Shown here piece after piece: positions 1-64,000 of a stretch of DNA of 64,000 bases (position 1 is its first letter; every line of letters starts with the position of its first letter). This DNA comes from Phyllobacterium sp. 628. GTDB lineage: Bacteria > Pseudomonadota > Alphaproteobacteria > Rhizobiales > Rhizobiaceae. The position numbers and the translations under genes were made by a program. The stretch spans positions 3,107,501 to 3,171,500 of the forward strand of contig NZ_CP050301.1 in assembly GCF_014189505.1 (NCBI RefSeq). The letters are read 5' to 3'. Below the pieces are notes generated by a model. That model was not told the DNA's origin. It made no database searches and saw only the letters and a list, made by a program, of their open reading frames with translations.

Positions 1-715
1 TTCCTTCAACCAGAACCCTTTTCTGACCCAGTACGGCAATTCTGTCACACACAGCGAACAGGCTGTCGAGATCGTGGGTCACCATATAGACCGTCAAACC
101 CATCGTGTCGCGCAGGTTGGCAATGAGCTGGTCGAACTCGGCAGCACCGATAGGATCAAGACCTGAAGTCGGCTCGTCCAGAAAAACGATTTCGGGATCG
201 AGCGACAAAGCCCGCGCCAAAGCGGCGCGCTTGATCATGCCGCCGGACAGCTCAGATGGAAACTTCTCCGCCGTATCAGGCTTCAAACCGACAAGATCGA
301 TCTTCAAACGTGCAAGCTCGTCCATCAGCTTCTGCGGAATATCGAGATATTCGCGCATTGGTACCTGAATGTTTTCCATAACAGTCAGAGATGAGAACAG
401 CGCACCGTGCTGAAACAGAACGCCCATGCGCATATCGACGCCAAGTTTTTCTTCATCACTCGCCTTGTCGATATCGTGTCCGAAGATGCTGATCTCGCCA
501 TGCTGCTTCTGGTTCAAACCCAGAATGGTGCGCATCAGAACCGATTTGCCGGTGCCGGATGCACCAACAAAGCCAAGGATTTCACCGCGGTAGACATCCA
601 GCGACAAATGATCGAGCACAGACGAACGTCCAAAAGACACGCTGACATCCCGAACCGAGAGGATCACTTCGTCCGCGTGCTGACCGTTGTTCTGGCTATC
701 TGCTGCTGAATTCAT
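1..715 (-). CDS. mlaF: ABC transporter ATP-binding protein, MlaF-like (partial)
   Basis: This is the ATPase of a retrograde phospholipid (Mla-type) ABC transporter that works with the MlaE permease encoded just upstream. Reading the minus strand from ATG at 715 shows Walker A GASGTGKS near residue 50, signature LSGGMIKRAALAR, Walker B IVFLDEPTSGLD and the H-loop VTHD, in the order expected for an ABC ATPase. The last few dozen residues are cut off by the left edge. It starts 21 bp after the mlaE stop on the same strand, so the two are almost certainly cotranscribed. The substrate-binding mlaD gene would be expected beyond the edge. The family is certain; the substrate is inferred from the neighbour. 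Confidence 0.9.
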   Translation of the reverse strand, partial: MNSAADSQNNGQHADEVILSVRDVSVSFGRSSVLDHLSLDVYRGEILGFVGASGTGKSVLMRTILGLNQKQHGEISIFGHDIDKASDEEKLGVDMRMGVLFQHGALFSSLTVMENIQVPMREYLDIPQKLMDELARLKIDLVGLKPDTAEKFPSELSGGMIKRAALARALSLDPEIVFLDEPTSGLDPIGAAEFDQLIANLRDTMGLTVYMVTHDLDSLFAVCDRIAVLGQKRVLVEG

Positions 716-736
716 TCGCCTTGGGCGTCCCTGAAC

Positions 737-1912
737 CTAAAAATTGATGGATGCGTAGAAAATTGCGAAAATGCCATCGACGACAATCACGACAAAAATG
801 GATTTAACCACGGAGGCTGTGACGCGCTGACCCAGCGATTCCGCGCTGCCGCCAACCTTCATGCCTTCGACAGAAGCCATAACACCAATAATCATTGCCA
901 TGAATGGCGCTTTGATCAATCCAGCGAGATAACTGGACAAATCAATCGCATCGCGTAACCGCGTTAAAAATGCTTCAGGCGAAATACCCGAATAGGCCCA
1001 GGTGATCATGGATGCGCCCAGCAGAGCGGTAAAATCCGAAATAATGGTCAGCAATGGCAAGGCGATAACCAGCGCAACAAGCCGCGGAAACACCAGAACG
1101 CCAACCGGGTTGAGCCCGATAACTGTCAGCGCGTCGGTTTCTTCCCGCATTTTCATCGAGCCGATTTCGGCGGTAATCGCACTGCCGGAGCGGCCCGCAA
1201 TCATGATCGCAGTCAAGAGCACGCCAATTTCACGTAAGACCAGAATACCGACCAGATCGACGACGAAAATTTCAGCGCCGAAGTAACGCAACTGAAATGC
1301 GCCCTGTTGAGCGATAATGGCACCGATAATTGTCGACATCAGCACAACAACCGGCACCGCACCGATTCCCATGCTTTCCAGTTGGTGGACGATAGCCGCA
1401 GGGCGGATACCGCTGCGCCCGCTGCCCTTCATCTGCGCACCGCGAATGGTTGCACCAAGGATATGCATCGACATGATGAAGTCATCGCGAAACGCATAGA
1501 CGCGGCGGCCGATCCATTCGAAAAAACTGGTGAACATCGACGGTCGGTCAACGTGTACGATTTCTTCCGGCGCTGTTGCTGCTTCGCCCACAGCTTCAAA
1601 CAGAGCAGACCAACTCGCCGACTGACCTTGGATGGTGACTTCCTTGCCGGTCTTTTCCAGCGCTGTGCGCAAACGCTCCACGAGCCAAGTCCCGGCTGTA
1701 TCGAGCAGTTGGACCGCTGATAGATCAATGACTGCACTGGAAAAGCCATTCTTGCGGCCAATTTCGCGCATCTGCTCATCAACGCGCCGCATATTGCGTG
1801 TCGTCCATGCGCCCGCAAGCGTTATCAGCGCCCGATCACCATCAATGCTGAGATCAACATGTGGCGCCGCGGCCGTAGAAGCACTTGAATTGTTTGCTCT
1901 ATCGGTCAACAT
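737..1912 (-). CDS. mlaE: MlaE family ABC transporter permease with N-terminal STAS domain
   Basis: This 391-residue inner-membrane permease belongs to a phospholipid/organic-solvent-tolerance (MlaE/Ttg2B) transporter. Residues about 15-110 form a STAS domain of the MlaB type fused to the permease, a fusion common in rhizobia where no separate mlaB exists. Residues about 140-391 form the MlaE domain with 5-6 hydrophobic segments and a conserved cytoplasmic loop (AGRSGSAITAEIG followed by MKMREETDAL). It is the first gene of the mlaE-mlaF operon. Its promoter must lie in the gap to dgcA, close to the palindromic element at 1958-2231. Confidence 0.93.
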   Translation of the reverse strand: MLTDRANNSSASTAAAPHVDLSIDGDRALITLAGAWTTRNMRRVDEQMREIGRKNGFSSAVIDLSAVQLLDTAGTWLVERLRTALEKTGKEVTIQGQSASWSALFEAVGEAATAPEEIVHVDRPSMFTSFFEWIGRRVYAFRDDFIMSMHILGATIRGAQMKGSGRSGIRPAAIVHQLESMGIGAVPVVVLMSTIIGAIIAQQGAFQLRYFGAEIFVVDLVGILVLREIGVLLTAIMIAGRSGSAITAEIGSMKMREETDALTVIGLNPVGVLVFPRLVALVIALPLLTIISDFTALLGASMITWAYSGISPEAFLTRLRDAIDLSSYLAGLIKAPFMAMIIGVMASVEGMKVGGSAESLGQRVTASVVKSIFVVIVVDGIFAIFYASINF

Positions 1913-1957
1913 CCCTCACACATATCGAGTCTCGCTCTTGATGTCACTGTAGCAATT

Positions 1958-2231
1958 AGAGCCTTGCCTGTTTAAATAGAACCGGTTCTGTTTCTCGGAT
2001 GGCGAGACAATCCACGCGGAAGGTAGCGAGGCCGATGTTTACCCATCGGACGAAGCTGCCTGACAAAGTGGTTGGCCGCCAGCCGGAAACCCGAAGGGCC
2101 GGGTGAATTTGGGCCAATTCCTGCGGGCTTTGACCTCGCCCGATGGATAAACATCGGTCTCGTCAAATCCCTTGATCTTGTCCACAAACTCCCTCCGGCA
2201 GAACGGTTCCATTTAAGCAGGCAAGGCTCTA
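1958..2231. repeat. Long degenerate inverted repeat (palindromic intergenic element)
   Basis: The gap between divergent mlaE and dgcA is one large imperfect palindrome centred near 2094. The outer arms 1958-1990 and 2230-2199 match at almost every base (both read agagccttgcctg, then taaat and gaacc, going inward). Middle arms 2028-2055 and 2162-2135 match at about 25 of 28 positions around ccgatgttta. An inner pair ttggcc (2072-2077) and ggccaa (2112-2117) keeps the same centre. It resembles short palindromic repeats reported between Brucella-group genes, but I could not compare it with a library. The right arm ends about 10 bp before the dgcA start, so its fold could affect dgcA translation. 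Confidence 0.75.
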
Positions 2232-2240
2232 AGGCGCATA

Positions 2241-3224
2241 ATGGGAAAAAATCTGATCGTATCCGTCGAACGCTGGCCCATCGCTGGAACGTTTACAATC
2301 TCTCGAGGTTCCAAGACGGAAGCGGCAATCGTGCTTTGCACTTTGAGTAACGGGCCCTACACCGGACGCGGCGAATGTGTGCCTTACGCACGCTACGGCG
2401 AAAGTCTCGATTCTGTCTGCGCTGAGATTGAAAAGCTGCGCGAGGCTCTGGTTCAAGGTGCTACCCGGCACGATTTACCTGGACTGATCGGAGCAGGTGC
2501 GGCGCGCAACGCCGTCGATTGCGCGCTCTGGGACTTAGAAGCCAAACAAAGCGGACAACGGGTAGCGGACATGCTTGGCCTGCCGCCCTTAAAATCCTTG
2601 ACCACCGCAGTGACTGTTTCGTTCGGCGATCCCCAAACTATGGCAGCTTCAGCTCGAGCGCTCGCGGAACGGCCTTTGATCAAGGTGAAGGTTGGCGGCG
2701 AAAACGACGTCGAGCGCATTCGTGCAGTCGCAAAGGCCGCGCCGAACAGCCGGATCATCCTTGATGCAAATGAAGGTTGGTCCGACGCCAATATTATCGA
2801 AAACATGCTCGCGGCTGCGAAGGCAGGTGTGGTTTTGATTGAGCAGCCTCTTCCAGCCGGAAAAGACGCCATTCTTGCAAAAATCCCCCATCCGGTGCCG
2901 ATCTGCGCCGATGAAAGCGCCCACGGTACCGACGATTTGCACACATTGCTCGGCATTTATGACAGCATCAACATCAAGCTCGACAAATCAGGCGGTTTGA
3001 CCGAAGCCATGCGCATGCAAAAGCGTGCGCGCGAACTGGGTTTTGGGATTATGGTTGGTTGCATGGTCGGCACGTCACTGGCCATGGCTCCCGCCTTTCT
3101 GGTGGCGCAAGACGCAGACTTTGTCGATCTCGATGGCCCTTTGATTCTTAAAGAGGACCGCGCGCCGGGCCTTGCCTTCGAAGGCAGCAGCGTTGCACCG
3201 CCGGAGCCAGAACTCTGGGGCTAG
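2241..3224 (+). CDS. dgcA: Dipeptide epimerase / N-acetyl-D-Glu racemase (DgcA-like), enolase superfamily
   Basis: This 327-residue member of the mandelate racemase/muconate-lactonizing branch of the enolase superfamily interconverts stereoisomers of Ala-Glu-type dipeptides or N-acyl-glutamate. Visible active-site elements are the KxK pair in LIKVKVGG, metal ligands in ILDANEGW, LIEQPL and CADES, and the C-terminal base lysine in NIKLDKSGG. The DgcA assignment follows the short alphaproteobacterial form that usually sits beside dgcN; no dgcN-like gene (DUF1611) is present here, so substrate choice between L-Ala-D/L-Glu and N-acetyl-D-Glu is open. The ATG at 2241 follows AAGG and sits directly after the palindromic element. 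Confidence 0.85.
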   Translation: MGKNLIVSVERWPIAGTFTISRGSKTEAAIVLCTLSNGPYTGRGECVPYARYGESLDSVCAEIEKLREALVQGATRHDLPGLIGAGAARNAVDCALWDLEAKQSGQRVADMLGLPPLKSLTTAVTVSFGDPQTMAASARALAERPLIKVKVGGENDVERIRAVAKAAPNSRIILDANEGWSDANIIENMLAAAKAGVVLIEQPLPAGKDAILAKIPHPVPICADESAHGTDDLHTLLGIYDSINIKLDKSGGLTEAMRMQKRARELGFGIMVGCMVGTSLAMAPAFLVAQDADFVDLDGPLILKEDRAPGLAFEGSSVAPPEPELWG

Positions 3225-3228
3225 GGCC

Positions 3229-4431
3229 TCAGCGTTCGCGCTGTTCCAGCTTAAGAGAAACGTTGGCGAGGAAAAGCCCAATCGCGGCCAGAACGACCAT
3301 TGCATAGAACCCGTAAATGCCGGTGGCGCTATAAAGCGGGCCAGAGACCATCGTAATGATTGCCAGCGATGTACCGATGAAAAACGTGGAGATGCCCTGT
3401 GCTGTGCCGCCCTTTTCCTCCGGAATGGTCATGGCGATCATCTTCTGCATGCCGAGAAACGAGAGTGCGAAGGAAAACGAGTGCAGGCTCTGCACCACGA
3501 AAAAGCCGGTGACGCCAAAGCCAGCGGGCACAATCAACGGGAAGACAGTCCAGCGGAAGATAGCAACACCGGAGCCGATCATCAGAACCCGGGCCGGATG
3601 CAGACGCCCGAACACCCGGCGAAAGCAGGTGAACATAATCACTTCCGCCACAACGGCGATCGACCATAGGGCGCCGATCACCGTTTCCTCGATGCCAATC
3701 GACTTCCAGTAAATGGCGGAAAAGCTGTAGCCATAGGCATGGCTGGCCTGCGTGATACCAGTGGCAATCAGAAACGTTACGAATGCCGGACGCCGCAGTG
3801 CCCTGCCCGCATCGGCCATATCAATGTCAGAGAGCGGCGACAGACGGCGCGGCTTGCCAATGCGCGGCACAACAAAACTCATCCCGCAGGCAGCAATGAG
3901 AGCCCCGAGCAGAACCGTTGGGATAATCCATTCACCCGTATGCTGGATCAGCACACCGCCACCAAAGGACGCCAGCAGAAAGGCAATAGAGCCCCAGACA
4001 CGCATACGCGCAAAATCAGCGCCATAGCGGCGCACACCTGAAAGAGCAATCGTATCGGCCAATGGCACCTGCGATGTCCAGGGCGCGGCCAAGACCAGCG
4101 AAACGACAAGGATGCCGAAAAAATTGAATGGCAAAAAGTAAAACGCCGCGACAATGACGGCAAGAATGGTCGCGATCGTCAGGATATGCGCGCGATCATT
4201 CGATTGATCCGCAAGAATGGAAACCAGGGGCGCTGCAATCACACGCACGAATAGCGGCATGGACAGCACGATCGAGATCTCCGTCGGTGACAGCGATTTG
4301 AATTCGAGCCAGAGCGGAAAGTACGGCAGATGCAAACCACTCGAAATGAAGATAGCAAAGTAAGCCAGAGCAAGCCGCAACTCGAAACGAGACGGTTTGT
4401 CGTGAAAATTATCCGCAGTTGCGGCTGTCAT
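3229..4431 (-). CDS. MFS transporter (MFS_1-like, PPP/HcaT type)
   Basis: A 400-residue major facilitator with about 12 hydrophobic segments. The N-terminal region (LRLALAYFAIFISSGLHLPY, then FPLWLE) is typical of the MFS_1-like family that includes phenylpropionate transporter HcaT and several uncharacterised rhizobial exporters. It ends 4 bp after the dgcA stop and converges on it, so the two genes share a 3' junction without a visible terminator. Substrate cannot be told from the sequence. The start ATG at 4431 leaves 260 bp to the divergent RDD gene, enough for both promoters. Confidence 0.85.
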   Translation of the reverse strand: MTAATADNFHDKPSRFELRLALAYFAIFISSGLHLPYFPLWLEFKSLSPTEISIVLSMPLFVRVIAAPLVSILADQSNDRAHILTIATILAVIVAAFYFLPFNFFGILVVSLVLAAPWTSQVPLADTIALSGVRRYGADFARMRVWGSIAFLLASFGGGVLIQHTGEWIIPTVLLGALIAACGMSFVVPRIGKPRRLSPLSDIDMADAGRALRRPAFVTFLIATGITQASHAYGYSFSAIYWKSIGIEETVIGALWSIAVVAEVIMFTCFRRVFGRLHPARVLMIGSGVAIFRWTVFPLIVPAGFGVTGFFVVQSLHSFSFALSFLGMQKMIAMTIPEEKGGTAQGISTFFIGTSLAIITMVSGPLYSATGIYGFYAMVVLAAIGLFLANVSLKLEQRER

Positions 4432-4694
4432 CGGGTAGGACTTTCGGAGAATAGACGGAACGGCATGTTATATATAGATTGATCCGTCTCCCGAAGTATC
4501 ACGATTTGCGACAACGACCTAGAAGCGTTGAAGGTTTTTGTTGGGTTTAAGTATTCATTGCAACGGAAAAGCCCCCGGCGAAAAATTTCGAATATATGAT
4601 TGGTGTTGCACAGTTTATTTTCGTTTTTGAATTGTATTTACCAAAAAATCCATTCACCTTAACGCAAATATGATCACGCGGGGGCAAGATCACA

Positions 4695-5504
4695 ATGACA
4701 GATACATCCGACTATTCTCAGCCGAAACGATCAGATTTCTGGCGGCGGGTCGGCGCATTGTTAATCGATTCCATCATCGTATTGCTACCATTGCAGATAT
4801 TGGTAATGGTACTCTACGCACAAACAAATGGAGCTGTTCAGGGCACCTTTGGGTTTACGACCACAATTTGTTATTCAGTGTCTGCACTGCCGGAGGGTAT
4901 CAAGCTTGACCCTCCACCTCCCGCTGATTACGACTCGATAACCGATTGTCACACCGGTCTTCTTGGCTTCGACATGTCACGAGAGTTGGTCATCAGCAAA
5001 AGCACCGAGCAAGGATCTGTCACGACAACAGTCAGTCAAACTTACACTCTCGGACCTGACAGTGTTCCACGAACTGCGTGGTCAATGGATATTCCAGCTA
5101 TAATTATCTTTTTGGCATATCTTATTTTTATGGAATTTAAGTCCGGTTCCACCTTCGGAAAGCGCGCTGTAAAAATACGAGCTGTCGATATTGCTGATGT
5201 AACGCGTTCAGGTCTGCCGCTGCGCAAAGCAATCCAGCGAAATTTGGCCATGTGGATCGGTTCGATCCCCGGTTTGCTGGTTCTTGCTCTTCTATTTTTT
5301 AAGAGTCTACAAGCCGCACCTAATTTCTCAGGTGTTTTCTTTTTCGTGGCGATCGCGTTCATCATCCAACTTGGCTGGACAATATGGATTATTGTTTCAG
5401 TTTCCCAGAAAAACGACCCGATTTACGATCAACTGGCAGCAACGGCTGTAATACGAGTGGAAACCAAACCCGTTAGCGCGCCGACACAGTCCGCGCAGCC
5501 TTAG
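4695..5504 (+). CDS. RDD family membrane protein
   Basis: A 269-residue inner-membrane protein. Residues 12-30 carry the RDD-family start (FWRRVGALLIDSIIVLLP), followed after a polar loop of about 90 residues by a segment with FGKRAVKIRAVD, another family hallmark, and two further membrane helices. The polar loop contains two cysteines (ICYS and DCHTG), suggesting a periplasmic insert. Some RDD proteins have been linked to ion transport or sodium tolerance, but no specific role can be assigned here. The 3' end overlaps the convergent glycosyltransferase gene by 32 bp. The upstream 260 bp are AT-rich and are the likely promoter region. Confidence 0.8.
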   Translation: MTDTSDYSQPKRSDFWRRVGALLIDSIIVLLPLQILVMVLYAQTNGAVQGTFGFTTTICYSVSALPEGIKLDPPPPADYDSITDCHTGLLGFDMSRELVISKSTEQGSVTTTVSQTYTLGPDSVPRTAWSMDIPAIIIFLAYLIFMEFKSGSTFGKRAVKIRAVDIADVTRSGLPLRKAIQRNLAMWIGSIPGLLVLALLFFKSLQAAPNFSGVFFFVAIAFIIQLGWTIWIIVSVSQKNDPIYDQLAATAVIRVETKPVSAPTQSAQP

Positions 5505-6531
5505 TCCGGCGGCCGATGGGCTGTTTGACGGCAACGACCGCCGTGAGAATTTCTTCGAAAATATCGGCACAGGCTTCCCAACTGAAGCCCTGAAGTTTGG
5601 TATCGGGATCGACCGGCCCCATCTTCAAGGCACCGAGTGCCGCTTCCTGCAAATCGGCTGATAACACGCCTGCGCCCGTCGCACCGATGACATCTTTAGG
5701 GCCAGCAACGGGATAACCCGCCACCGGAAGCCCGCAGGCAATGGCTTCAAGCAGCACAAGACCAAACGTATCGGTGCGGCTGGGAAAGACGAAAACATTA
5801 GCACCCGCATAATGGCGGGCGAGGTCTTCGCCTTCCTTCTTGCCGGCAAAGACAGCATCAGGGAACTTCCGTTTCAGTTCGTCCATGTCTGGACCGTCGC
5901 CGACAATCAGCTTCGTTCCCGGCAGGTCGAGCGACAGGAATGCTTCCAGATTTTTCTCCGGCGCAACGCGGCCGACACACAGAAACACCGGGTGTTGCAA
6001 ACCAAGATCGACGTCCGCTTGCGGTCTGAACAGCGCGCGGTCAACGCCGCGCGTCCAGACCTTCAGCGTATCAAAACCGCGTTCCGTCAATTCCTCATAG
6101 ATGGATTGCGTTGGCACAAGGCAGGTTTCGGCAGCATTATGAAACCGCCGCAGGAAGCCATAGGTCCATGATAAGGGGATCGGCAGGCGTTCGCGCAGAT
6201 ATTCCGGGAAACGCGTATGAAAGCTGGTGGTGAAACGCCATTTGTTCTTCAGGCATGCCCGCCGCGCCATGATACCAAGCGGACCTTCAGTCGCGATATG
6301 AACGAAAGCGGGCTGCAATGCCTCAATCCGGGACTTCACCGCAGCCGGATGGGTCAAGGCCAGACGGATTTCCGGATAGGTCGGGCATGGCACGGAGCGA
6401 TAATCCGCAGGCGAGATGATCGTCACCTCAACGCCGCGCGCTTCCATCTGCTCGCGCAGTTTTGTCAGAGTCCGCACGACACCATTCACCTGCGGATGCC
6501 AGGCATCGGAAACAATGACGAGCCTTTTCAT
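5473..6531 (-). CDS. Glycosyltransferase family 4 protein
   Basis: A 352-residue GT-B fold glycosyltransferase. The N-terminal domain starts RLVIVSDAWHPQVNGVVRTL, the classic acceptor-side GT4 opening. The C-terminal donor domain shows CVGRVAPEKN, VFPSRTDTFGLVLLEA (the EX7E-type motif) and CGLPVAGYPV. Related rhizobial enzymes move sugars onto diacylglycerol or lipid A-like acceptors. It lies 27 bp downstream of the LpxH-like phosphoesterase on the same strand, so a shared lipid-glycosylation pathway is a reasonable inference. Donor and acceptor remain unknown. Confidence 0.87.
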   Translation of the reverse strand: MKRLVIVSDAWHPQVNGVVRTLTKLREQMEARGVEVTIISPADYRSVPCPTYPEIRLALTHPAAVKSRIEALQPAFVHIATEGPLGIMARRACLKNKWRFTTSFHTRFPEYLRERLPIPLSWTYGFLRRFHNAAETCLVPTQSIYEELTERGFDTLKVWTRGVDRALFRPQADVDLGLQHPVFLCVGRVAPEKNLEAFLSLDLPGTKLIVGDGPDMDELKRKFPDAVFAGKKEGEDLARHYAGANVFVFPSRTDTFGLVLLEAIACGLPVAGYPVAGPKDVIGATGAGVLSADLQEAALGALKMGPVDPDTKLQGFSWEACADIFEEILTAVVAVKQPIGRRTKAARTVSAR

Positions 6532-6558
6532 TGGAATAATCCTTGCCGGAGAAGGATA

Positions 6559-7380
6559 TCAGGCCGCATTCGCCGCCTTGGGCCGCTTGTCTTCCAGTTT
6601 GACAACCGGGGCAAAACCAGCCTTCTCGCCAATCAGATGCGTCCAGGAAATAAGCTCCATTTTGCCGTCATTATGTTCGACAATCGCCGTACAGCTTTCA
6701 ACCCAGTCGCCCGTATTGATGTATTCAATGCCGTCGATCTGTTCGATGGTCGCATGATGGATGTGCCCACAGATGACGCCATCGGCGCCGATGCGGCGGG
6801 CTTCTTCGGAAACCACGGTCTGGAAGGAACCGATGAAATTGACAGCCTTCTTCACCCGGAATTTTGCCCAGGCCGAGAACGACCAGTAGCGCAGCCCAAG
6901 CATGCGCCGAACCTTGTTCATGACGGTGTTGATCGCCAGCGCTGCGTCATAGGCCCAATCACCAAGATAGGCGATGTGCCGGGCATTACGCACGACCACG
7001 TCAAACTGATCACCATGGATCACGAGAAATTTACGGCCGTCCGCAGTCTCGTGCATCGTCCGGTCCATGACCTCGATACCGCCAAAATGCGTGCCCTGAA
7101 AATCGCGCAGAAATTCGTCATGATTGCCGGCAATATAAAGAATTCGCGCGCCCTTGCGACTTTTGCGCAAAAGCTTCTGCACGATATCATTGTGTTCCTG
7201 CGGCCAATGCCAACTGCGGCGCAGACGCCAGCCATCGACAATATCGCCAACGAGATAGATCGTATCGGCATCGTGATACTTCAGAAAATCCAGCAGGAAA
7301 TTCGCTTTCGCACCCTTTGAGCCGAGATGAACATCGGACAAAAAGATCGTACGGAACTTGCGGGCCTCTGGCTCGACCAT
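6559..7380 (-). CDS. UDP-2,3-diacylglucosamine diphosphatase-like metallophosphoesterase
   Basis: A 273-residue calcineurin-like phosphoesterase of the LpxH-like group. All five metal-binding motifs are visible: DVHLGS (about residue 16), GDIVDGWR, AGNHDEFL, HGDQFD and GHIHHA. LpxH proper hydrolyses UDP-diacylglucosamine in lipid A synthesis, but alphaproteobacteria normally use LpxI for that step. This larger LpxH-like form therefore probably acts on another substrate. It is the first gene of a two-gene unit with the GT4 glycosyltransferase. The ATG at 7380 leaves about 230 bp to divergent malic enzyme. Confidence 0.85.
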   Translation of the reverse strand: MVEPEARKFRTIFLSDVHLGSKGAKANFLLDFLKYHDADTIYLVGDIVDGWRLRRSWHWPQEHNDIVQKLLRKSRKGARILYIAGNHDEFLRDFQGTHFGGIEVMDRTMHETADGRKFLVIHGDQFDVVVRNARHIAYLGDWAYDAALAINTVMNKVRRMLGLRYWSFSAWAKFRVKKAVNFIGSFQTVVSEEARRIGADGVICGHIHHATIEQIDGIEYINTGDWVESCTAIVEHNDGKMELISWTHLIGEKAGFAPVVKLEDKRPKAANAA

Positions 7381-7608
7381 GATGCTGATCTCCGTTCAGC
7401 GCTGATACACACGGGGTATCTACACGCCGACACAAACCTGATTCATGTCACAGTCTTATGACGCTGGCGAAAAGTAAGTGGTTTCGAAAGATAAACACTT
7501 GTAACAAAATAGACTTCATTTATGGCTCTTCATGTCATTTATGCATGCTAAAAAGATTGAATCGCAAATCCCACAATGCGACCAGCCAATTTTCGGAGGA
7601 TCTGATCC

Positions 7609-9906
7609 ATGGCCAAGGACAACACGCCCAACCAGTCTGACCTTGATGAGAGCGCACTTTTTTATCACCGCTTTCCCCGGCCAGGTAAGTTGGAAATCCA
7701 GGCAACCAAACCGCTTGGAAATCAGCGTGACCTGGCCCTAGCCTATTCCCCCGGCGTAGCGGCTCCATGTCTGGCCATTCATGCCGATCCAGCCACGGCC
7801 GCCGACTATACCAGCCGCGCCAATCTGGTTGCTGTTATTTCGAACGGCACCGCCGTGCTTGGTCTCGGCAATATCGGACCCCTCGCGTCCAAGCCTGTCA
7901 TGGAAGGCAAGGCAGTCCTGTTCAAGAAATTCGCTGACATCGACGTTTTTGATATTGAAATCGATGCGCAGGAAATCAACAAGATCGTTGACGTTGTTGC
8001 CGCACTCGAGCCGACTTTCGGCGGCATCAACCTTGAAGATATTAAGGCACCGGAATGTTTCGACGTGGAAGAAATCCTCCGCGCCAAGATGAACATTCCG
8101 GTTTTCCATGATGACCAGCATGGCACAGCCATCATCGTTGCCGCTGCGATCCTCAATGGTATGGAACTGGCCGGCAAGGATCTGTCCAAGGTCAAGATCG
8201 TCGCATCAGGCGCTGGTGCTGCCGCCCTCGCCTGTCTCAACCTTCTGGTCAAGCTCGGTGCCAATCGCAAAAATATCTGGGTCTGCGATCTTGATGGCGT
8301 CGTCTATGACGGCCGTAATACGCTGATGGACCGCTGGAAATCCGTTTATGCGCAGAAGACCGACGCCCGTGTGCTGGCTGACGTTATCGGCGGTGCCGAT
8401 GTGTTCCTTGGCCTATCTGCTGCCGGTGTGCTTAAGCCGGAACTATTGAAGCAAATGGCGCCCAACCCGCTGATCATGGCGCTTGCCAATCCGAACCCTG
8501 AAATCATGCCCGAGGACGCACGTGCGGCACGGCCTGATGCCATGATTTGTACCGGGCGCTCCGACTTCCCCAATCAGGTCAACAATGTCCTGTGTTTCCC
8601 CTATATTTTCCGCGGCGCGCTCGATTGCGGCGCTCGGGCGATCAATGAAGAAATGAAGATGGCGGCGGTGAAGGCTATTGCTGCCCTCGCCCGGGAAGAG
8701 CCATCGGATGTCGCCGCCCGTGCCTATTCCGGTGAAACACCAACATTCGGTCCAAACTATCTGATCCCTTCACCCTTTGATCCCCGCCTGATCCTGCGCA
8801 TAGCTCCTGCTGTTGCCAAGGCAGCCATGGAGACAGGTGTCGCTGACCGTCCGATTGAAGATTTTGATGCCTATCTTGACCGGCTGAACCGCTTTGTCTT
8901 CCGCTCCGGCCTGATCATGAAGCCGATCTTCACAGCGGCGCGCACAGCTGAAAAGAAACGCGTCATTTATGCCGATGGTGAAGATGAGCGCGTGCTGCGT
9001 GCTGCACAGGTGGTGCTTGAAGAAGGCACAGCCATTCCGACGCTGATCGGTCGTCCGCAGGTTATCGAGACACGGCTCCAGCGTTATGGCCTGAAGATCA
9101 AAGTTGGTACGGATTTCGATATTATCGATCCGGAGGACGATCCGCGCTATCGCGACTACGTTGACTTGCTGGTCAATCTCACTGGGCGCCGGGGCACGAC
9201 ACCAGAAGTTGCACGCACCATGGTCCGCGCCAGCGGTACGGTCATTGCGGCACTGGCGATTGTTCGCGGCGAAGCCGATGCCATGATCTGCGGGCTTGAA
9301 GGTCGTTTCGAGCGGCATTTGCGCAATGTCGATCAGATTATCGGAAAGCTGGAAGGTATTCGCAATTTCTCGGCTTTGAGTCTCCTGATCTCGCAGCGCG
9401 GCATTCTGTTTCTGACGGACACCTATGTCAGCATTGACCCGACCGCGGAAGAAATTGCGGAAAAAACCGTTCTTGCTGCCAATGAAATTCGCCGCTTCGG
9501 TATCGAGCCGAAGGCTGCACTTCTCTCGCATTCCAACTTTGGCTCGCGCGATTCTGAAAGTGCCGCAAAGATGCGCGCTGCCTCGGAAATCCTGCGCTCC
9601 AAGGCACCGGATCTGGAACAGGATGGCGAAATGCATGGCGACTCCGCCCTGTCGGAAATCCTGCGTGAGCGTGTACTGCCGCATTCCCGTTTGAGCGGCG
9701 AAGCCAATCTTCTGGTATTCCCCAATCTCGATGCAGCAAACATTACGTTGAACGTCGTCAAATCCGTCACAGACGCGCTGCATGTCGGGCCGATCCTGCT
9801 CGGCGCTGCCAAGCCGGTGCATATTCTGACGCCTTCGGTGACATCGCGTGGTATCGTCAACATGACGGCGCTGGCCGTTGTCGAGGCGTCCCAGCGCCTG
9901 GAATAA
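7609..9906 (+). CDS. NADP-dependent malic enzyme with C-terminal phosphotransacetylase-like domain
   Basis: A 765-residue cytoplasmic enzyme that converts malate to pyruvate and CO2 with NAD(P) reduction. Residues about 20-430 form the malic enzyme part: [20 protein letters not shown] (metal/substrate loop) and the nucleotide-binding [10 protein letters not shown]. Residues about 440-765 form a phosphate acetyl/butyryltransferase-like domain that is usually catalytically silent but regulatory in these rhizobial MaeB/TME/DME enzymes. A strong GGAGG lies 8-12 bp before the ATG. Whether it prefers NADP (Tme) or NAD (Dme) cannot be read from the motifs alone. It is transcribed singly. Confidence 0.95.
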
Positions 9907-10002
9907 TAAGCGGGCGTCTTATTGCTGCCGCACGTTCATGGATGGTTCATGCGCATTCAGCCAAACTGGTTGCGCATGATCTTGGCAGGGCTTGAGCACT
10001 AT

Positions 10003-11112
10003 ATGAAACGGGTCATCCATTTTGCAGCATTCGCCATGGGCGCACTGCTGATATCGACGCAGTTCGCGGCGGCGGCCTCGGATATCTGTATCCGCATGGA
10101 ACAGCGGCTGCGCGAAATCAACAATGATTATGATACGGACGAATACGAACTCAGCCTGCGCCGCGACCGGGTCGAGGCTGCGCTTGATGCTAACAATTGC
10201 ACCGCTTCCTATGACGAAGATCGCGAAATCCCGCCGCGCGAGCCTGCGCCCCGGCGCCCTTACGAAATTCTTGGCAACGAACAGCCCGATCAAACCGAGC
10301 CGCTGGACGATACAACACCTGTCTATGGCGGACAATTTCAGACGCTGTGCGTGCGCACTTGCGATGGCTATTATTTCCCTATTTCCTACGCCACCGGTGC
10401 TGAAAATTTTGGACGCGATGAAGCACAATGTCAGGCACAATGCCCGGGAGCGAAACTGTTTTACCACGCAACCCGAGGTGAAACAGTCGATCAGATGACA
10501 TCGCTGCGTGGTCAGGCCTATACGGACATGCCCAACGCGTTCAAATTCCGCAAGGTCGGCGCGAATGGCACACCGCAATGTTCCTGCCAGCGGACGGCTG
10601 GAAACTACACCACCTTGGGAAATCCAAAGGAAATTGCCAAAGAACCGGCAAAGCCGCTTCCGCCTGTGGGGATTGCGCCTGCGACCAAACCAGCGCAGAC
10701 GATGCAACCGGCTGAACCTGCCAAGCTGGAACCGCCCAAAACGTCAGCTCCCGCTCCAGCAGAACAGGCGCTTGAGCCTGCACACCCGATAAAACCGGTC
10801 GAACCTGTTAAAGCCGAACCTTTGCCGCCTGCTAAGCCAGCCCAACCCGCTGAGGCGAGCAAACCAGCTGTACCGGTTGAGGCCAAGGTTGAGCCGGCAG
10901 CGCCTGCGACGACCACCGACAAAAAACCATCTTCGATTATTCAGATGGGAACGCCTGCAATACCGAAAGTTGAAGCCGAACAACCAAAACCGCTGTCACC
11001 GGACAAACCCATTGATCCCAACCGCAAGGTTAGGGTCGTCGGGCCAACGTTCCTTCCCGACCAAGAAGGGGCAGCAAATCTGCGAGTTCCGGGCCAGAAG
11101 CCAGCCCAGTAA
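10003..11112 (+). CDS. DUF2865 domain-containing exported protein
   Basis: A roughly 369-residue secreted or periplasmic protein. I chose the ATG at 10003 because it gives a normal signal peptide (KR, hydrophobic core, cleavage near FAAAAS); an in-frame ATG at 9949 and an upstream TTG would add a tail unlike a signal peptide. The DUF2865 core contains [16 protein letters not shown], paired cysteines (CQAQCPGA) and CSCQR, so disulfides are likely. The C-terminal 150 residues are a low-complexity Pro/Ala/Lys/Glu linker (many KPAEP-like units) that could span the periplasm or bind peptidoglycan. The gene overlaps convergent gltX by 83 bp. Function unknown. Confidence 0.8.
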
Positions 11113-12403
11113 GCGCGATGCGCAGCGGCATGAACAGGGGCTTTCCCTTGCGGCCGCTCTGGGTTTTCACGGCATCAGTCCATAGCTTCCAGGTTTCGCG
11201 GTTCCACGGTTCCGGCGGCAGAACATCAAAGGCCGCACGGACAAAATCAATATCCTCGGTGGCAAGCGCTTCGGTGCTGACCGGGCCATCCTGAATGATG
11301 CTCCACCAGAGACCGGCATCAGAAACGCGGGAGAGATTGCCGCGCACCGCTAGCCAGAAAGCTTCGGCCTTGGTGCCTTCTATGCCCATCCCGGTCAACC
11401 GGATCTGAGCCGCCTCAAATGGCATCGCATGAATGAGCGTGCGGTTGAGTGTATCCAGTTCCGCCGGATCAAATTTGGATGATGATTTCGACGTGGCCTT
11501 GGGATCAAAAATTTCCGCCAGCGCCGCCATATCCGACACCGCCACGACATTCTCCGATGTACCGATGAGCACGGCAAGGCTGGCGACTGCCATTGGCTCA
11601 TAGCCATCCCGGCGTAGACTGCCAACCGACAGCGCACCTGTACGTTTGGACAGCCCCTCGCCTGAAATGGTGGTCAGAAGGTTGTGGTGCCCCAACTCCG
11701 GCGCTTTGGCCCCCAACGCTTCGAAAATGGAAATCTGCACACCACTGTTGGTTACGTGGTCATCGCCGCGAATGATGTGGGTGATGCCCATATCGATATC
11801 ATCAACGACAGATGGCAATGTGTAGAGATAGGTGCCGTCTTCCCGCACAAGAACAGGATCAGAAAGCGAAGCAAGATCAACGGTTTCCGGACCACGTACA
11901 ATGTCGTTCCAATGCACGTCGGTACGGACCGGCATGAATGGATCATCTTTGAAATTGGGCAGCAGAAACCGCCAATGCGGCGGTTGACCTTCCGCTTCCA
12001 GTTTCGCACGGTCTTCAGCCGTCAATTTCAGCGCATCACGGCCATAGACCGGTGGCAGACGACGCGCGAGACGCAGCTTGCGCTTGCGCTCCAACTCTTC
12101 CGCCGTCTCGTAACAGGGATAAAGCAAGCCGGCCGTTTTCAACTTTTCAACAGCAGCATCATAAACCGCAAAGCGCTTCGACTGGTATTCAATGCGCGCG
12201 GGCTTGATCCCCAGCCATTCGATATCTGTGGCTATAGCATCGGCATATTCGGTCTTGGAGCGCTCCACATCTGTATCATCGAAGCGCAGGATTAATTGGC
12301 CGTTATTCTTCAACGCAAACAGCCAGTTGAACAAGGCAGTACGCGTGTTGCCGATGTGGATATAGCCGGTGGGGGATGGTGCAAAACGGACGGTAATGGT
12401 CAT
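11030..12403 (-). CDS. gltX: Glutamate--tRNA ligase
   Basis: A 457-residue class I aminoacyl-tRNA synthetase that charges tRNA with glutamate. The HIGH-type motif is [13 protein letters not shown] at residues 7-19; the KMSKS-type motif appears as LSKRTGAL near residue 250, a form common in proteobacterial GltX. Many alphaproteobacteria carry two gltX copies and use one for misacylating tRNA-Gln; which copy this is cannot be decided here. The last 83 bp overlap the convergent DUF2865 gene, so both C-termini are encoded by the same DNA. Confidence 0.95.
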
Positions 12404-12498
12404 GCGTCGGGCATATCGGAACGACGAGTGAATATCAATATAGGCCGCACTTTCGTGCGGCCTATAGCATCAACGTTGAACGTTCTTGCAAAACCATC

Positions 12499-12624
12499 GT
12501 GCGTGGTTCGACGGGGCTCACCATGAGGGAGGACTGTGGGTTGCAGGAAGATAATTTCTGCAAACTTTGTTGTTGGCTTTGCAGCCTTCCATTTCCCTCA
12601 TGGTGAGCTTGTCGAACCACGCAC
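12499..12624. repeat. Small palindromic repeat, copy 1
   Basis: Arms of about 31 bp (12499-12530 and 12594-12624) read gtgcgtggttcgac and ctcaccatgaggga inward and are reverse complements apart from a short mismatch around 12511-12515. The loop is about 63 bp. A second copy with the same arms but an unrelated loop lies at 14863-14984, on the other side of the ABC exporter gene. The element sits between the gltX start and the ABC gene 3' end, where it could act as a transcription or mRNA-stability boundary. Confidence 0.85.
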
Positions 12625-12642
12625 ACTTTTTATGCCAGCGCT

Positions 12643-14457
12643 TTATCCATCATTGAGCACGAGACCCTTGGTCAGTTCCAGCGCCTGCCGCTCGAACAAG
12701 CCACGATAGATACCGGCTTTCAACTGGATCAGGGCCTCATGATTACCCTCTTCGGCAATCCGGCCATGCGAGAAGACCAAAAGCCGATCGAGCGCCCGCA
12801 CCGTTGATAGCCGGTGCGCGATCACCAGTGTCGTCCGCCCCTGCATCAGCCGTTCCATCGCCTGCTGGATCAGCACTTCTGATTCTGAATCAAGGCTCGA
12901 CGTTGCCTCGTCCAGAATAAGAACCGGAGCATCCGCAAGGAAAGCCCGGGCGATAGCCACGCGTTGACGCTCACCGCCGGACAGCTTGACACCGCGCTCA
13001 CCCACCAGCGTGCCATAACCTTTCGGCAGACCCGTGATGAAATCATGCGCGCTGGCTTGCCGTGCTGCTTCCTCGATCTCGCTCTGCGTGGCTGTTGGCC
13101 GCGCATAGGCGATATTCTCGGCCAGCGTCCGGTGGAACAGGATTGGTTCCTGCTGCACGATGGCAATCTGCTGACGCAGTGATGCCTGGGTAACGCCGGC
13201 AATATCCTGACCATCGATCAGGATTTGACCGGCCTTTACGTCATGCAAACGCTGGATCAGCTTCACAAACGTGGTTTTGCCCGAGCCGGAATGGCCCACA
13301 AGACCCACACGCTCACCCGCCTTGATCGTTACCGAGAACCGGTCATAGAGCGGCTTGCGATGCACACCATAATGGAACGTCACATTGTCGAACACGATCT
13401 TGCCATCGGTGATCTGGATGGGTTTGGCACCCGTCTTGTCATCAATGCCGAGCGATTGACTCTGAATGTCAACAAGCTCTTCCATATCGTTGATCGAACG
13501 CTGCAAATTACGGATATGCATGCCAACTTCACGCAGATAGCCCTGCAGGATGAAGAACGATGTCAGCACGAACGTAATATCACCCGCACTCGCCTGCCCC
13601 TTTGACCACAGCCACAGCGCAAAGCCGATGACAGCCGCCCGCAGAATGAGCAGCATCGAACCCTGAGTCGTGCCATTGCGCGTGCCGCGAATCCACGTGC
13701 GCCGCGTCCGGTCCTGCCACTTGGACAGAACTTTCTGCAGCCGTGCATCCTCACGGCCTTCCGCACCGAAGCCCTTGACGACCATGTTGCAGCTGACAGC
13801 GTCCGCCAGCGAACCGCCGAGCTTTGTATCCCAGCGGTTGGCGAGACTTGCCATTGGTGCAACGTAGCCAAGCGACATCATCGCGGTAACAGCAACGAAG
13901 ATGAATGAGCCCAAGCCAATGACCACGCCCATCATGGGCCAATACCACGCCATCAGCGCTGTTGAGCCGACAAGCATGACGACGGACGGAAACAGCGCCA
14001 GAAGCAATGTGTCATTCAACAGATCAAGCGCCCACATGCCGCGCGTGATTTTGCGCACAGTGGATCCGGCAAAGCTGTTGGCATGCCAGTCCGTCGAGAA
14101 ACGCTGAACACGATAGAATGCCCCGGACGCGATATCCGACATCATTTTGAGCGTCAGAGTGACAATCAGCATGAACGTGATGTGACGCATGACGATCGCC
14201 CCCAAAGACAGGGCAAGCAGCGTAGAGAACGCGGCAATGGCCGCATTCCACACAACAACTTCCGTCGCTGCGCCATTGACCACCGCATCAACCAGACGTC
14301 CGGAATAAAGCGGCGTCAACACGTCGGCCAGTGTCGAAAGCAACACTGCGCCAAGGATAATAGTCAGACGCACCGGCTGTTTTTGCCAGTGTAACCAGGT
14401 GAATCCAAGAACGCTGCGGAAAGCTCCGCCGCGAAGAGCAAGACGAAAAAATGACAT
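12643..14457 (-). CDS. ABC transporter, fused permease and ATP-binding protein (exporter type)
   Basis: A half-transporter of about 604 residues that would work as a homodimer in the inner membrane. The N-terminal 310 residues carry six predicted helices of the ABC type-1 exporter domain. The C-terminal domain shows Walker A GHSGSGKTT, Q-loop IVQQEP, signature LSGGERQRVAIARAF, Walker B PVLILDEATSSLD and H-loop IAHRLST. The ATG at 14457 (MSFFRLALRG) is preferred to a TTG six codons upstream. Substrate could be lipid, peptide or drug. Upstream lies a possible leader reading frame at 14655-14699, and palindromic repeats flank the gene on both sides. Confidence 0.9.
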   Translation of the reverse strand: MSFFRLALRGGAFRSVLGFTWLHWQKQPVRLTIILGAVLLSTLADVLTPLYSGRLVDAVVNGAATEVVVWNAAIAAFSTLLALSLGAIVMRHITFMLIVTLTLKMMSDIASGAFYRVQRFSTDWHANSFAGSTVRKITRGMWALDLLNDTLLLALFPSVVMLVGSTALMAWYWPMMGVVIGLGSFIFVAVTAMMSLGYVAPMASLANRWDTKLGGSLADAVSCNMVVKGFGAEGREDARLQKVLSKWQDRTRRTWIRGTRNGTTQGSMLLILRAAVIGFALWLWSKGQASAGDITFVLTSFFILQGYLREVGMHIRNLQRSINDMEELVDIQSQSLGIDDKTGAKPIQITDGKIVFDNVTFHYGVHRKPLYDRFSVTIKAGERVGLVGHSGSGKTTFVKLIQRLHDVKAGQILIDGQDIAGVTQASLRQQIAIVQQEPILFHRTLAENIAYARPTATQSEIEEAARQASAHDFITGLPKGYGTLVGERGVKLSGGERQRVAIARAFLADAPVLILDEATSSLDSESEVLIQQAMERLMQGRTTLVIAHRLSTVRALDRLLVFSHGRIAEEGNHEALIQLKAGIYRGLFERQALELTKGLVLNDG

Positions 14458-14654
14458 GACAATCGTCCGGTGCAAAAGCGCACCGGCCTCAAATATATAT
14501 TTCAGACGAGAATGCCGCGGTACAGAACAAGGGACTCAATACGGCATATTTGGTTTGGCGACTTGCCTGAGTACAGGAAAGGCCAAGGTCGGCGATGAGT
14601 ATTCTTGACCGGTGAAGTCAATTGAAAAGCCCTTGGGCTTTTCATCATCACGTG

Positions 14655-14699
14655 TCAGGAACGGACGCCGCCCCGAGGGGACATTGAAACTGGTGCCAT
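14655..14699 (-). CDS. Possible 14-residue leader peptide upstream of the ABC exporter
   Basis: On the minus strand GGGAGG is followed after 6 bases by ATG and the frame MAPVSMSPRGGVRS, then TGA. About 12 bases after the stop is a perfect 9-bp-arm palindrome (gaaaagccc/gggcttttc), and the exporter starts about 200 bp further on. A short frame with a near-ideal ribosome-binding site ahead of a hairpin and a transporter fits a translated leader or attenuator, but the frame is short enough to arise by chance. Confidence 0.35.
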   Translation of the reverse strand: MAPVSMSPRGGVRS

Positions 14700-14862
14700 T
14701 CTAAACCTCCCGAGCGTTATTGCCGGAAAGATGGCTTATAGGCGACTCGCAATGACGCGCCAAGCGCCTATTTTTTGAGCAAACGCTTTTCAAATTCTGG
14801 TGCGGCGCGATTGCAACACTAGACCTTAGTCTTAAGAAAAAGAGATGGCTGCAATAATATTG

Positions 14863-14984
14863 GCGCGTGGTTCGACAAGCTCACCATGAGGGAAGTGTAG
14901 CTGCAGAAACAATCGGAATCATTACAGAATATGACTCCCTGCAATCCTCACTCTCCCTCATGGTGAGCTTGTCGAACCACGCAC
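14863..14984. repeat. Small palindromic repeat, copy 2
   Basis: Arms 14865-14893 and 14954-14984 are near-perfect reverse complements with the same sequence as copy 1 (cgtggttcgacaagc, then tcaccatgaggga). The loop of about 60 bp shares no obvious sequence with the copy 1 loop. It begins about 20 bp past the nadE stop codon, so it may form the 3' end of the nadE transcript. Confidence 0.85.
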
Positions 14985-15004
14985 CGACCTTGCTGCAATC
15001 GGGC

Positions 15005-16678
15005 TTAACCGCGATCCCGAAACTTGTTGGTGATCGGATAACGCCGGTCACGGCCAAAGTTTTTCCGCGTTACCTTTACGCCCGGTGCCGACTGCCGGCG
15101 CTTGTATTCGGCAAGATAGAGCAGGTGTTCGATACGCTCCACCGTCTTGCGCTCATGACCACGTTCAACGATTTCATCCACGCCCATCTCGTTTTCAACG
15201 AGACACTCAAGAATATCGTCGAGGACTGGATATGGCGGCAGCGAATCCTGATCCGTCTGGTTTTCACGCAGTTCGGCGGAAGGTGCTTTTTTGATGATAT
15301 TCTCCGGGATCACAATACCCGATGGACCAAGTCCACCAGCCGGAACATTCCTGTTGCGCCATTCGGACATGGCGTAAACCTGCATTTTGTAGATGTCCTT
15401 GATCGGGTTGTAACCGCCGTTCATATCACCATAGAGCGTGGCATAACCGACCGACATTTCCGACTTGTTACCCGTAGTGACAACCATCGAACCAAACTTG
15501 TTGGAAATCGCCATGAGGATCGTGCCACGCGCACGGCTCTGCAGGTTTTCTTCGGTGATGCCTTCCTTGGTGCCTTCGAAAGTCGGGCCAAGCGCTTTCA
15601 GAAAGCCTTCAACCGGCTGGAAGATCGGCACGATATCGTAGCGGCAACCGAGCGCTTTGGCGCAATCCTCGGCGTCCTTGAGCGAATCTTTGGAAGTATA
15701 GGTGTATGGCATCATGACGGCACGCAGACGCTCCTCCCCCAGCGCATCGACGGCGAGCGCCGCACAGATGGCCGAGTCGATACCGCCCGAAAGGCCAAGC
15801 ACCACATCCTTGAAGCCGTTCTTGTTGACATAGTCACGCAGACCCAGCAGGCAGGCGCGATACTGTGCCTCCTCGCCTTCCGGGATTTTTGACATAGGGC
15901 CCTCGGTGCAGGACCAGCCGTCCGAACCCCGCCGCCAGGTCGTGACGATCAGCTGTTCCTCGAACTGCGACATCTGGAATGCGAGCTTCTTGTCGGCATT
16001 GAACGCAAAGGACGCACCGTCAAAAATCAGATCGTCCTGCCCGCCCAACTGGTTCGCAAAAATCAGCGGCAAGCCGGTCTCGATGACCTGGCGCAACACC
16101 ACCTGATGGCGGATATCCACTTTGCCATTATAGTAAGGTGAGCCATTGGGCACACAGAGAATTTCAGCGCCGCTCTCCGCCAGCGTTTCACAAACGCCAA
16201 GTTCACCCCAGATATCTTCGCAGATGGGAATGCCAATGCGCACACCGCGAAAATTGACCGGTCCGGGCATGGGCCCCTCCTGGAACACGCGCTTTTCATC
16301 GAATTCGCCGTAGTTTGGCAGATCAACCTTGAAGCGCTCGGCGATGACTTTCCCGCCATCCAGCACAACGGCTGAATTGTGCAGGCCGCTCTCACGGCGC
16401 AGAGGTGTACCGATGATCACGCCCGGCCCACCGTCGGCTGTATCCGTCGCAAAATCCTGGACCGCCTTCTCGCACGCCTCGATGAAAGCTGCTTTCAGCA
16501 CGAGATCTTCTGGCGGATAGCCGGAGATAAACAGCTCCGTGAAGAGAACGAGGTCGGCCCCTTGCCGGGCCGCATCCGCTCGCGCGTCACGCGCTTTAGC
16601 CAGATTTCCCTTGATATCACCCAGAACAGGATTGAGCTGGGCGATGGCGATACGAAGGATGTCGGTATTTTTGCTCAT
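15005..16678 (-). CDS. nadE: Glutamine-dependent NAD+ synthetase
   Basis: A 557-residue two-domain enzyme catalysing the last step of NAD synthesis: deamido-NAD plus ATP plus ammonia taken from glutamine. The N-terminal nitrilase-like amidase has the catalytic glutamate in FTELFISGYPPEDL and the cysteine in IPICEDIWGE. The C-terminal synthetase has the ATP pyrophosphatase P-loop LGLSGGIDSAI and the YGDMNGGYNPIKD region. An ATG 3 codons upstream (16687) is possible, but MSKNTDILRIAIAQ is the usual family start. The 3' end abuts palindromic repeat copy 2. Confidence 0.95.
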   Translation of the reverse strand: MSKNTDILRIAIAQLNPVLGDIKGNLAKARDARADAARQGADLVLFTELFISGYPPEDLVLKAAFIEACEKAVQDFATDTADGGPGVIIGTPLRRESGLHNSAVVLDGGKVIAERFKVDLPNYGEFDEKRVFQEGPMPGPVNFRGVRIGIPICEDIWGELGVCETLAESGAEILCVPNGSPYYNGKVDIRHQVVLRQVIETGLPLIFANQLGGQDDLIFDGASFAFNADKKLAFQMSQFEEQLIVTTWRRGSDGWSCTEGPMSKIPEGEEAQYRACLLGLRDYVNKNGFKDVVLGLSGGIDSAICAALAVDALGEERLRAVMMPYTYTSKDSLKDAEDCAKALGCRYDIVPIFQPVEGFLKALGPTFEGTKEGITEENLQSRARGTILMAISNKFGSMVVTTGNKSEMSVGYATLYGDMNGGYNPIKDIYKMQVYAMSEWRNRNVPAGGLGPSGIVIPENIIKKAPSAELRENQTDQDSLPPYPVLDDILECLVENEMGVDEIVERGHERKTVERIEHLLYLAEYKRRQSAPGVKVTRKNFGRDRRYPITNKFRDRG

Positions 16679-16731
16679 AATGAACATATATCATTTCGTT
16701 GGAGATTTAACAATGCGACTCGCACGCCGCT

Positions 16732-17082
16732 TCAGGAAAAAAACACGTGCCAAATTGTATAGAACCAGACGATTGCGACGAGAACAACCGAGATCAGCAC
16801 GGCCAGTGATCCGCAATCCTTGGCGATCTGAATGTCCCGCTGGAAATCGCGCGAAACCGCGTTGCATGCAGCTTCAATACCCGTATTCAGCACTTCGATC
16901 ATGATCAGGATAAGCACGGAGCCCGTCAAAATCAGGAAAATCAGCACGGAAGGCGCAATGGCGGCGGCGATCGGGATCGACAGGATAAAAAGAATGAGTT
17001 CCTGCTGAACTGCTTTTTCATGCACCGCCAAATACCTCAGCGCACGCATGGAATTGACGAATGCCAGTATAAGCCGCTGCAT
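16732..17082 (-). CDS. dgkA: Diacylglycerol kinase (DgkA family)
   Basis: A small membrane kinase of about 116 residues that phosphorylates diacylglycerol released during periplasmic glucan and lipid remodelling. Three hydrophobic helices are visible, with the catalytic/metal motif IEVLNTGIEAACN and the AKDCGSLAV motif of the DgkA family. The ATG at 17082 follows GGGAGCAG at proper spacing; a further in-frame ATG at 17103 is less likely. It is minus-strand like its neighbours but separated by short gaps. Confidence 0.9.
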   Translation of the reverse strand: MQRLILAFVNSMRALRYLAVHEKAVQQELILFILSIPIAAAIAPSVLIFLILTGSVLILIMIEVLNTGIEAACNAVSRDFQRDIQIAKDCGSLAVLISVVLVAIVWFYTIWHVFFS

Positions 17083-17157
17083 GATCTGCTCCCGTCCGAT
17101 CAACGGCAGCTATAAAGCCAGATCAGCGCGCGTCAATCCTTCTCATTCGATACGAGG

Positions 17158-17577
17158 TCAGTCACCAGCCACAACAATACCGCCGCCGCTTGCCACGTAT
17201 TTCGGCAACTCGTCCTTGATGTCGTAATAATCACCCTTGTCACCGACAAAAATATGCGTTTCTCCACGCAGGCCAGACGGCTGATCAAACGATCCCGCCA
17301 TGACCGAAATATAATCCAGATCGTGATGCTTCCAGAACATCACCGATCCGCAATTCTTACAGAAACCACGCGCCGCATATTCGCTGGCCGCATACCATTT
17401 GATGTTGTCTTCACCCAAAATGGTGATGTCATCGTTCTGGACATTGGTCGCTGCGTAATAATGACCGGATTGCTTGCGGCACTGCGAGCAGTGGCAATAG
17501 ACAATGCCGCGCAATTTTCCGCGTGTCTTGAAGCTGATATTGCCACACAGGCACGATCCGCTATGCAATTCAGCCAT
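17158..17577 (-). CDS. GFA family protein (CENP-V/GFA zinc-binding)
   Basis: A roughly 139-residue cytoplasmic zinc protein of the glutathione-dependent formaldehyde-activating (GFA/CENP-V) superfamily. Zinc ligands are visible as CLCGNI, CHCSQCRKQSG and FCKNCGS. Despite the name, most members have no proven formaldehyde role. The ATG at 17577 follows GGGAG at good spacing; an ATG at 17592 is the alternative. No operon partner gives a hint of function. Confidence 0.85.
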   Translation of the reverse strand: MAELHSGSCLCGNISFKTRGKLRGIVYCHCSQCRKQSGHYYAATNVQNDDITILGEDNIKWYAASEYAARGFCKNCGSVMFWKHHDLDYISVMAGSFDQPSGLRGETHIFVGDKGDYYDIKDELPKYVASGGGIVVAGD

Positions 17578-17641
17578 GACGGCAACTCCCATTCAGTCCA
17601 AACCCAAGAATAGACGGACCAGCGCTTTCAGCCTTTCGCAA

Positions 17642-18826
17642 TCACGCCTTTGACGAACGCCCGAGCGACAAGCGAAGGAAGAACGCACCGACCAAGGCCG
17701 ACAACAGCGATCCAAGCAACACGCCCAGTTTCGTCTCGTCCTGCAACAGCGGCGAATTGGCATAAGCCAGCAGGCCGATAAACAGGCTCATGGTAAAGCC
17801 AATGCCACAGAGGATCGATACGCCATAAATCTGGAACCAGCTGGCTCCGGCCGGACGTTCGGCGAGACGAGATTTGATCGCGAGATAAGCAAAGGCAAAA
17901 ATACCGATCTGCTTGCCAAAGAAAAGACCGGCAGCCACGCCCAACGGCACCGGATCAGCAAGATTGGATAGCGAAACGCCACTAAAGGAAACGCCGGCAT
18001 TGGCAAAGCCAAAAATCGGGACAATGGCAAAACCGACCCATGGCTGTATGGCATGTTCCAGTTTCAACAACGGTGATTCAGTCGTGCCCTCTTCGGTGCG
18101 CGATCCCCGCATCGGAATTGTCAAAGCCAGCAGCACACCGGCAATGGTAGCGTGGATACCGGACTTGAACACCAATATCCAAAGGATCACACCCAGAATA
18201 AGATAAGCCCAAAGCCTTACGATGCCAAAACGGTTCATACCCATCAGGATAATGAAGATGGCAGCAGCACCGGCTACAGCCGGAATATTCAGCCCTTCTG
18301 TATAAAACAGGGCGATGATGATCACAGCGCCAAGATCATCGATAATGGCGAGCGCCGTCAGGAAGACTTTCAGGGACAGCGGCACACGTGATCCCAGCAA
18401 AGACAGTACGCCCAGCGAGAAGGCAATATCCGTTGCCGACGGAATAGCCCAGCCGCGGGCAGTTTCGCCCTGATTGAAAGCCAGAAAGATCAGAGCCGGT
18501 ACCAGCATGCCACCCACCGCGGCAAATCCCGGCAATGCACGGCGCGACCAGCTCGACAATTGTCCGCTGATCATCTCGCGTTTGATTTCCAGACCGACCA
18601 GCAAAAAGAACACTGCCATCAGGGCATCATTCACCCAATGCAGAATGCTGAGGCCCCCAACATAGGTCTTGAGAAGGCCGAAATACCATTCGCTGAACGG
18701 GGAATTGGCAATGATCAACGCCAGAGCCGCAACAACCATTAGAATGATGCCGCCAGAAGCTTCACTTTCAATGAAGGAACGGAAAGACGATGTAAGGCGG
18801 ATTCGGCGCGAAGGTTTTGTTGTCAT
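17642..18826 (-). CDS. nhaA: Na+/H+ antiporter NhaA
   Basis: A 394-residue inner-membrane sodium/proton antiporter. About 12 hydrophobic segments are present, with the paired aspartates of the ion-binding site in [19 protein letters not shown], the conserved [15 protein letters not shown] and [12 protein letters not shown] segments and the C-terminal [12 protein letters not shown]. Length and motif order are those of a full NhaA. It appears to be monocistronic, with its promoter in the short gap to the aroG gene terminator. Confidence 0.95.
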
Positions 18827-18932
18827 GCAACCTTGATAGAATCCCAGGAACTAAAATTCCAGCCAAAACGATCCGATGTTCTGACAGATGTGTGATCTGC
18901 TCGGCTTTGTTGTCGAATATCCCTGTAAAGAA

Positions 18933-18956
18933 AAGGGCGATCCCGAAAGACCGCCC
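18933..18956 (-). terminator. Rho-independent terminator of the DAHP synthase gene
   Basis: On the minus strand agggcg pairs with cgccct across a 12-base loop and is followed by TTTTCTTT. It lies about 30 bp past the DAHP synthase stop codon. Confidence 0.75.
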
Positions 18957-18987
18957 TCTGTATTCATAGACTATTGTCTAATTTCTA

Positions 18988-20366
<1,379 letters not shown>

Positions 20367-20561
20367 TATTGCACCTGTTTTCGATTGTCCGCACTGGTAG
20401 CGGGAGGTTTGAGTTTTCCGGTTCTTTCCGGAGGCGCTCATATAGTGGAAATATCCCCAATATACCAGTCCCGTTAAGGTTTGTGGCGGAAAGGCGAAAT
20501 GGACATTGTCGCAAGCGGCATTTTGATTTACGTTGACGTTAAAGTCAAAGTTGGAGCGGCC

Positions 20562-21446
20562 ATGCGCGACATCGCTTTTGAAGCCTCTGATGGCTTTCCA
20601 CTGCAAGGAACCATGTTTGAAGGAAAAGGCGATGGGCCAGCGGTCCTGATCTCTTCCGCCGCTGCTGTTCCCAACACATTCTATCGCCATTTTGCCAGCG
20701 AGCTGCTTGCATCCGGCGCTTCAAAAGTCCTGACATATGACTATCGCGGTGTCGCGAAATCGGCTGTGCCAAAACGCTGGAAATCACGTCTTGGTATGAA
20801 GGATTGGGGCGTGCTGGATTTTCCAGCCGCAATTGACCTTCTTAAAAGCAACGCAGGCGGAAAACCCCTTGTAGGCATTGGCCATTCCTACGGCGGCCTT
20901 GCGCTTGGGCTGAGCAACCGGTCCGGCGATTTTGAACGTTATACCTCGATGGCGTCGCTTTCCGGCTATTACCGCAATACGGCGGAACCCTTTGCCGTCT
21001 TCGCCAAGATGAACCTTATTGCCCTGCCGATTGCCATGTCGCTTGGCCGCTTGCCCAAATGGAGCGGTATAGGCGAAGAATTGCCCGGCAGTGTCTTCCG
21101 TGACTGGGCCCGCTGGTGCCGCAGCCCGAACTTCCTGTTTGGTGACGTCAGGACGCCGGAATCCCGCTACTTCCAATCGGTTTGCACGCCGCTACTTGCG
21201 GTTGGCATAACGGATGATCCGTGGGGGACGCCCAAGGCGGTCGAGCATCTGCTCATGCATTACAGCAACGCCCCGGTAATCCAGTTGTGGTTAAGTCCCG
21301 AGCAATCAACGGGCGGCTCTATTGGACATCTCGGCTTTTTCCGCAAAAGCCATGTAGCAACGCTGTGGCCGCCCGTCATTGACTGGTTGTTGAACGGCAC
21401 CGAACCGCGAGACGCAATTCACCGTGAAGAGCAACGGGTCGCTTAA
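20562..21446 (+). CDS. Alpha/beta fold hydrolase
   Basis: A roughly 294-residue cytoplasmic hydrolase resembling the COG4757 type. The nucleophile elbow is GIGHSYGG near residue 113 with serine as nucleophile. The oxyanion region is near [12 protein letters not shown], and a late histidine (GSIGHLGFF) is the likely catalytic base. The ATG at 20562 follows GGAG; longer in-frame starts back to 20481 lack a ribosome-binding site. The 3' end overlaps the convergent GGCT-like gene by 4 bp. Substrate is unknown. Confidence 0.8.
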
Positions 21447-22096
21447 GCCAATTGACTACCAACGCCAGTCTGTCTGACCTCCGGCATTTCCACAAAAACC
21501 GCGTTCCTCTCGTTAAGCAGCCCGTCAAAAAGGAACCGTTCCTCATCGCTGGTGGTGACAGAACGCGGATAAGTGGGCACCGCACGATCTCGCAAGATAG
21601 GTGTGTCGAAGTGCCGTGTTTCAGAAACAAACCGGCGTAATCCGGCCTCCCCGTGCTCGATCAGAAAGCCCTGCATCACTGCATCGAGATAGGATTGCAG
21701 GATTATGGGCGGCTCCGGATGACGCGGGACGTCATGCTGGGCCTCGTAGACATAGACTGGACAGCTCAACTGCAAAGGGCTGTCGGTCTCGATATGCCCA
21801 ATGTGCACATCGCGCCTGTCGTAATGAACCTCACGCAGATCGACCGACGCCAGATTGTCTCGATGATCGAACACCAGTAGTCCGTCAATGCTGGCACCCT
21901 CCTCTCGGGCGACTGAAAGCAAAGCCGCAGGAAAGCCCGGCATGTCAGGCCGAGGGCGCCACAACCTGCGCCATCCCAGCAGCCGGGCCGGAATGGCATG
22001 GATAATATTCGTGCGCAGCGTATTGCGGTTAACCAGCGAGCCGTAGCCAAAATAGGCCACAACATCATCCCGTTCGGCCAGCAAACTGATGTCCAT
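21443..22096 (-). CDS. Gamma-glutamylcyclotransferase-like protein
   Basis: A 217-residue protein with the GGCT/AIG2 signature VVAYFGYGSLVNRNT at residues 12-26, the glycine-rich substrate loop of this fold. Members release 5-oxoproline from gamma-glutamyl peptides, and ChaC-type members degrade glutathione. The start codon overlaps the gor stop (TAATG), so translation is coupled to glutathione reductase. That supports a role in glutathione turnover, though the catalytic glutamate could not be placed with certainty. Confidence 0.78.
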   Translation of the reverse strand: MDISLLAERDDVVAYFGYGSLVNRNTLRTNIIHAIPARLLGWRRLWRPRPDMPGFPAALLSVAREEGASIDGLLVFDHRDNLASVDLREVHYDRRDVHIGHIETDSPLQLSCPVYVYEAQHDVPRHPEPPIILQSYLDAVMQGFLIEHGEAGLRRFVSETRHFDTPILRDRAVPTYPRSVTTSDEERFLFDGLLNERNAVFVEMPEVRQTGVGSQLA

Positions 22097-23490
22097 TATG
22101 TGTCGGCCTTGACACCATCAACGACCCGGTAAGTCGGCTTGTACATGGTCACCAGCTCTTCCGCCGCTGTTGGATGCACCGCCATCGTCCGGTCAAAGTC
22201 TTCCTTCGTGCAGCCCGCCTTCATCGGAATAGCCAGTAACTGCGCCATTTCGCCCGCATCGGGTCCGAGAATATGCGCGCCGACCACTTTCCTGGTTGCC
22301 GCATCGACAATCAGCTTGATCAGCATTTTTTCCGTACTGCCGGAAAGCGTATTGCGCATCGGCCGGAACACTGCACGGTAGACTTCGATTTCCTTAAACT
22401 GCTTGACAGCATCATGCTCAGTCAGCCCGACAGTCCCAATTTCAGGCTGAGAAAAGACGGCCGTAGCAATCAACTCATGATCTGGTTTGGTCGGATTATA
22501 CTTGAATGCTGTTTCAAGAAAACACATGGCCTCGTGGATGGCGACCGGCGTCAGTTGAACGCGGTTGGTCACATCGCCAACAGCCCAGATGTTCTGTTTG
22601 CTGGTGCGCGAATAGGCATCAACCTTGATCGCTCCAAGTGCGTCCACCTCGACACCAGCCTTTTCGAGACCAAGCGACGTTGTGTTCGGCACGCGTCCTA
22701 TCGCCAGCATAACCTCATCAACGAGGAGTTGCTCACCGCCGGACAGATGCACAAGCTTCTGCCCGCCATCTCCACGTTCAACCTTGGTAACGATTTCCGT
22801 ACAACGGATGTGGATGCCCTTCTCCACCATGGCCGCATGCAGCATGTAACGGAGGTCCTGATCAAAACGTGAAAGGATTTCCGTGCCCCTGTAAACAAGT
22901 GTCGTATCCACGCCAAGGCCATGAAAGATATTGGCAAACTCCACTGCGATATAACCGCCGCCCTCGATCACGATGGCTTTCGGCAGCTTCTCCAAATGGA
23001 AAGCCTCGTTTGAGCTTATGCAGAACTCATTGCCCGACAACGAAGGATGCGGGCTTGGGTGCCCGCCGGTAGCGATCAAGATCTGATCGGCAGTAACGCG
23101 TTTGCCGGTACTCAATATCTCGATCGTGTGATCGTCGACCAGCACCGCCCGGCTTTCAAAAATTTCGACCTCGGAATTCTCCAAGCCTTTACGATACAGG
23201 CCTTCAAGCCGCGTGATTTCGCGATCCTTGTTGGCGATCAGGGTTGGCCAGTCAAACTTCGTCTCACCAACGGTCCAGCCATAGCCAGCCGCAGCATCAA
23301 AATGTTCCTGAAACTGCGAAGCATAAACGAAGAGCTTTTTGGGCACACAACCACGAATGACGCAGGTTCCGCCCATGCGATATTCTTCGGCCAGTCCAAC
23401 CCGCTTGCCCATAGCGCCAGCCAAACGACCCGCGCGAACCCCGCCTGACCCGCCACCAATAACAAAGAGGTCATAGTCATAGGTCGCCAT
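22096..23490 (-). CDS. gor: Glutathione-disulfide reductase
   Basis: A 464-residue FAD flavoenzyme that reduces oxidised glutathione with NADPH. Visible are the FAD site GGGSGGVRAGRLAG, the redox-active disulfide GGTCVIRGCVPKK, a second Rossmann motif near VIEGGGYIAVEFA with the following region typical of NADPH-binding family members, and the C-terminal HPTAAEE of the interface domain that supplies the catalytic histidine. It is first in a gor-GGCT pair, separated from the upstream DUF2059 gene by a strong terminator, so it has its own promoter in the 120-bp gap. Confidence 0.95.
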   Translation of the reverse strand: MATYDYDLFVIGGGSGGVRAGRLAGAMGKRVGLAEEYRMGGTCVIRGCVPKKLFVYASQFQEHFDAAAGYGWTVGETKFDWPTLIANKDREITRLEGLYRKGLENSEVEIFESRAVLVDDHTIEILSTGKRVTADQILIATGGHPSPHPSLSGNEFCISSNEAFHLEKLPKAIVIEGGGYIAVEFANIFHGLGVDTTLVYRGTEILSRFDQDLRYMLHAAMVEKGIHIRCTEIVTKVERGDGGQKLVHLSGGEQLLVDEVMLAIGRVPNTTSLGLEKAGVEVDALGAIKVDAYSRTSKQNIWAVGDVTNRVQLTPVAIHEAMCFLETAFKYNPTKPDHELIATAVFSQPEIGTVGLTEHDAVKQFKEIEVYRAVFRPMRNTLSGSTEKMLIKLIVDAATRKVVGAHILGPDAGEMAQLLAIPMKAGCTKEDFDRTMAVHPTAAEELVTMYKPTYRVVDGVKADT

Positions 23491-23561
23491 GCTGGAATAC
23501 TCCGAATAATCTGTTCAGATGATCATTGCATATGGGTTTTATATCGGCGCTTTAAAAGAAC

Positions 23562-23587
23562 AAAGCCCGGCGATGAAACCGGGCTTT
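23562..23587 (-). terminator. Rho-independent terminator of the rpiA-DUF2059 operon
   Basis: Perfect 9-bp arms (aaagcccgg and ccgggcttt) around an 8-base loop, followed on the minus strand by GTTCTTTT. It lies 26 bp beyond the DUF2059 stop. Confidence 0.88.
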
Positions 23588-23612
23588 GCAACATCACAAT
23601 ACAAAGAAGTAT

Positions 23613-24260
23613 TTATGGCTTCGGCGCGGCCGGAGCTGCTGGTTTGGCCGGTGCTGCAGGCTTAGCTGGCTTTGCAGGCTTGGCTGGTGCCGGTGCTGGA
23701 GCGGCAGCAGGTGCTGGCTCTTCTGCAACTGGTGCTGGAGCTGCGGCAGGCGCCGTGGCGGCAGCAGCAGCGACAACCTTCTCAGCAACAGCCTGTGCCA
23801 GATCGCGGGCGATGCCACCGCGCCAGATGGTGGCGGCTTTCATGACTTCACGCGTCGCAATCGGTCCTTCCGACAGGAGCTTCTTGCCTGCAGGAGAATT
23901 GTAGAAACCGGTAATGGCATTCAGCTCTTCTTCGGAAAAAGAGACAGCATAGGCACGTGCAGCTTCATTTTCGAGATCAACGCGGCGTGCCGCCAAGGCC
24001 AAAGCTTGTTCATCGACGGCATTGCTGATGATCGACTCAAGGTTAGGATCCTTCTGGATCAACTCTGCCTTCAGGTTTTGCGCTGCATCCGGCAAAATCG
24101 AATCGAATACGTCAGTTGCCTTGATTGCAGCGATGGCCGCACGGGCAGCCGCAAGATGCGATGCGGTAATTTCCTGTGCCTGCGCGGAATAAAGACTGCC
24201 CAGCATGATCGCGATAGACAAAGGTGCAATCAGACGGCGAAAGCCAGTTGCTCGGTTCAT
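23613..24260 (-). CDS. DUF2059 domain-containing exported protein
   Basis: A 215-residue secreted protein with an N-terminal signal peptide (cleavage near YSAQAQE). The DUF2059 helical domain spans residues about 90-150 (SFSEEELNAITGFYNSPAGKKLL is split by the conserved FYNSPAGK core). A C-terminal Ala/Pro/Lys tail of about 55 residues (repeated PAPA and PAKPAK units) looks like an unstructured linker. It follows rpiA by 36 bp on the same strand, an arrangement often seen in this order. Function unknown. Confidence 0.82.
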   Translation of the reverse strand: MNRATGFRRLIAPLSIAIMLGSLYSAQAQEITASHLAAARAAIAAIKATDVFDSILPDAAQNLKAELIQKDPNLESIISNAVDEQALALAARRVDLENEAARAYAVSFSEEELNAITGFYNSPAGKKLLSEGPIATREVMKAATIWRGGIARDLAQAVAEKVVAAAAATAPAAAPAPVAEEPAPAAAPAPAPAKPAKPAKPAAPAKPAAPAAPKP

Positions 24261-24296
24261 GGATTTTTTGCTCCGTTTTTCTCAAGACTGTGCCGG

Positions 24297-24992
24297 TTAA
24301 GGCTGTGTTCGTGTTCGGATACCGTCAGCACCGGCCAAAATGGCCACGCGCGCCAGTCCCAGAAATAGTCCATGCTCCACAACGCCTGGTATGGCGTGCA
24401 GAGCGTTTGATAACGCTCTTGTATCCGGAATGCGGCCAAAAGATGCATCCAGGATCAAATGCCCGCCGTCTGTAACAAATGCTTCGGCTCCCGTCATCCT
24501 CAATGTAAGCGAACCCGCGAGATCAAGCCGGGAAGCTGCCGCTTTAATGGCGAGAGTTGTCGCCGCGAGCCCAAACCGGTTGACTTCTATTGGCAACGGA
24601 AAGCGCCCAAGCATTTCCACGTTTTTCGACTCGTCCGCTATCACCACCATCCGCGCGGAAGCAGCCGCAACAATTTTTTCACGCAGCAATGCTCCGCCGC
24701 CACCTTTGATCAAAGCCAGTTCCGGGCCGATCTCGTCTGCACCATCGATTGTCAGATCAAGTTCCGGTGTTTCTTCCAGCGTCGTGAGTTTGACCCCAAG
24801 CTCCTGGCAAAGCGCAGCGGTACGTTCCGAAGTCGGTACGCCAATGACATTCAATCCCGAAGCGACTTTATCAGCCAGAAGCCGGACGAACTCCTCAGCC
24901 GTTGAGCCGGTTCCGATCCCGAGGCGCATGCCATCCTCGACATAAGTCAATGCTACGGCTGCCGCCTTGATCTTCAATGTCCTGGCATCCAT
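24297..24992 (-). CDS. rpiA: Ribose-5-phosphate isomerase A
   Basis: A 231-residue cytosolic enzyme interconverting ribose 5-phosphate and ribulose 5-phosphate in the pentose phosphate pathway. Motifs are [13 protein letters not shown] (phosphate loop), [12 protein letters not shown] with the active-site aspartates, [13 protein letters not shown] with the catalytic glutamate/lysine region, and [10 protein letters not shown]. It is the first gene of the rpiA-DUF2059 operon and is divergent from gph. Confidence 0.95.
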
Positions 24993-25181
24993 CCGGGGCG
25001 CCCTCTCTCGCTTTGACTTGACACTTGGCTCCCTAACACGTCAGACAACCGGGTCAAGGCTCGATACCTGATTTTACCCAATACTTATACTTCAGTGTAA
25101 GTGATGGCCGATGGCGACATCATCCAAAACGTGTATTGAGTGATGATCACAGGTTTAACGCTAATTTCTCAGGTGCGCAAA

Positions 25182-25865
25182 ATGTCTCAACCTATTGTGG
25201 TTTTCGATCTGGATGGAACTCTGGTCGATACTGCACCTGATCTGCTCGATAGTCTCAACCATTGCCTTGATGCTGCAGGAATGCAGACGGTCGATCCGGT
25301 TGCGCTGCGCCGTTATGTCGGGCAAGGCGCCCGTGTGATGATCCAGCGCGCTTTCGAAGCACAACAAAAAATCGTCAGTCCTGAACAGCTGGATTGGCTC
25401 ATAGGCCTGTTTCTCGAACATTACAGCAAGAACATGCCCGGTCATTCCGCCCTGTATGAAGGCGTCGAAGATGTCATGGATAATCTGGCAAGCGCAGGCT
25501 ACCTCCTTGCCGTTTGCACCAACAAGTTCGAAGGTCTTTCGACAAACCTGCTGACCGCTTTGGGACAAACAGCGCGCTTCACCGCCATTTGCGGTTCGGA
25601 TACATTTGCTTTTCGCAAACCCGATCCACGGCATCTTTTTGAGACAATCAAGAAAGCCGGCGGTGACCGTGACCGCGCCTTGATGATCGGTGATAGCCGC
25701 ACCGATATCGATACAGCCAAGGCCGCTGGAATTCCCGTGGTAGCGGTGGACTTTGGCTATTCGGATTTGCCGGTTTCAGCTTATGAGCCGAGCCGCGTGA
25801 TTTCACACTATCGTGAATTGGACATGAAGCTTGTCGAAAAGCTGATCAACGCTGTCGACGCTTGA
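25182..25865 (+). CDS. gph: Phosphoglycolate phosphatase, HAD family
   Basis: A roughly 227-residue HAD hydrolase that removes phosphate from 2-phosphoglycolate. HAD motif I is VVFDLDGTLVDTAPDL, motif II is in AVCTNK, the lysine is in FRKPDPRH and motif IV is MIGDSRTDIDTAKAAG. The ATG at 25182 follows AGGTG; a longer frame from 25140 is less likely. It is divergent from rpiA, both acting on sugar phosphates, a pairing conserved in many rhizobia. Confidence 0.93.
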   Translation: MSQPIVVFDLDGTLVDTAPDLLDSLNHCLDAAGMQTVDPVALRRYVGQGARVMIQRAFEAQQKIVSPEQLDWLIGLFLEHYSKNMPGHSALYEGVEDVMDNLASAGYLLAVCTNKFEGLSTNLLTALGQTARFTAICGSDTFAFRKPDPRHLFETIKKAGGDRDRALMIGDSRTDIDTAKAAGIPVVAVDFGYSDLPVSAYEPSRVISHYRELDMKLVEKLINAVDA

Positions 25866-26048
25866 TTTTACTGCTGGAATGTAACTTTCAAGCACTGAAC
25901 CATTCATAGAAAAATGTCGTATCAAGGAACAAATGCTGCAATCAAGCGTTGCAGCATTGATCGACTTTGCGCGAGTTCGCGCACTGTCTGGCATTTCTTC
26001 ACTCTATGCATGAAAACGAAGATAAATCTTCGGATTCCAGGAGGAAAT

Positions 26049-26564
26049 ATGAGAAAGCTCATTTCGTTATTTACCGCAGCGGCCATGTCTATTGGCATGA
26101 TTTCAGCGGGTACAGTTGCAAGTTATTCTGCACCGATCGTGCCCCAATCCATTGAAGGCAACTCACAAGTGATGCAAGTAAGAGATCATGGCAATTGGCG
26201 TATGCGTCCGTTGAGAGGCGATCGTGGTTGGCGCGGTGATCGCGGATGGCGTGGTGATCGTCATTGGGGCGGTGACCGTGGTTGGAGAGGTGACCGTGGT
26301 TGGCGCGGTGATCGCTGGTACGGAGGCCATCGCGGCTATCGCTATCATCGTCCAGGATATCGGTATCATAACGGTGCGTGGTTTCCGCTTGCCGCTTTTG
26401 CCGGTGGCCTGATCATTGGCAACTCTATCAACAATGATCGTGTTATCAGGCGCGGTACGAGCTACCACACACAGGCCTGCTACAACCGCTACCGGTCTTA
26501 CCGCGCATATGACAATACCTATCAGCCAAACAATGGACCACGTCGCCAATGCGTATTGCGCTAG
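26049..26564 (+). CDS. BA14K family protein with tandem GDRGWR repeats
   Basis: A roughly 171-residue exported protein. An excellent AGGAGG precedes the ATG at 26049 and a signal peptide covers residues 1-27. Residues about 58-92 hold six near-identical units of WRGDRG type, encoded by an 18-bp tandem DNA repeat, rich in Gly, Arg and Trp. A hydrophobic stretch ([14 protein letters not shown]) follows, and the C-terminus [19 protein letters not shown] ending in RQCVLR is the two-cysteine BA14K motif. BA14K proteins are immunoreactive, lectin-like proteins known from Brucella. The repeat number probably varies between strains. Confidence 0.85.
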
Positions 26565-26588
26565 GTCGCTTGATATTTAAATGATTCC

Positions 26589-26617
26589 GAAACCCGGATT
26601 GCAACAATCCGGGTTTC
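26589..26617 (+). terminator. Rho-independent terminator of the BA14K gene
   Basis: Arms gaaacccggatt and aatccgggtttc flank a short loop and are followed by TTT. It lies about 25 bp past the BA14K stop. Confidence 0.88.
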
Positions 26618-26796
26618 TTTCTGCCTCAGATCGCCTCGCCGCCTACGGTTTAACCTGAAGTCGAGGCCAATTTGCCCCAAAACTGGAACTGCTGCCTATT
26701 TTTTAAGCTATTTTGATGCTCCCAACGTAAATGGCGGAATGTGCTTGCTTTTTTTCCCAACGCGCTTGAATGAATCGCATGTGAAGGGGATTTTGA

Positions 26797-28209
26797 GTGA
26801 AGCCATTTGACGAGATGATCAAAACCGGCGGCCAGGTACGCCCGCCATATGAACAGTTGCAGTCCTGGCTGGATACCCAGAACCCGGAACGATTTGCGCA
26901 GAAAGCGCGAGATGCGGAAAATGTGTTCCGCAAGACAGGCATTACCTTTGCTGTCTATGGCGATGAAGAAGCCGCTGAGCGTCTGATCCCCTTCGATATT
27001 ATTCCCCGCATCATCACTGGCAACGAATGGCGCCGCCTGTCACAGGGCATTGAACAACGCGTCATGGCGCTCAATGCCTTCCTTGATGACATCTATCACC
27101 GTCAGGAAATTATCCGCGCGGGCCGCATTCCAAGGGAGCTATTCACCCATAACGACGCCTATCTCCCGGAAATGGTCGGTTTCCGGCCACCGGGTAACGT
27201 CTACACCCATATTATTGGGGTCGATATTGTCAGGACCGAAGAGAACCAGTTCTACGTATTGGAAGACAATGCCCGCACGCCCTCGGGTGTTTCTTACATG
27301 CTGGAAAACCGCGAAACAATGATGCAGCTGTTTCCGGAGCTGTTCCAGCAGATCAAGGTGCGCCCGGTAGAAACCTATCCCAAATTGCTGCGGCAATCAC
27401 TGGCAGCCGTCGCACCGCCCGGATGCAAGGGAACGCCGACCATCGCAGTTCTCACGCCCGGCATCTACAATTCAGCCTATTTTGAGCACGCATTCTTGGC
27501 CGATCAGATGGGTGTCGAGCTTGTCGAAGGCAGCGATCTCAAGATTGAAAATGGCAAAGTGGTCATGCGAACCACCGAAGGCAATCGTGCCATCGACGTT
27601 CTGTATCGCCGTGTCGATGACTCCTATCTCGACCCCCTCACCTTCCGCCGCGATTCAGCTCTTGGCGTAGCAGGGATCATGGACGTTTACCGCTCGGGCA
27701 ACATCACCATTGCCAACGCACCCGGTACAGGCATTGCTGACGACAAAGCGCTCTATTCCTATATGCCGGAGATCATCGAATTCTATACGGGGCGCAAGGC
27801 CATCCTTGAAAATGTACCAACCCACCGTTGTTCCGAGCCCGACACATTGAAATATGTGCTGGAAAATCTGGCAGAACTGGTTGTCAAGGAAGTCCACGGC
27901 TCCGGTGGCTATGGCATGTTGGTCGGCCCTGCCGCCACCAAGAAAGAGCGGGAAGATTTCGCGCTAAAGCTTAAAGCCAACCCGAAGAATTACATAGCAC
28001 AACCCACGCTGGCGCTGTCCACGACCCCGATCATGACCGAAAAGGGTCTGGCACCCCGCCACGTTGATCTGCGCCCTTTCGTGCTCGTATCCGACCGCAT
28101 CCGCATCACACCGGGCGGTTTGACCCGCGTCGCTTTGAAGGAAGGCTCACTTGTCGTCAATTCCAGTCAGGGAGGCGGTACAAAAGATACCTGGGTTCTC
28201 GACGACTAA
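26797..28209 (+). CDS. Circularly permuted ATP-grasp type 2 protein
   Basis: A 470-residue protein of the COG2308/DUF404-DUF407 family, a circularly permuted ATP-grasp fold predicted to form amide bonds, possibly a peptide-like tag. Recognisable segments are YVLEDNARTPSGVSYM, VDVLYRRVDDSYLDP-type sequence (here IDVLYRRVDDSYLDPL), VVKEVHGSGGYGMLVGP and RHVDLRPFV. The start is GTG with AAGGGGA 7 bp upstream. It is the first gene of a four-gene cluster with alpha-E, transglutaminase and Anbu genes. No substrate has been firmly shown for this family. Confidence 0.92.
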   Translation: MKPFDEMIKTGGQVRPPYEQLQSWLDTQNPERFAQKARDAENVFRKTGITFAVYGDEEAAERLIPFDIIPRIITGNEWRRLSQGIEQRVMALNAFLDDIYHRQEIIRAGRIPRELFTHNDAYLPEMVGFRPPGNVYTHIIGVDIVRTEENQFYVLEDNARTPSGVSYMLENRETMMQLFPELFQQIKVRPVETYPKLLRQSLAAVAPPGCKGTPTIAVLTPGIYNSAYFEHAFLADQMGVELVEGSDLKIENGKVVMRTTEGNRAIDVLYRRVDDSYLDPLTFRRDSALGVAGIMDVYRSGNITIANAPGTGIADDKALYSYMPEIIEFYTGRKAILENVPTHRCSEPDTLKYVLENLAELVVKEVHGSGGYGMLVGPAATKKEREDFALKLKANPKNYIAQPTLALSTTPIMTEKGLAPRHVDLRPFVLVSDRIRITPGGLTRVALKEGSLVVNSSQGGGTKDTWVLDD

Positions 28210-28284
28210 TTGCGCTATTTTATGGGGAATGAGGGCTGCCACAGACGGCCCCGACAATAAATAAAAGAGGGATACAACCAAAAC

Positions 28285-29226
28285 ATGCTTCTTGGTCGCA
28301 CCGCAAATGGTCTCTACTGGATGTTCCGCTATATTGAGCGGGCAGAGAATATGGCGCGTTTGATCGACGCCGGCTTGCGGATGGCGTTGACGAAAACATC
28401 CGATGCACCCGAGGAATGGTCATCTGTTCTGATGAGCGCCGGCGTCAAAATCGGCTACAGCGCAAAATACAAAGAATTCAACGCCAGTCTGGTTTCCGAT
28501 TATCTGCTTCGTGATCTCAGCAATTCATCGAGCGTCATGTCTTGCATCGAGACAGCCCGTTCCAATGCCCGCATGGTACGCACAGCGCTGACACGTGAAG
28601 CTTGGGAAAGCGTCAACGAGACATGGATGATCCTGAAATCAACGCTTGCCTCGCCGATCCCAGAAACGGATTTGCCTCGCGTCCTTGATCAGATCAAGCG
28701 CGAGACCGCGATTATTCGCGGTGCATTCCATGGCACGATGCTGCGCAACGAGATTTTTAATTTTGCCCGTCTCGGTACCTTCATCGAACGCGCCGACAAT
28801 ACGGCGCGCATTCTCGATGTTAAATATTACGTGCTTCTGCCATCGATTTCTTATGTCGGCACGACGCTCGATAACTTTCAGTGGGAATCGATTTTGCGCT
28901 CGGTTTCCGCGCACCGCTCTTATCGCTGGGTCTACGATGTCGAATACAATCCGGTGAATATTGCCGATTACCTCATTCTCAATTCACGTATGCCGCGATC
29001 CCTGAATTTCTGCTATTCCAATATTGTCGATAACCTCAAGTTTCTGGCCAATGATTACGGCAAGCGTCACGAGTGCCATGACATGTCGGAAAGCATTATG
29101 ACGAGGCTTGAGAACAATGAGATCCGCACTATTTTCGACAATGGTCTGCATGAGTTTTTGAGCGACCTGATCTATCAGACAAACGGGCTAGGCAGCAAAA
29201 TTGCCGAAGCCTACAATTTTGATTGA
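28285..29226 (+). CDS. Alpha-E domain-containing protein (DUF403)
   Basis: A 313-residue all-helical protein of the COG2307 alpha-E family. It starts LLGRTANGLYWMFRYIERAE, the typical opening, and contains LGTFIERADNTARILDVKYY and NSRMPRSLNFC. These proteins accompany the circularly permuted ATP-grasp in almost all genomes and are proposed to be part of the same amide-forming complex. It lies 75 bp after the ATP-grasp gene. Its stop overlaps the extended upstream frame of the transglutaminase gene. Confidence 0.92.
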   Translation: MLLGRTANGLYWMFRYIERAENMARLIDAGLRMALTKTSDAPEEWSSVLMSAGVKIGYSAKYKEFNASLVSDYLLRDLSNSSSVMSCIETARSNARMVRTALTREAWESVNETWMILKSTLASPIPETDLPRVLDQIKRETAIIRGAFHGTMLRNEIFNFARLGTFIERADNTARILDVKYYVLLPSISYVGTTLDNFQWESILRSVSAHRSYRWVYDVEYNPVNIADYLILNSRMPRSLNFCYSNIVDNLKFLANDYGKRHECHDMSESIMTRLENNEIRTIFDNGLHEFLSDLIYQTNGLGSKIAEAYNFD

Positions 29227-29231
29227 AAAAC

Positions 29232-30029
29232 ATGCTCCTCAACATTCAGCACACGTCCCGCTATCAGTACGATTCCCCAGTGCAGTACGCTGTTCAGCGT
29301 CTGCGCCTGCACCCATCAAGTTCTCCAGGGCAAAAGGTCATTGACTGGTCCGTAACAGTCGAGGGTGCGGAGCAGGAAGCCAGCTACCGCGATGGTTATG
29401 GCAACCGGACGCAACTCGTGCGTGTTAACCGCGATGCCAAGGAACTTGTCATTCGCGCTGCCGGACAGGTGGAGACGGAAGATCGCACAGGCGTTCACGG
29501 CAAGGTCTACAATTTCATGCCCACCTGGCTGTACGAACGCGAAACCGATCTGACCAAGCCGGGTGAAGCCGTACGCGATCTGGCCGCCAGTCTTAACGTC
29601 AAGGACGACAGACTGGCGACAATGCACGAACTGATGAGCAAGCTGCATCAGGTGGTGGCTTACACACCTGGCACGACCAATATCAATACAACCGCTGAAG
29701 AAGCACTCGTTCTTGGCAGTGGCGTCTGTCAGGACCATACACACGTGTTTCTTTCGGTAGCCCGCGTGCTGAAAATCCCCGCCCGTTATGTCTCCGGCTA
29801 TCTGATGCTGACCAATACAATCGAGCAGACAGCCACCCATGCTTGGGCTGAAGCCCATATTGATGGGCTGGGCTGGGTGGGTTTTGATGCGGCCAACGAT
29901 ATCTGCCCGAACGAGACCTATGTGCGTATTGCCTGCGGTCTCGACTACAATGAAGCGGCTCCAATTTCCGGTATGCGCTTCGGTGCCGGCATGGAATCAC
30001 TTGCCGTAGACCTCAATGTAGAGCAGTAA
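29232..30029 (+). CDS. Transglutaminase-like family protein
   Basis: A roughly 265-residue cysteine peptidase/transglutaminase-fold protein (COG1305) with the bacterial N-terminal beta domain (LNIQHTSRYQYDSPVQYAVQ). The catalytic triad is visible: cysteine in GSGVCQDHTHVFLS, histidine in TATHAWAEAHI and aspartate in GWVGFDAAND. I use the ATG at 29232; a TTG at 29223 would overlap the alpha-E stop codon. In this cluster it probably cleaves or transfers the peptide made by the ATP-grasp/alpha-E pair. Confidence 0.92.
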   Translation: MLLNIQHTSRYQYDSPVQYAVQRLRLHPSSSPGQKVIDWSVTVEGAEQEASYRDGYGNRTQLVRVNRDAKELVIRAAGQVETEDRTGVHGKVYNFMPTWLYERETDLTKPGEAVRDLAASLNVKDDRLATMHELMSKLHQVVAYTPGTTNINTTAEEALVLGSGVCQDHTHVFLSVARVLKIPARYVSGYLMLTNTIEQTATHAWAEAHIDGLGWVGFDAANDICPNETYVRIACGLDYNEAAPISGMRFGAGMESLAVDLNVEQ

Positions 30030-30062
30030 TCGCCCAGACTTTTTTGGAATTCGGGATTCGCT

Positions 30063-30794
30063 ATGACCTATTGCGTCGGGCTTAAATTGGACCGCGGCCT
30101 TGTGTTTATGTCCGACACAAGAACCAATGCCGGCGTCGATAACATTTCAACGTTCAAGAAAATGTACACTTGGGCGAAGAGTGGCGACCGCGTTATCACG
30201 CTTTTATCCTCCGGCAATCTGGCGACCACCCAGACTGTTATCAGCATCCTGAATGAGCGGACCAAAATACCATCTGAACGGGCTCCGTCGATCTTCGACA
30301 TGCCGTCCATGTTCCAGACGGCCAAGCTTGTCGGCGACACAATCAAGAGTGTTATTCACGACGTGGATTCAGATGGCCAGCGTGCGGATTCGTTCGGCGC
30401 ATCCATTATTCTGGGTGGGCAGATCAAGGGCGGCGAACCACGACTTTTCCTGATCTATCCCGAAGGCAATTTCATTGAATCCTCGCCAGATACGCCATTC
30501 TTTCAGATTGGCGAGCACAAATACGGCAAGCCGATCATTGTGCGCTCCTACGATCCAGCGATGACATTCGAAGAAGCCACAAAACTTCTGTTCGTATCAT
30601 TCGATTCCACGCTCAAATCCAACCTTTCCGTCGGATTGCCCCTGGATCTGCAATTTTATGAATCAGATAGCCTCAAACTTGGCTTTGAAAAGCGGATCGA
30701 ACACAATGATCCCTACTACAAAGCCATCTCGGAAGGCTGGTCGCAGGCCCTGAAACTCGCGTTCCAAAGCCTGCCCACTTTCGAAGTTGATTAA
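30063..30794 (+). CDS. Anbu-type proteasome-like peptidase
   Basis: A 243-residue N-terminal-nucleophile hydrolase of the Anbu (ancestral beta subunit) family, COG3484. The sequence begins MTYCVGLKLDRGLVFMSDTR: Thr2 becomes the N-terminal nucleophile after Met removal, with aspartate in SDTRTN and lysine in FKKMYTW as expected active-site residues. Related Anbu proteins assemble into open helical or ring particles. It closes the ATP-grasp/alpha-E/transglutaminase/Anbu operon, 33 bp after the transglutaminase gene. Peptidase activity on natural substrates is not established for the family. Confidence 0.92.
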   Translation: MTYCVGLKLDRGLVFMSDTRTNAGVDNISTFKKMYTWAKSGDRVITLLSSGNLATTQTVISILNERTKIPSERAPSIFDMPSMFQTAKLVGDTIKSVIHDVDSDGQRADSFGASIILGGQIKGGEPRLFLIYPEGNFIESSPDTPFFQIGEHKYGKPIIVRSYDPAMTFEEATKLLFVSFDSTLKSNLSVGLPLDLQFYESDSLKLGFEKRIEHNDPYYKAISEGWSQALKLAFQSLPTFEVD

Positions 30795-32701
30795 AGCTTC
30801 GCCGTCGTTTGAGTAGTGACGGACTGACGGACAGCGCGCGTCTTGTCGATCGCCTTTTCCATATAGGCATCACGTTGATAGACGTCGTCATAATACTGGA
30901 TGGCACCAGTTTTCGCGTCCGGCCATGCGGTGAAGTATGAAACATAAACCGGCAACTGGTCTTTGACGCGAACCTGACGCTCATTCTTGCCGAAATATTG
31001 GTTTAGTTCCTCAACCGGTACACCCAGCACCGCCGCAGCCATATCGCGCGGGTGTTCCAGACGGATACAACCATGGCTCAAAGCCCGCATATCCTTTTTA
31101 AAATAGGACTTCGCCGGGGTGTCATGCATATAAATGTCGTGGCTGTTCGGGAACAGGATTTTGAGTTCGCCCAGTGCATTGTCGAGGCTTGGCTTTTGAC
31201 GAATGCCAACACCACCGCCACTGGAAGCAACCTGCGACCAATCCACCGAGCTTGACGGAATAACCCGGCCGGATTTGTCGTAAACTTCGTAGCCGCTATT
31301 CTCGAGATAAGACGGGTTGTTGAGAATTTTCGGCATCATCTCGTTGAGAATGATCGACCGCGGTACACCCCATGACGGATTGAACACAACGGTTTCAATC
31401 ATATCATTGAAGAAATAGGTCTGGTTCGTCGGCGAACCGACAACAATATTCATCGCCAGCTTTTCGGTATTGTCGTCAAAATACTGGGCACGGTAGGCGG
31501 GCTGATTGATGAAAACGTAGCGCTTGCCGAAATCATGCGGCAACCAGCGCAGTCGTTCCATCGAATAGAGAATGCGATCACGTTTGGAACTGTTCGTTTC
31601 GCCCTGCAGCGAACTGATCGTACCACGGCCGATCACACCATCAGGCTTTTTGCCCTGACTTGTCTGGAAATCCTTGATCGCCTCGACGAGACTTTCGTCA
31701 TACACGGTAGCAGTCTCATGCGCCTGCAGCACGGCTTCATGCTTGGCCAAGAAATCCTTTGGCGCTTTTGCTTTGATCAGGGCAACAACATTGCGAATCT
31801 CCGGGTTTTCGTCACCCGGCCGGATCATCGTGCCCGGTGCAACGCGCACGGTTGTCTCGCCACTGCTGTCGCCGATCTCGTGCAGATTTTGTTTCAACTC
31901 TGTGTACCACTTGTTCTGTGGTTCAAAGCTGCGAAGCACTGCAGCTGCATCGCTGGACGAGGCCAGCTTGTTGATGACATCACGCGCCTTAACGCGGTCA
32001 ACAGCGAAATCATAGAAACCACTGAGCTTGTTCGGATTGATACGGCCGTCACCCTGATCCATCGCATAGCGCAGGGCGCGCGCCGACATGCTCAGCTCAA
32101 AATCGGCCAATTCTTTCAGGCGGGCGGGAATATTGGACCTGTCATAGTCATCAGCAGGCACTTTGACGGCATAATCCTGTGGATCAAGGCCCTCTTCGTT
32201 TGCTGCGTTAAACAATGCCGCGACAGCTTTCGCCTTGGCCGAAACGTCATATGACGATGTCCAGATGGGCTGCTGCTTGGTTGCATAATAAGCAACGATT
32301 GCATCAGCAATGTCCTTTTCGGCCAGCACGTTGGCCGCACGTATATGATCCAGCTTCAGGCCAAACTGTTCCATCGGAACCTGCGCACTGGAATCAGATG
32401 TATGGTCCGCCGAGGCAGTCAGTTGCGGATCTATCTTGGAAAAATCGATACGAACCAGCGCTTCCGGTTTGTAATCGTAATTCTTTGGTGCGGTGACTGT
32501 AACGCGCTTGATCGGCGCCGAACGTGATGGCGCTGTCGGCTGTATGGGCTGGGGCGGAAAGACCTGTTTTGATTCAACGCGCCGGTTACCGAACAGGAAA
32601 TCCATCAGATTCTCAGCGGCTGATGCCGGAGACATGGAAATGGCTGTTGCTGACAACATTGCAGCTACAAAGATCGCATGCTTTTTCGAATAGGAATTCA
32701 T
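30791..32701 (-). CDS. L,D-transpeptidase (YcbB/LdtD type) with peptidoglycan-binding domain
   Basis: A 636-residue exported enzyme that makes 3-3 crosslinks in peptidoglycan. Residues 1-28 are a signal peptide (ISMSPASAAE). The middle has a peptidoglycan-binding-type segment (IKDFQTSQGKKPDGVIGRGT), and the catalytic YkuD domain carries the cysteine in MRALSHGCIRLEHPRDMA. Length and architecture match YcbB-like transpeptidases. It overlaps the convergent Anbu gene by 4 bp. A second, smaller YkuD protein is divergently encoded 295 bp away. Confidence 0.92.
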   Translation of the reverse strand: MNSYSKKHAIFVAAMLSATAISMSPASAAENLMDFLFGNRRVESKQVFPPQPIQPTAPSRSAPIKRVTVTAPKNYDYKPEALVRIDFSKIDPQLTASADHTSDSSAQVPMEQFGLKLDHIRAANVLAEKDIADAIVAYYATKQQPIWTSSYDVSAKAKAVAALFNAANEEGLDPQDYAVKVPADDYDRSNIPARLKELADFELSMSARALRYAMDQGDGRINPNKLSGFYDFAVDRVKARDVINKLASSSDAAAVLRSFEPQNKWYTELKQNLHEIGDSSGETTVRVAPGTMIRPGDENPEIRNVVALIKAKAPKDFLAKHEAVLQAHETATVYDESLVEAIKDFQTSQGKKPDGVIGRGTISSLQGETNSSKRDRILYSMERLRWLPHDFGKRYVFINQPAYRAQYFDDNTEKLAMNIVVGSPTNQTYFFNDMIETVVFNPSWGVPRSIILNEMMPKILNNPSYLENSGYEVYDKSGRVIPSSSVDWSQVASSGGGVGIRQKPSLDNALGELKILFPNSHDIYMHDTPAKSYFKKDMRALSHGCIRLEHPRDMAAAVLGVPVEELNQYFGKNERQVRVKDQLPVYVSYFTAWPDAKTGAIQYYDDVYQRDAYMEKAIDKTRAVRQSVTTQTTAKL

Positions 32702-32996
32702 ATTGCTCGCCCAGATGGTACAGTCTCAACCCGCAGACAATGCAGGCCACGAATGATGATTCACAGCCAGTTTCGCCTCATCCTATTTACAATCTTTTAA
32801 CAATAACCCGCCCCCCGATTTATATTCACACGGACTGCCAAAAGCGCGGTGAATACGACTTTCGTATCATTTAACCCGATTCATCACAGCTTTCATCGCG
32901 ATTCGTGCGCTAGACCCTTGACCAAATCAATTCTTTTGCAAAACATGCAATAATGTCACAGCATAAGTGACTCGAAACATTGGATTGGGGGATTCG

Positions 32997-33605
32997 ATGA
33001 ACAATTATTTCCGTATAACTATGCTTTTCTTTGCCGTGATGGGCATAAGTACTTTAACAACACCTGCCGATGCGCGAGATACTCTTATAAAGAAAATATT
33101 TCTTGCCGGAAAACCTAAAAAATTAACGGGGAAATACCAATCGGATCGCTCTCCCATACCACGCCAATATGTCTCTTTTGCCACAGGCTATGCGCCGGGG
33201 ACGATCGTGATCAATACAGCACAGCGCCGTCTCTATCACGTGACGGAACCCGGTCGCGCCATGGCTTACGGCATCGGCGTTGGGCGTGAAGGTTTCACAT
33301 GGAGCGGCAGCAACCGCATTTCCCGGAAAGCGGAATGGCCGGGTTGGACACCGCCAACCATCATGCGGGCGCGCGAAGCCCGAAAAGGACGCATCTTGCC
33401 AGCCTACATGGCCGGTGGCCCCGGCAATCCGCTGGGCGCTCGCGCCATGTATCTCGGTTCCAGCATGTACCGCATTCACGGCACCAATCAGCCATGGACT
33501 ATCGGTCAGGCAATGTCTTCCGGCTGTATTCGCATGGCCAATGACGACGTGAAATATCTTTACGATCAGGTACCGATCGGCACGAGAGTCGTCGTGTTGC
33601 GATGA
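32997..33605 (+). CDS. L,D-transpeptidase (ErfK/YbiS/YkuD family)
   Basis: A roughly 202-residue periplasmic protein with signal peptide (cleavage near TTPADARD) and a YkuD catalytic domain ending in YRIHGTNQPWTIGQ and AMSSGCIRMANDDV; the cysteine and histidine are both present. Enzymes of this short type link lipoproteins or outer-membrane proteins to peptidoglycan, or form 3-3 crosslinks, in rhizobia and Brucella. The ATG at 32997 follows GGGGGA. It is 1 bp from the convergent DUF971 gene. Confidence 0.92.
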   Translation: MNNYFRITMLFFAVMGISTLTTPADARDTLIKKIFLAGKPKKLTGKYQSDRSPIPRQYVSFATGYAPGTIVINTAQRRLYHVTEPGRAMAYGIGVGREGFTWSGSNRISRKAEWPGWTPPTIMRAREARKGRILPAYMAGGPGNPLGARAMYLGSSMYRIHGTNQPWTIGQAMSSGCIRMANDDVKYLYDQVPIGTRVVVLR

Positions 33606-33606
33606 C

Positions 33607-33987
33607 CTAATGGGAGCGGCGCGTGAGGACAGGCTCGCGGCTCAAGCCTTTCGCTGCCAGTTCATCGAGATAGGCCTGCCAGCGTTCGTCTCTGTTCCGG
33701 CCAAGATCGATCAGATAATCCCAGCTGAACAACCCGGTATCGTGCATATCATCAAAGGTAATACGCACCGCATAATTGCCAATGGGCTCCATCTTGGTGA
33801 TTTCGACATTGCTCTTGCCCGACACAGTCACACGCTGCTCCGGCGAATGACCCTGCACTTCTGCCGAGGGTGAAGCCACGCGTAGCAATTCCGCGCTTAA
33901 GGCGTAACTTTCTCCCGTATCAAACGTAATAGTCAGCGACCGGCGATCCTTGCTTACACGCAGTTCCTTGGGCCAGACATTGGTCAT
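33607..33987 (-). CDS. DUF971 domain-containing protein
   Basis: A 126-residue cytoplasmic protein with the DUF971 (GBBH-like N-terminal) fold: WPKELRVSKDRRSLTITFD, then SAELLRVASPSAEVQGH and the C-terminal GLFSWDYLIDLG. Similar proteins occur as a domain of gamma-butyrobetaine hydroxylase and near iron-sulfur or MoCo genes. Here it is divergent from moaA with 137 bp between the starts. Function unknown. Confidence 0.85.
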   Translation of the reverse strand: MTNVWPKELRVSKDRRSLTITFDTGESYALSAELLRVASPSAEVQGHSPEQRVTVSGKSNVEITKMEPIGNYAVRITFDDMHDTGLFSWDYLIDLGRNRDERWQAYLDELAAKGLSREPVLTRRSH

Positions 33988-34124
33988 GATATTACTCCTT
34001 GATACGAATTCTTCTCTATGCCGCTAAGAATGGAGCCGCAAGTCGGCAATCACAGTTGCGACATAACCTTAGATTGACTGGACAACAGATGGTCGCCGCC
34101 CTATTTCTTCAAAAGGAGGTTTCC

Positions 34125-35159
34125 TTGGACCACATTGCATTGCTTGACAGACCTGTTGCCCAGACGCCTATGATTGATCCTTTCGGCAGGACAATCAGCT
34201 ATTTGCGCGTATCTGTGACCGATAGATGCGATTTCCGTTGCACCTATTGCATGTCCGAGCATATGACATTTCTGCCCAAGAAAGACCTTTTGACGCTCGA
34301 AGAGCTGGACAGGCTGTGCACCGCTTTCATCGAGAAAGGCGTCAAGAAATTGCGCCTGACTGGCGGCGAACCACTGGTCCGCAAGAATATCATGCATCTG
34401 ATTGGCGAACTGTCGCGCCATCTGCGCACCGGCGCACTTGAAGAACTGACGCTGACGACAAATGGTTCGCAGCTTGCACGATACGCGCGCGAACTGGCTG
34501 ATCACGGCGTAAAGCGCATCAATGTATCGCTCGACACGCTTGATCCGGAAAAATTCCATGCGATCACCCGCTGGGGCGATTTGAACCGCGTTCTGGAAGG
34601 CATAGATGCCGCGCAGCGCGCTGGTATTAAAATCAAACTCAACGCCGTGGCACTTAAGGGTTTTAACGATCACGAAATCCCTGAAATGATCCGCTGGGCG
34701 CATGCCCGCGATATGGATCTGACGCTCATCGAAACCATGCCGATGGGCGAGATTGATCTCGACCGTACGGACCAGTATCTGCCGCTGTCGATGGTACGCA
34801 GCGATCTGGCGCGGGAATTCACGCTGGAAGACATTCCTTACAAGACCGGCGGTCCCGCCCGCTATTCCTCGATCAAGGAAACCGGTGGCCGTCTCGGCTT
34901 CATCACACCGATGACGCACAATTTCTGCGAAAGCTGCAATCGCGTCCGCCTTACGTGCACCGGCACACTGTATATGTGCCTTGGTCAGGAAGATGCTGCG
35001 GATCTGCGCGAGCCGCTACGGGCATCTGAGGGCAACGAACTGCTCAGCAATGCGATTGATGAAGCTATCGGCCGTAAGCCGAAGGGGCATGATTTCATCA
35101 TAGACCGCAACCATAATCGCCCGGCTGTTTCCCGCCATATGAGCGTAACCGGCGGTTAA
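34125..35159 (+). CDS. moaA: GTP 3',8-cyclase MoaA
   Basis: A radical SAM enzyme of about 344 residues for the first step of molybdenum cofactor synthesis (GTP to cyclic 3',8-dihydro-GTP). The N-terminal Fe-S cluster is held by CDFRCTYC. The SAM-binding [11 protein letters not shown] follows, and the C-terminal cluster motif is [20 protein letters not shown]. The ORF can be extended to 33999, but a TTG at 34125 has a near-perfect AAGGAGG 8 bp upstream and matches the usual family length, so I take it as the start. Confidence 0.92.
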
Positions 35160-35192
35160 ACAAGTCTTCGCAGTCTCTATCCAACATTCCGA

Positions 35193-36194
35193 ATGCGCAG
35201 AGCCGTCTGGCCTGATATATCAATATCAGCGATTCTGGGGGAGAATCGTCAGCTCTCATTTGGAATAAACACCTTGGCGCTTTCGCCCAACCTTCGTGGC
35301 AGCCTGTATATGGCCATTGGCATGGCCAGTTTCACATTCAATGATGCCACCGTGAAGCTCGTCGCCGAACACATGAATATGGGACAGGTCATGCTGGTGC
35401 GCGGTTCATTCGCAACCATTATGATCCTGCTGCTTGGCTGGCATCAGGGCATGCTCATACCGCTGCGCCATGCGCTGCACCGGATGACCATCCTGCGCGT
35501 TGTCGGTGAAGTCGTGGGTACAGTCAGCTTTCTCGTTGCGCTGGTTCACGTGCCTCTCGCCTTGACGTCAGCAATCCTGCAAGCCCTGCCGCTGGCAGTA
35601 ACGCTTGGAGCGGCGGTGTTTCTGGGTGAACCGGTGGGCTGGCGGCGCTGGATTGCCATTGCCATCGGCTTTACAGGCGTGCTCATCATTGTTCGTCCCG
35701 GTTACGATGGCGTAAGCCATTATGTGCTGCTTATCGTCATCACTGTGATCTTCGCAGCCATGCGCGATCTCGCGACACGTAGAGTTCCCAAGACTATCCC
35801 TGTTCTGATGATATCGGCCCTCACATCTGTTGGCGTCTCAGTCGCTGGCATCGGCATGATCATTCCCTTGGGCGGATGGACACCGATGACCCTGACCAAT
35901 ACCGCGCTTTTGTTTTTCGCCTCGTGCTGTGTGATCGTGGCCTATCACTTCATCATCCTTGCCATGCGAGAAGGTGAAATTTCGTTCGTTGCACCCTTCC
36001 GTTACACAAGCCTGATTTGGGCTATCCTGCTCGGCTTCCTGTTCTTTGGTGATCTGCCTGATATTCCCATGATCATCGGCGCTGTGATCGTCATTGGCAG
36101 CGGGCTATATACGCTCTACCGTGAGCGTATTGTCGGCCGGCTGGTACCGGTCGCCACAGCAGCGGCGGTCAGTTCTTCGCCCGATGGAGTTTAG
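35193..36194 (+). CDS. EamA/DMT superfamily transporter
   Basis: An approximately 333-residue inner-membrane protein with ten predicted helices in two EamA repeats (first at about residue 38, LYMAIGMASFTFNDATVKLV; second starting near LIVITVIFAAMRDLATRR). Family members export or import metabolites and drugs; the substrate is unknown. No ribosome-binding site precedes the ATG at 35193; TTG at 35274 with GGA upstream is an alternative that would remove 27 residues. It lies between moaA and mobA on the same strand and may be in their transcript. Confidence 0.8.
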   Translation: MRRAVWPDISISAILGENRQLSFGINTLALSPNLRGSLYMAIGMASFTFNDATVKLVAEHMNMGQVMLVRGSFATIMILLLGWHQGMLIPLRHALHRMTILRVVGEVVGTVSFLVALVHVPLALTSAILQALPLAVTLGAAVFLGEPVGWRRWIAIAIGFTGVLIIVRPGYDGVSHYVLLIVITVIFAAMRDLATRRVPKTIPVLMISALTSVGVSVAGIGMIIPLGGWTPMTLTNTALLFFASCCVIVAYHFIILAMREGEISFVAPFRYTSLIWAILLGFLFFGDLPDIPMIIGAVIVIGSGLYTLYRERIVGRLVPVATAAAVSSSPDGV

Positions 36195-36197
36195 GCA

Positions 36198-36827
36198 TTG
36201 CGCATTGCAGGCATTATTCTGGCAGGCGGACGGTCGAGCCGGATGGATGGAAACGATAAGGCACTCCTGCCCTTCGGCGATGATCGCCTGATTGATCGTA
36301 TTGCGGCCCGGCTCTCGGCGCAGCTCGATACAATCGCGATCAACAGCAACAGCGATCCTGCAGCATTTGCCAATCTGCAGATACCTGTTATTCCCGATGA
36401 CATCGCGGGATTTGCCGGCCCCATGGCAGGTATTCTTGCGGGGATGGACTGGGCGGCCAACCAGTCTATGCCATTTACCCATATACTGACGGTTGCAACA
36501 GACACGCCATTTTTCCCGGACAATCTGGCTGCTGTGCTTTGCAAAACTGTCGATCAGCGTGAAGACCATATCGCAGTTGCGATCTCAGGTGGCATATGGC
36601 ATCCGGTTTTCGGCCTTTGGCCGGTCGCCCAGCGCGATGAACTTCGGCAATGGCTACACGACCCCCAAAATCGCCGCGTTCGCATGTGGATCGAAACCCA
36701 TCCGCATCGAATAGCGAATTTTCCGCTGGTTGCCACGCAATCCGGTGATCCTTTCGATCCGTTTTTCAATATCAATCGACCCGGCGATCTGGAGCAGGCT
36801 AGGTTGCGGGCTGAAGAATCGCATTAA
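36198..36827 (+). CDS. mobA: Molybdenum cofactor guanylyltransferase
   Basis: A 209-residue enzyme that attaches GMP to molybdopterin to give MGD. It has the nucleotide-binding opening GIILAGGRSSRMDGNDKAL, the acidic metal site in TVATDTPFF and HPVFGLWP. The start is TTG with GGAG 8 bp upstream, 4 bp after the transporter stop; it overlaps mobB by one base (TAATG), so the pair is translationally coupled. Confidence 0.92.
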   Translation: MRIAGIILAGGRSSRMDGNDKALLPFGDDRLIDRIAARLSAQLDTIAINSNSDPAAFANLQIPVIPDDIAGFAGPMAGILAGMDWAANQSMPFTHILTVATDTPFFPDNLAAVLCKTVDQREDHIAVAISGGIWHPVFGLWPVAQRDELRQWLHDPQNRRVRMWIETHPHRIANFPLVATQSGDPFDPFFNINRPGDLEQARLRAEESH

Positions 36828-37351
36828 TGGAAGACCGCGCCATGACCCACCGTATCTTTGGCATAACCGGCTGGAAAAATTCAGGGAAAACGACGTTAAC
36901 AGTCAAGCTTGTCACCGAACTGATCCGCCGGGGCTGGAAGATTTCAACGATCAAACATGCGCATCATGATTTTGATATCGACAAGGAAGGCACCGACTCT
37001 TGGCGTCACCGCAAGGCTGGCGCAGGCGAAGTAGCGATTGTTTCCGACCATAGATGGGCGCTGATGCATGAATTGGCGGATGAGAACGAGCCGTCCCTGG
37101 ATGAGATTATCGCCCGATTTTCTCCCTGCGACCTTGTGCTGGTGGAAGGCTACAAGCGCGAAGGCCACAAAAAGATTGAAACCCGCCGCCGTGATGGCAG
37201 AGCCGGTGACCCGCTGGCCCCTCATGACCCCACCATTGTTGCCGTAGCCAGTGACTTTACCATCGAAGACAGTGCGATTCCTGTCTTCGATCTCAATGAT
37301 GTCGATGGACTGGCTGATTTAATTGAGCGCGAGATGAACCTTGGGCATTGA
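36827..37351 (+). CDS. mobB: Molybdopterin-guanine dinucleotide biosynthesis protein B
   Basis: A 174-residue GTP-binding protein that assists mobA. The P-loop is FGITGWKNSGKTTLT, followed by STIKHAHHDFDID and LVEGYKREGHKKIE, all typical of MobB. The ATG overlaps the mobA stop; a second ATG (MTHRIFG) five codons later is an alternative. It is the last gene of the moaA-to-mobB run. No terminator with a clear T-tract is seen after it; the gap to the binding-protein gene is 233 bp. Confidence 0.92.
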   Translation: MEDRAMTHRIFGITGWKNSGKTTLTVKLVTELIRRGWKISTIKHAHHDFDIDKEGTDSWRHRKAGAGEVAIVSDHRWALMHELADENEPSLDEIIARFSPCDLVLVEGYKREGHKKIETRRRDGRAGDPLAPHDPTIVAVASDFTIEDSAIPVFDLNDVDGLADLIEREMNLGH

Positions 37352-37584
37352 CGCAGTCATGAAATGACGTTTCGCGAGAGGCTCGCGCAAGAAAAATATA
37401 ATCCCGTAACAATTATGTGGTTTTGCCGTCTTGAATCGCTCGGTGACGAAAGATTCCCGGTTGCTTTTAACAGAAAACTAGTGGGAATATCCTCGGTCAG
37501 GAGCAGTAGAAAAACTGCGACCTTGCCCGGAAGGCTGTCCAAAAGAACAGGGGAACAGCCGGGCCACAAAAGAGAGGTTGAATA

Positions 37585-38373
37585 ATGCGTATCACCAAGC
37601 GTCTCGCACTCGGCTTAGCTGCCGCTGCCCTTGCTTTGTCCGTGGGAGCGGCACACGCAGAGGACGCTCTGAAGCTGACCATTGCTTCGGAGGGAGCCTA
37701 TCCGCCCTTTAACAATCTGACACCGGATGGCAAGCTGGAAGGCTTCGATATTGATATCGGCAAGGCCCTTTGCGACGAGATGAAGGCACAGTGCACATTC
37801 GTTTCTCAGGATTGGGATGGCATGATTCCCGCCCTGCAGGCTGGCAAGTTCGATGCCATCATCGCATCGATGTCGATCACAGAGGAACGCCTGAAGAAGG
37901 TTGATTTCTCCAAGAAGTACTACAACACGCCTCCAGGCATTGCCGTACCGAAGGATTCCGCGCTGAAGGACGTCACGCCGGAATCACTCAAGGGCAAAAC
38001 CCTCGGTGTGCAGGCTTCAACAAGCCACTCGAACTTTGCCGAAGCCAAGTATAGCGGCGCCGACATCAAGATGTACCCGACAGCTGACGAATATAAGCTC
38101 GATCTCGCCAATGGCCGTATCGATGCAGCGATGGATGACTCGGTTGTGCTCGGCCAGTGGCTCGACAGCGATGCAGGCAAGTGCTGCAAGCTTCTGGGCA
38201 CCATTACTCCGGATCCAATCATCCACGGCCCCGGCGCCGGCGTGACGGTCAAGAAGGGCAACACTGCCTTGGCTGACAAGTTCTCTGCCGCTATCGTGGC
38301 GATCCGCAAGAACGGAAAATACAAGGAAATCAACGACAAGTACTTCAAGCTTGACGTTTACGGCGCCGAGTAA
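37585..38373 (+). CDS. Amino-acid ABC transporter substrate-binding protein
   Basis: A 262-residue periplasmic binding protein of the ArgT/HisJ (lysine-arginine-ornithine) type. The signal peptide ends near GAAHAEDAL. The binding domain shows FNNLTPDGKLEGFDIDIGKA, DWDGMIPALQAGKFDAI and ASMSITEERLKKVDFSKKYY, the signature of family 3 solute-binding proteins. AGAGAGG precedes the ATG. A stem-loop follows the gene before the permease genes. Likely ligand is a basic or polar amino acid or an opine-like compound. Confidence 0.92.
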   Translation: MRITKRLALGLAAAALALSVGAAHAEDALKLTIASEGAYPPFNNLTPDGKLEGFDIDIGKALCDEMKAQCTFVSQDWDGMIPALQAGKFDAIIASMSITEERLKKVDFSKKYYNTPPGIAVPKDSALKDVTPESLKGKTLGVQASTSHSNFAEAKYSGADIKMYPTADEYKLDLANGRIDAAMDDSVVLGQWLDSDAGKCCKLLGTITPDPIIHGPGAGVTVKKGNTALADKFSAAIVAIRKNGKYKEINDKYFKLDVYGAE

Positions 38374-38405
38374 TCAAAGCTCGTTTTCAGAATCGACCAA
38401 TCAAG

Positions 38406-38427
38406 GATGGCGGATAATCCCGCCATC
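38406..38427 (+). terminator. Stem-loop between binding-protein and permease genes
   Basis: Arms gatggcgg and ccgccatc around a 6-base loop, then TCTTTCC. Such structures commonly raise the level of binding protein relative to permease by partial termination or by protecting the upstream mRNA. Confidence 0.75.
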
Positions 38428-38513
38428 TCTTTCCATGTCTTAAGTTAAAAAATGACAGGCCGGTCCGATAATCGGGCACTGGGGAATGGCCTGCAAAAGA
38501 ATGAAAGAAGCCT

Positions 38514-39224
38514 ATGGGCTCAATTGCGTTATTGGGATTTGGTGAAGGCGGCTGGGGCTATAGTATTGCAAGCGGCATTCTTGTGACCGTCAGTCTTGCA
38601 CTTGCGACATTGCCCATTGGACTGCTCATCGGATTTTTCGTGGCTCTCGGCAAACAGGCGGCGGAACCGTCCATCAGGCTCGCGGCCAACATGTACACCA
38701 CGATCTTCCGTGGCCTGCCCGAACTGCTGACACTGTTTCTCGTTTATTTCGGCGCTCAGATCGGCATCCAAAAGCTCGGCGCTATGCTTGGTTTTTCCGG
38801 AACGATCGAAATCAATTCGTTCTTGGCCGGAATGTTCGCCATGGGCGCTGTGTTCTCGTCCTATGCCAGCGAGGTTTTCCTGTCGGCATTTCGCGCCATC
38901 CCGCGCGGGCAATACGAAGGCGGCTATGCCATAGGCCTCTCCTATGGCCAGACGATGTGGAAAGTGGTTCTGCCACAGCTGATCCGCATCGCCCTGCCCG
39001 GTCTTTCCAATCTCTGGATGATCCTGCTCAAGGACACTGCGCTGGTTTCAGCCATCGGACTTGCCGACATCTTGCGGCAAACCGGCGTTGCGGCGCGCGT
39101 CACCAAACATGCCTTCCTGTTTTATGGTACGGCCTGCATGATCTATCTGGTGCTCGCCATCCTTTCTTCGTTCGTTATCAACGCCATTGAAAAGCGCACG
39201 ACAGCCAGTGGAGTGCGTCGATGA
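38514..39224 (+). CDS. Amino-acid ABC transporter permease (HisQ type)
   Basis: A 236-residue inner-membrane permease of the HisMQ family with about five hydrophobic segments. The EAA loop is EGGYAIGLSYGQTMWKVVLP, close to its expected position after the fourth segment. It ends in an ATGA-type 4-bp overlap with the next permease gene. With the second permease it would form a heterodimer that receives ligand from the binding protein. Confidence 0.92.
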   Translation: MGSIALLGFGEGGWGYSIASGILVTVSLALATLPIGLLIGFFVALGKQAAEPSIRLAANMYTTIFRGLPELLTLFLVYFGAQIGIQKLGAMLGFSGTIEINSFLAGMFAMGAVFSSYASEVFLSAFRAIPRGQYEGGYAIGLSYGQTMWKVVLPQLIRIALPGLSNLWMILLKDTALVSAIGLADILRQTGVAARVTKHAFLFYGTACMIYLVLAILSSFVINAIEKRTTASGVRR

Positions 39225-40057
39225 CCCAAACCTTCATCAATGCGCGCACAGCAACAGTGACCCGTCCACCCGCACCGGCCAAACGCTGGACCAAAACGCG
39301 GATTATCGGCCACTTGCTCGTTGCTTTCTGGGCCGCGCTGATTATCGGGCTCGTGCTTGATCTCTATAGCGCTTGGGATATCACCCTGATCGAGACCTAC
39401 GGGCCAAAATATTGGCAGGGCCTCGTCACCACTCTGACACTCGTATTCAGCTCCATCATTTTTGGCGCCATCCTGTCGGTCCCTGTCGCTTTCGGCAGAA
39501 TGAGCAAGAACAGGATCGGGTCGGCAATTGCCTATGCCTATGTCTATTTTTTCCGTGGCACGCCGCTGATCGCGCAGGTCTTTCTGATGTATTACGGCGT
39601 CAGTGAATTTAGAGAAAAACTCGAATATGTCGGCCTCTGGTGGTTCTTCCGTGAAGCCTGGTATTGCGCGTTTCTTGCATTTGCATTGAATACGGCTGCC
39701 TATCAGGCGGAGATATTGCGCGGCGCAATCCAGAGCGTATCGCTTGGGCAATGGGAAGGCGCGGCATCTCTGGGCATTTCCAAGTTTGTCACGTTCCGCA
39801 AAGTCATCCTGCCACAAGCATTGATTGTTGCATTGCGTCCCTACGGCAACGAAGTCATCCTGATGATCAAGGGCTCCGCCATCGTTGCGTTGGTCACAGT
39901 CTATGACCTCATGGGGTACACAAAGCTTGCTTATTCACGCACTTTCGACTTCCAGGCCTACCTTTGGGCCGCTATCTTCTACCTCGTGCTCGTAGAAGTA
40001 TTGCGTCACATCTGGGACTGGATGGAGCGCCGCATCACGCGACATCTGATACGCTGA
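39221..40057 (+). CDS. Amino-acid ABC transporter permease (HisM type)
   Basis: A 278-residue partner permease with an N-terminal extension of about 35 residues. Hydrophobic segments start near HLLVAFWAALIIGLVLDLY; the EAA loop is WEGAASLGISKFVTFRKVIL. It overlaps the preceding permease gene by 4 bp. The ATP-binding protein needed to power the system is not encoded next to it; the next gene is a glutathione S-transferase. The ATPase must be elsewhere or shared. Confidence 0.92.
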   Translation: MTQTFINARTATVTRPPAPAKRWTKTRIIGHLLVAFWAALIIGLVLDLYSAWDITLIETYGPKYWQGLVTTLTLVFSSIIFGAILSVPVAFGRMSKNRIGSAIAYAYVYFFRGTPLIAQVFLMYYGVSEFREKLEYVGLWWFFREAWYCAFLAFALNTAAYQAEILRGAIQSVSLGQWEGAASLGISKFVTFRKVILPQALIVALRPYGNEVILMIKGSAIVALVTVYDLMGYTKLAYSRTFDFQAYLWAAIFYLVLVEVLRHIWDWMERRITRHLIR

Positions 40058-40082
40058 TCACATCATTGAAAAGAACCAAATC

Positions 40083-40703
40083 ATGTTGAAAATCTGGGGC
40101 CGCGGTAACTCTACCAATGTCAAAAAGGCGCTGTGGGTAGCCGAAGAACTATCCATTCCCTACGAAAACATTCCCGCTGGTGGTGCCCATGGCATTGTAA
40201 CCGATCCCGAATATCGCGCCATCAATCCCAACAGCCGCGTGCCCACCATTGAAGACGACGGCTTTGCACTCTGGGAAAGCAACACAATTGTCCGCTATCT
40301 CGTGGCGAAATACGGCAAGACTTCTTTATATGTCGAGGATGCCGCTGTGCGTGCCAGCGCGGAAAAGTGGATGGACTGGACCACGTCCAGCATCGCCGGT
40401 CCGTTCCGCGATGTTTTCTGGAATACGGTGCGGCTTGCACCTGACCAGCAGGATCATGCCGCCAAGGCAAAAGGCATTGAAGCCTGCACCGAGATGTTTG
40501 CTATTGCCGATGCGGCGCTCGCCTCACAGCCCTATCTGTCCGGCGCTGACTTTGGTGCGGGTGATATCCCGCTCGGCTGCTTTGCCTATGCCTGGTTTGA
40601 AATGCCCATCAAGCGCCCCGACCAACCGCATCTGCTGGCATGGTATGAGCGACTGAAGACACGCCCGGCCTATCAGAAGACCGTAATGACGCCCCTCACC
40701 TGA
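40083..40703 (+). CDS. Glutathione S-transferase family protein
   Basis: A 206-residue cytosolic protein with the thioredoxin-like GST N-domain (MLKIWGRGNSTNVKKALWVA; the NSTNVKK segment is the usual active-site region) and VPTIEDDGFALWESNTIVRY for glutathione binding. The helical C-domain follows. Such members act in conjugation, isomerisation or peroxide reduction. It lies 25 bp after the permease gene, so it may be cotranscribed with the importer, an arrangement with no clear rationale. It converges with the penicillin acylase-type gene. Confidence 0.88.
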   Translation: MLKIWGRGNSTNVKKALWVAEELSIPYENIPAGGAHGIVTDPEYRAINPNSRVPTIEDDGFALWESNTIVRYLVAKYGKTSLYVEDAAVRASAEKWMDWTTSSIAGPFRDVFWNTVRLAPDQQDHAAKAKGIEACTEMFAIADAALASQPYLSGADFGAGDIPLGCFAYAWFEMPIKRPDQPHLLAWYERLKTRPAYQKTVMTPLT

Positions 40704-40707
40704 GGTG

Positions 40708-43164
40708 CTATTGCGGTTTCAGCCGCCAGATACCCTGCAACCCATCCTGATAGACCTTCTCGTCTGTCGAGATCGTAATCGCCTGTGTGTCGGCCCATTT
40801 CTGTGCGAAGTCTCGGTAGTTGGCTGAAAACACGTTGCCGGATTGGCCGGTTGTCTGGATGTAAGTCGAGCGGTTGAGATCGGCCAGATCGAACAGCCCG
40901 CGATAACTCGTGCCATGCACCGCACGGTACGGATTGCTCTCATCGGTAAACAGCGACTTGGCCCGGTCCAGCGTGAACGCTCCACCGGAGGCCGGAACAT
41001 CGACATTGAAAATCCGGTCCAGCGGGCTCACCTGCGCGAAAGGACGATGTGCACCATAAGCGTAGTGGAGTGCGCCCCAGCTCCATTTGGAACGGTCCGA
41101 GCCAAGTCGCTTATCCAGATCCTTCAACGCATCCGTCAGCGACAGCGCCAGAACATCGCCGCAGCTTTCTTTCTCCGGGGTTCGTCCATCATCGCACCAG
41201 TCGCGTGCCGGATTGGGTCCGAGCCAGCGCAGCATTGCTGTCACGCGGCCTTGCCAGTAGGTTGGAAATGCCTCGCCGAGATCATCTTCGACAATGCGTT
41301 TTGTTGCCATGCGCAGCCAGGCCTCGAACAATAGCGGCTCGACGCGGTTGCGGTCTTCCACATAATCCCATTGGCTCAACTGCTTGAGAACTGTCTGGTC
41401 TATGTCCTTGCGCCCTTCGACCAGTTTGAGCATAACCGGCCCAAGCGCTGCATAGGCATTGGAGTAGGCATCACCCTGCGCTTTGCGATTGGTCTCCATC
41501 GATTGCTGGTTCGTATCGTAAATCAATGCCTTGATACGGTCGAAGCGCCACGTCTCATCCCAGTCGAAAGTCAGGAAATGCGGGTAAGCCGCATCAACCA
41601 TCTTGGTATTGGCGGTTCCGATGACATTGTCGGACGGATTGTAGCTGCGCGGCAAATCCTCATAGGGGATGTAACCTTTCCAGTCATAAGTCGCATCCCA
41701 ACCGGGCGAAGGTGCGCGTCCTATGATCTGATTGGCCGGGTCACGCATTGGTACCCTCCCCGGCGCAATCAGGCCGATATTGCCGTCGACATCGGCGATG
41801 ACGATTGATTGCATCGGCGTTACGAAATCCCGCATTCTATTCTGGAATTCCGTAACACTCGCGAAATCCCAAAGCTTCAAACCGGCAGAAATAGTCTTGT
41901 CATCGCCTGCAAGGGCCGTCCACGACAATGCGGCAACGGTATTTTCAGGCAAATAATGATCCAGCCCGCGATAATCCGCAGGCAGAACCGGACCGTGCCG
42001 CGTGCTCAAACGATCAAAATTAACCGCATCCGCACCCTTAACCTTGATCGTCACGGGCTTTTTCTCGAAAGCGGCAAAGCCCTGTGGCGTCTGATACTCA
42101 TTTGGATTGGCCGGATTGATCCGTTCGACAAAAATATCCTGCACGTCAGACCCGGTATTGGTGAAACCCCACGCCAGCCGGTCATTGCGCCCGAGCAGCA
42201 CCAATGGAACCCCCGGCAAGGTCACGCCGGCGAGATTTTTGCTCGTACCATCCGCGTTTTTCACTTCCAGATGCGCCAGATACCAGATGGCCGGTGCCAT
42301 TAAACCTAAATGTGGATCGTTGGCAAGGATTGGCTTGCCTGTTTCCGTCTTGGCGCCGCCAACCACCCAATTGTTGGATGCGCCGGTGGACATGATCGCG
42401 TTAAGTGACGCGAACTGATTTTCAGCTTCCAATGCTCCGGTTTTGATCGGCCCGCCTGGCAACCCAAGAATTTGTTTCAAATCGGGCATTGGCGGCGGGT
42501 TATCACCAGCAACCGCTGGCAAAAGGTCTGTCATCTCTGCATCTGTCATGCCAAGCCGGGCAAACTTCAGACGATACACTTCCTGATCAATATTGGCGGC
42601 CAGCGTGACCGACATCATTTTCAAAACAACGATGACGTCAGCTGCAGTCCATTTTTCCGGCTTGTAGCCAAGAATGACAAATTCCGGCGAGTATTTCGAT
42701 GCGAAAGGACGTCCGGTGCTATCGATAAACGCATTGATACCACTGACATAGGCATCCACCCGCTTGCGGTCAGCTTCATCAAGCGCCGCAGTCGAAGCGA
42801 CAGCGGATTCGTAAACACCAAGGGATCGTAAAAACCGGTCTGTCGGGACAGTCTTGTCACCGAACATTTCGGACAAGCGGCCCTGCCCGGCCATGCGGGT
42901 CACTTCCATCTGCCACAGCCGCTCCTGCGCATGAACAAAGCCGAGTGCCGCCAAAACGTCATTCACATTGCTGCCAACAATATGCGGAACTGCATTCTTG
43001 TCACGCGTCACGCTTACCGGAGCACTGAGACCTGTCAGCACCATTTCCCCGGTTGCCGGCGCGACGGACCGTGCCAGCCAGACATAACCGACGCCAGCGG
43101 CAAGGAGTGCGAGGGGAATAAGCGAAAAAACAATCCACAATAGGCCTTTGATGATCCGCCGCAT
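40708..43164 (-). CDS. Penicillin acylase family protein
   Basis: An Ntn-hydrolase precursor of about 818 residues. The N-terminus (MRRIIKGLLWIVFSL onward) is a membrane anchor or signal peptide. The autocatalytic cleavage site and nucleophile serine are at GASNNWVVGG, which starts the beta chain; the downstream catalytic asparagine/arginine region lies around NGTANTKM-like sequence (here VIGTANTKMVDAAYP). Family members cleave N-acyl homoserine lactones, penicillins or other acyl amides. The true substrate is unknown. I chose the ATG at 43164 because the upstream codons encode no signal sequence. Confidence 0.9.
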   Translation of the reverse strand: MRRIIKGLLWIVFSLIPLALLAAGVGYVWLARSVAPATGEMVLTGLSAPVSVTRDKNAVPHIVGSNVNDVLAALGFVHAQERLWQMEVTRMAGQGRLSEMFGDKTVPTDRFLRSLGVYESAVASTAALDEADRKRVDAYVSGINAFIDSTGRPFASKYSPEFVILGYKPEKWTAADVIVVLKMMSVTLAANIDQEVYRLKFARLGMTDAEMTDLLPAVAGDNPPPMPDLKQILGLPGGPIKTGALEAENQFASLNAIMSTGASNNWVVGGAKTETGKPILANDPHLGLMAPAIWYLAHLEVKNADGTSKNLAGVTLPGVPLVLLGRNDRLAWGFTNTGSDVQDIFVERINPANPNEYQTPQGFAAFEKKPVTIKVKGADAVNFDRLSTRHGPVLPADYRGLDHYLPENTVAALSWTALAGDDKTISAGLKLWDFASVTEFQNRMRDFVTPMQSIVIADVDGNIGLIAPGRVPMRDPANQIIGRAPSPGWDATYDWKGYIPYEDLPRSYNPSDNVIGTANTKMVDAAYPHFLTFDWDETWRFDRIKALIYDTNQQSMETNRKAQGDAYSNAYAALGPVMLKLVEGRKDIDQTVLKQLSQWDYVEDRNRVEPLLFEAWLRMATKRIVEDDLGEAFPTYWQGRVTAMLRWLGPNPARDWCDDGRTPEKESCGDVLALSLTDALKDLDKRLGSDRSKWSWGALHYAYGAHRPFAQVSPLDRIFNVDVPASGGAFTLDRAKSLFTDESNPYRAVHGTSYRGLFDLADLNRSTYIQTTGQSGNVFSANYRDFAQKWADTQAITISTDEKVYQDGLQGIWRLKPQ

Positions 43165-43223
43165 TATCCTAACCTCCCGCAATATTTCGAACACATAGCC
43201 TATCTGACAGAGGAAACTACGGA

Positions 43224-44093
43224 ATGGCAACAGTCACATTTATTGGTCTCGGCGTTATGGGTTACCCGATGGCCGGTCATCTGAAGACCCGCGGCGGTCA
43301 TGACGTCACCGTCTTCAATCGCAGCAGCGAGAAAGCAAAGAAGTGGGCGGACGAATTCAAGGATAAGCACGCGCCAACACCGAAAGAAGCCGCAGCGGAT
43401 AAAGATTTTGTGTTTTCCTGCGTGGGAAATGATGACGATCTGCGCGAAGTAACCATCGGCGAGAATGGTGCATTTCATGCGATGAAAAAGGGCGCCATCT
43501 TTATCGATCACACCACCGCGTCAGCTGAAGTTGCCCGGGAACTGGATGCGGAAGCGCGCAAACGTGGCTTTCATTTTCTCGATGCTCCGGTCTCCGGCGG
43601 CCAGGCAGGTGCTGAAAATGGCGCTCTGACGGTTATGGTGGGCGGTGAGTCGGAGGCTTTTGACAAGGCCAAGCCGGTTATTGAGTCGTTTGCCAAAATG
43701 GTCGGATTAATGGGTCCGGCCGGCGCTGGTCAGCTAACCAAAATGATCAACCAGATTTGTATTGCCGGTCTGGTCCAGGGCCTTGCCGAGGGCATTCACT
43801 TCGGCAAAAAGGCAGGCCTTGATATCGAAAAGGTCATCGAAGTCATCTCGAAAGGTGCGGCAGGCTCATGGCAGATGGAAAACCGTCACAAGACCATGAA
43901 CGCCGGTAAGTATGATTTCGGCTTCGCCGTCGACTGGATGCGCAAGGATTTGGGCATTTGCCTTGAAGAAGCGGATCGCAATGGCGCACAACTGCCGGTG
44001 ACCGCGCTGGTTGACCAGTTTTACAAGCAGGTGCAGACGATGGGCGGAAAGCGTTGGGATACATCATCCCTGCTGGCGCGGCTGGAGAAGTAA
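43224..44093 (+). CDS. NAD(P)-dependent oxidoreductase, 3-hydroxyisobutyrate dehydrogenase family
   Basis: A 289-residue beta-hydroxyacid dehydrogenase. The dinucleotide-binding motif is FIGLGVMGYPMAGHL, the substrate loop is LDAPVSGGQAGAENG, and the catalytic lysine is in GAGQLTKMINQI. It could oxidise 3-hydroxyisobutyrate (valine degradation), or act as a glyoxylate/succinic semialdehyde reductase or tartronate semialdehyde reductase; motifs do not decide. It is divergent from the penicillin acylase gene with 59 bp between starts, and its terminator is shared with the Lrp gene. Confidence 0.9.
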   Translation: MATVTFIGLGVMGYPMAGHLKTRGGHDVTVFNRSSEKAKKWADEFKDKHAPTPKEAAADKDFVFSCVGNDDDLREVTIGENGAFHAMKKGAIFIDHTTASAEVARELDAEARKRGFHFLDAPVSGGQAGAENGALTVMVGGESEAFDKAKPVIESFAKMVGLMGPAGAGQLTKMINQICIAGLVQGLAEGIHFGKKAGLDIEKVIEVISKGAAGSWQMENRHKTMNAGKYDFGFAVDWMRKDLGICLEEADRNGAQLPVTALVDQFYKQVQTMGGKRWDTSSLLARLEK

Positions 44094-44103
44094 GCCCGCC
44101 TTG

Positions 44104-44138
44104 AAGGAATCGGCCTGATGATATCAGCCCGATTCCTT
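44104..44138. terminator. Bidirectional terminator between 3-HIBDH-type gene and Lrp gene
   Basis: Arms aaggaatcgg and ccgattcctt with further pairing ctgat/atcag inside give a long perfect hairpin. A short T-tract lies on the plus side. The right arm overlaps the last codons and stop of the convergent Lrp gene. Confidence 0.82.
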
Positions 44139-44603
44139 TTCAATGCTCATATAATCAAGCGGCAGCTCCGTGGTATATTTGATCTGTTCCATGGCAAAAG
44201 CTGAGGACACATCGCGAATATCGATCTTGGCGATCAACCGCTTGTAGACCGCGTCATAGGCCGCAATATCCGGCACGACGACACGCAAGAGATAGTCGAC
44301 ATCGCCGCTCATGCGGTAGAACTCGACCACTTCCGGAAATTCCTGAACCACTTCAGAAAAACGCTTCAGCCATTCATTGTTGTGTGCCCCGGTACGGATC
44401 GAGACAAAGACGGTAACGCGTGTGTTGACCCGAACCGGATCAAGAATGGCGACCCGGCGCTGGATTACCCCATCTTCCTCCAGCTTCTGGATGCGCCGCC
44501 AGCAAGGCGTCGTGGACAGCCCTACTTTTTTGGCAACATCAGCCACCGCCAGCGTTGCGTCCTCTTGCAGGAGGCGAAGAATTTTTCGGTCAAGTCTGTC
44601 CAT
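44124..44603 (-). CDS. Lrp/AsnC family transcriptional regulator
   Basis: A 159-residue DNA-binding regulator. The N-terminal HTH is DRKILRLLQEDATLAVADVA, KKVGLSTTPCWRRIQKLEEDGVI (split here for length). The C-terminal RAM domain (VDYLLRVVVPDIAAYDAVYK) senses an amino acid or similar ligand. Its position beside the hydroxyacid dehydrogenase suggests, but does not prove, control of amino-acid catabolism. Two-exon style extension is not needed; the ATG at 44603 is the only good start. Confidence 0.92.
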   Translation of the reverse strand: MDRLDRKILRLLQEDATLAVADVAKKVGLSTTPCWRRIQKLEEDGVIQRRVAILDPVRVNTRVTVFVSIRTGAHNNEWLKRFSEVVQEFPEVVEFYRMSGDVDYLLRVVVPDIAAYDAVYKRLIAKIDIRDVSSAFAMEQIKYTTELPLDYMSIEKESG

Positions 44604-44713
44604 GATCTACGGTCCCCTTGGAATGGGATACTTTATGGTCCGTTATTCGACCTTGGTACAAGAAAATTATTCTAAACTTTGTAAATTTCGAAAAAATTTC
44701 ATCCGGCCTACGC

Positions 44714-45340
44714 CTAAATTAGATTCTTGACCTTCTCCCGCAGCACAGGGAGAACATTCTCCCCGAACCACGGATTCTTGCGCAGCCAGACATTGTTGCG
44801 CCATGACGGATGCGGCAGAGGCAAAATCGATGGCCCGGTTGCGGGATTGAAATAATCCTGCCAGCGCAAAACGGTATCGGTCATATTCGCGCCACGGCGC
44901 TTGCCCAGATGATAGGACTGCGCATACTGACCAATCGCCAGTACAAGCTCTATCTGCGGCATGGCTGCAAAGACCCGGTCATGCCATGTCTCGCGGCATT
45001 CTTTGCGCGGCGGCAAATCTCCGCCATGCTTGTCATAGCCGGGGAAACAAAAACCCATCGGAACAACGGCGAATAGGTCAGGGTTATAAAACGTATCGCG
45101 GTCCACCCCCAGCCACTCGCGCAGCCGATCCCCGGACGGATCGTTGAACGGAATACCGGTATTGTGAACGCGGATGCCCGGCGCCTGACCACAAATGACG
45201 ATACGTGCCGTCTGCGATGCGACGCAGACCGGATTCGGTTCATTCGGCAGAGGCGGCAGATAACGCGGTGCGTCACGGCATAACCGGCACGCCTTGATAT
45301 CAAATGACAAGCCAGAAAGAACGGAGGCAGGCGCGCTCAA
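44714..45340 (-). CDS. Uracil-DNA glycosylase family protein
   Basis: A roughly 208-residue base-excision repair-type protein. The active-site region is VICGQAPGIRVHNTGIPFND, then PSGDRLREWLG, with the second motif LPHPSWRN; the CRLCRDAP start and a later cysteine hint at Fe-S ligands. I favour a TTG at 45340 with AAGG upstream because it begins the conserved part right after the GST stop. ATGs at 45397, 45382 and 45379 would overlap that gene by 35-53 bp. Substrate specificity is not certain for this subgroup. Confidence 0.78.
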   Translation of the reverse strand: MSAPASVLSGLSFDIKACRLCRDAPRYLPPLPNEPNPVCVASQTARIVICGQAPGIRVHNTGIPFNDPSGDRLREWLGVDRDTFYNPDLFAVVPMGFCFPGYDKHGGDLPPRKECRETWHDRVFAAMPQIELVLAIGQYAQSYHLGKRRGANMTDTVLRWQDYFNPATGPSILPLPHPSWRNNVWLRKNPWFGENVLPVLREKVKNLI

Positions 45341-45344
45341 AATA

Positions 45345-45956
45345 TCATGCCTTGGCGCTCGGCCGATTTGAAACCGCATCATGCCAACGCCGGACATGGG
45401 TCACATGTTCGGGCATCTGGATGCGTGCCGGCTTGAAGAAATCGATGGCCACGAGTCCCGTAATGTCAGCGATGGAATAGTCATCTCCTGCTATGAACGC
45501 ACTTTTGCCCAGTCGTTCATCGAGAATATCCAGAAAAGCCAGTGCCTTGGGCTTGTTCGCTTCGCCCCACTCGGGGATTTGCGGTACTTCCCATTCCACC
45601 ATGGCCGGGTGAATATGCCTGAACGCAGCGGCAACGGTCGCCAGCAGATGCAATTCCACCCGCCGTTGCCACATCTCCACTTGGGCCTTGCCCACAGCAC
45701 CTTTGCCGAACAGCGCTGGTTCGGGGTTCAATTCTTCAAAGTACCGGGAAATCGCAACGGATTCCGTTATGATTGTACCGTCATCGAGTTCAAGCACCGG
45801 CAAGCGCTGTAACGGATTGAGTGCAGTAATTTCAGCGGACCGGTGTCCCATTGCCCCCATATCGATTGGCACAGACGGTATCTCGATGCCCTTCTCCGCC
45901 AGAAATATTCTTACACGGCGCGGATTGGGCGCACGGCCTCCATCGTATAATTTCAC
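45345..45956 (-). CDS. Glutathione S-transferase family protein
   Basis: A 203-residue GST. The N-domain opens MKLYDGGRAPNPRRVRIFLA with RLPVLELDDGTIITESVAI for glutathione binding, and the C-domain contains YSIADITGLVAIDFF. It overlaps the upstream nuclease gene by 4 bp (ATGA) and abuts the glycosylase gene, forming a three-gene minus-strand unit of nuclease, GST and glycosylase. Confidence 0.9.
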   Translation of the reverse strand: MKLYDGGRAPNPRRVRIFLAEKGIEIPSVPIDMGAMGHRSAEITALNPLQRLPVLELDDGTIITESVAISRYFEELNPEPALFGKGAVGKAQVEMWQRRVELHLLATVAAAFRHIHPAMVEWEVPQIPEWGEANKPKALAFLDILDERLGKSAFIAGDDYSIADITGLVAIDFFKPARIQMPEHVTHVRRWHDAVSNRPSAKA

Positions 45957-46606
45957 CAGAGCTCTCCCAATTTCTGATCAATCCAGCCATAAACGCTATT
46001 GATCGCATCGACCAGCCAATCAATGAATGAAGGTGGTGTTTCCATGCTGCCTTCATGCAATTTCCGCCAATCCTGCGGCCTGTCAAAGGAACCCGCCCAA
46101 AGGCCTTTTCGTTCCGCCCGCGCTTGCATTTCCTCCGCCTGATAATCGCCATAGCCTGTTGCCTGCCCGGCCTCGACCATGGCGCGATTCAGGTTGGTTT
46201 CACTGGAAAAACACGTTCCAAGGTCACGCCTGTACTTGTCCTTTCCACTTATCTCGCACCGCACGGTTCTGCCTGCGATCAGCTTGTCCAGCGCGCGCCG
46301 CGCGACCTGGCCGCAAGGATAATTATCGAGCCCTTCGCCACAACGTTGCGCAAGTTCTGGCGCATCTATGCCTTTGAGCCTGATATGGGTGCCAGTCAGC
46401 ACAATGGTGTCACCATCGATCACGTAGGCCTTGCCGCTCATTTCCGGTGCGTCGCGCGGAACAGCCAGCCGCACCGCCAAAAGTGCAACAAGAGCAAAGA
46501 AGATCAGCGTGAGGGCATAATCGATGAGCTTTCTGCCGAATGAACGCGGTGGCACGGGTGACCTGCGCCAGCGACGATATCTGCTATAGCCGCCATTCAT
46601 CGGCAA
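45953..46606 (-). CDS. Thermonuclease family protein (SNase-like)
   Basis: A 217-residue protein with an N-terminal hydrophobic anchor (about residues 27-48) and a staphylococcal nuclease-like domain: VIDGDTIVLTGTHIRLKGID, APELAQRC and DKYRRDLGTCF supply the acidic and arginine residues expected at the active site. It is probably tethered to the outer face of the inner membrane. It heads the nuclease-GST-glycosylase unit and is divergent from the histidine kinase gene. Confidence 0.9.
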   Translation of the reverse strand: MPMNGGYSRYRRWRRSPVPPRSFGRKLIDYALTLIFFALVALLAVRLAVPRDAPEMSGKAYVIDGDTIVLTGTHIRLKGIDAPELAQRCGEGLDNYPCGQVARRALDKLIAGRTVRCEISGKDKYRRDLGTCFSSETNLNRAMVEAGQATGYGDYQAEEMQARAERKGLWAGSFDRPQDWRKLHEGSMETPPSFIDWLVDAINSVYGWIDQKLGELW

Positions 46607-46734
46607 ACCGCGCCAAAATCTTCCATTGCGATTGATTCTCCCCGCCGATTTGAAGGTCTTTTAATCATTTATGCATAGGCTTGCGATGCAATGCTGCCGA
46701 ATGTGCAGGCAAAGCACGATCTGGAACGAGGCGC

Positions 46735-48258
46735 ATGGCATTACTGGACGCGACAAGTGCAGACAAAAACATTGTTGACCGGCGTAAACTGCCGCGCAAC
46801 AAGGATTTGTCTGTCGTCGTGCGGCGCGCCCGCGACCGGCTTATGGAACATTCCGGCATCAAGCACTTCGAGCGCGAATTGCTGTTCATGCATACACGGG
46901 CGCTGATCGTTAACGCAGCGACCTTACCCCTGTTCATTGCCATGATCGCTGTGGCCGGTGTCTTTTCGGGCTTTGGCAAAGATATGGTTGTCTGGGCGAG
47001 CATAACAATCGGACTCTATGCCGTTCTCGGCATTCTTGCCAAACATCTGGAACGGACCGGCATAACGGATGAGGATGTCAAGAACTGGCAGGCGATCTAT
47101 CTCGGCGGCCATTTTCTCACCAGCATGGGCTGGGCCTATTTCGCCTATCTGAACTGCGCCGCCTGCGGCATCAGTCTGTTTCCGGTCATCAAGGCCGTTG
47201 CTCTGATATTGGCCATGGCGATCACCGCCATCATATGTTCAGCGCTTCGCGCAGCCATTCTCGCGGCGTTTACACTACCGGTCATCACTTACACGATCAT
47301 CGCCACGAACCAGCTTGATAGTCCGATCCAGGCGACGATGGTAATCATGCTGTTTGCCGGGCTCGCCTTCTTCTACCTCGTTGCGACTCGGCTTAACCGT
47401 TCCGTATCAACGACGCTGGCGCTGCAGGCGGAAAAAGACGCCCTTATTGCCGAACTTGAAACGGCCAATGCCATGTCCGACGAAGGCCGGCGCCGGGCCG
47501 AAGAAGCTAATCTCGCCAAGTCACGCTTCTTGGCGTCCATGAGTCATGAACTACGCACACCGCTCAATGCCATTCTTGGTTTTTCCGAAGTCATGGCCAA
47601 GGAAGTCCTCGGCCCGATGCACAATTCTACCTACCGCGAATATGCCGGGGATATTCACGCCTCTGGCGAACATCTCTTGAACCTCATCAACGAAATTCTC
47701 GATCTCAGCCGTATCGAAGCCGGTCGCCATTCCATCAATGAAGAGCCCCTCCTGCTCGCCGATATCGCTGAAGAATGCATGCACATGATGGAGTTGAAAG
47801 CCCGTAACAAGAGCATACGGATGGTGCCGCAGTTCGAAACCGGCATGTGGCGCCTGCGCGCCGATGAACGGTCCATCCGGCAGATCATTCTCAACCTCCT
47901 TGCCAATGCCGTGAAGTTCACCCCGCAAAATGGCCGTATTGACATCAAGGTTGGCTGGACGGCAGGCGGCGGTCAATATGTCTCCGTTCGCGACAATGGC
48001 CCGGGCATTCCTCCAGAGGAAATTCCGGTGGTCCTCTCGACCTTCGGACAAGGCTCCATTGCCATCAAAAATGCTGAACAGGGCACCGGGCTCGGCTTAC
48101 CCATCGTGCAGGCACTCGTGCATGTACACGATGGTGAATTCCATCTGTCGTCCAAACTGCGCGAAGGCACAGAAGCACTCGCCACATTCCCGCGCAATCG
48201 GGTGCTGCAAGCCACGCCCCCCGGCGTCAAATCGTCCAGACGACACAAAGCTGCCTAA
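46735..48258 (+). CDS. Membrane-bound sensor histidine kinase (PdhS/DivJ-like)
   Basis: A histidine kinase of about 507 residues. Residues about 55-220 contain 5-6 membrane helices with little periplasmic sequence, followed by a coiled linker. The DHp H-box is FLASMSHELRTPLNAILGFS (the phosphorylated histidine lies in SHELRTP) and continues with LSRIEAGRHS. The catalytic domain has N-box LLANAVKFTP, G1 RDNGPGIPPEE and G2 GTGLGLPIVQ. This H-box style is that of the PdhS/PleC/DivJ kinases that act on DivK in Hyphomicrobiales. Which member it is cannot be decided. No response regulator is adjacent. The ATG at 46735 follows GAGG. Confidence 0.88.
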   Translation: MALLDATSADKNIVDRRKLPRNKDLSVVVRRARDRLMEHSGIKHFERELLFMHTRALIVNAATLPLFIAMIAVAGVFSGFGKDMVVWASITIGLYAVLGILAKHLERTGITDEDVKNWQAIYLGGHFLTSMGWAYFAYLNCAACGISLFPVIKAVALILAMAITAIICSALRAAILAAFTLPVITYTIIATNQLDSPIQATMVIMLFAGLAFFYLVATRLNRSVSTTLALQAEKDALIAELETANAMSDEGRRRAEEANLAKSRFLASMSHELRTPLNAILGFSEVMAKEVLGPMHNSTYREYAGDIHASGEHLLNLINEILDLSRIEAGRHSINEEPLLLADIAEECMHMMELKARNKSIRMVPQFETGMWRLRADERSIRQIILNLLANAVKFTPQNGRIDIKVGWTAGGGQYVSVRDNGPGIPPEEIPVVLSTFGQGSIAIKNAEQGTGLGLPIVQALVHVHDGEFHLSSKLREGTEALATFPRNRVLQATPPGVKSSRRHKAA

Positions 48259-48346
48259 AACACTCAAGTTCAATTTATTGTTATTTGATCGTTATTTGGC
48301 ACCTCGCCCTTGCTGCCAGCGTCAAACAGAAAATGGGGAACCACTT

Positions 48347-48793
48347 ATGAACGCCAATGGAAATAACCGCCCTCTGATTATCCCAGCCCTCGGCGGCATC
48401 TACAACGCACTTGCACAAGTGTCGGAAACAATCTTGCGGGTGATTGCTGGTGGGGCTCTCGCCGTGCACGGTTATGGCAAGATCATCAATCCATTCGGCG
48501 CTATTGAGATGGTCGAGAGCTTGGGTTTCTATCCCGGCGTCTTCTGGTCCCCGTTGCTTGCGGCCACTGAATTCTTCGGCGGTATTCTGCTCGCACTTGG
48601 CCTCTTCACCCGGCCAGCCGCCTTCGCTACAACCATTGTCCTGGCTGTCACCATCTATTTTCATGGCTATGTCATGGGTCAGGGCTGGTCCGGTGCTGAA
48701 AAATCCATCCTGTGGACTGCGATCCTGTTCTTCTTTGTTATTCGCGGTGCCAGCAATCACTCCATTGACGCGAAAATCGGCAAAGAATTTTAA
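48347..48793 (+). CDS. DoxX family membrane protein
   Basis: A 148-residue inner-membrane protein with four hydrophobic segments of the DoxX family: ILRVIAGGALAVHGYGKI, then the FFGGILLALGLFTRPAAF core and a C-terminal helix. DoxX members are linked to quinone or thiol redox chemistry in some bacteria. The ATG at 48347 follows GGGG. It lies 88 bp after the histidine kinase gene and could be read from the same promoter. Confidence 0.87.
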   Translation: MNANGNNRPLIIPALGGIYNALAQVSETILRVIAGGALAVHGYGKIINPFGAIEMVESLGFYPGVFWSPLLAATEFFGGILLALGLFTRPAAFATTIVLAVTIYFHGYVMGQGWSGAEKSILWTAILFFFVIRGASNHSIDAKIGKEF

Positions 48794-49194
48794 TTTTGTT
48801 GCTACAAAAACTGGCGCCCGCGGCGCCAGCGCTATCCATCTGTTTTGTCAGGTCGCGCTTTGTAAGATCGCCGTGCGCATGGTCAAAAATGCCAGATGCG
48901 CTTAGGGCAATTCAAGGCGGAATACCTTCACGCCAAAGCTCTCAATAAGCTTAAATCAGACTGTTTTTCACTCAATGCAGTGGGTGCAATTAAGGCGCGC
49001 GCAGGTGAATATATCGTGCGCGTGTAAATATTTGTATCAGTTTTGCGTAAAATTTGTAGCTATCTTAATCAAAAGCTTTGGGCCATAGTCTAATGACATT
49101 TGATTTTTTCAACGCTTACTGCGAATGTAACAATATAACGCGAACTAATTTTTACCCCCCGACACCTCGTCCAGTTTGAATTTTAAGGAATGAG
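48794..49194. other. Intergenic region between DoxX and LysR genes
   Basis: About 400 bp without a convincing gene. A hairpin with arms ctggcgcc and ggcgccag at 48811-48829 may end the DoxX transcript although it lacks a T-tract. The rest, especially 49020-49180, is AT-rich and is the likely promoter region of the LysR gene. Nothing else recognised. Confidence 0.6.
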
Positions 49195-50124
49195 ATGGAA
49201 CGAAGCCTCAAGGCATTTTTAGCGGTTGCACGATGTGGAAATCTGACGTCGGCAGCGGAGATAGTAGGGCTAACCCAACCCGCCCTAACCAAGACAATCC
49301 AGCGGCTTGAAGAAGATTTCGGTGCGGGTTTATTTCAAAGAACAGCCCGGGGAATGCGGCTGACACGCGTGGGACGCACTTTATTCACCCACGCAGAAGC
49401 GATTGAACTCCAATACCGCCAGGCGCATGAAGAAGTCAAAGCGGCAAATTCAGGGGTAGTCAAAGAGTTAAAAATATCAGCAGGACCGGCCTATCATACA
49501 ACGATTGTGCCAGATCTGATCAGGCTCCTCAGCAGTGAATTTCCTGAAACAGACTTCATTCTCTCGGTGGACGTCGGTCAAACCTCTATAACCCGGCTGC
49601 TCACAGGTGAACTAGATTTCACATTAGGGGCAATTGCCACCTCGCCGCCTGAAGGTCTGGAAACACTCGAGGTCCTGCGAGCAGAGATGGTCCCATACTG
49701 CAGGCCCGGAAATCCCCTGGCGCTTCACGGAACGCTTCCCTCAACAGCCCTAAGCCATTGCCAGTGGATTGTTTACAAGCGTGATGCTTTGCTCGCTGAC
49801 AAGCTTGGTATGTATTATTCTGCACACCAATTGGCAGCGCCCAGAATCATCATGCGGGTGGATCCGTTGGGCTCGGCTTTTCGTATCGTAGCGACATCGG
49901 ATTTTCTGATGCTCGCGCCCGCGCAGATCGAACATTTGGCAAGTTCAGCGGGGCTGCGCCGTTTAAAAACCGACACACCCATATGGAAATACCCATCCGG
50001 AGCCTGGTTTCGCCAATCCTCGCGTCAGTATCCCATTATGCGCCGGGCTTTGGAACTCCTTCCCGGTCTGGTGGAGCAAGTGGCTCCGGCGATATTCCTT
50101 CCGGTTATTGCCCATAGAACTTAA
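49195..50124 (+). CDS. LysR family transcriptional regulator
   Basis: A 309-residue regulator. The N-terminal winged HTH (residues 1-60) shows FLAVARCGNLTSAAEIVGLT, QPALTKTIQRLEEDFG and LFQRTARGMRLT. The C-terminal part is a LysR substrate-binding domain (LLTGELDFTLGAIAT and similar). AAGGAATGAG precedes the ATG. It stands alone between long intergenic regions and may control the autotransporter downstream or a distant target. Confidence 0.92.
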   Translation: MERSLKAFLAVARCGNLTSAAEIVGLTQPALTKTIQRLEEDFGAGLFQRTARGMRLTRVGRTLFTHAEAIELQYRQAHEEVKAANSGVVKELKISAGPAYHTTIVPDLIRLLSSEFPETDFILSVDVGQTSITRLLTGELDFTLGAIATSPPEGLETLEVLRAEMVPYCRPGNPLALHGTLPSTALSHCQWIVYKRDALLADKLGMYYSAHQLAAPRIIMRVDPLGSAFRIVATSDFLMLAPAQIEHLASSAGLRRLKTDTPIWKYPSGAWFRQSSRQYPIMRRALELLPGLVEQVAPAIFLPVIAHRT

Positions 50125-50425
50125 TTTCATTTTTCGACAACTGGCGAGTGTGCCTATCCTGCTGCCAGGACTCATGATTTTGTCCACAAGAATAAGGGAC
50201 AGCAAATGACATTGTTTTATTTTAGTTTGAACGGCCACCCCATCACCTAGCCAGACACGACAGTTCACGTTGGACTGCACTGACACAGGCGTTCATTTCA
50301 AACGCCCCGTACGGCCAACGAAACATCTGACAACCCTGATCCTGAACCGTTCTGCGGAGGCTTTGTCATGCGCGGAGCAACTTTGACAACGAAAATCCAG
50401 CAAAAATCCGAGGGGGATATTGCCG
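50125..50425. other. Intergenic region before the autotransporter
   Basis: About 300 bp with no gene I can support. A small hairpin (ggcgtt/aacgcc, 50288-50306) could weakly end the LysR transcript. AGGGGG at 50411-50416 is the likely ribosome-binding site for the autotransporter. Confidence 0.55.
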
Positions 50426-53400
50426 ATGTATACTCAAAGTATTTTTTCAGACCGGCACGCCAATTGTGGCAAGTATCGTCACTACAAAGCAGCGCTTTAT
50501 GCCAGCGTGGTTCTTTCCGCAGCAGTGTTTTCCCTGCCAGTTTTCGCACAGAATGCACCAGGCCAATATTTCAATGCCGATGGGTCTCGCACCAATGATC
50601 TTGAAGCGGCTGCTCAGACTTGGCGAACGCCTGAATTTAACAAGGATTGGGGCCTGTCCGCAATGCGTGCGGAATATGCCTACGCTTTGGGTTATTCTGG
50701 AAAGAATACAAAGACTGGTGTCATGGACTCGGGTATCGACATCAACCACCCGGAATTTAAGGACAAGAACCGCATCCATACAGTCGATACAAAAGGTGTT
50801 TATTCTAGCGATAGCACCCAATACGAAGGCAATGGTGCATTGCCCTTTAAGAAAGGTGATTCTTTCGACATCTCTGGCGCTTACAATCCCGCCTACAATG
50901 ATAGTCACGGTACCCATGTCAGCGGAAGCATCGGTGCTGCGCGTGACAATCAGGGAATGCATGGTGTCGCCTTTGACACCAATATCTATGTTGCCAATAC
51001 CCACGGAACAGATAGCAACCGGCTGCAAGGGTCGGATTCGCTAGACTACAACTACTTTATGGCTGCTTACGATGCTCTGGCCTCGCAAGGCGTCAAGTTC
51101 GTCAACAACAGTTGGGGATCAGACTCCCGTTATGACACTGATTATTTTGAAAATCAGACTGGTACTATTCCAGATTTTGTCCGCGCTTACAGTAATTTCT
51201 GGGCAAAAAGCCAAAAGGGAGAGAAAACATGGCTGGATGCCGTGGGCGACGCTTCTAACAAGCATGGCATCATCCAGATTGTATCGGCATCCAATGACGG
51301 GCCAATGCAACACCCGGATTTGTTCGCTGCACTTCCATATTTCCGGCCTGAACTCGAGGGTCGCTGGCTTGCCGTTGCGTGGGCCGACCCTGTGAGAGGT
51401 CCGGATAGAAAACCGGTGCTAGGCAAATACGGAGACATCTCTCTTTATTCTAATCGCTGTGGTGTTTCTCGCTATTGGTGTGTCGATGCGCCGGGAGGCC
51501 GTATTTACAGCAGCGTACCGGATGGTAAATATGCGACATATGATGGTACATCGATGTCAGCCCCCCACGCTTCGGGCGCATTAGCGGTTATTCAGAGCCG
51601 TTTCCCCTATATGACGCCGGAACAGGTGCTGTCTGTCATGCTCACAACGTCTGGGCATGACGGTGTCATCACGCGTCATCCCAGTTATGATGACGGTTGG
51701 GGCAATATTGACCTGAAAAATGCAATGAACGGCCCCGGTCAGTTCATGGGAAAATTTGCGGTCAGTTTGCCCGGCGGTATCAGTGATACCTGGTCCAACG
51801 ATATCACCGATGAAGCACTGAAGTATCGCCGTGACGATGAGGCAGCGGATCAGGCCGTGCTGAAGAAGTCGTTGAGCGATAAGGGCTGGGACAAAGGTCT
51901 CCCTGCTAATGCCAGCAACGACGATAAGGCCGCATATGATTATCTGACGAAAATCATCGCCATACGTGAAGACGCAATTGCGCAACATGCAAAAGTCACG
52001 CAGTGCAGTCTTGAAAAACTTGGTGACGGCCATCTGATCCTTGAGGGCAAGAATACCTATACGGGCAGCACTTGGGTGCGCGGCGGCACGCTCAGCGTCA
52101 ATGGTTCCATCACCTCCGATGTTACAGTCGATGGAAGCGGCATTGGCGTTGTTGATCCGCAGACCGGCATTACAACGACAACCGGCGGCATTCTTGGCGG
52201 CAATGGTTTTGTCGGCGGGTTGATGGTGCATGCGGGCGGGACGGTTGCGCCGGGCAATTCGGTTGGAACCCTCACGGCCAATGGTGATGCGAGCTTCGAT
52301 CCGGGCAGCCGGTTTGCCGTTGAAGTCAATGGCAATGGCAATGGCGGGGCTGACAAGCTCACCGTCGGCGGCAAGACAACATTGCTCGGCGGCATCGTCA
52401 CGGTTTCGCCGGAGAACGGCAAGGAGCCCTTGACGCCAGCAGAAACTCTGGCGCTTTTGAACAAGAGCTATACGATCCTCACTTCTACCGGTGGTGTCTC
52501 CGGTGCCTTCGACAGCGTCCTTCCCGCCTATCTCTTCATCGGCGGGGCACTGGCCTATGATCCCAATGATGTGATGCTGACCCTGTCACGCAATGGCGTG
52601 GCCTTTGCCGATGTGGGGCAGACGAAGAATGAGAAGTCAGTGGGTAATGCTCTTGAGGCGCTCGGGCTTGGCGACACGCTGTATGATACGGTGGCCACGG
52701 CAACCTATGCTGCCAATCTTCCGGCCGACTTTGACAGCCTCTCCGGCGAGATCCATGCCTCGGTGCAGGGTGTGCTTGCCGAAGACAGCCGCTTTGTCCG
52801 CGATGCAGCCACAAACCGCATCAGGTCCGCCTTCGGGGACGGAACAGGTGCCAAGGCATCAGCACCGGTGCTGGCCTATGGGCCGGATGGTGCTGATAAA
52901 GCCGGGACACTGGCTGCTGCCGATACCAAAACCACTGCCATCTGGGCCGAGGGCTATGGTTCATGGAGCCAGCGCGATGGGACAAGCAATGCATCCGGGC
53001 TTTCCCGCAATGTCGGCGGCTTCGTCACCGGGCTTGATGGCATCATTGCCGACGGGTTGTTCCATTCCGATTGGCGTCTTGGTCTTCTGGCCGGCTATGG
53101 CAACACATCCATCCATACGGATCGCGGTCATGGCTCCGCCGACAGCTATCAGGTCGGTGTCTATGGCGGCACCAAGCTGGATGCCATGACGTTGAGCCTT
53201 GGTGCCAGTCTTGCCCATCATGCAATCGATACCAGCCGCAGGGCGCATCTTCTAACCATTGATGAAGGTGATGATGCCGCCTATACGGCCAAGTCCGTGC
53301 AGGTGTTCGGTGAAGCCTCCTACCGCATCGATACGCCCTATGCTGCGCTTGAACCCTTTGCCGGGGCAGCTTACGTGCATCTCAAAACCGATGGCTTTGC

Positions 53401-53764
53401 CGAAACCGGCGGTTTGACGGCGCTCTCGTCCAATGGCGACACAACGGACCTGACCACCACAACGCTTGGCCTCAGGGCCTCGCATGGCTTTGCCATCTGC
53501 GATGCCACCATCCTTACCGCCCATGGCATGGCGGGCTGGCGGCATGCTTTTGGCGATACGACACCAACGGCCAATCTCGCCTTTGCCAGTGGTTCTGCCT
53601 TCTCCATCGACGGCTTGCCGATTGCACAGGACACCGCACTGGTCGAAGCCGGGTTTGATGTGAATATCGGCAAAGCCACCAGCCTTGGCATCAGCTATAA
53701 TGGCCAGTTCTCAGCCAATGCCCATGACAATGCCGTCAAAGCTGATCTGACCGTGAAGTTTTAG
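50426..53764 (+). CDS. Autotransporter subtilisin-like serine protease
   Basis: A roughly 1112-residue type Va autotransporter. An extended signal peptide of about 40 residues leads to an S8 protease: aspartate in GVMDSGIDINHPEF, histidine in NDSHGTHVSGSIG and serine in GTSMSAPHASGALA. Next comes an autotransporter-associated repeat (GKNTYTGSTWVRGGTLSV and FVGGLMVHAGGTVAPGNSVG), a linker, then a C-terminal beta-barrel domain (WAEGYGSWSQRDG onward, ending in the aromatic-containing KADLTVKF). The barrel passes the protease through the outer membrane. A TTG two codons earlier is possible. By eye, the protease half is less GC-rich than the barrel half. Confidence 0.93.
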   Translation: MYTQSIFSDRHANCGKYRHYKAALYASVVLSAAVFSLPVFAQNAPGQYFNADGSRTNDLEAAAQTWRTPEFNKDWGLSAMRAEYAYALGYSGKNTKTGVMDSGIDINHPEFKDKNRIHTVDTKGVYSSDSTQYEGNGALPFKKGDSFDISGAYNPAYNDSHGTHVSGSIGAARDNQGMHGVAFDTNIYVANTHGTDSNRLQGSDSLDYNYFMAAYDALASQGVKFVNNSWGSDSRYDTDYFENQTGTIPDFVRAYSNFWAKSQKGEKTWLDAVGDASNKHGIIQIVSASNDGPMQHPDLFAALPYFRPELEGRWLAVAWADPVRGPDRKPVLGKYGDISLYSNRCGVSRYWCVDAPGGRIYSSVPDGKYATYDGTSMSAPHASGALAVIQSRFPYMTPEQVLSVMLTTSGHDGVITRHPSYDDGWGNIDLKNAMNGPGQFMGKFAVSLPGGISDTWSNDITDEALKYRRDDEAADQAVLKKSLSDKGWDKGLPANASNDDKAAYDYLTKIIAIREDAIAQHAKVTQCSLEKLGDGHLILEGKNTYTGSTWVRGGTLSVNGSITSDVTVDGSGIGVVDPQTGITTTTGGILGGNGFVGGLMVHAGGTVAPGNSVGTLTANGDASFDPGSRFAVEVNGNGNGGADKLTVGGKTTLLGGIVTVSPENGKEPLTPAETLALLNKSYTILTSTGGVSGAFDSVLPAYLFIGGALAYDPNDVMLTLSRNGVAFADVGQTKNEKSVGNALEALGLGDTLYDTVATATYAANLPADFDSLSGEIHASVQGVLAEDSRFVRDAATNRIRSAFGDGTGAKASAPVLAYGPDGADKAGTLAAADTKTTAIWAEGYGSWSQRDGTSNASGLSRNVGGFVTGLDGIIADGLFHSDWRLGLLAGYGNTSIHTDRGHGSADSYQVGVYGGTKLDAMTLSLGASLAHHAIDTSRRAHLLTIDEGDDAAYTAKSVQVFGEASYRIDTPYAALEPFAGAAYVHLKTDGFAETGGLTALSSNGDTTDLTTTTLGLRASHGFAICDATILTAHGMAGWRHAFGDTTPTANLAFASGSAFSIDGLPIAQDTALVEAGFDVNIGKATSLGISYNGQFSANAHDNAVKADLTVKF

Positions 53765-53845
53765 GGGAACAAGCAGAGCATAAACCAATCTGAAGCCAGA
53801 CCACCTTCCCCCGTTCCATTGACCTGCGTCAGGGAACGAAACTCA

Positions 53846-53867
53846 ACAGGCTCCGCAAGGAGCCTGT
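53846..53867 (+). terminator. Rho-independent terminator of the autotransporter gene
   Basis: Arms acaggctcc and ggagcctgt around a 4-base loop, followed by TCTTTATT. It sits between the autotransporter stop and the convergent cobT gene. Confidence 0.85.
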
Positions 53868-53885
53868 TCTTTATTCAAGCTGTTC

Positions 53886-54903
53886 TTAGTCGCGGTTGCT
53901 GACACCAGCCTGGTCAAATGTAGCCATGCCGCTGTGGCAGAGCGCAGCTGCTTTGACAATGCCAGCGGCAAGTGCTGCACCTGTGCCCTCGCCCAACCGC
54001 ATGCCAAGATCAAGCAACGGTTTCTTGCCGAGCTTTTCCAACACCTTGCGATGACCGGGTTCCGCTGACACGTGACCAAACAGGCAATGATCAATCGCTT
54101 CCGGATTGGCCGCGTGCAGAATAGCGGCAGCTGCGGTTGCGACATAGCCATCGATGATAACCGGGATTTTTTTCGACGCGCGTCGCCAGAATTGCTCCGG
54201 CCATTGCGGCAATTTCCCGCCCACCCAGACGCCGCAGAACTTCCAGCGGATCCTTCAGATGGGAAGCGTGCAGCGCCACGGCAGCACGCACGGCATCCGC
54301 TTTACGTTTCATACCATCGCTGTTGGCCCCCGTACCGGGCCCGACCCATTCTTCAGCCGTGCCGCCATAAAGACCATTGAAAATTGCGGCAGCGATGGTG
54401 GTGTTACCGATCCCCATCTCGCCGATGCAAAGCAGATCCGTGCCACCTGCAATCGATTCCATGCCGAATGCCATCGTCGCAGCACAGGTCTTTTCGTCCA
54501 TGGCGGCTTCTTCGGTGATATCCGCCGTTGGATATTCCAGAGCCAGGTCAAAAATCTTCAGGCCGAGATCATTGGCAATGCAAATCTGGTTGATCGCCGC
54601 GCCGCCTGCGGCGAAATTCTCCACCATCTGTGCCGTGACCGACGATGGATAGGGCGAGACACCTTTGGCCGTCACACCGTGATTGCCGGCAAAGACCGCC
54701 ACAAGCGGGCGGGTTATCTGCGGACGCGAACGGCCTGTCCAGGCTGCCAGCCATTCGACGATCTCCTCCATGCGGCCCAATGCGCCCGGTGGCTTAGTCA
54801 GGGTCGAGTCGCGTTTGCGTACAGCGGCCACTGCGGCCTCGTCCGGTCCGGGCAGGGTTTCGATGAGAGTACGAAAATCGTCAAATGGCAGGCCGGTGGT
54901 CAT
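53886..54903 (-). pseudogene. cobT: Nicotinate-nucleotide--dimethylbenzimidazole phosphoribosyltransferase, frameshifted
   Basis: This encodes the enzyme that makes alpha-ribazole phosphate, the lower-ligand precursor of cobalamin. From ATG at 54903 (MTTGLPFDDFRTLIETLPGP) the frame runs through KPPGALGRMEEIVEW, FAGNHGVTAKGVSPYP, GEMGIGNTTIAAA and GPGTGANSDGM to [20 protein letters not shown], then shifts at a seven-base A run (54168-54174 region) where six are expected and ends prematurely near 54091. The proper C-terminal part ([15 protein letters not shown], then [14 protein letters not shown] and [15 protein letters not shown]) continues in the next frame to 53886. Either a single-base sequencing insertion or a real mutation. 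Confidence 0.9.
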
Positions 54904-55030
54904 GATATTCCTTGCGGTCAAGTCTTCATGGCAAATTATCAATCCCCGTCCTATAAGCTTTGCCGAACGAAACGCAAAGGTCATCGGACGGCATTGAATG
55001 TCGCGGCCCCTTGATCAACAGGAACGTGCC

Positions 55031-55804
55031 ATGGATCTGGTGAAAGAAACGATGCGCGCACTGGCATTTCTGTCGAGGTGGCCGGTTTCGCCGCAATGGT
55101 TCGAGGATTATACGGGTTCCCTGCACGACACGGCGCGCGGCTTTCCCTTAGCCGGACTCATCATTGCACTGCCGCCGGCTTTGGTGATCCTGCTCGGATC
55201 GGCATTTGATATGCCTGAATTCGTCACGGCGCTGCTGCTGGTCACCACATCAATCATTGTGACCGGCGCCCTGCACGAGGACGGTCTGGCCGATGTGGCC
55301 GACGGGTTCTACGGCGGCAAACCGCTTGAACGGCGTCTTGAGATTATGAAGGATTCGGCTATCGGCTCCTACGGCACGCTTGCCCTCATCATCTCGGTGC
55401 TTTTGCGAACGGCACTTTACACGGATGTTCTGACAGAGCTTAGCCCGATTTCTTCCATCGCTGTTCTTGCCGGAACAGAAGCCGCCAGTCGCGCCCTGCT
55501 GGTGAAATTCTGGCAGACGCTGCCTTCCGCACGCAAGGGAGGAGTATCCGACCGTGCAGGAACGCCCACCCTTGCGGCCGCCAACTTTGCGCTCATTCTC
55601 GGCACTGTTGCCTTCGCGCTCAGCTATGGCGCTGCCGCAGGACCACTCGCACTCATAATTCCCGCATGCTTGACAGGGCTGGTCTTCTTCGGTTTCTCGG
55701 CGCTTTGCCGGGAGAAAATTGGAGGCCAGACCGGCGATACATTGGGCGCAATGCAGCAATTGGCAACACTTTCCCTGCTGCTCGGGCTTGTCATTACACT
55801 CTAA
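55031..55804 (+). CDS. cobS: Adenosylcobinamide-GDP ribazoletransferase
   Basis: A roughly 257-residue membrane enzyme joining adenosylcobinamide-GDP to alpha-ribazole in the last steps of cobalamin assembly (CobS, cobalamin-5'-phosphate synthase). It has FLSRWPVSPQWFEDY, the conserved GALHEDGLADVADGFYGG with the metal-binding acidic residues, and MKDSAIGSYGTLALI. Several hydrophobic helices follow. I chose the ATG at 55031 after AGGAAC; 54998 is an earlier alternative. It is divergent from cobT, the preceding step in the pathway. Confidence 0.92.
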   Translation: MDLVKETMRALAFLSRWPVSPQWFEDYTGSLHDTARGFPLAGLIIALPPALVILLGSAFDMPEFVTALLLVTTSIIVTGALHEDGLADVADGFYGGKPLERRLEIMKDSAIGSYGTLALIISVLLRTALYTDVLTELSPISSIAVLAGTEAASRALLVKFWQTLPSARKGGVSDRAGTPTLAAANFALILGTVAFALSYGAAAGPLALIIPACLTGLVFFGFSALCREKIGGQTGDTLGAMQQLATLSLLLGLVITL

Positions 55805-55822
55805 CCGTACCAGATTTTAGGG

Positions 55823-56056
55823 ATGGATATGATCGAGTCACCCTGCATCCTCGTCTGCGCCATCGACATCAAGACCGGCTATTGTTTCGGTTGCGGGCGC
55901 ACGCGTGAAGAAATCGGTGCCTGGACGATCATGTCACCGGACAACCGCCGCACAGTGATGGCTGGTCTTCCTGCCCGGCTGGAAGCACTTGAGCGCCGTC
56001 CGCGCCGAGAGACCCGGCGGACCCGCATGGCGCGCGAAAAAGAACAGGGTGTTTGA
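55823..56056 (+). CDS. DUF1289 domain-containing protein
   Basis: A 77-residue small protein with the DUF1289 cysteine pattern: IESPCILVCAIDIKTGYCFG, then CGRTREEIGAW. Four cysteines suggest metal or Fe-S binding; the C-terminal third is arginine/glutamate-rich. It lies 18 bp after cobS and 5 bp before the next gene, so it is probably in their operon. Function unknown. Confidence 0.85.
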   Translation: MDMIESPCILVCAIDIKTGYCFGCGRTREEIGAWTIMSPDNRRTVMAGLPARLEALERRPRRETRRTRMAREKEQGV

Positions 56057-56061
56057 GTAAA

Positions 56062-56766
56062 ATGCCGCGGCTGTTTTGGATCATTATTGCAGCACTGGCG
56101 GGAGTGACACTGCTTCTGATTGCCAACAATGACAGCGGCTCGACATTCGGCTTGAACAACGACCAGTTTGCCCGCTTTGCCTATCTCAGCATTTGGGGCA
56201 TCGTCGTCGCGGCGGGCATCCTTGGCTCCGGTATTCCGCTCAGCCATTTTCTGCGCAGCTTGGCGATTTGGCTGATCATTCTTCTCGCTCTCGTTGCCGG
56301 ATATCAATATCGCTATGAGTTGCAGGATATCGGCCACCGCATCACGGCGGGTCTCATTCCCGGCAGTCCGATTTCAACCCGCGATGGTGATGGTGCCATT
56401 ACCGTGACTTTGGCCAAGGCTGATAATGGACATTTCGAAATCAATGGAACCGTGGACAATGCGCCGGTTGCTTTTATGGTCGATACCGGCGCATCGTCCA
56501 TCGTACTGTCCTATAATGACGCACAGCGCGCCGGTCTCAATCCTGACAAGCTGGCCTACAGAACGCCGATCATGACCGCCAATGGCGCAACGACAGCGGC
56601 CATCGTCACCCTGAACAGCATCAAAATCGGCGCCATCGAACGCTATAATATTCGCGCGATGGTGGCACAGGATGGCCGCATGGATGGTAGCCTTCTCGGC
56701 ATGAATTTTCTCAATACCCTGAGTGGATTTTCAGTGCGCGGCGACCGGCTGATTCTGTCGAACTAA
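56062..56766 (+). CDS. Retropepsin-like aspartic protease, TIGR02281 family
   Basis: A roughly 234-residue membrane-anchored protein. Three hydrophobic helices in the first 95 residues are followed by a retropepsin-like domain with the catalytic aspartate in VAFMVDTGASSIVLSYNDAQ and the flap/dimer region near LLGMNFLNTLSGF. The family is of the periplasmic clan AA type; targets are unknown. The ATG at 56062 comes 5 bp after the DUF1289 stop. It overlaps convergent dusA by 4 bp. Confidence 0.85.
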   Translation: MPRLFWIIIAALAGVTLLLIANNDSGSTFGLNNDQFARFAYLSIWGIVVAAGILGSGIPLSHFLRSLAIWLIILLALVAGYQYRYELQDIGHRITAGLIPGSPISTRDGDGAITVTLAKADNGHFEINGTVDNAPVAFMVDTGASSIVLSYNDAQRAGLNPDKLAYRTPIMTANGATTAAIVTLNSIKIGAIERYNIRAMVAQDGRMDGSLLGMNFLNTLSGFSVRGDRLILSN

Positions 56767-57791
56767 GCTGCCTGTTCAGCCAGTCCCATTTGCACAGCCT
56801 CGTAAGCCCGGCGAATAATCGCACTGTTGGCATTCGGCTGATTGGCCTCCGTGGACAAAATCTGCCGCCAGCGGCGGGCACCGGCTGCACCGTGGAACAT
56901 GCCCACCATGTGGCGCGTCACATGCGAAAGTCTGCCGCCCTGGCTGATATGGCTGTCAGCATAGATGCACATATGATCGATGATCGCCTCAATCGCAGCT
57001 GGCTGTTGTGCATCGCCATAAATAGCGCTGTCGACGTCCAGCAACATGAACGGGTTGTTGTAGGCAGCCCGGCCCAGCATGACACCATCCACATGATTCA
57101 AATGATGAAGCGCTTCATCGCGCGTCTGAATACCACCATTGATCCCGATGAATTGACTCGGGTTTTGCTGTTTCAGCCGATAGACCCTGTCGTAATCGAG
57201 TGGCGGAATATCGCGGTTTTCCTTGGGCGAAAGTCCTTTGAGCCATGCCTTGCGGGCATGCACCCACAATGCATCTGAACCGGCTTCGAAAACACCACCA
57301 GCCAGATCATCCAGCGCCTGCTCAATATCCTGGTCATCAACGCCGATACGGCATTTCACCGTCACAGGAATAGCGACCGATTGCTTCATGGCAGCAACAC
57401 AATCCGCAACAAGCCGCGGAGTCTTCATAAGACAAGCACCAAATGTTCCGGATTGGACGCGGTCGGATGGGCAGCCGACATTGAGATTAATCTCGCGATA
57501 GCCAAGCGCCTCACCTATCCCGGCGGCTGCAGCCAGTTTCGCCGGATCCGAGCCACCCAGTTGCAGAGCAACGGGGTGCTCCTGTGCCGAAAATCCCAAA
57601 ATCCGTTCACGATTACCGTGGATTGCGGCATCGGCAACAATCATCTCGGTGTACAGCAAAGCATGACGCGTGAACTGCCGGTGCAGAGTCCGGCAATGAC
57701 GATCCGTCCAGTCGATCATGGGGGCTACAGCAAAAACGCGACCGCCGTAAATGCTTGCGTTTGTTGAATTTTCTAAGTTATTTCGTTGCAT
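56763..57791 (-). CDS. dusA: tRNA dihydrouridine(20/20a) synthase DusA
   Basis: A 342-residue FMN enzyme reducing uridine 20/20a in the D-loop of tRNAs. It has the flavin-binding FAVAPMIDWTDRHCRTLHRQ near the N-terminus, INLNVGCPSDRVQSGTFGAC with the catalytic cysteine, VTVKCRIGVDD and NGGIQTRDEA. The first 20 residues are not part of the conserved fold. The 5' end faces a tyrosine integrase gene 105 bp away: dusA is a well-known integration target and the conserved region at 57706-57726 is the likely attachment core. The integrated element may therefore supply the first codons of this dusA copy. Confidence 0.95.
   Translation of the reverse strand: MQRNNLENSTNASIYGGRVFAVAPMIDWTDRHCRTLHRQFTRHALLYTEMIVADAAIHGNRERILGFSAQEHPVALQLGGSDPAKLAAAAGIGEALGYREINLNVGCPSDRVQSGTFGACLMKTPRLVADCVAAMKQSVAIPVTVKCRIGVDDQDIEQALDDLAGGVFEAGSDALWVHARKAWLKGLSPKENRDIPPLDYDRVYRLKQQNPSQFIGINGGIQTRDEALHHLNHVDGVMLGRAAYNNPFMLLDVDSAIYGDAQQPAAIEAIIDHMCIYADSHISQGGRLSHVTRHMVGMFHGAAGARRWRQILSTEANQPNANSAIIRRAYEAVQMGLAEQAA
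57706..57726. other. Candidate attL core inside dusA
   Basis: This stretch encodes the APMIDWT part of DusA. Mobile elements with dusA-specific tyrosine integrases recombine near the 5' end of dusA in this kind of conserved sequence. Position and boundaries are inferred from the neighbouring integrase; the matching attR would be beyond the right edge. Confidence 0.5.
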
Positions 57792-57805
57792 TTCATGCTC
57801 AACAT

Positions 57806-57832
57806 GTTGCGTATCGTTGTGTATATCGCAAC
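57806..57832. promoter_or_regulatory. Inverted GTTGCG/CGCAAC motif upstream of the integrase
   Basis: Half-sites gttgcg (57806-57811) and tcgcaac (57826-57832) face each other with 14 bases between and share the GTTGCG core of the palindrome at 63279-63299. Two copies of ttgtgtat (57817 and 57837, 20 bp apart) overlap it. Possible repressor or integrase-arm sites; evidence is weak. Confidence 0.35.
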
Positions 57833-57896
57833 GTACTTGTGTATTTGTTCGCTATGTTTATAACAATGTGAGAAACTGGAGAGTGATGTTATAAGC

Positions 57897-58979
57897 ATGG
57901 GAACCATCGTAGAAAGAAAAAGGAAGAATGGCACCTTAGCATATATGGCAAAAATCAGCATTATGCGAGAGGGTGTCATTGCGCACCGAGAGAACAAGAC
58001 ATTCGATAGACGCCCGGCAGCAGCAGCATGGATCGCCAAACGCGAGGAACAATTATCCCAGCCCGGCGAGATCGAGCGCGCTAAATCTTCAAACATCACA
58101 CTGGCCGACGCTATTGATAAGTACACAACCGAAAGCCTGAAAGAGATTGGCAGGACAAAGGCGCAAGTTCTTCGAACAATCAAAGAGTACCCGATTGCGA
58201 ACCTGCTTTGCGAGCGTGTTACAAGTCAAGACATTGTAGGGTTAGCCAAAGAGCTTTCAGCGGGCAAGAAGCCACAGACAGTCAGTAATTACATATCTCA
58301 TTTGTCAGCCATCTTCGCTATCGCCCGGCCGGCATGGGATTACCGTCTAGACCCGCAAGCCATAAAGGACGCAACTGTTGTTGCAAAGAGGCTGGGCCTT
58401 ATTAGCAAATCAGATAGTCGCGACCGTAGGCCAACACTTGATGAGCTTGATTTGCTCATGACGCATTTTCAGAACCGGAATAAGACGCACCCCAAATCCG
58501 CACCTATGGATAGGATCATTGCATTCGCATTGTTCTCAACACGGCGACAAGAAGAGATCACGCGAATTAAATGGGACGATCTTGACGAGAAACACTCTCG
58601 TATATTGGTGAGAGACATGAAACATCCCGGCCAGAAGGTAGGAAATGACACATGGTGCGATCTGCCAGAACCGGCCTTACGGATTATCAAAGCGATGACC
58701 CGCGCATCTGATACCATATTCCCCTACTCGACTGATGCAATCAGCGCCGCGTTTACGCGCGCCTGTCCGCTTCTGGCTATTGAGGATTTAACCTTTCACG
58801 ATTTGAGACACGAAGGCATATCGCGGCTGTTCGAAATGGGTATGAATATACCACATGCCGCCGCTGTTTCCGGTCATCGCTCGTGGGTTAGCCTCAAGCG
58901 ATATACGCATATGAAAGAAAGCGGCGACAAGTATGATGGTTGGAAGTGGCTGGACGCGGTTACGCAGCCGCTTCCTTAG
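57897..58979 (+). CDS. Tyrosine-type recombinase/integrase
   Basis: A 360-residue tyrosine recombinase. The N-terminal arm-type SAM-like domain is followed by a catalytic domain with the RxxEI box FSTRRQEEITRIKWDDL, HxxR as HDLRHEGISRLF, GHRSW and the nucleophile tyrosine in VSLKRYTHMK. It lies 105 bp from the dusA 5' end and reads away from it, as in dusA-specific integrases. GGAG precedes the ATG. The 3' end overlaps the convergent endolysin gene by 20 bp. This enzyme most likely inserted the element into dusA. Confidence 0.94.
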   Translation: MGTIVERKRKNGTLAYMAKISIMREGVIAHRENKTFDRRPAAAAWIAKREEQLSQPGEIERAKSSNITLADAIDKYTTESLKEIGRTKAQVLRTIKEYPIANLLCERVTSQDIVGLAKELSAGKKPQTVSNYISHLSAIFAIARPAWDYRLDPQAIKDATVVAKRLGLISKSDSRDRRPTLDELDLLMTHFQNRNKTHPKSAPMDRIIAFALFSTRRQEEITRIKWDDLDEKHSRILVRDMKHPGQKVGNDTWCDLPEPALRIIKAMTRASDTIFPYSTDAISAAFTRACPLLAIEDLTFHDLRHEGISRLFEMGMNIPHAAAVSGHRSWVSLKRYTHMKESGDKYDGWKWLDAVTQPLP

Positions 58980-59757
58980 CATATGCAGCAGCCCGCCTCT
59001 TGTTGTGGCTGGCCTTAAAAAGAAGAATGCCGATCACAATCAGCAGAGCGACAGCAACACCAGCGACCACGTACCAATTGATATCAACAGCCGGAACGTT
59101 GCCGCTCGTTGCGATGCCACCACCACCCGCCGCCGTCGCCCCTGTCTGCTGTACGGTGGCCGTGGTGTTTGCCTTGGCGCTTTCAGTCTGTAGCTCCTGC
59201 CGGTCAGCGCCGGTAAGCGGCTTTGAACGGGCAAGATACATAGCCACGGCCTTTGCTTCGACATCTGCCACACGGGTTGACCACCCCCGTTTAAACGTGT
59301 TCCAGATTTTGAGTCCTCGCATGAAGCTAAGACGCTTGGCACAATGCCTCTGTATGACGGCCTTGCCGTCAGCCACGATAGCCGCCTTGAGCGTATCCGC
59401 TCCAACGATACCATCAGGTTTCAAACCAAGGACAGATTGCAAATCCTTGACTGATCGAGAGGGGCCAGAATTAACGCCATAGTCCAACGTTGATAGATCA
59501 ATACCGACAGGCAAAGCATCGCCACGGATCGGACGCCAGTACTTTGCCTCATAGATCGGCTTGGCGTCATTAAGCGTGAGGTTCTTGATATCAAGGTTCG
59601 GATAGCTGGCAGCAGCAATGCCGTACTTAGTTCCCTTGAGGGTTCCAACCCCAACTTTGCCACCAGTCCAATTACCCGGATCGCGTTTGTCGTTCGTATA
59701 TGCGCCTTCATGACGAAGGGTTACGGCAAGACATGCCGCCAAATTTCCAGTTGCCAT
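58960..59757 (-). CDS. Glycoside hydrolase 108-type endolysin with C-terminal membrane segment
   Basis: A roughly 265-residue phage muramidase. The N-terminal GH108/secretion-muramidase domain begins CLAVTLRHEGAYTNDKRDPG with the catalytic glutamate in RHEGAY, followed by GVGTLKGTKYGIAAASYPN. A peptidoglycan-binding_3-type domain follows (SVKDLQSVLGLKPDGIVGAD). A Thr/Ala/Gly-rich linker leads to one hydrophobic segment (WYVVAGVAVALLIVIGILLF) and a basic tail. I chose ATG at 59757, where the family start lies; a frame to 59790 exists. It has no N-terminal signal; the C-terminal segment may anchor it to the membrane. It faces the integrase rather than a lysis cassette. Confidence 0.87.
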   Translation of the reverse strand: MATGNLAACLAVTLRHEGAYTNDKRDPGNWTGGKVGVGTLKGTKYGIAAASYPNLDIKNLTLNDAKPIYEAKYWRPIRGDALPVGIDLSTLDYGVNSGPSRSVKDLQSVLGLKPDGIVGADTLKAAIVADGKAVIQRHCAKRLSFMRGLKIWNTFKRGWSTRVADVEAKAVAMYLARSKPLTGADRQELQTESAKANTTATVQQTGATAAGGGGIATSGNVPAVDINWYVVAGVAVALLIVIGILLFKASHNKRRAAAYAKEAAA

Positions 59758-59762
59758 AGGAA

Positions 59763-59806
59763 TATTCCCGCGTTGTGTAAACCGCGACAACCATCACGCG
59801 GGAATA
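59763..59806. promoter_or_regulatory. 10-bp dyad between divergent endolysin and Acb2-like genes
   Basis: Perfect arms tattcccgcg (59763-59772) and cgcgggaata (59797-59806) with 24 bases between, plus inner ttgt/acaa pairing. It lies just outside both start regions: 6 bp from the endolysin ATG and 43 bp from the acb2-like ATG. It could be an operator for divergent promoters or a 5' hairpin in either transcript. Confidence 0.55.
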
Positions 59807-59848
59807 GTTGTGGGGATCGAATGTCCACTTTAACCGGGAGAAGCAAAA

Positions 59849-60133
59849 ATGACCGAACATAAAGGACTGCCAGTCGCAGGATACAAAGCACAGAGTGACA
59901 AGGCTGTTGCACTCGTCAACGAAAACAAAATTCTGGAAGAACGTTGCCTTCGCCAGATCGACGCCATGAATAAACACAACATGGATGCTGAAGCCGCAGG
60001 GATTGCAAAGAGCGGTCAATATGACCCTCGCATGATGGCGCTTGCTCGCACCGGCATACAGGAAGCATTTATGTGGATGAACCGAGCAGTATTCCAGCCG
60101 GACCGCATCAAGCTTCCAGAAGACGCAGAATAA
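59849..60133 (+). CDS. Acb2/Tad1-like domain protein, predicted anti-CBASS nucleotide sponge
   Basis: A 94-residue, mainly helical small phage protein on the strand opposite to its neighbours. The sequence fits the Acb2/Tad1 hairpin family: GYK near residue 12, a central helix with AVALVNENKILEERCLRQID, and the strongly conserved C-terminal RMMALARTGIQEAFMWMNRA then VFQP. Tyr12 and Lys27 sit 15 apart, as I recall for the nucleotide-binding Tyr11 and Lys26 of phage PaMx33 Acb2. Acb2 hexamers sequester the cyclic nucleotides of CBASS immunity. GGGAGAAG precedes the ATG. The family match is by eye only; it could be a diverged relative with other ligand preference. Confidence 0.78.
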   Translation: MTEHKGLPVAGYKAQSDKAVALVNENKILEERCLRQIDAMNKHNMDAEAAGIAKSGQYDPRMMALARTGIQEAFMWMNRAVFQPDRIKLPEDAE

Positions 60134-60271
60134 CGAACACCCCGCGCGGTACTCCTGATCAATCATTCCTGGTTGATTGCTACATAGTTCTGATCGTCCG
60201 TGGGGAACGGCGCTGGGCCGCCAAGGGGTAGAGCATTCATGCCAGCGTAATCAGAGCGAACCGGGTAATGT

Positions 60272-60306
60272 AAGAGCCGCAGCGGAATGAGCCGCTTGCG
60301 GCTCTT
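60272..60306. terminator. Bidirectional hairpin between Acb2-like and D5-helicase genes
   Basis: Arms aagagccgca and tgcggctctt with extra inner gcgg/ccgc pairing; the plus side ends in CTT. It sits 1 bp beyond the helicase stop codon (minus strand) and about 140 bp past the acb2-like stop, so it can end both convergent transcripts. Confidence 0.8.
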
Positions 60307-60307
60307 C

Positions 60308-62059
60308 TTACCAGTCCACTTGCGCTAAATCCTTAGCTCTCTCGTCACTCAACCCGCCGCTTAACTTTATGCCGACCGCAACGCTACCTTTCGCCGTGCG
60401 CTTAACAATAACGTTTGGCATGGCCTTCAAGCGTTGTGAGAACGTGTTGACCGGAGGCAAGAACCGTTCCGAATGCCCTTGCTCCAGCGCCCATTTTTTG
60501 AAGTCGTTGAACAATTCACCAGTTCGCATCCAGCCGTCGTAAGGCTCATCTTTGCACGGAGCGATATGCGCCTCAAACCATTCATTGACAGGATCGAGCA
60601 GAAGCCAGCCCTGTAGCGCTTCCTTCGATGATTGCGGGATTGTATAGGCCCGGTTCTTCATAAGCCGCTGTGCGCCAGCTATGGCGAAACCAAGAAGCAA
60701 ATCCAATTCGGAATTGCGAATATGATCGGAGATATCGGGGATGATTTCTTTCTCCGGTATCGGCCTGTTAAATGTCAACACGACAAGTCGGCGCTGCAAC
60801 CCACGGTCTAGACCGCCGTTGAACCTTGGCAGTGTGTTCGTGGTGAAGCAATGAAGAGCACGCGGGATGAAGGTTACTGCTGATCTATAGAGATCGCGTC
60901 CCTCAATCGGGTTGCCGGTAATAGCCGCCTTGAAAGTTTCTCCAGCGATTGCCGCCGCTGACAATTCGTCAGCCACATTAGCGGCCTTGCCAGCCAGATT
61001 GACAATGCGCCGCTCATCGCTGAATGCAGCGGGCGGAATTGCAGAAACCGAACCGGCAGGGAGCAAGCACGACAGCAAGCTTGCAATGGTGGACTTGCCG
61101 TTAGATGCAGTCTCGCCAAGAAACACGAATGCTTTTGGTTGCGGCATGCGCGTAGCCAAACCAAGGGCAGCAGCACCAAGAATTTCACCAACAAGGTTGA
61201 TCTTGTCTTCTTCGTCGGGGTCGCCTTTGAATGCACCGTGCACGAGTTTGTGTAGCATTGATTGTGTGGGTGGCGACCTATCAGCCTTCGCATTGAACTC
61301 GGCGGGAATGGTGAAGCGGAACTTGTCTTCGGGATCGTGAGCGCGAACCGTAACGTTTCCATCGGGACCAATTACGATGACGCCATTCAATGCATTCATT
61401 GCTACAGTTGGATCGTTGAAAAAATCAGGCTCGGAAAGAATGGTCCCAGCCTCCGAAAGTACACCGTCAATTGTCCGCTTCCCGATCTTGAGCGGCGCAC
61501 CCTTGTCACCAACGCCTACACCGTCGAATTTATGCACTGCAAGACGTAGCTTCTGATCCGGTATCTCTTGCCAAGCAGTTGGCCCAAAGGCCCAAAACTT
61601 GCCATCGGCTTTCACCACGTCGCCGCCACACGCAATCATGATCCGGTTTGTAAACTCGGTTGCAATCTCAACCTCGCTTCCCCATTCAAAATTCCGAATG
61701 GCAGAGAACCTATCGATAGCAGACGCGCCGACAGCGCGCGGAGCCGGTACTACAGTTTGAAAATCTTTATCAGGGTCAGGAGCCTCTTCCAGCGCCGACG
61801 TTTGCTTGTGGGCAGTTGTGGCCGATGCTGACGGCTCAAACTGCTCATTGGGTTCCCGCTGGCTTTCCTTGGGCCTCTCTGTTGATTTTTCAGAGGTTTC
61901 AGTTTTTGCAACAACTGGAGGCGTCCACGGTTGAACAGACGCCCGCATGAAATCGTCAATATCTTTCTTGGTCCATCCGTCGCGCACGGCGTCAGCACAG
62001 TCCCATCCTTTGGGCGGCTTCGTTCCAGACTGCCAATCTGTGAATGCGTATTGCGTCAT
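60308..62059 (-). CDS. Phage D5-like helicase-primase protein
   Basis: A 583-residue replication protein. Residues about 1-110 are a proline/serine/glutamate-rich stretch without clear fold. The centre and C-terminus match D5/P4-type SF3 helicases: Walker A FLGETASNGKSTIASLL, Walker B-like LAGKAANVADELSAAA and the motif FTTNTLPRFNGGLDRGLQRR. It would unwind DNA at the phage origin. It is downstream of the winged-helix and primase genes on the same strand, overlapping the former by 4 bp, so helicase and primase are made together. Confidence 0.88.
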   Translation of the reverse strand: MTQYAFTDWQSGTKPPKGWDCADAVRDGWTKKDIDDFMRASVQPWTPPVVAKTETSEKSTERPKESQREPNEQFEPSASATTAHKQTSALEEAPDPDKDFQTVVPAPRAVGASAIDRFSAIRNFEWGSEVEIATEFTNRIMIACGGDVVKADGKFWAFGPTAWQEIPDQKLRLAVHKFDGVGVGDKGAPLKIGKRTIDGVLSEAGTILSEPDFFNDPTVAMNALNGVIVIGPDGNVTVRAHDPEDKFRFTIPAEFNAKADRSPPTQSMLHKLVHGAFKGDPDEEDKINLVGEILGAAALGLATRMPQPKAFVFLGETASNGKSTIASLLSCLLPAGSVSAIPPAAFSDERRIVNLAGKAANVADELSAAAIAGETFKAAITGNPIEGRDLYRSAVTFIPRALHCFTTNTLPRFNGGLDRGLQRRLVVLTFNRPIPEKEIIPDISDHIRNSELDLLLGFAIAGAQRLMKNRAYTIPQSSKEALQGWLLLDPVNEWFEAHIAPCKDEPYDGWMRTGELFNDFKKWALEQGHSERFLPPVNTFSQRLKAMPNVIVKRTAKGSVAVGIKLSGGLSDERAKDLAQVDW

Positions 62060-62373
62060 TTATCAGCAGCCCACACCAAGCGGCGACCACCGTTCAAGCC
62101 GATCTTGCCTTGAATGATTAGGCCGTGATTTTGTATCTTTTCCCGGATGTGATTGATCATTACGGCGATGATAGTGTGCGCTGTTTCTGGCCCGCCATCT
62201 TCCTTGTCGCCGTACAGGATTTCGACTATTTCAGTAGCGCTAACGTACTTCCCAAAATTCTCACACAGAAAATCAAAAATCTTTCTCTCTGTTTTTGTGA
62301 AATGAACGTACTCTGTAACGCTTTCCATCGTCACATTATTTGCGTCATAACCGCAGCAGGGACATGCACTCAT
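62056..62373 (-). CDS. Winged helix DNA-binding protein with N-terminal CxxC
   Basis: A 105-residue protein. Residues 25-100 resemble the OmpR/PhoB-type winged helix (FTKTERKIFDFLCENFGKYV, SATEIVEILYG, IAVMINHIREKI and a final GRRLVW), but no receiver domain is present. The N-terminus MSACPCCGYDAN may bind zinc. It overlaps primase by 4 bp on one side and helicase by 4 bp on the other, so it is in the replication operon and may be an origin-binding or regulatory protein. Confidence 0.75.
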   Translation of the reverse strand: MSACPCCGYDANNVTMESVTEYVHFTKTERKIFDFLCENFGKYVSATEIVEILYGDKEDGGPETAHTIIAVMINHIREKIQNHGLIIQGKIGLNGGRRLVWAADK

Positions 62374-63254
62374 TGCGTGGCCCTCATCACATCGAGAACG
62401 CGAGCAGTGCAGCCTAGCCCTGTGACAATAGCGGCTACCTCATTAGAAGTAGCCAAGCCGGGAACATCAGCATCCGGCCAGATGACAGCATTCAGACCGG
62501 ATAGGGGTGACCAATCTATATGTTTCACACCCTGAGTTCCGCCCGGCCATGAAACTACAGTTCTCCCCGTAGCCTTAGCCAAGGCGTCTTTACACTTTTC
62601 GCCCTCGACTATGATCACTTGCCGGGCTTCTCCAATAGTTTCCAAGCCGTACAGCGGGCGGGGCTTGGGAAATGGGAAGCGGCACCAGCGTTCCGAGCCA
62701 TCTTGGAGTACGACACGCATGACCATAGGCGTTTCTTTGCCACCATCCGGCAGATCGTGACGCAAGACATAGCCGATCAATGAACCATCAGCCCGCCTAT
62801 ACGGAAACACCATCGACGGGGTGAACGATCCCCATTCGGATTTATCCCCTTTGCGCTTAGGATTGTAGAGCTTTACGCGTTTGCCAGCTTCGATTGATTG
62901 TGATGGATTATCGACAGGCACGATACCCGCATAAATGTCTCGAACCTCGACCTTGCGCGGCGCAACATTTGGGCCGACCTCGCCACCGCCGAGTATGTTG
63001 ATTGCTTCCCGCAGATCGACGCCCTTGATCTTCTGCACAAAGTCCAACACATCGCCATGTTCGCCGCAACCAAAGCAATGAAAGCGCTCAATATGGTCGT
63101 TCCCTGTGAATATGGTGAAAGACCCCGTATCCTCAGAATGGAAAGGACAACAGCCGACAAATTCTTGCCCGTCAATATCGAGACTGACGCCATAATGCGC
63201 TGCTGTATCAGACAGTGAAACGTCGCGCCTTAAACGCTCTATATCCGACGACAT
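62370..63254 (-). CDS. Phage DNA primase with CHC2 zinc finger and Toprim domain
   Basis: A roughly 294-residue primase. The CHC2 zinc finger has FVGCCPFHSEDTGSFTIF and RFHCFGCGEHGDVLDFV; the Toprim domain has VIIVEGEKCKDALA and VVSWPGG. The usual DnaK-like helicase-binding C-domain is missing, as in phage primases that work with a separate D5 helicase. I chose ATG at 63254 (MSSDIERLRRDVSL), the family start, over 63296, which would sit across the palindromic site at 63279-63299. Confidence 0.9.
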   Translation of the reverse strand: MSSDIERLRRDVSLSDTAAHYGVSLDIDGQEFVGCCPFHSEDTGSFTIFTGNDHIERFHCFGCGEHGDVLDFVQKIKGVDLREAINILGGGEVGPNVAPRKVEVRDIYAGIVPVDNPSQSIEAGKRVKLYNPKRKGDKSEWGSFTPSMVFPYRRADGSLIGYVLRHDLPDGGKETPMVMRVVLQDGSERWCRFPFPKPRPLYGLETIGEARQVIIVEGEKCKDALAKATGRTVVSWPGGTQGVKHIDWSPLSGLNAVIWPDADVPGLATSNEVAAIVTGLGCTARVLDVMRATQ

Positions 63255-63278
63255 TGGGCTGGCTCCGTAAGTGATTTG

Positions 63279-63299
63279 CTGTTGCGATATTCGCAACAG
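63279..63299. promoter_or_regulatory. Palindromic operator-like site upstream of the primase operon
   Basis: Perfect 9-bp arms ctgttgcga and tcgcaacag with a 3-base TAT centre, 25 bp upstream of the primase ATG. Size and symmetry are those of a phage repressor operator. The same GTTGCG core recurs upstream of the integrase. No repressor gene is in the window. Confidence 0.65.
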
Positions 63300-63332
63300 T
63301 ATATTCGAATGTAAAGCCCGTTAACCAAAAAT

Positions 63333-63737
63333 TTAGTGGATGCCGAGAAGGATTTTTGACAGGTCTTCTTCACTTCTGGCTATGCCAGCCCTGCCCCCAG
63401 CGCTGTTCACCGCATCTATCCAAGCCAACTGCTCGATTGTTGGGCGTGCGTTTTCTTTCACCTCGACTTGTGTGTAAATCGCAACGGTTGAGCCGACCAT
63501 TTCAGGCGTGATCAACTCTGGCACCCACCCACCAAGATCGGACATACCAGTAATTCCGGCATGGAAAGGGCGGGCATTACGTACCACAACGTCACCGGGC
63601 TTTAGCTTCATTGTGCGATGGACGGTTATGCGTTCTGCTTTACCTACCCACGCCATGCCTACCTGTTGCCTGAAAAGGCGCGCCTTCAATTGTGAGGCGC
63701 GCATTTGCAGACGGCGCATGAAATCAGCTTCTGACAT
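63333..63737 (-). CDS. VRR-NUC domain nuclease
   Basis: A 134-residue phage nuclease of the VRR-NUC family (stand-alone form related to the C-domain of FAN1 and to restriction-type folds). The family pattern is visible: GDVVVRNARPFHAGITGMSD, the acidic/lysine motif QVEVKENARPTIEQL and AWIDAVNSAGGRAGIARS. Phages carry it in replication modules, probably for processing branched DNA. Its ATG overlaps the stop of the upstream gene (TAATG), and the next gene (primase) follows after 79 bp. Confidence 0.87.
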   Translation of the reverse strand: MSEADFMRRLQMRASQLKARLFRQQVGMAWVGKAERITVHRTMKLKPGDVVVRNARPFHAGITGMSDLGGWVPELITPEMVGSTVAIYTQVEVKENARPTIEQLAWIDAVNSAGGRAGIARSEEDLSKILLGIH

Positions 63738-64000
63738 TAGCGAGCCCTACACTCAGCAATCATTGCTAAACGTTTTTCACCGTACTCAACGCAATCAGGA
63801 ATACCCGATGCGATGGCGATCCTTGCGGTATGTTCCAAAGGCCCATACCTGTCAGTCAGAATTGCACCAGCAGCGATAGCTAGAGCTTTCTTGCTCAATG
63901 TAATATCGAAATGAACCCAGCTAGCTTTCTTGTGTTTGCCAAATGAAAGCGTCTGATGACCTTGTATCCATTTACGTTGCACCCCGATGGTATCCACCAT
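63737..64000 (-). CDS. Unrecognised phage protein, possibly partial
   Basis: An 87-residue frame that starts with ATG at the very right edge (64000), so it may begin there or be continued from outside. Two near-complementary features are seen: SFGKHKKASWVHFDITLSKK and LTDRYGPLEHTARIAIASGIP. I recognise no family. It is upstream of VRR-NUC and overlaps it by 1 bp, so it belongs to the same operon. Confidence 0.55.
   Translation of the reverse strand: MVDTIGVQRKWIQGHQTLSFGKHKKASWVHFDITLSKKALAIAAGAILTDRYGPLEHTARIAIASGIPDCVEYGEKRLAMIAECRAR

Follow-up and report, generated by a model that had tools for sequence, protein, structure and literature searches.

A candidate Acb2-type anti-CBASS sponge encoded in a Phyllobacterium prophage

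A short prophage gene in the window (the whole 64,000-nucleotide stretch of Phyllobacterium sp. 628 DNA analyzed here) very probably encodes an Acb2-type nucleotide sponge acting against CBASS, with a probability of roughly 0.88. Nucleotide binding and assembly as a hexamer are predicted from sequence comparison, a structural model and analogy with known Acb2 proteins. We favor this reading because the profile match, the best sequence and structure matches and the conserved contact residues all agree. The sole non-routine point about the gene is a pair of group-specific conserved ends; it is otherwise ordinary within the known Acb2 family, and the closest phage records leave it unlabelled. The naming of acb2 in new phages is already routine, as in the available text of a Microbacterium phage announcement (PMC13348362), and among open-licence papers we found none that joins Acb2, Rhizobium and prophage. 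The result extends the likely carriers of Acb2-type sponges to this prophage and to unlabelled phages of Rhizobium, Brevundimonas, Rhodobacter and Caulobacter, and pairs sponge carriers with CBASS operons in the same bacterial genus.

Table 1. Features of the acb2-like gene and its surroundings (positions in the window), with the CBASS operons of the genus
Feature	Position	Strand	Basis or remark
Candidate left attachment site, 5′ end of dusA	57703..57734	.	Degenerate repeat
Prophage tyrosine integrase	57897..58979	+	Integrase match
Endolysin	58960-59790	-	Glyco_hydro_108 and PHROG endolysin
Inverted repeat TATTCCCGCGT/ACGCGGGAATA, perfect, 11 nt, 5′ of acb2	59763-59773/59796-59806	.	Possible operator or transcript hairpin
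acb2-like gene, 94 aa	59849..60133	+	PF24729 hairpin at residues 11-83
Tyr12 codon	59882..59884	+	Aligned with T4 Acb2 Tyr8 and p26 Tyr11
Lys27 codon	59927..59929	+	Aligned with p26 Lys26
Phe82 codon	60092..60094	+	Aligned with T4 Phe82
C-terminal tail from R86 (R-x-x-LPED), group-typical	60104..60130	+	Outside Pfam domain
Strong hairpin, 10-nt inverted repeat, between converging acb2 and primase	60272-60281/60297-60306	.	Terminator possible
Primase/helicase	60308-62059	-	Flanks acb2-like gene
Genus CBASS operons (L072, L073, L074)			Effectors 4TM (G006), NucC (G013), phospholipase (G005); PADLOC

Family assignment and predicted fold

The acb2-like open reading frame runs from ATG to TAA and has a GGAG-like ribosome site, seen by eye, 5′ of the ATG. 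A first, sequence-only reading had singled it out as an isolated plus-strand gene of 94 residues amid minus-strand genes, and it does lie between the endolysin on one side and the primase/helicase on the other. The residues on which that reading relied, G11-Y12, K27 and the C-terminal RTGIQEAFMWMNRAVFQP, can be read directly in the translation. The short length and the isolated strand are all that would favor a chance ORF or a misread gene, an idea that is scarcely credible given the Pfam E-value of 2e-15 and 15 aligned relatives at 40–67% identity, of which several share its start. On other contigs, several relatives begin with MTEHKGLP or a near variant of it.

The protein matches the Acb2/Tad1 hairpin family (Pfam PF24729) at 57.1 bits, against a curated cut-off of 27 bits, with its residues 11–83 spanning the full profile (positions 1–58). 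There was no match to it in NCBIfam or PADLOC. Its nearest solved relatives by sequence are T4 Vs.4/Acb2 (PDB 7uq2) and p26/Acb2 of a Pseudomonas phage (PDB 8h2j, 8h2x, 8ixz), and the same two are best in the structural comparison with the modelled protein. The monomer, modelled as a single chain, is all-helical with two long antiparallel helices and no strands. Residues 1–16, where we sought the short N-terminal helix of Acb2, are coil, and residues 1–4 have pLDDT <50. The family profile and the helical hairpin that had been proposed were thus both recovered.

The first reading had left the protein as Acb2/Tad1-like. The Acb2-type half of that label is borne out by chains and profile; the Tad1-type half is not, as the protein has only 94 residues and its model contains no beta domain. 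Tad1 (PDB 7uav, 8kbe and others) shares with it the Pfam hairpin family and an EAxMWMNR helix end. However, Tad1 has an N-terminal beta-sheet and also binds gcADPR, according to the available text of PMC12043709, and no strands are predicted here. Because the N-terminal antiparallel beta-sheet domain is missing, we assign the protein to the Acb2 type. It is very improbable that it is instead a Tad1-type sponge with the Thoeris signal gcADPR as main ligand, although one Pfam family spans Acb2 and Tad1, the conserved C-terminal tail recalls the tail lining the Tad1 pocket (available text of PMC12043709), and 1 of 19 genus genomes has a ThsB-like TIR gene. Tad1 chains do appear in the searches, but weakly (E 0.08–0.09 in one, 0.2 in another) and over about 30 residues, whereas the matches to Acb2 chains are stronger and cover most of the protein. 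The size of the protein, its strand-free model and the lack of ThsB and TIR_2 matches in its own genome also stand against a Tad1-type sponge.

Contact residues and conserved ends

The profile search for the group gave 54 hits. After exclusion of the four from L047 and L070, whose reading frames are interrupted, and merging of identical frames, the alignment with p26 added has 43 rows: 38 of the group (the 94-aa protein included), three from Amycolatopsis, one T4-type and p26. One of the 38 group rows (L032) is from a Flavobacteriaceae-labelled metagenome bin and may reflect a binning error, and the phage relatives included are just those behind L028–L031. Eleven of the 20 PF24729 matches in the bacterial family fail the group profile and were excluded from the residue counts. 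A tree of the 43 rows (67 columns) does not resolve at its base, has p26 and T4 as long branches, and places the 94-aa protein in a group of 15 that has weak support (87/91).

Four residues, Gly11, Tyr12, Lys27 and Pro84, are the same in every one of the 43 rows. Tyr12, Lys27 and Phe82 align with T4 at all three positions and with p26 at the first two; p26 has Ala where T4 and the 94-aa protein have Phe, which is kept in 36/38 close relatives. The correspondence of Tyr12 and Lys27 with p26 Tyr11 and Lys26, which we take to be nucleotide-binding residues, had been suggested by spacing and is shown by the alignment. Arg61 aligns with p26 Arg67, presumably a trinucleotide contact, and is Arg in 33/38 close relatives; T4 has Asp at this position. 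Thr68 aligns with T4 Thr68 and is Thr in 30/38. Four relatives depart from this pattern, two without Arg61, Thr68 and Phe82 (L020, L021) and two without Arg61 and Thr68 (L029, L033), which argues against a uniform function across the relatives. In T4 Acb2, the Y8A substitution disrupted dinucleotide binding and Phe82 stacks on a base of the bound dinucleotide (available text of PMC12657218), and Thr68 to Met weakened binding (available text of PMC12657230).

The group also shares two ends that lie outside the Pfam domain. The GLPV before GY is conserved at P8 (38/38), L7 (37/38) and G6 (36/38), and the tail after P84 at R86 (38/38), L89 (35/38), P90 (28/38), E91 (25/38) and D92 (32/38). Unlike the 94-aa protein, T4 Acb2 has neither GLPV nor the RxxLPED tail, and neither end is visible in the aligned stretch of p26. 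Since Tyr12 and Phe82 bound the T4 pocket, the conserved ends should, by analogy, adjoin the dinucleotide pocket. We suggest tentatively, and with more doubt than confidence, that GLPV and RxxLPED close the pocket as a lid and give this mostly alphaproteobacterial Acb2 branch a ligand range tighter than or different from that of T4 and Pseudomonas Acb2, possibly including Tad1-like gcADPR activity. The conserved ends around the ligand pocket are directly testable for a role in specificity.

The same ends could fit a diverged sponge of unchanged fold whose ligand is a different nucleotide, or one that no longer binds and has a different function, as could the fact that no cognate system was found in the own genome. 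We consider this improbable: Tyr12 and Lys27 are present in 38/38 relatives, and the wide retention of these residues, Phe82 and Thr68 favors retained binding.

Three relatives (L029 7920-8255, L033 7851-8249 and L020 5791-6249) have longer N-termini in which a G-x-P-L-x-G motif recurs. The repeats resemble the GLPVAG directly before the ligand tyrosine.

CBASS in the host and genus

The first reading had called for a scan of the host genome for a CBASS operon, and here the outcome was negative: profile searches of the genome (94% complete) gave no match to SMODS (the CBASS cyclase), mCpol/Panoptes, ThsB or TIR_2. At this completeness, the missing matches are no proof that the systems are absent. 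Of the three other contigs of this genome, 20-kb stretches have their best matches in Phyllobacterium plasmids, at 79–80% over 35–75% of the query. One Cas10 palm match fell below the cut-off and is a GGDEF protein. SAVED gave no match in the same genome either, but the controls were equally silent, so that this result is uninformative.

SMODS cyclases were detected in 3 of 20 genus genomes, and each adjoins a CBASS effector recognized by PADLOC models (Table 1). According to the available text of PMC12043709, CapV answers 3′3′-cGAMP and NucC answers cA3, and Acb2 binds both. A matching threat thus exists in the genus, though not in the strain; since no CBASS cyclase turned up in the strain's own genome, the target of the sponge, if any, lies in other strains.

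In a set of 297 genomes from the bacterial family, PF24729 occurs in 16 (15 over cut-off) and SMODS in 38 (33 over cut-off), the genome set being identical for both profiles as far as the lists show. Two genomes have both (G195, and G168 with PF24729 below cut-off), against 2.05 expected; over the cut-offs, sponge and cyclase occur together once, against 1.67 expected. There is therefore no co-occurrence beyond chance in this set, which is unsurprising if the gene acts in other hosts, and lends the sponge reading no positive support.

In the mechanism that we propose from the Acb2 literature, six protomers would assemble, and paired protomers would bind cyclic dinucleotides through Tyr12, Lys27 and Phe82, with cyclic trinucleotides in a central site. 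In an infected or induced cell, the sponge would strip away the alarm nucleotide of the CBASS cyclase before the cell-killing effector is switched on. As a prophage accessory gene, probably transcribed on its own, it would aid the phage in CBASS-bearing strains within its host range.

Prophage setting and distribution of relatives

The prophage setting proposed at the outset is upheld by the integrase, a candidate attachment repeat at dusA and phage genes named by Pfam. These genes encode a head-tail connector, SSB, helicase, RecT and a DUF3799 nuclease-like protein; a possible HTH repressor matched Pfam below cut-off, and a terminase-like protein of 496 aa had no Pfam match. By visual count, 27 of the 32 bases of the dusA repeat agree with a second copy at chromosome positions 3211823-3211854, which gives a prophage of about 46.6 kb with the acb2-like gene about 2 kb inside its left end. 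We present these borders as a proposal because no exact repeat longer than 14 nt was found for them. Compared with phages as DNA, positions 57750-64000 match by the integrase or a piece of the endolysin alone in the best 20 of 56 matching records.

The gene had also been described as flanked by hairpins, and this is right in form. As plus-strand RNA, the 5′ repeat folds at -21.1 kcal/mol (matched in stability by 4 of 200 shuffles) and the 3′ hairpin at -25.4 kcal/mol (by 0 of 200). The 5′ repeat lies outside the endolysin gene if the inner ATG at 59757 is used and is overlapped by it with the TTG start at 59790 of the mechanical ORF; its half-site has no second copy in the surrounding 20 kb (≤1 mismatch). 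The 3′ hairpin lacks a clear T-run and is not listed by the consensus terminator scan, and it may act as a terminator. The promoter scan gave no sigma-70-like promoter 5′ of the gene. A transcript of its own is plausible for the acb2-like gene, which stands alone between minus-strand genes, whereas T4 Acb2/Vs.4 is one of a series of small genes that follow each other on the same strand of a T4-like phage.

Using tblastn, relatives were found in 442 phage records, most of them from Escherichia and Shigella phages. Among the best 60 records, these stand at about 35% identity, and the closest are Rhizobium phages (61–62%), followed by Brevundimonas, Sinorhizobium, Rhodobacter and Caulobacter phages. 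In the best 18 of the 442 records the gene is labelled “hypothetical protein” throughout. The position of the relatives differs, from before an HslV-like gene to replication modules to two genes past the major capsid gene, and this variation among phages fits a mobile accessory gene.

Among 20 genus genomes, the own genome alone has a PF24729 match. The 20 matches in the 16 genomes of the bacterial family comprise nine of the group and 11 outside it. A second PF24729 group in this family (L053, L054, L056, L058, L060, L062, L063, L064 and L067) is short, lacks GY, ends near EEAVMWAVKHI(T/S) and fails the profile of the first. In Martelella mediterranea (L047) and a genome of the bacterial family (L070), an acb2 copy is interrupted in frame, and an intact copy lies on another contig of the respective strain or genome (L038 and L055).

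In Rhizobium phage RHph_X2_26 (L076 3444-4249), the acb2 relative is located 17 bases 3′ of a gene that carries the phage annotation “TIR domain-containing protein,” so that a signal-maker-like gene adjoins a sponge gene in one phage. Six plasmid records, all from Rhizobiaceae genera, also have a relative. Three of them (H85–H87) are plasmids of 115–120 kb, matched in size by the Rhizobium phages of 115–122 kb that carry acb2, and these may be phage-plasmids.
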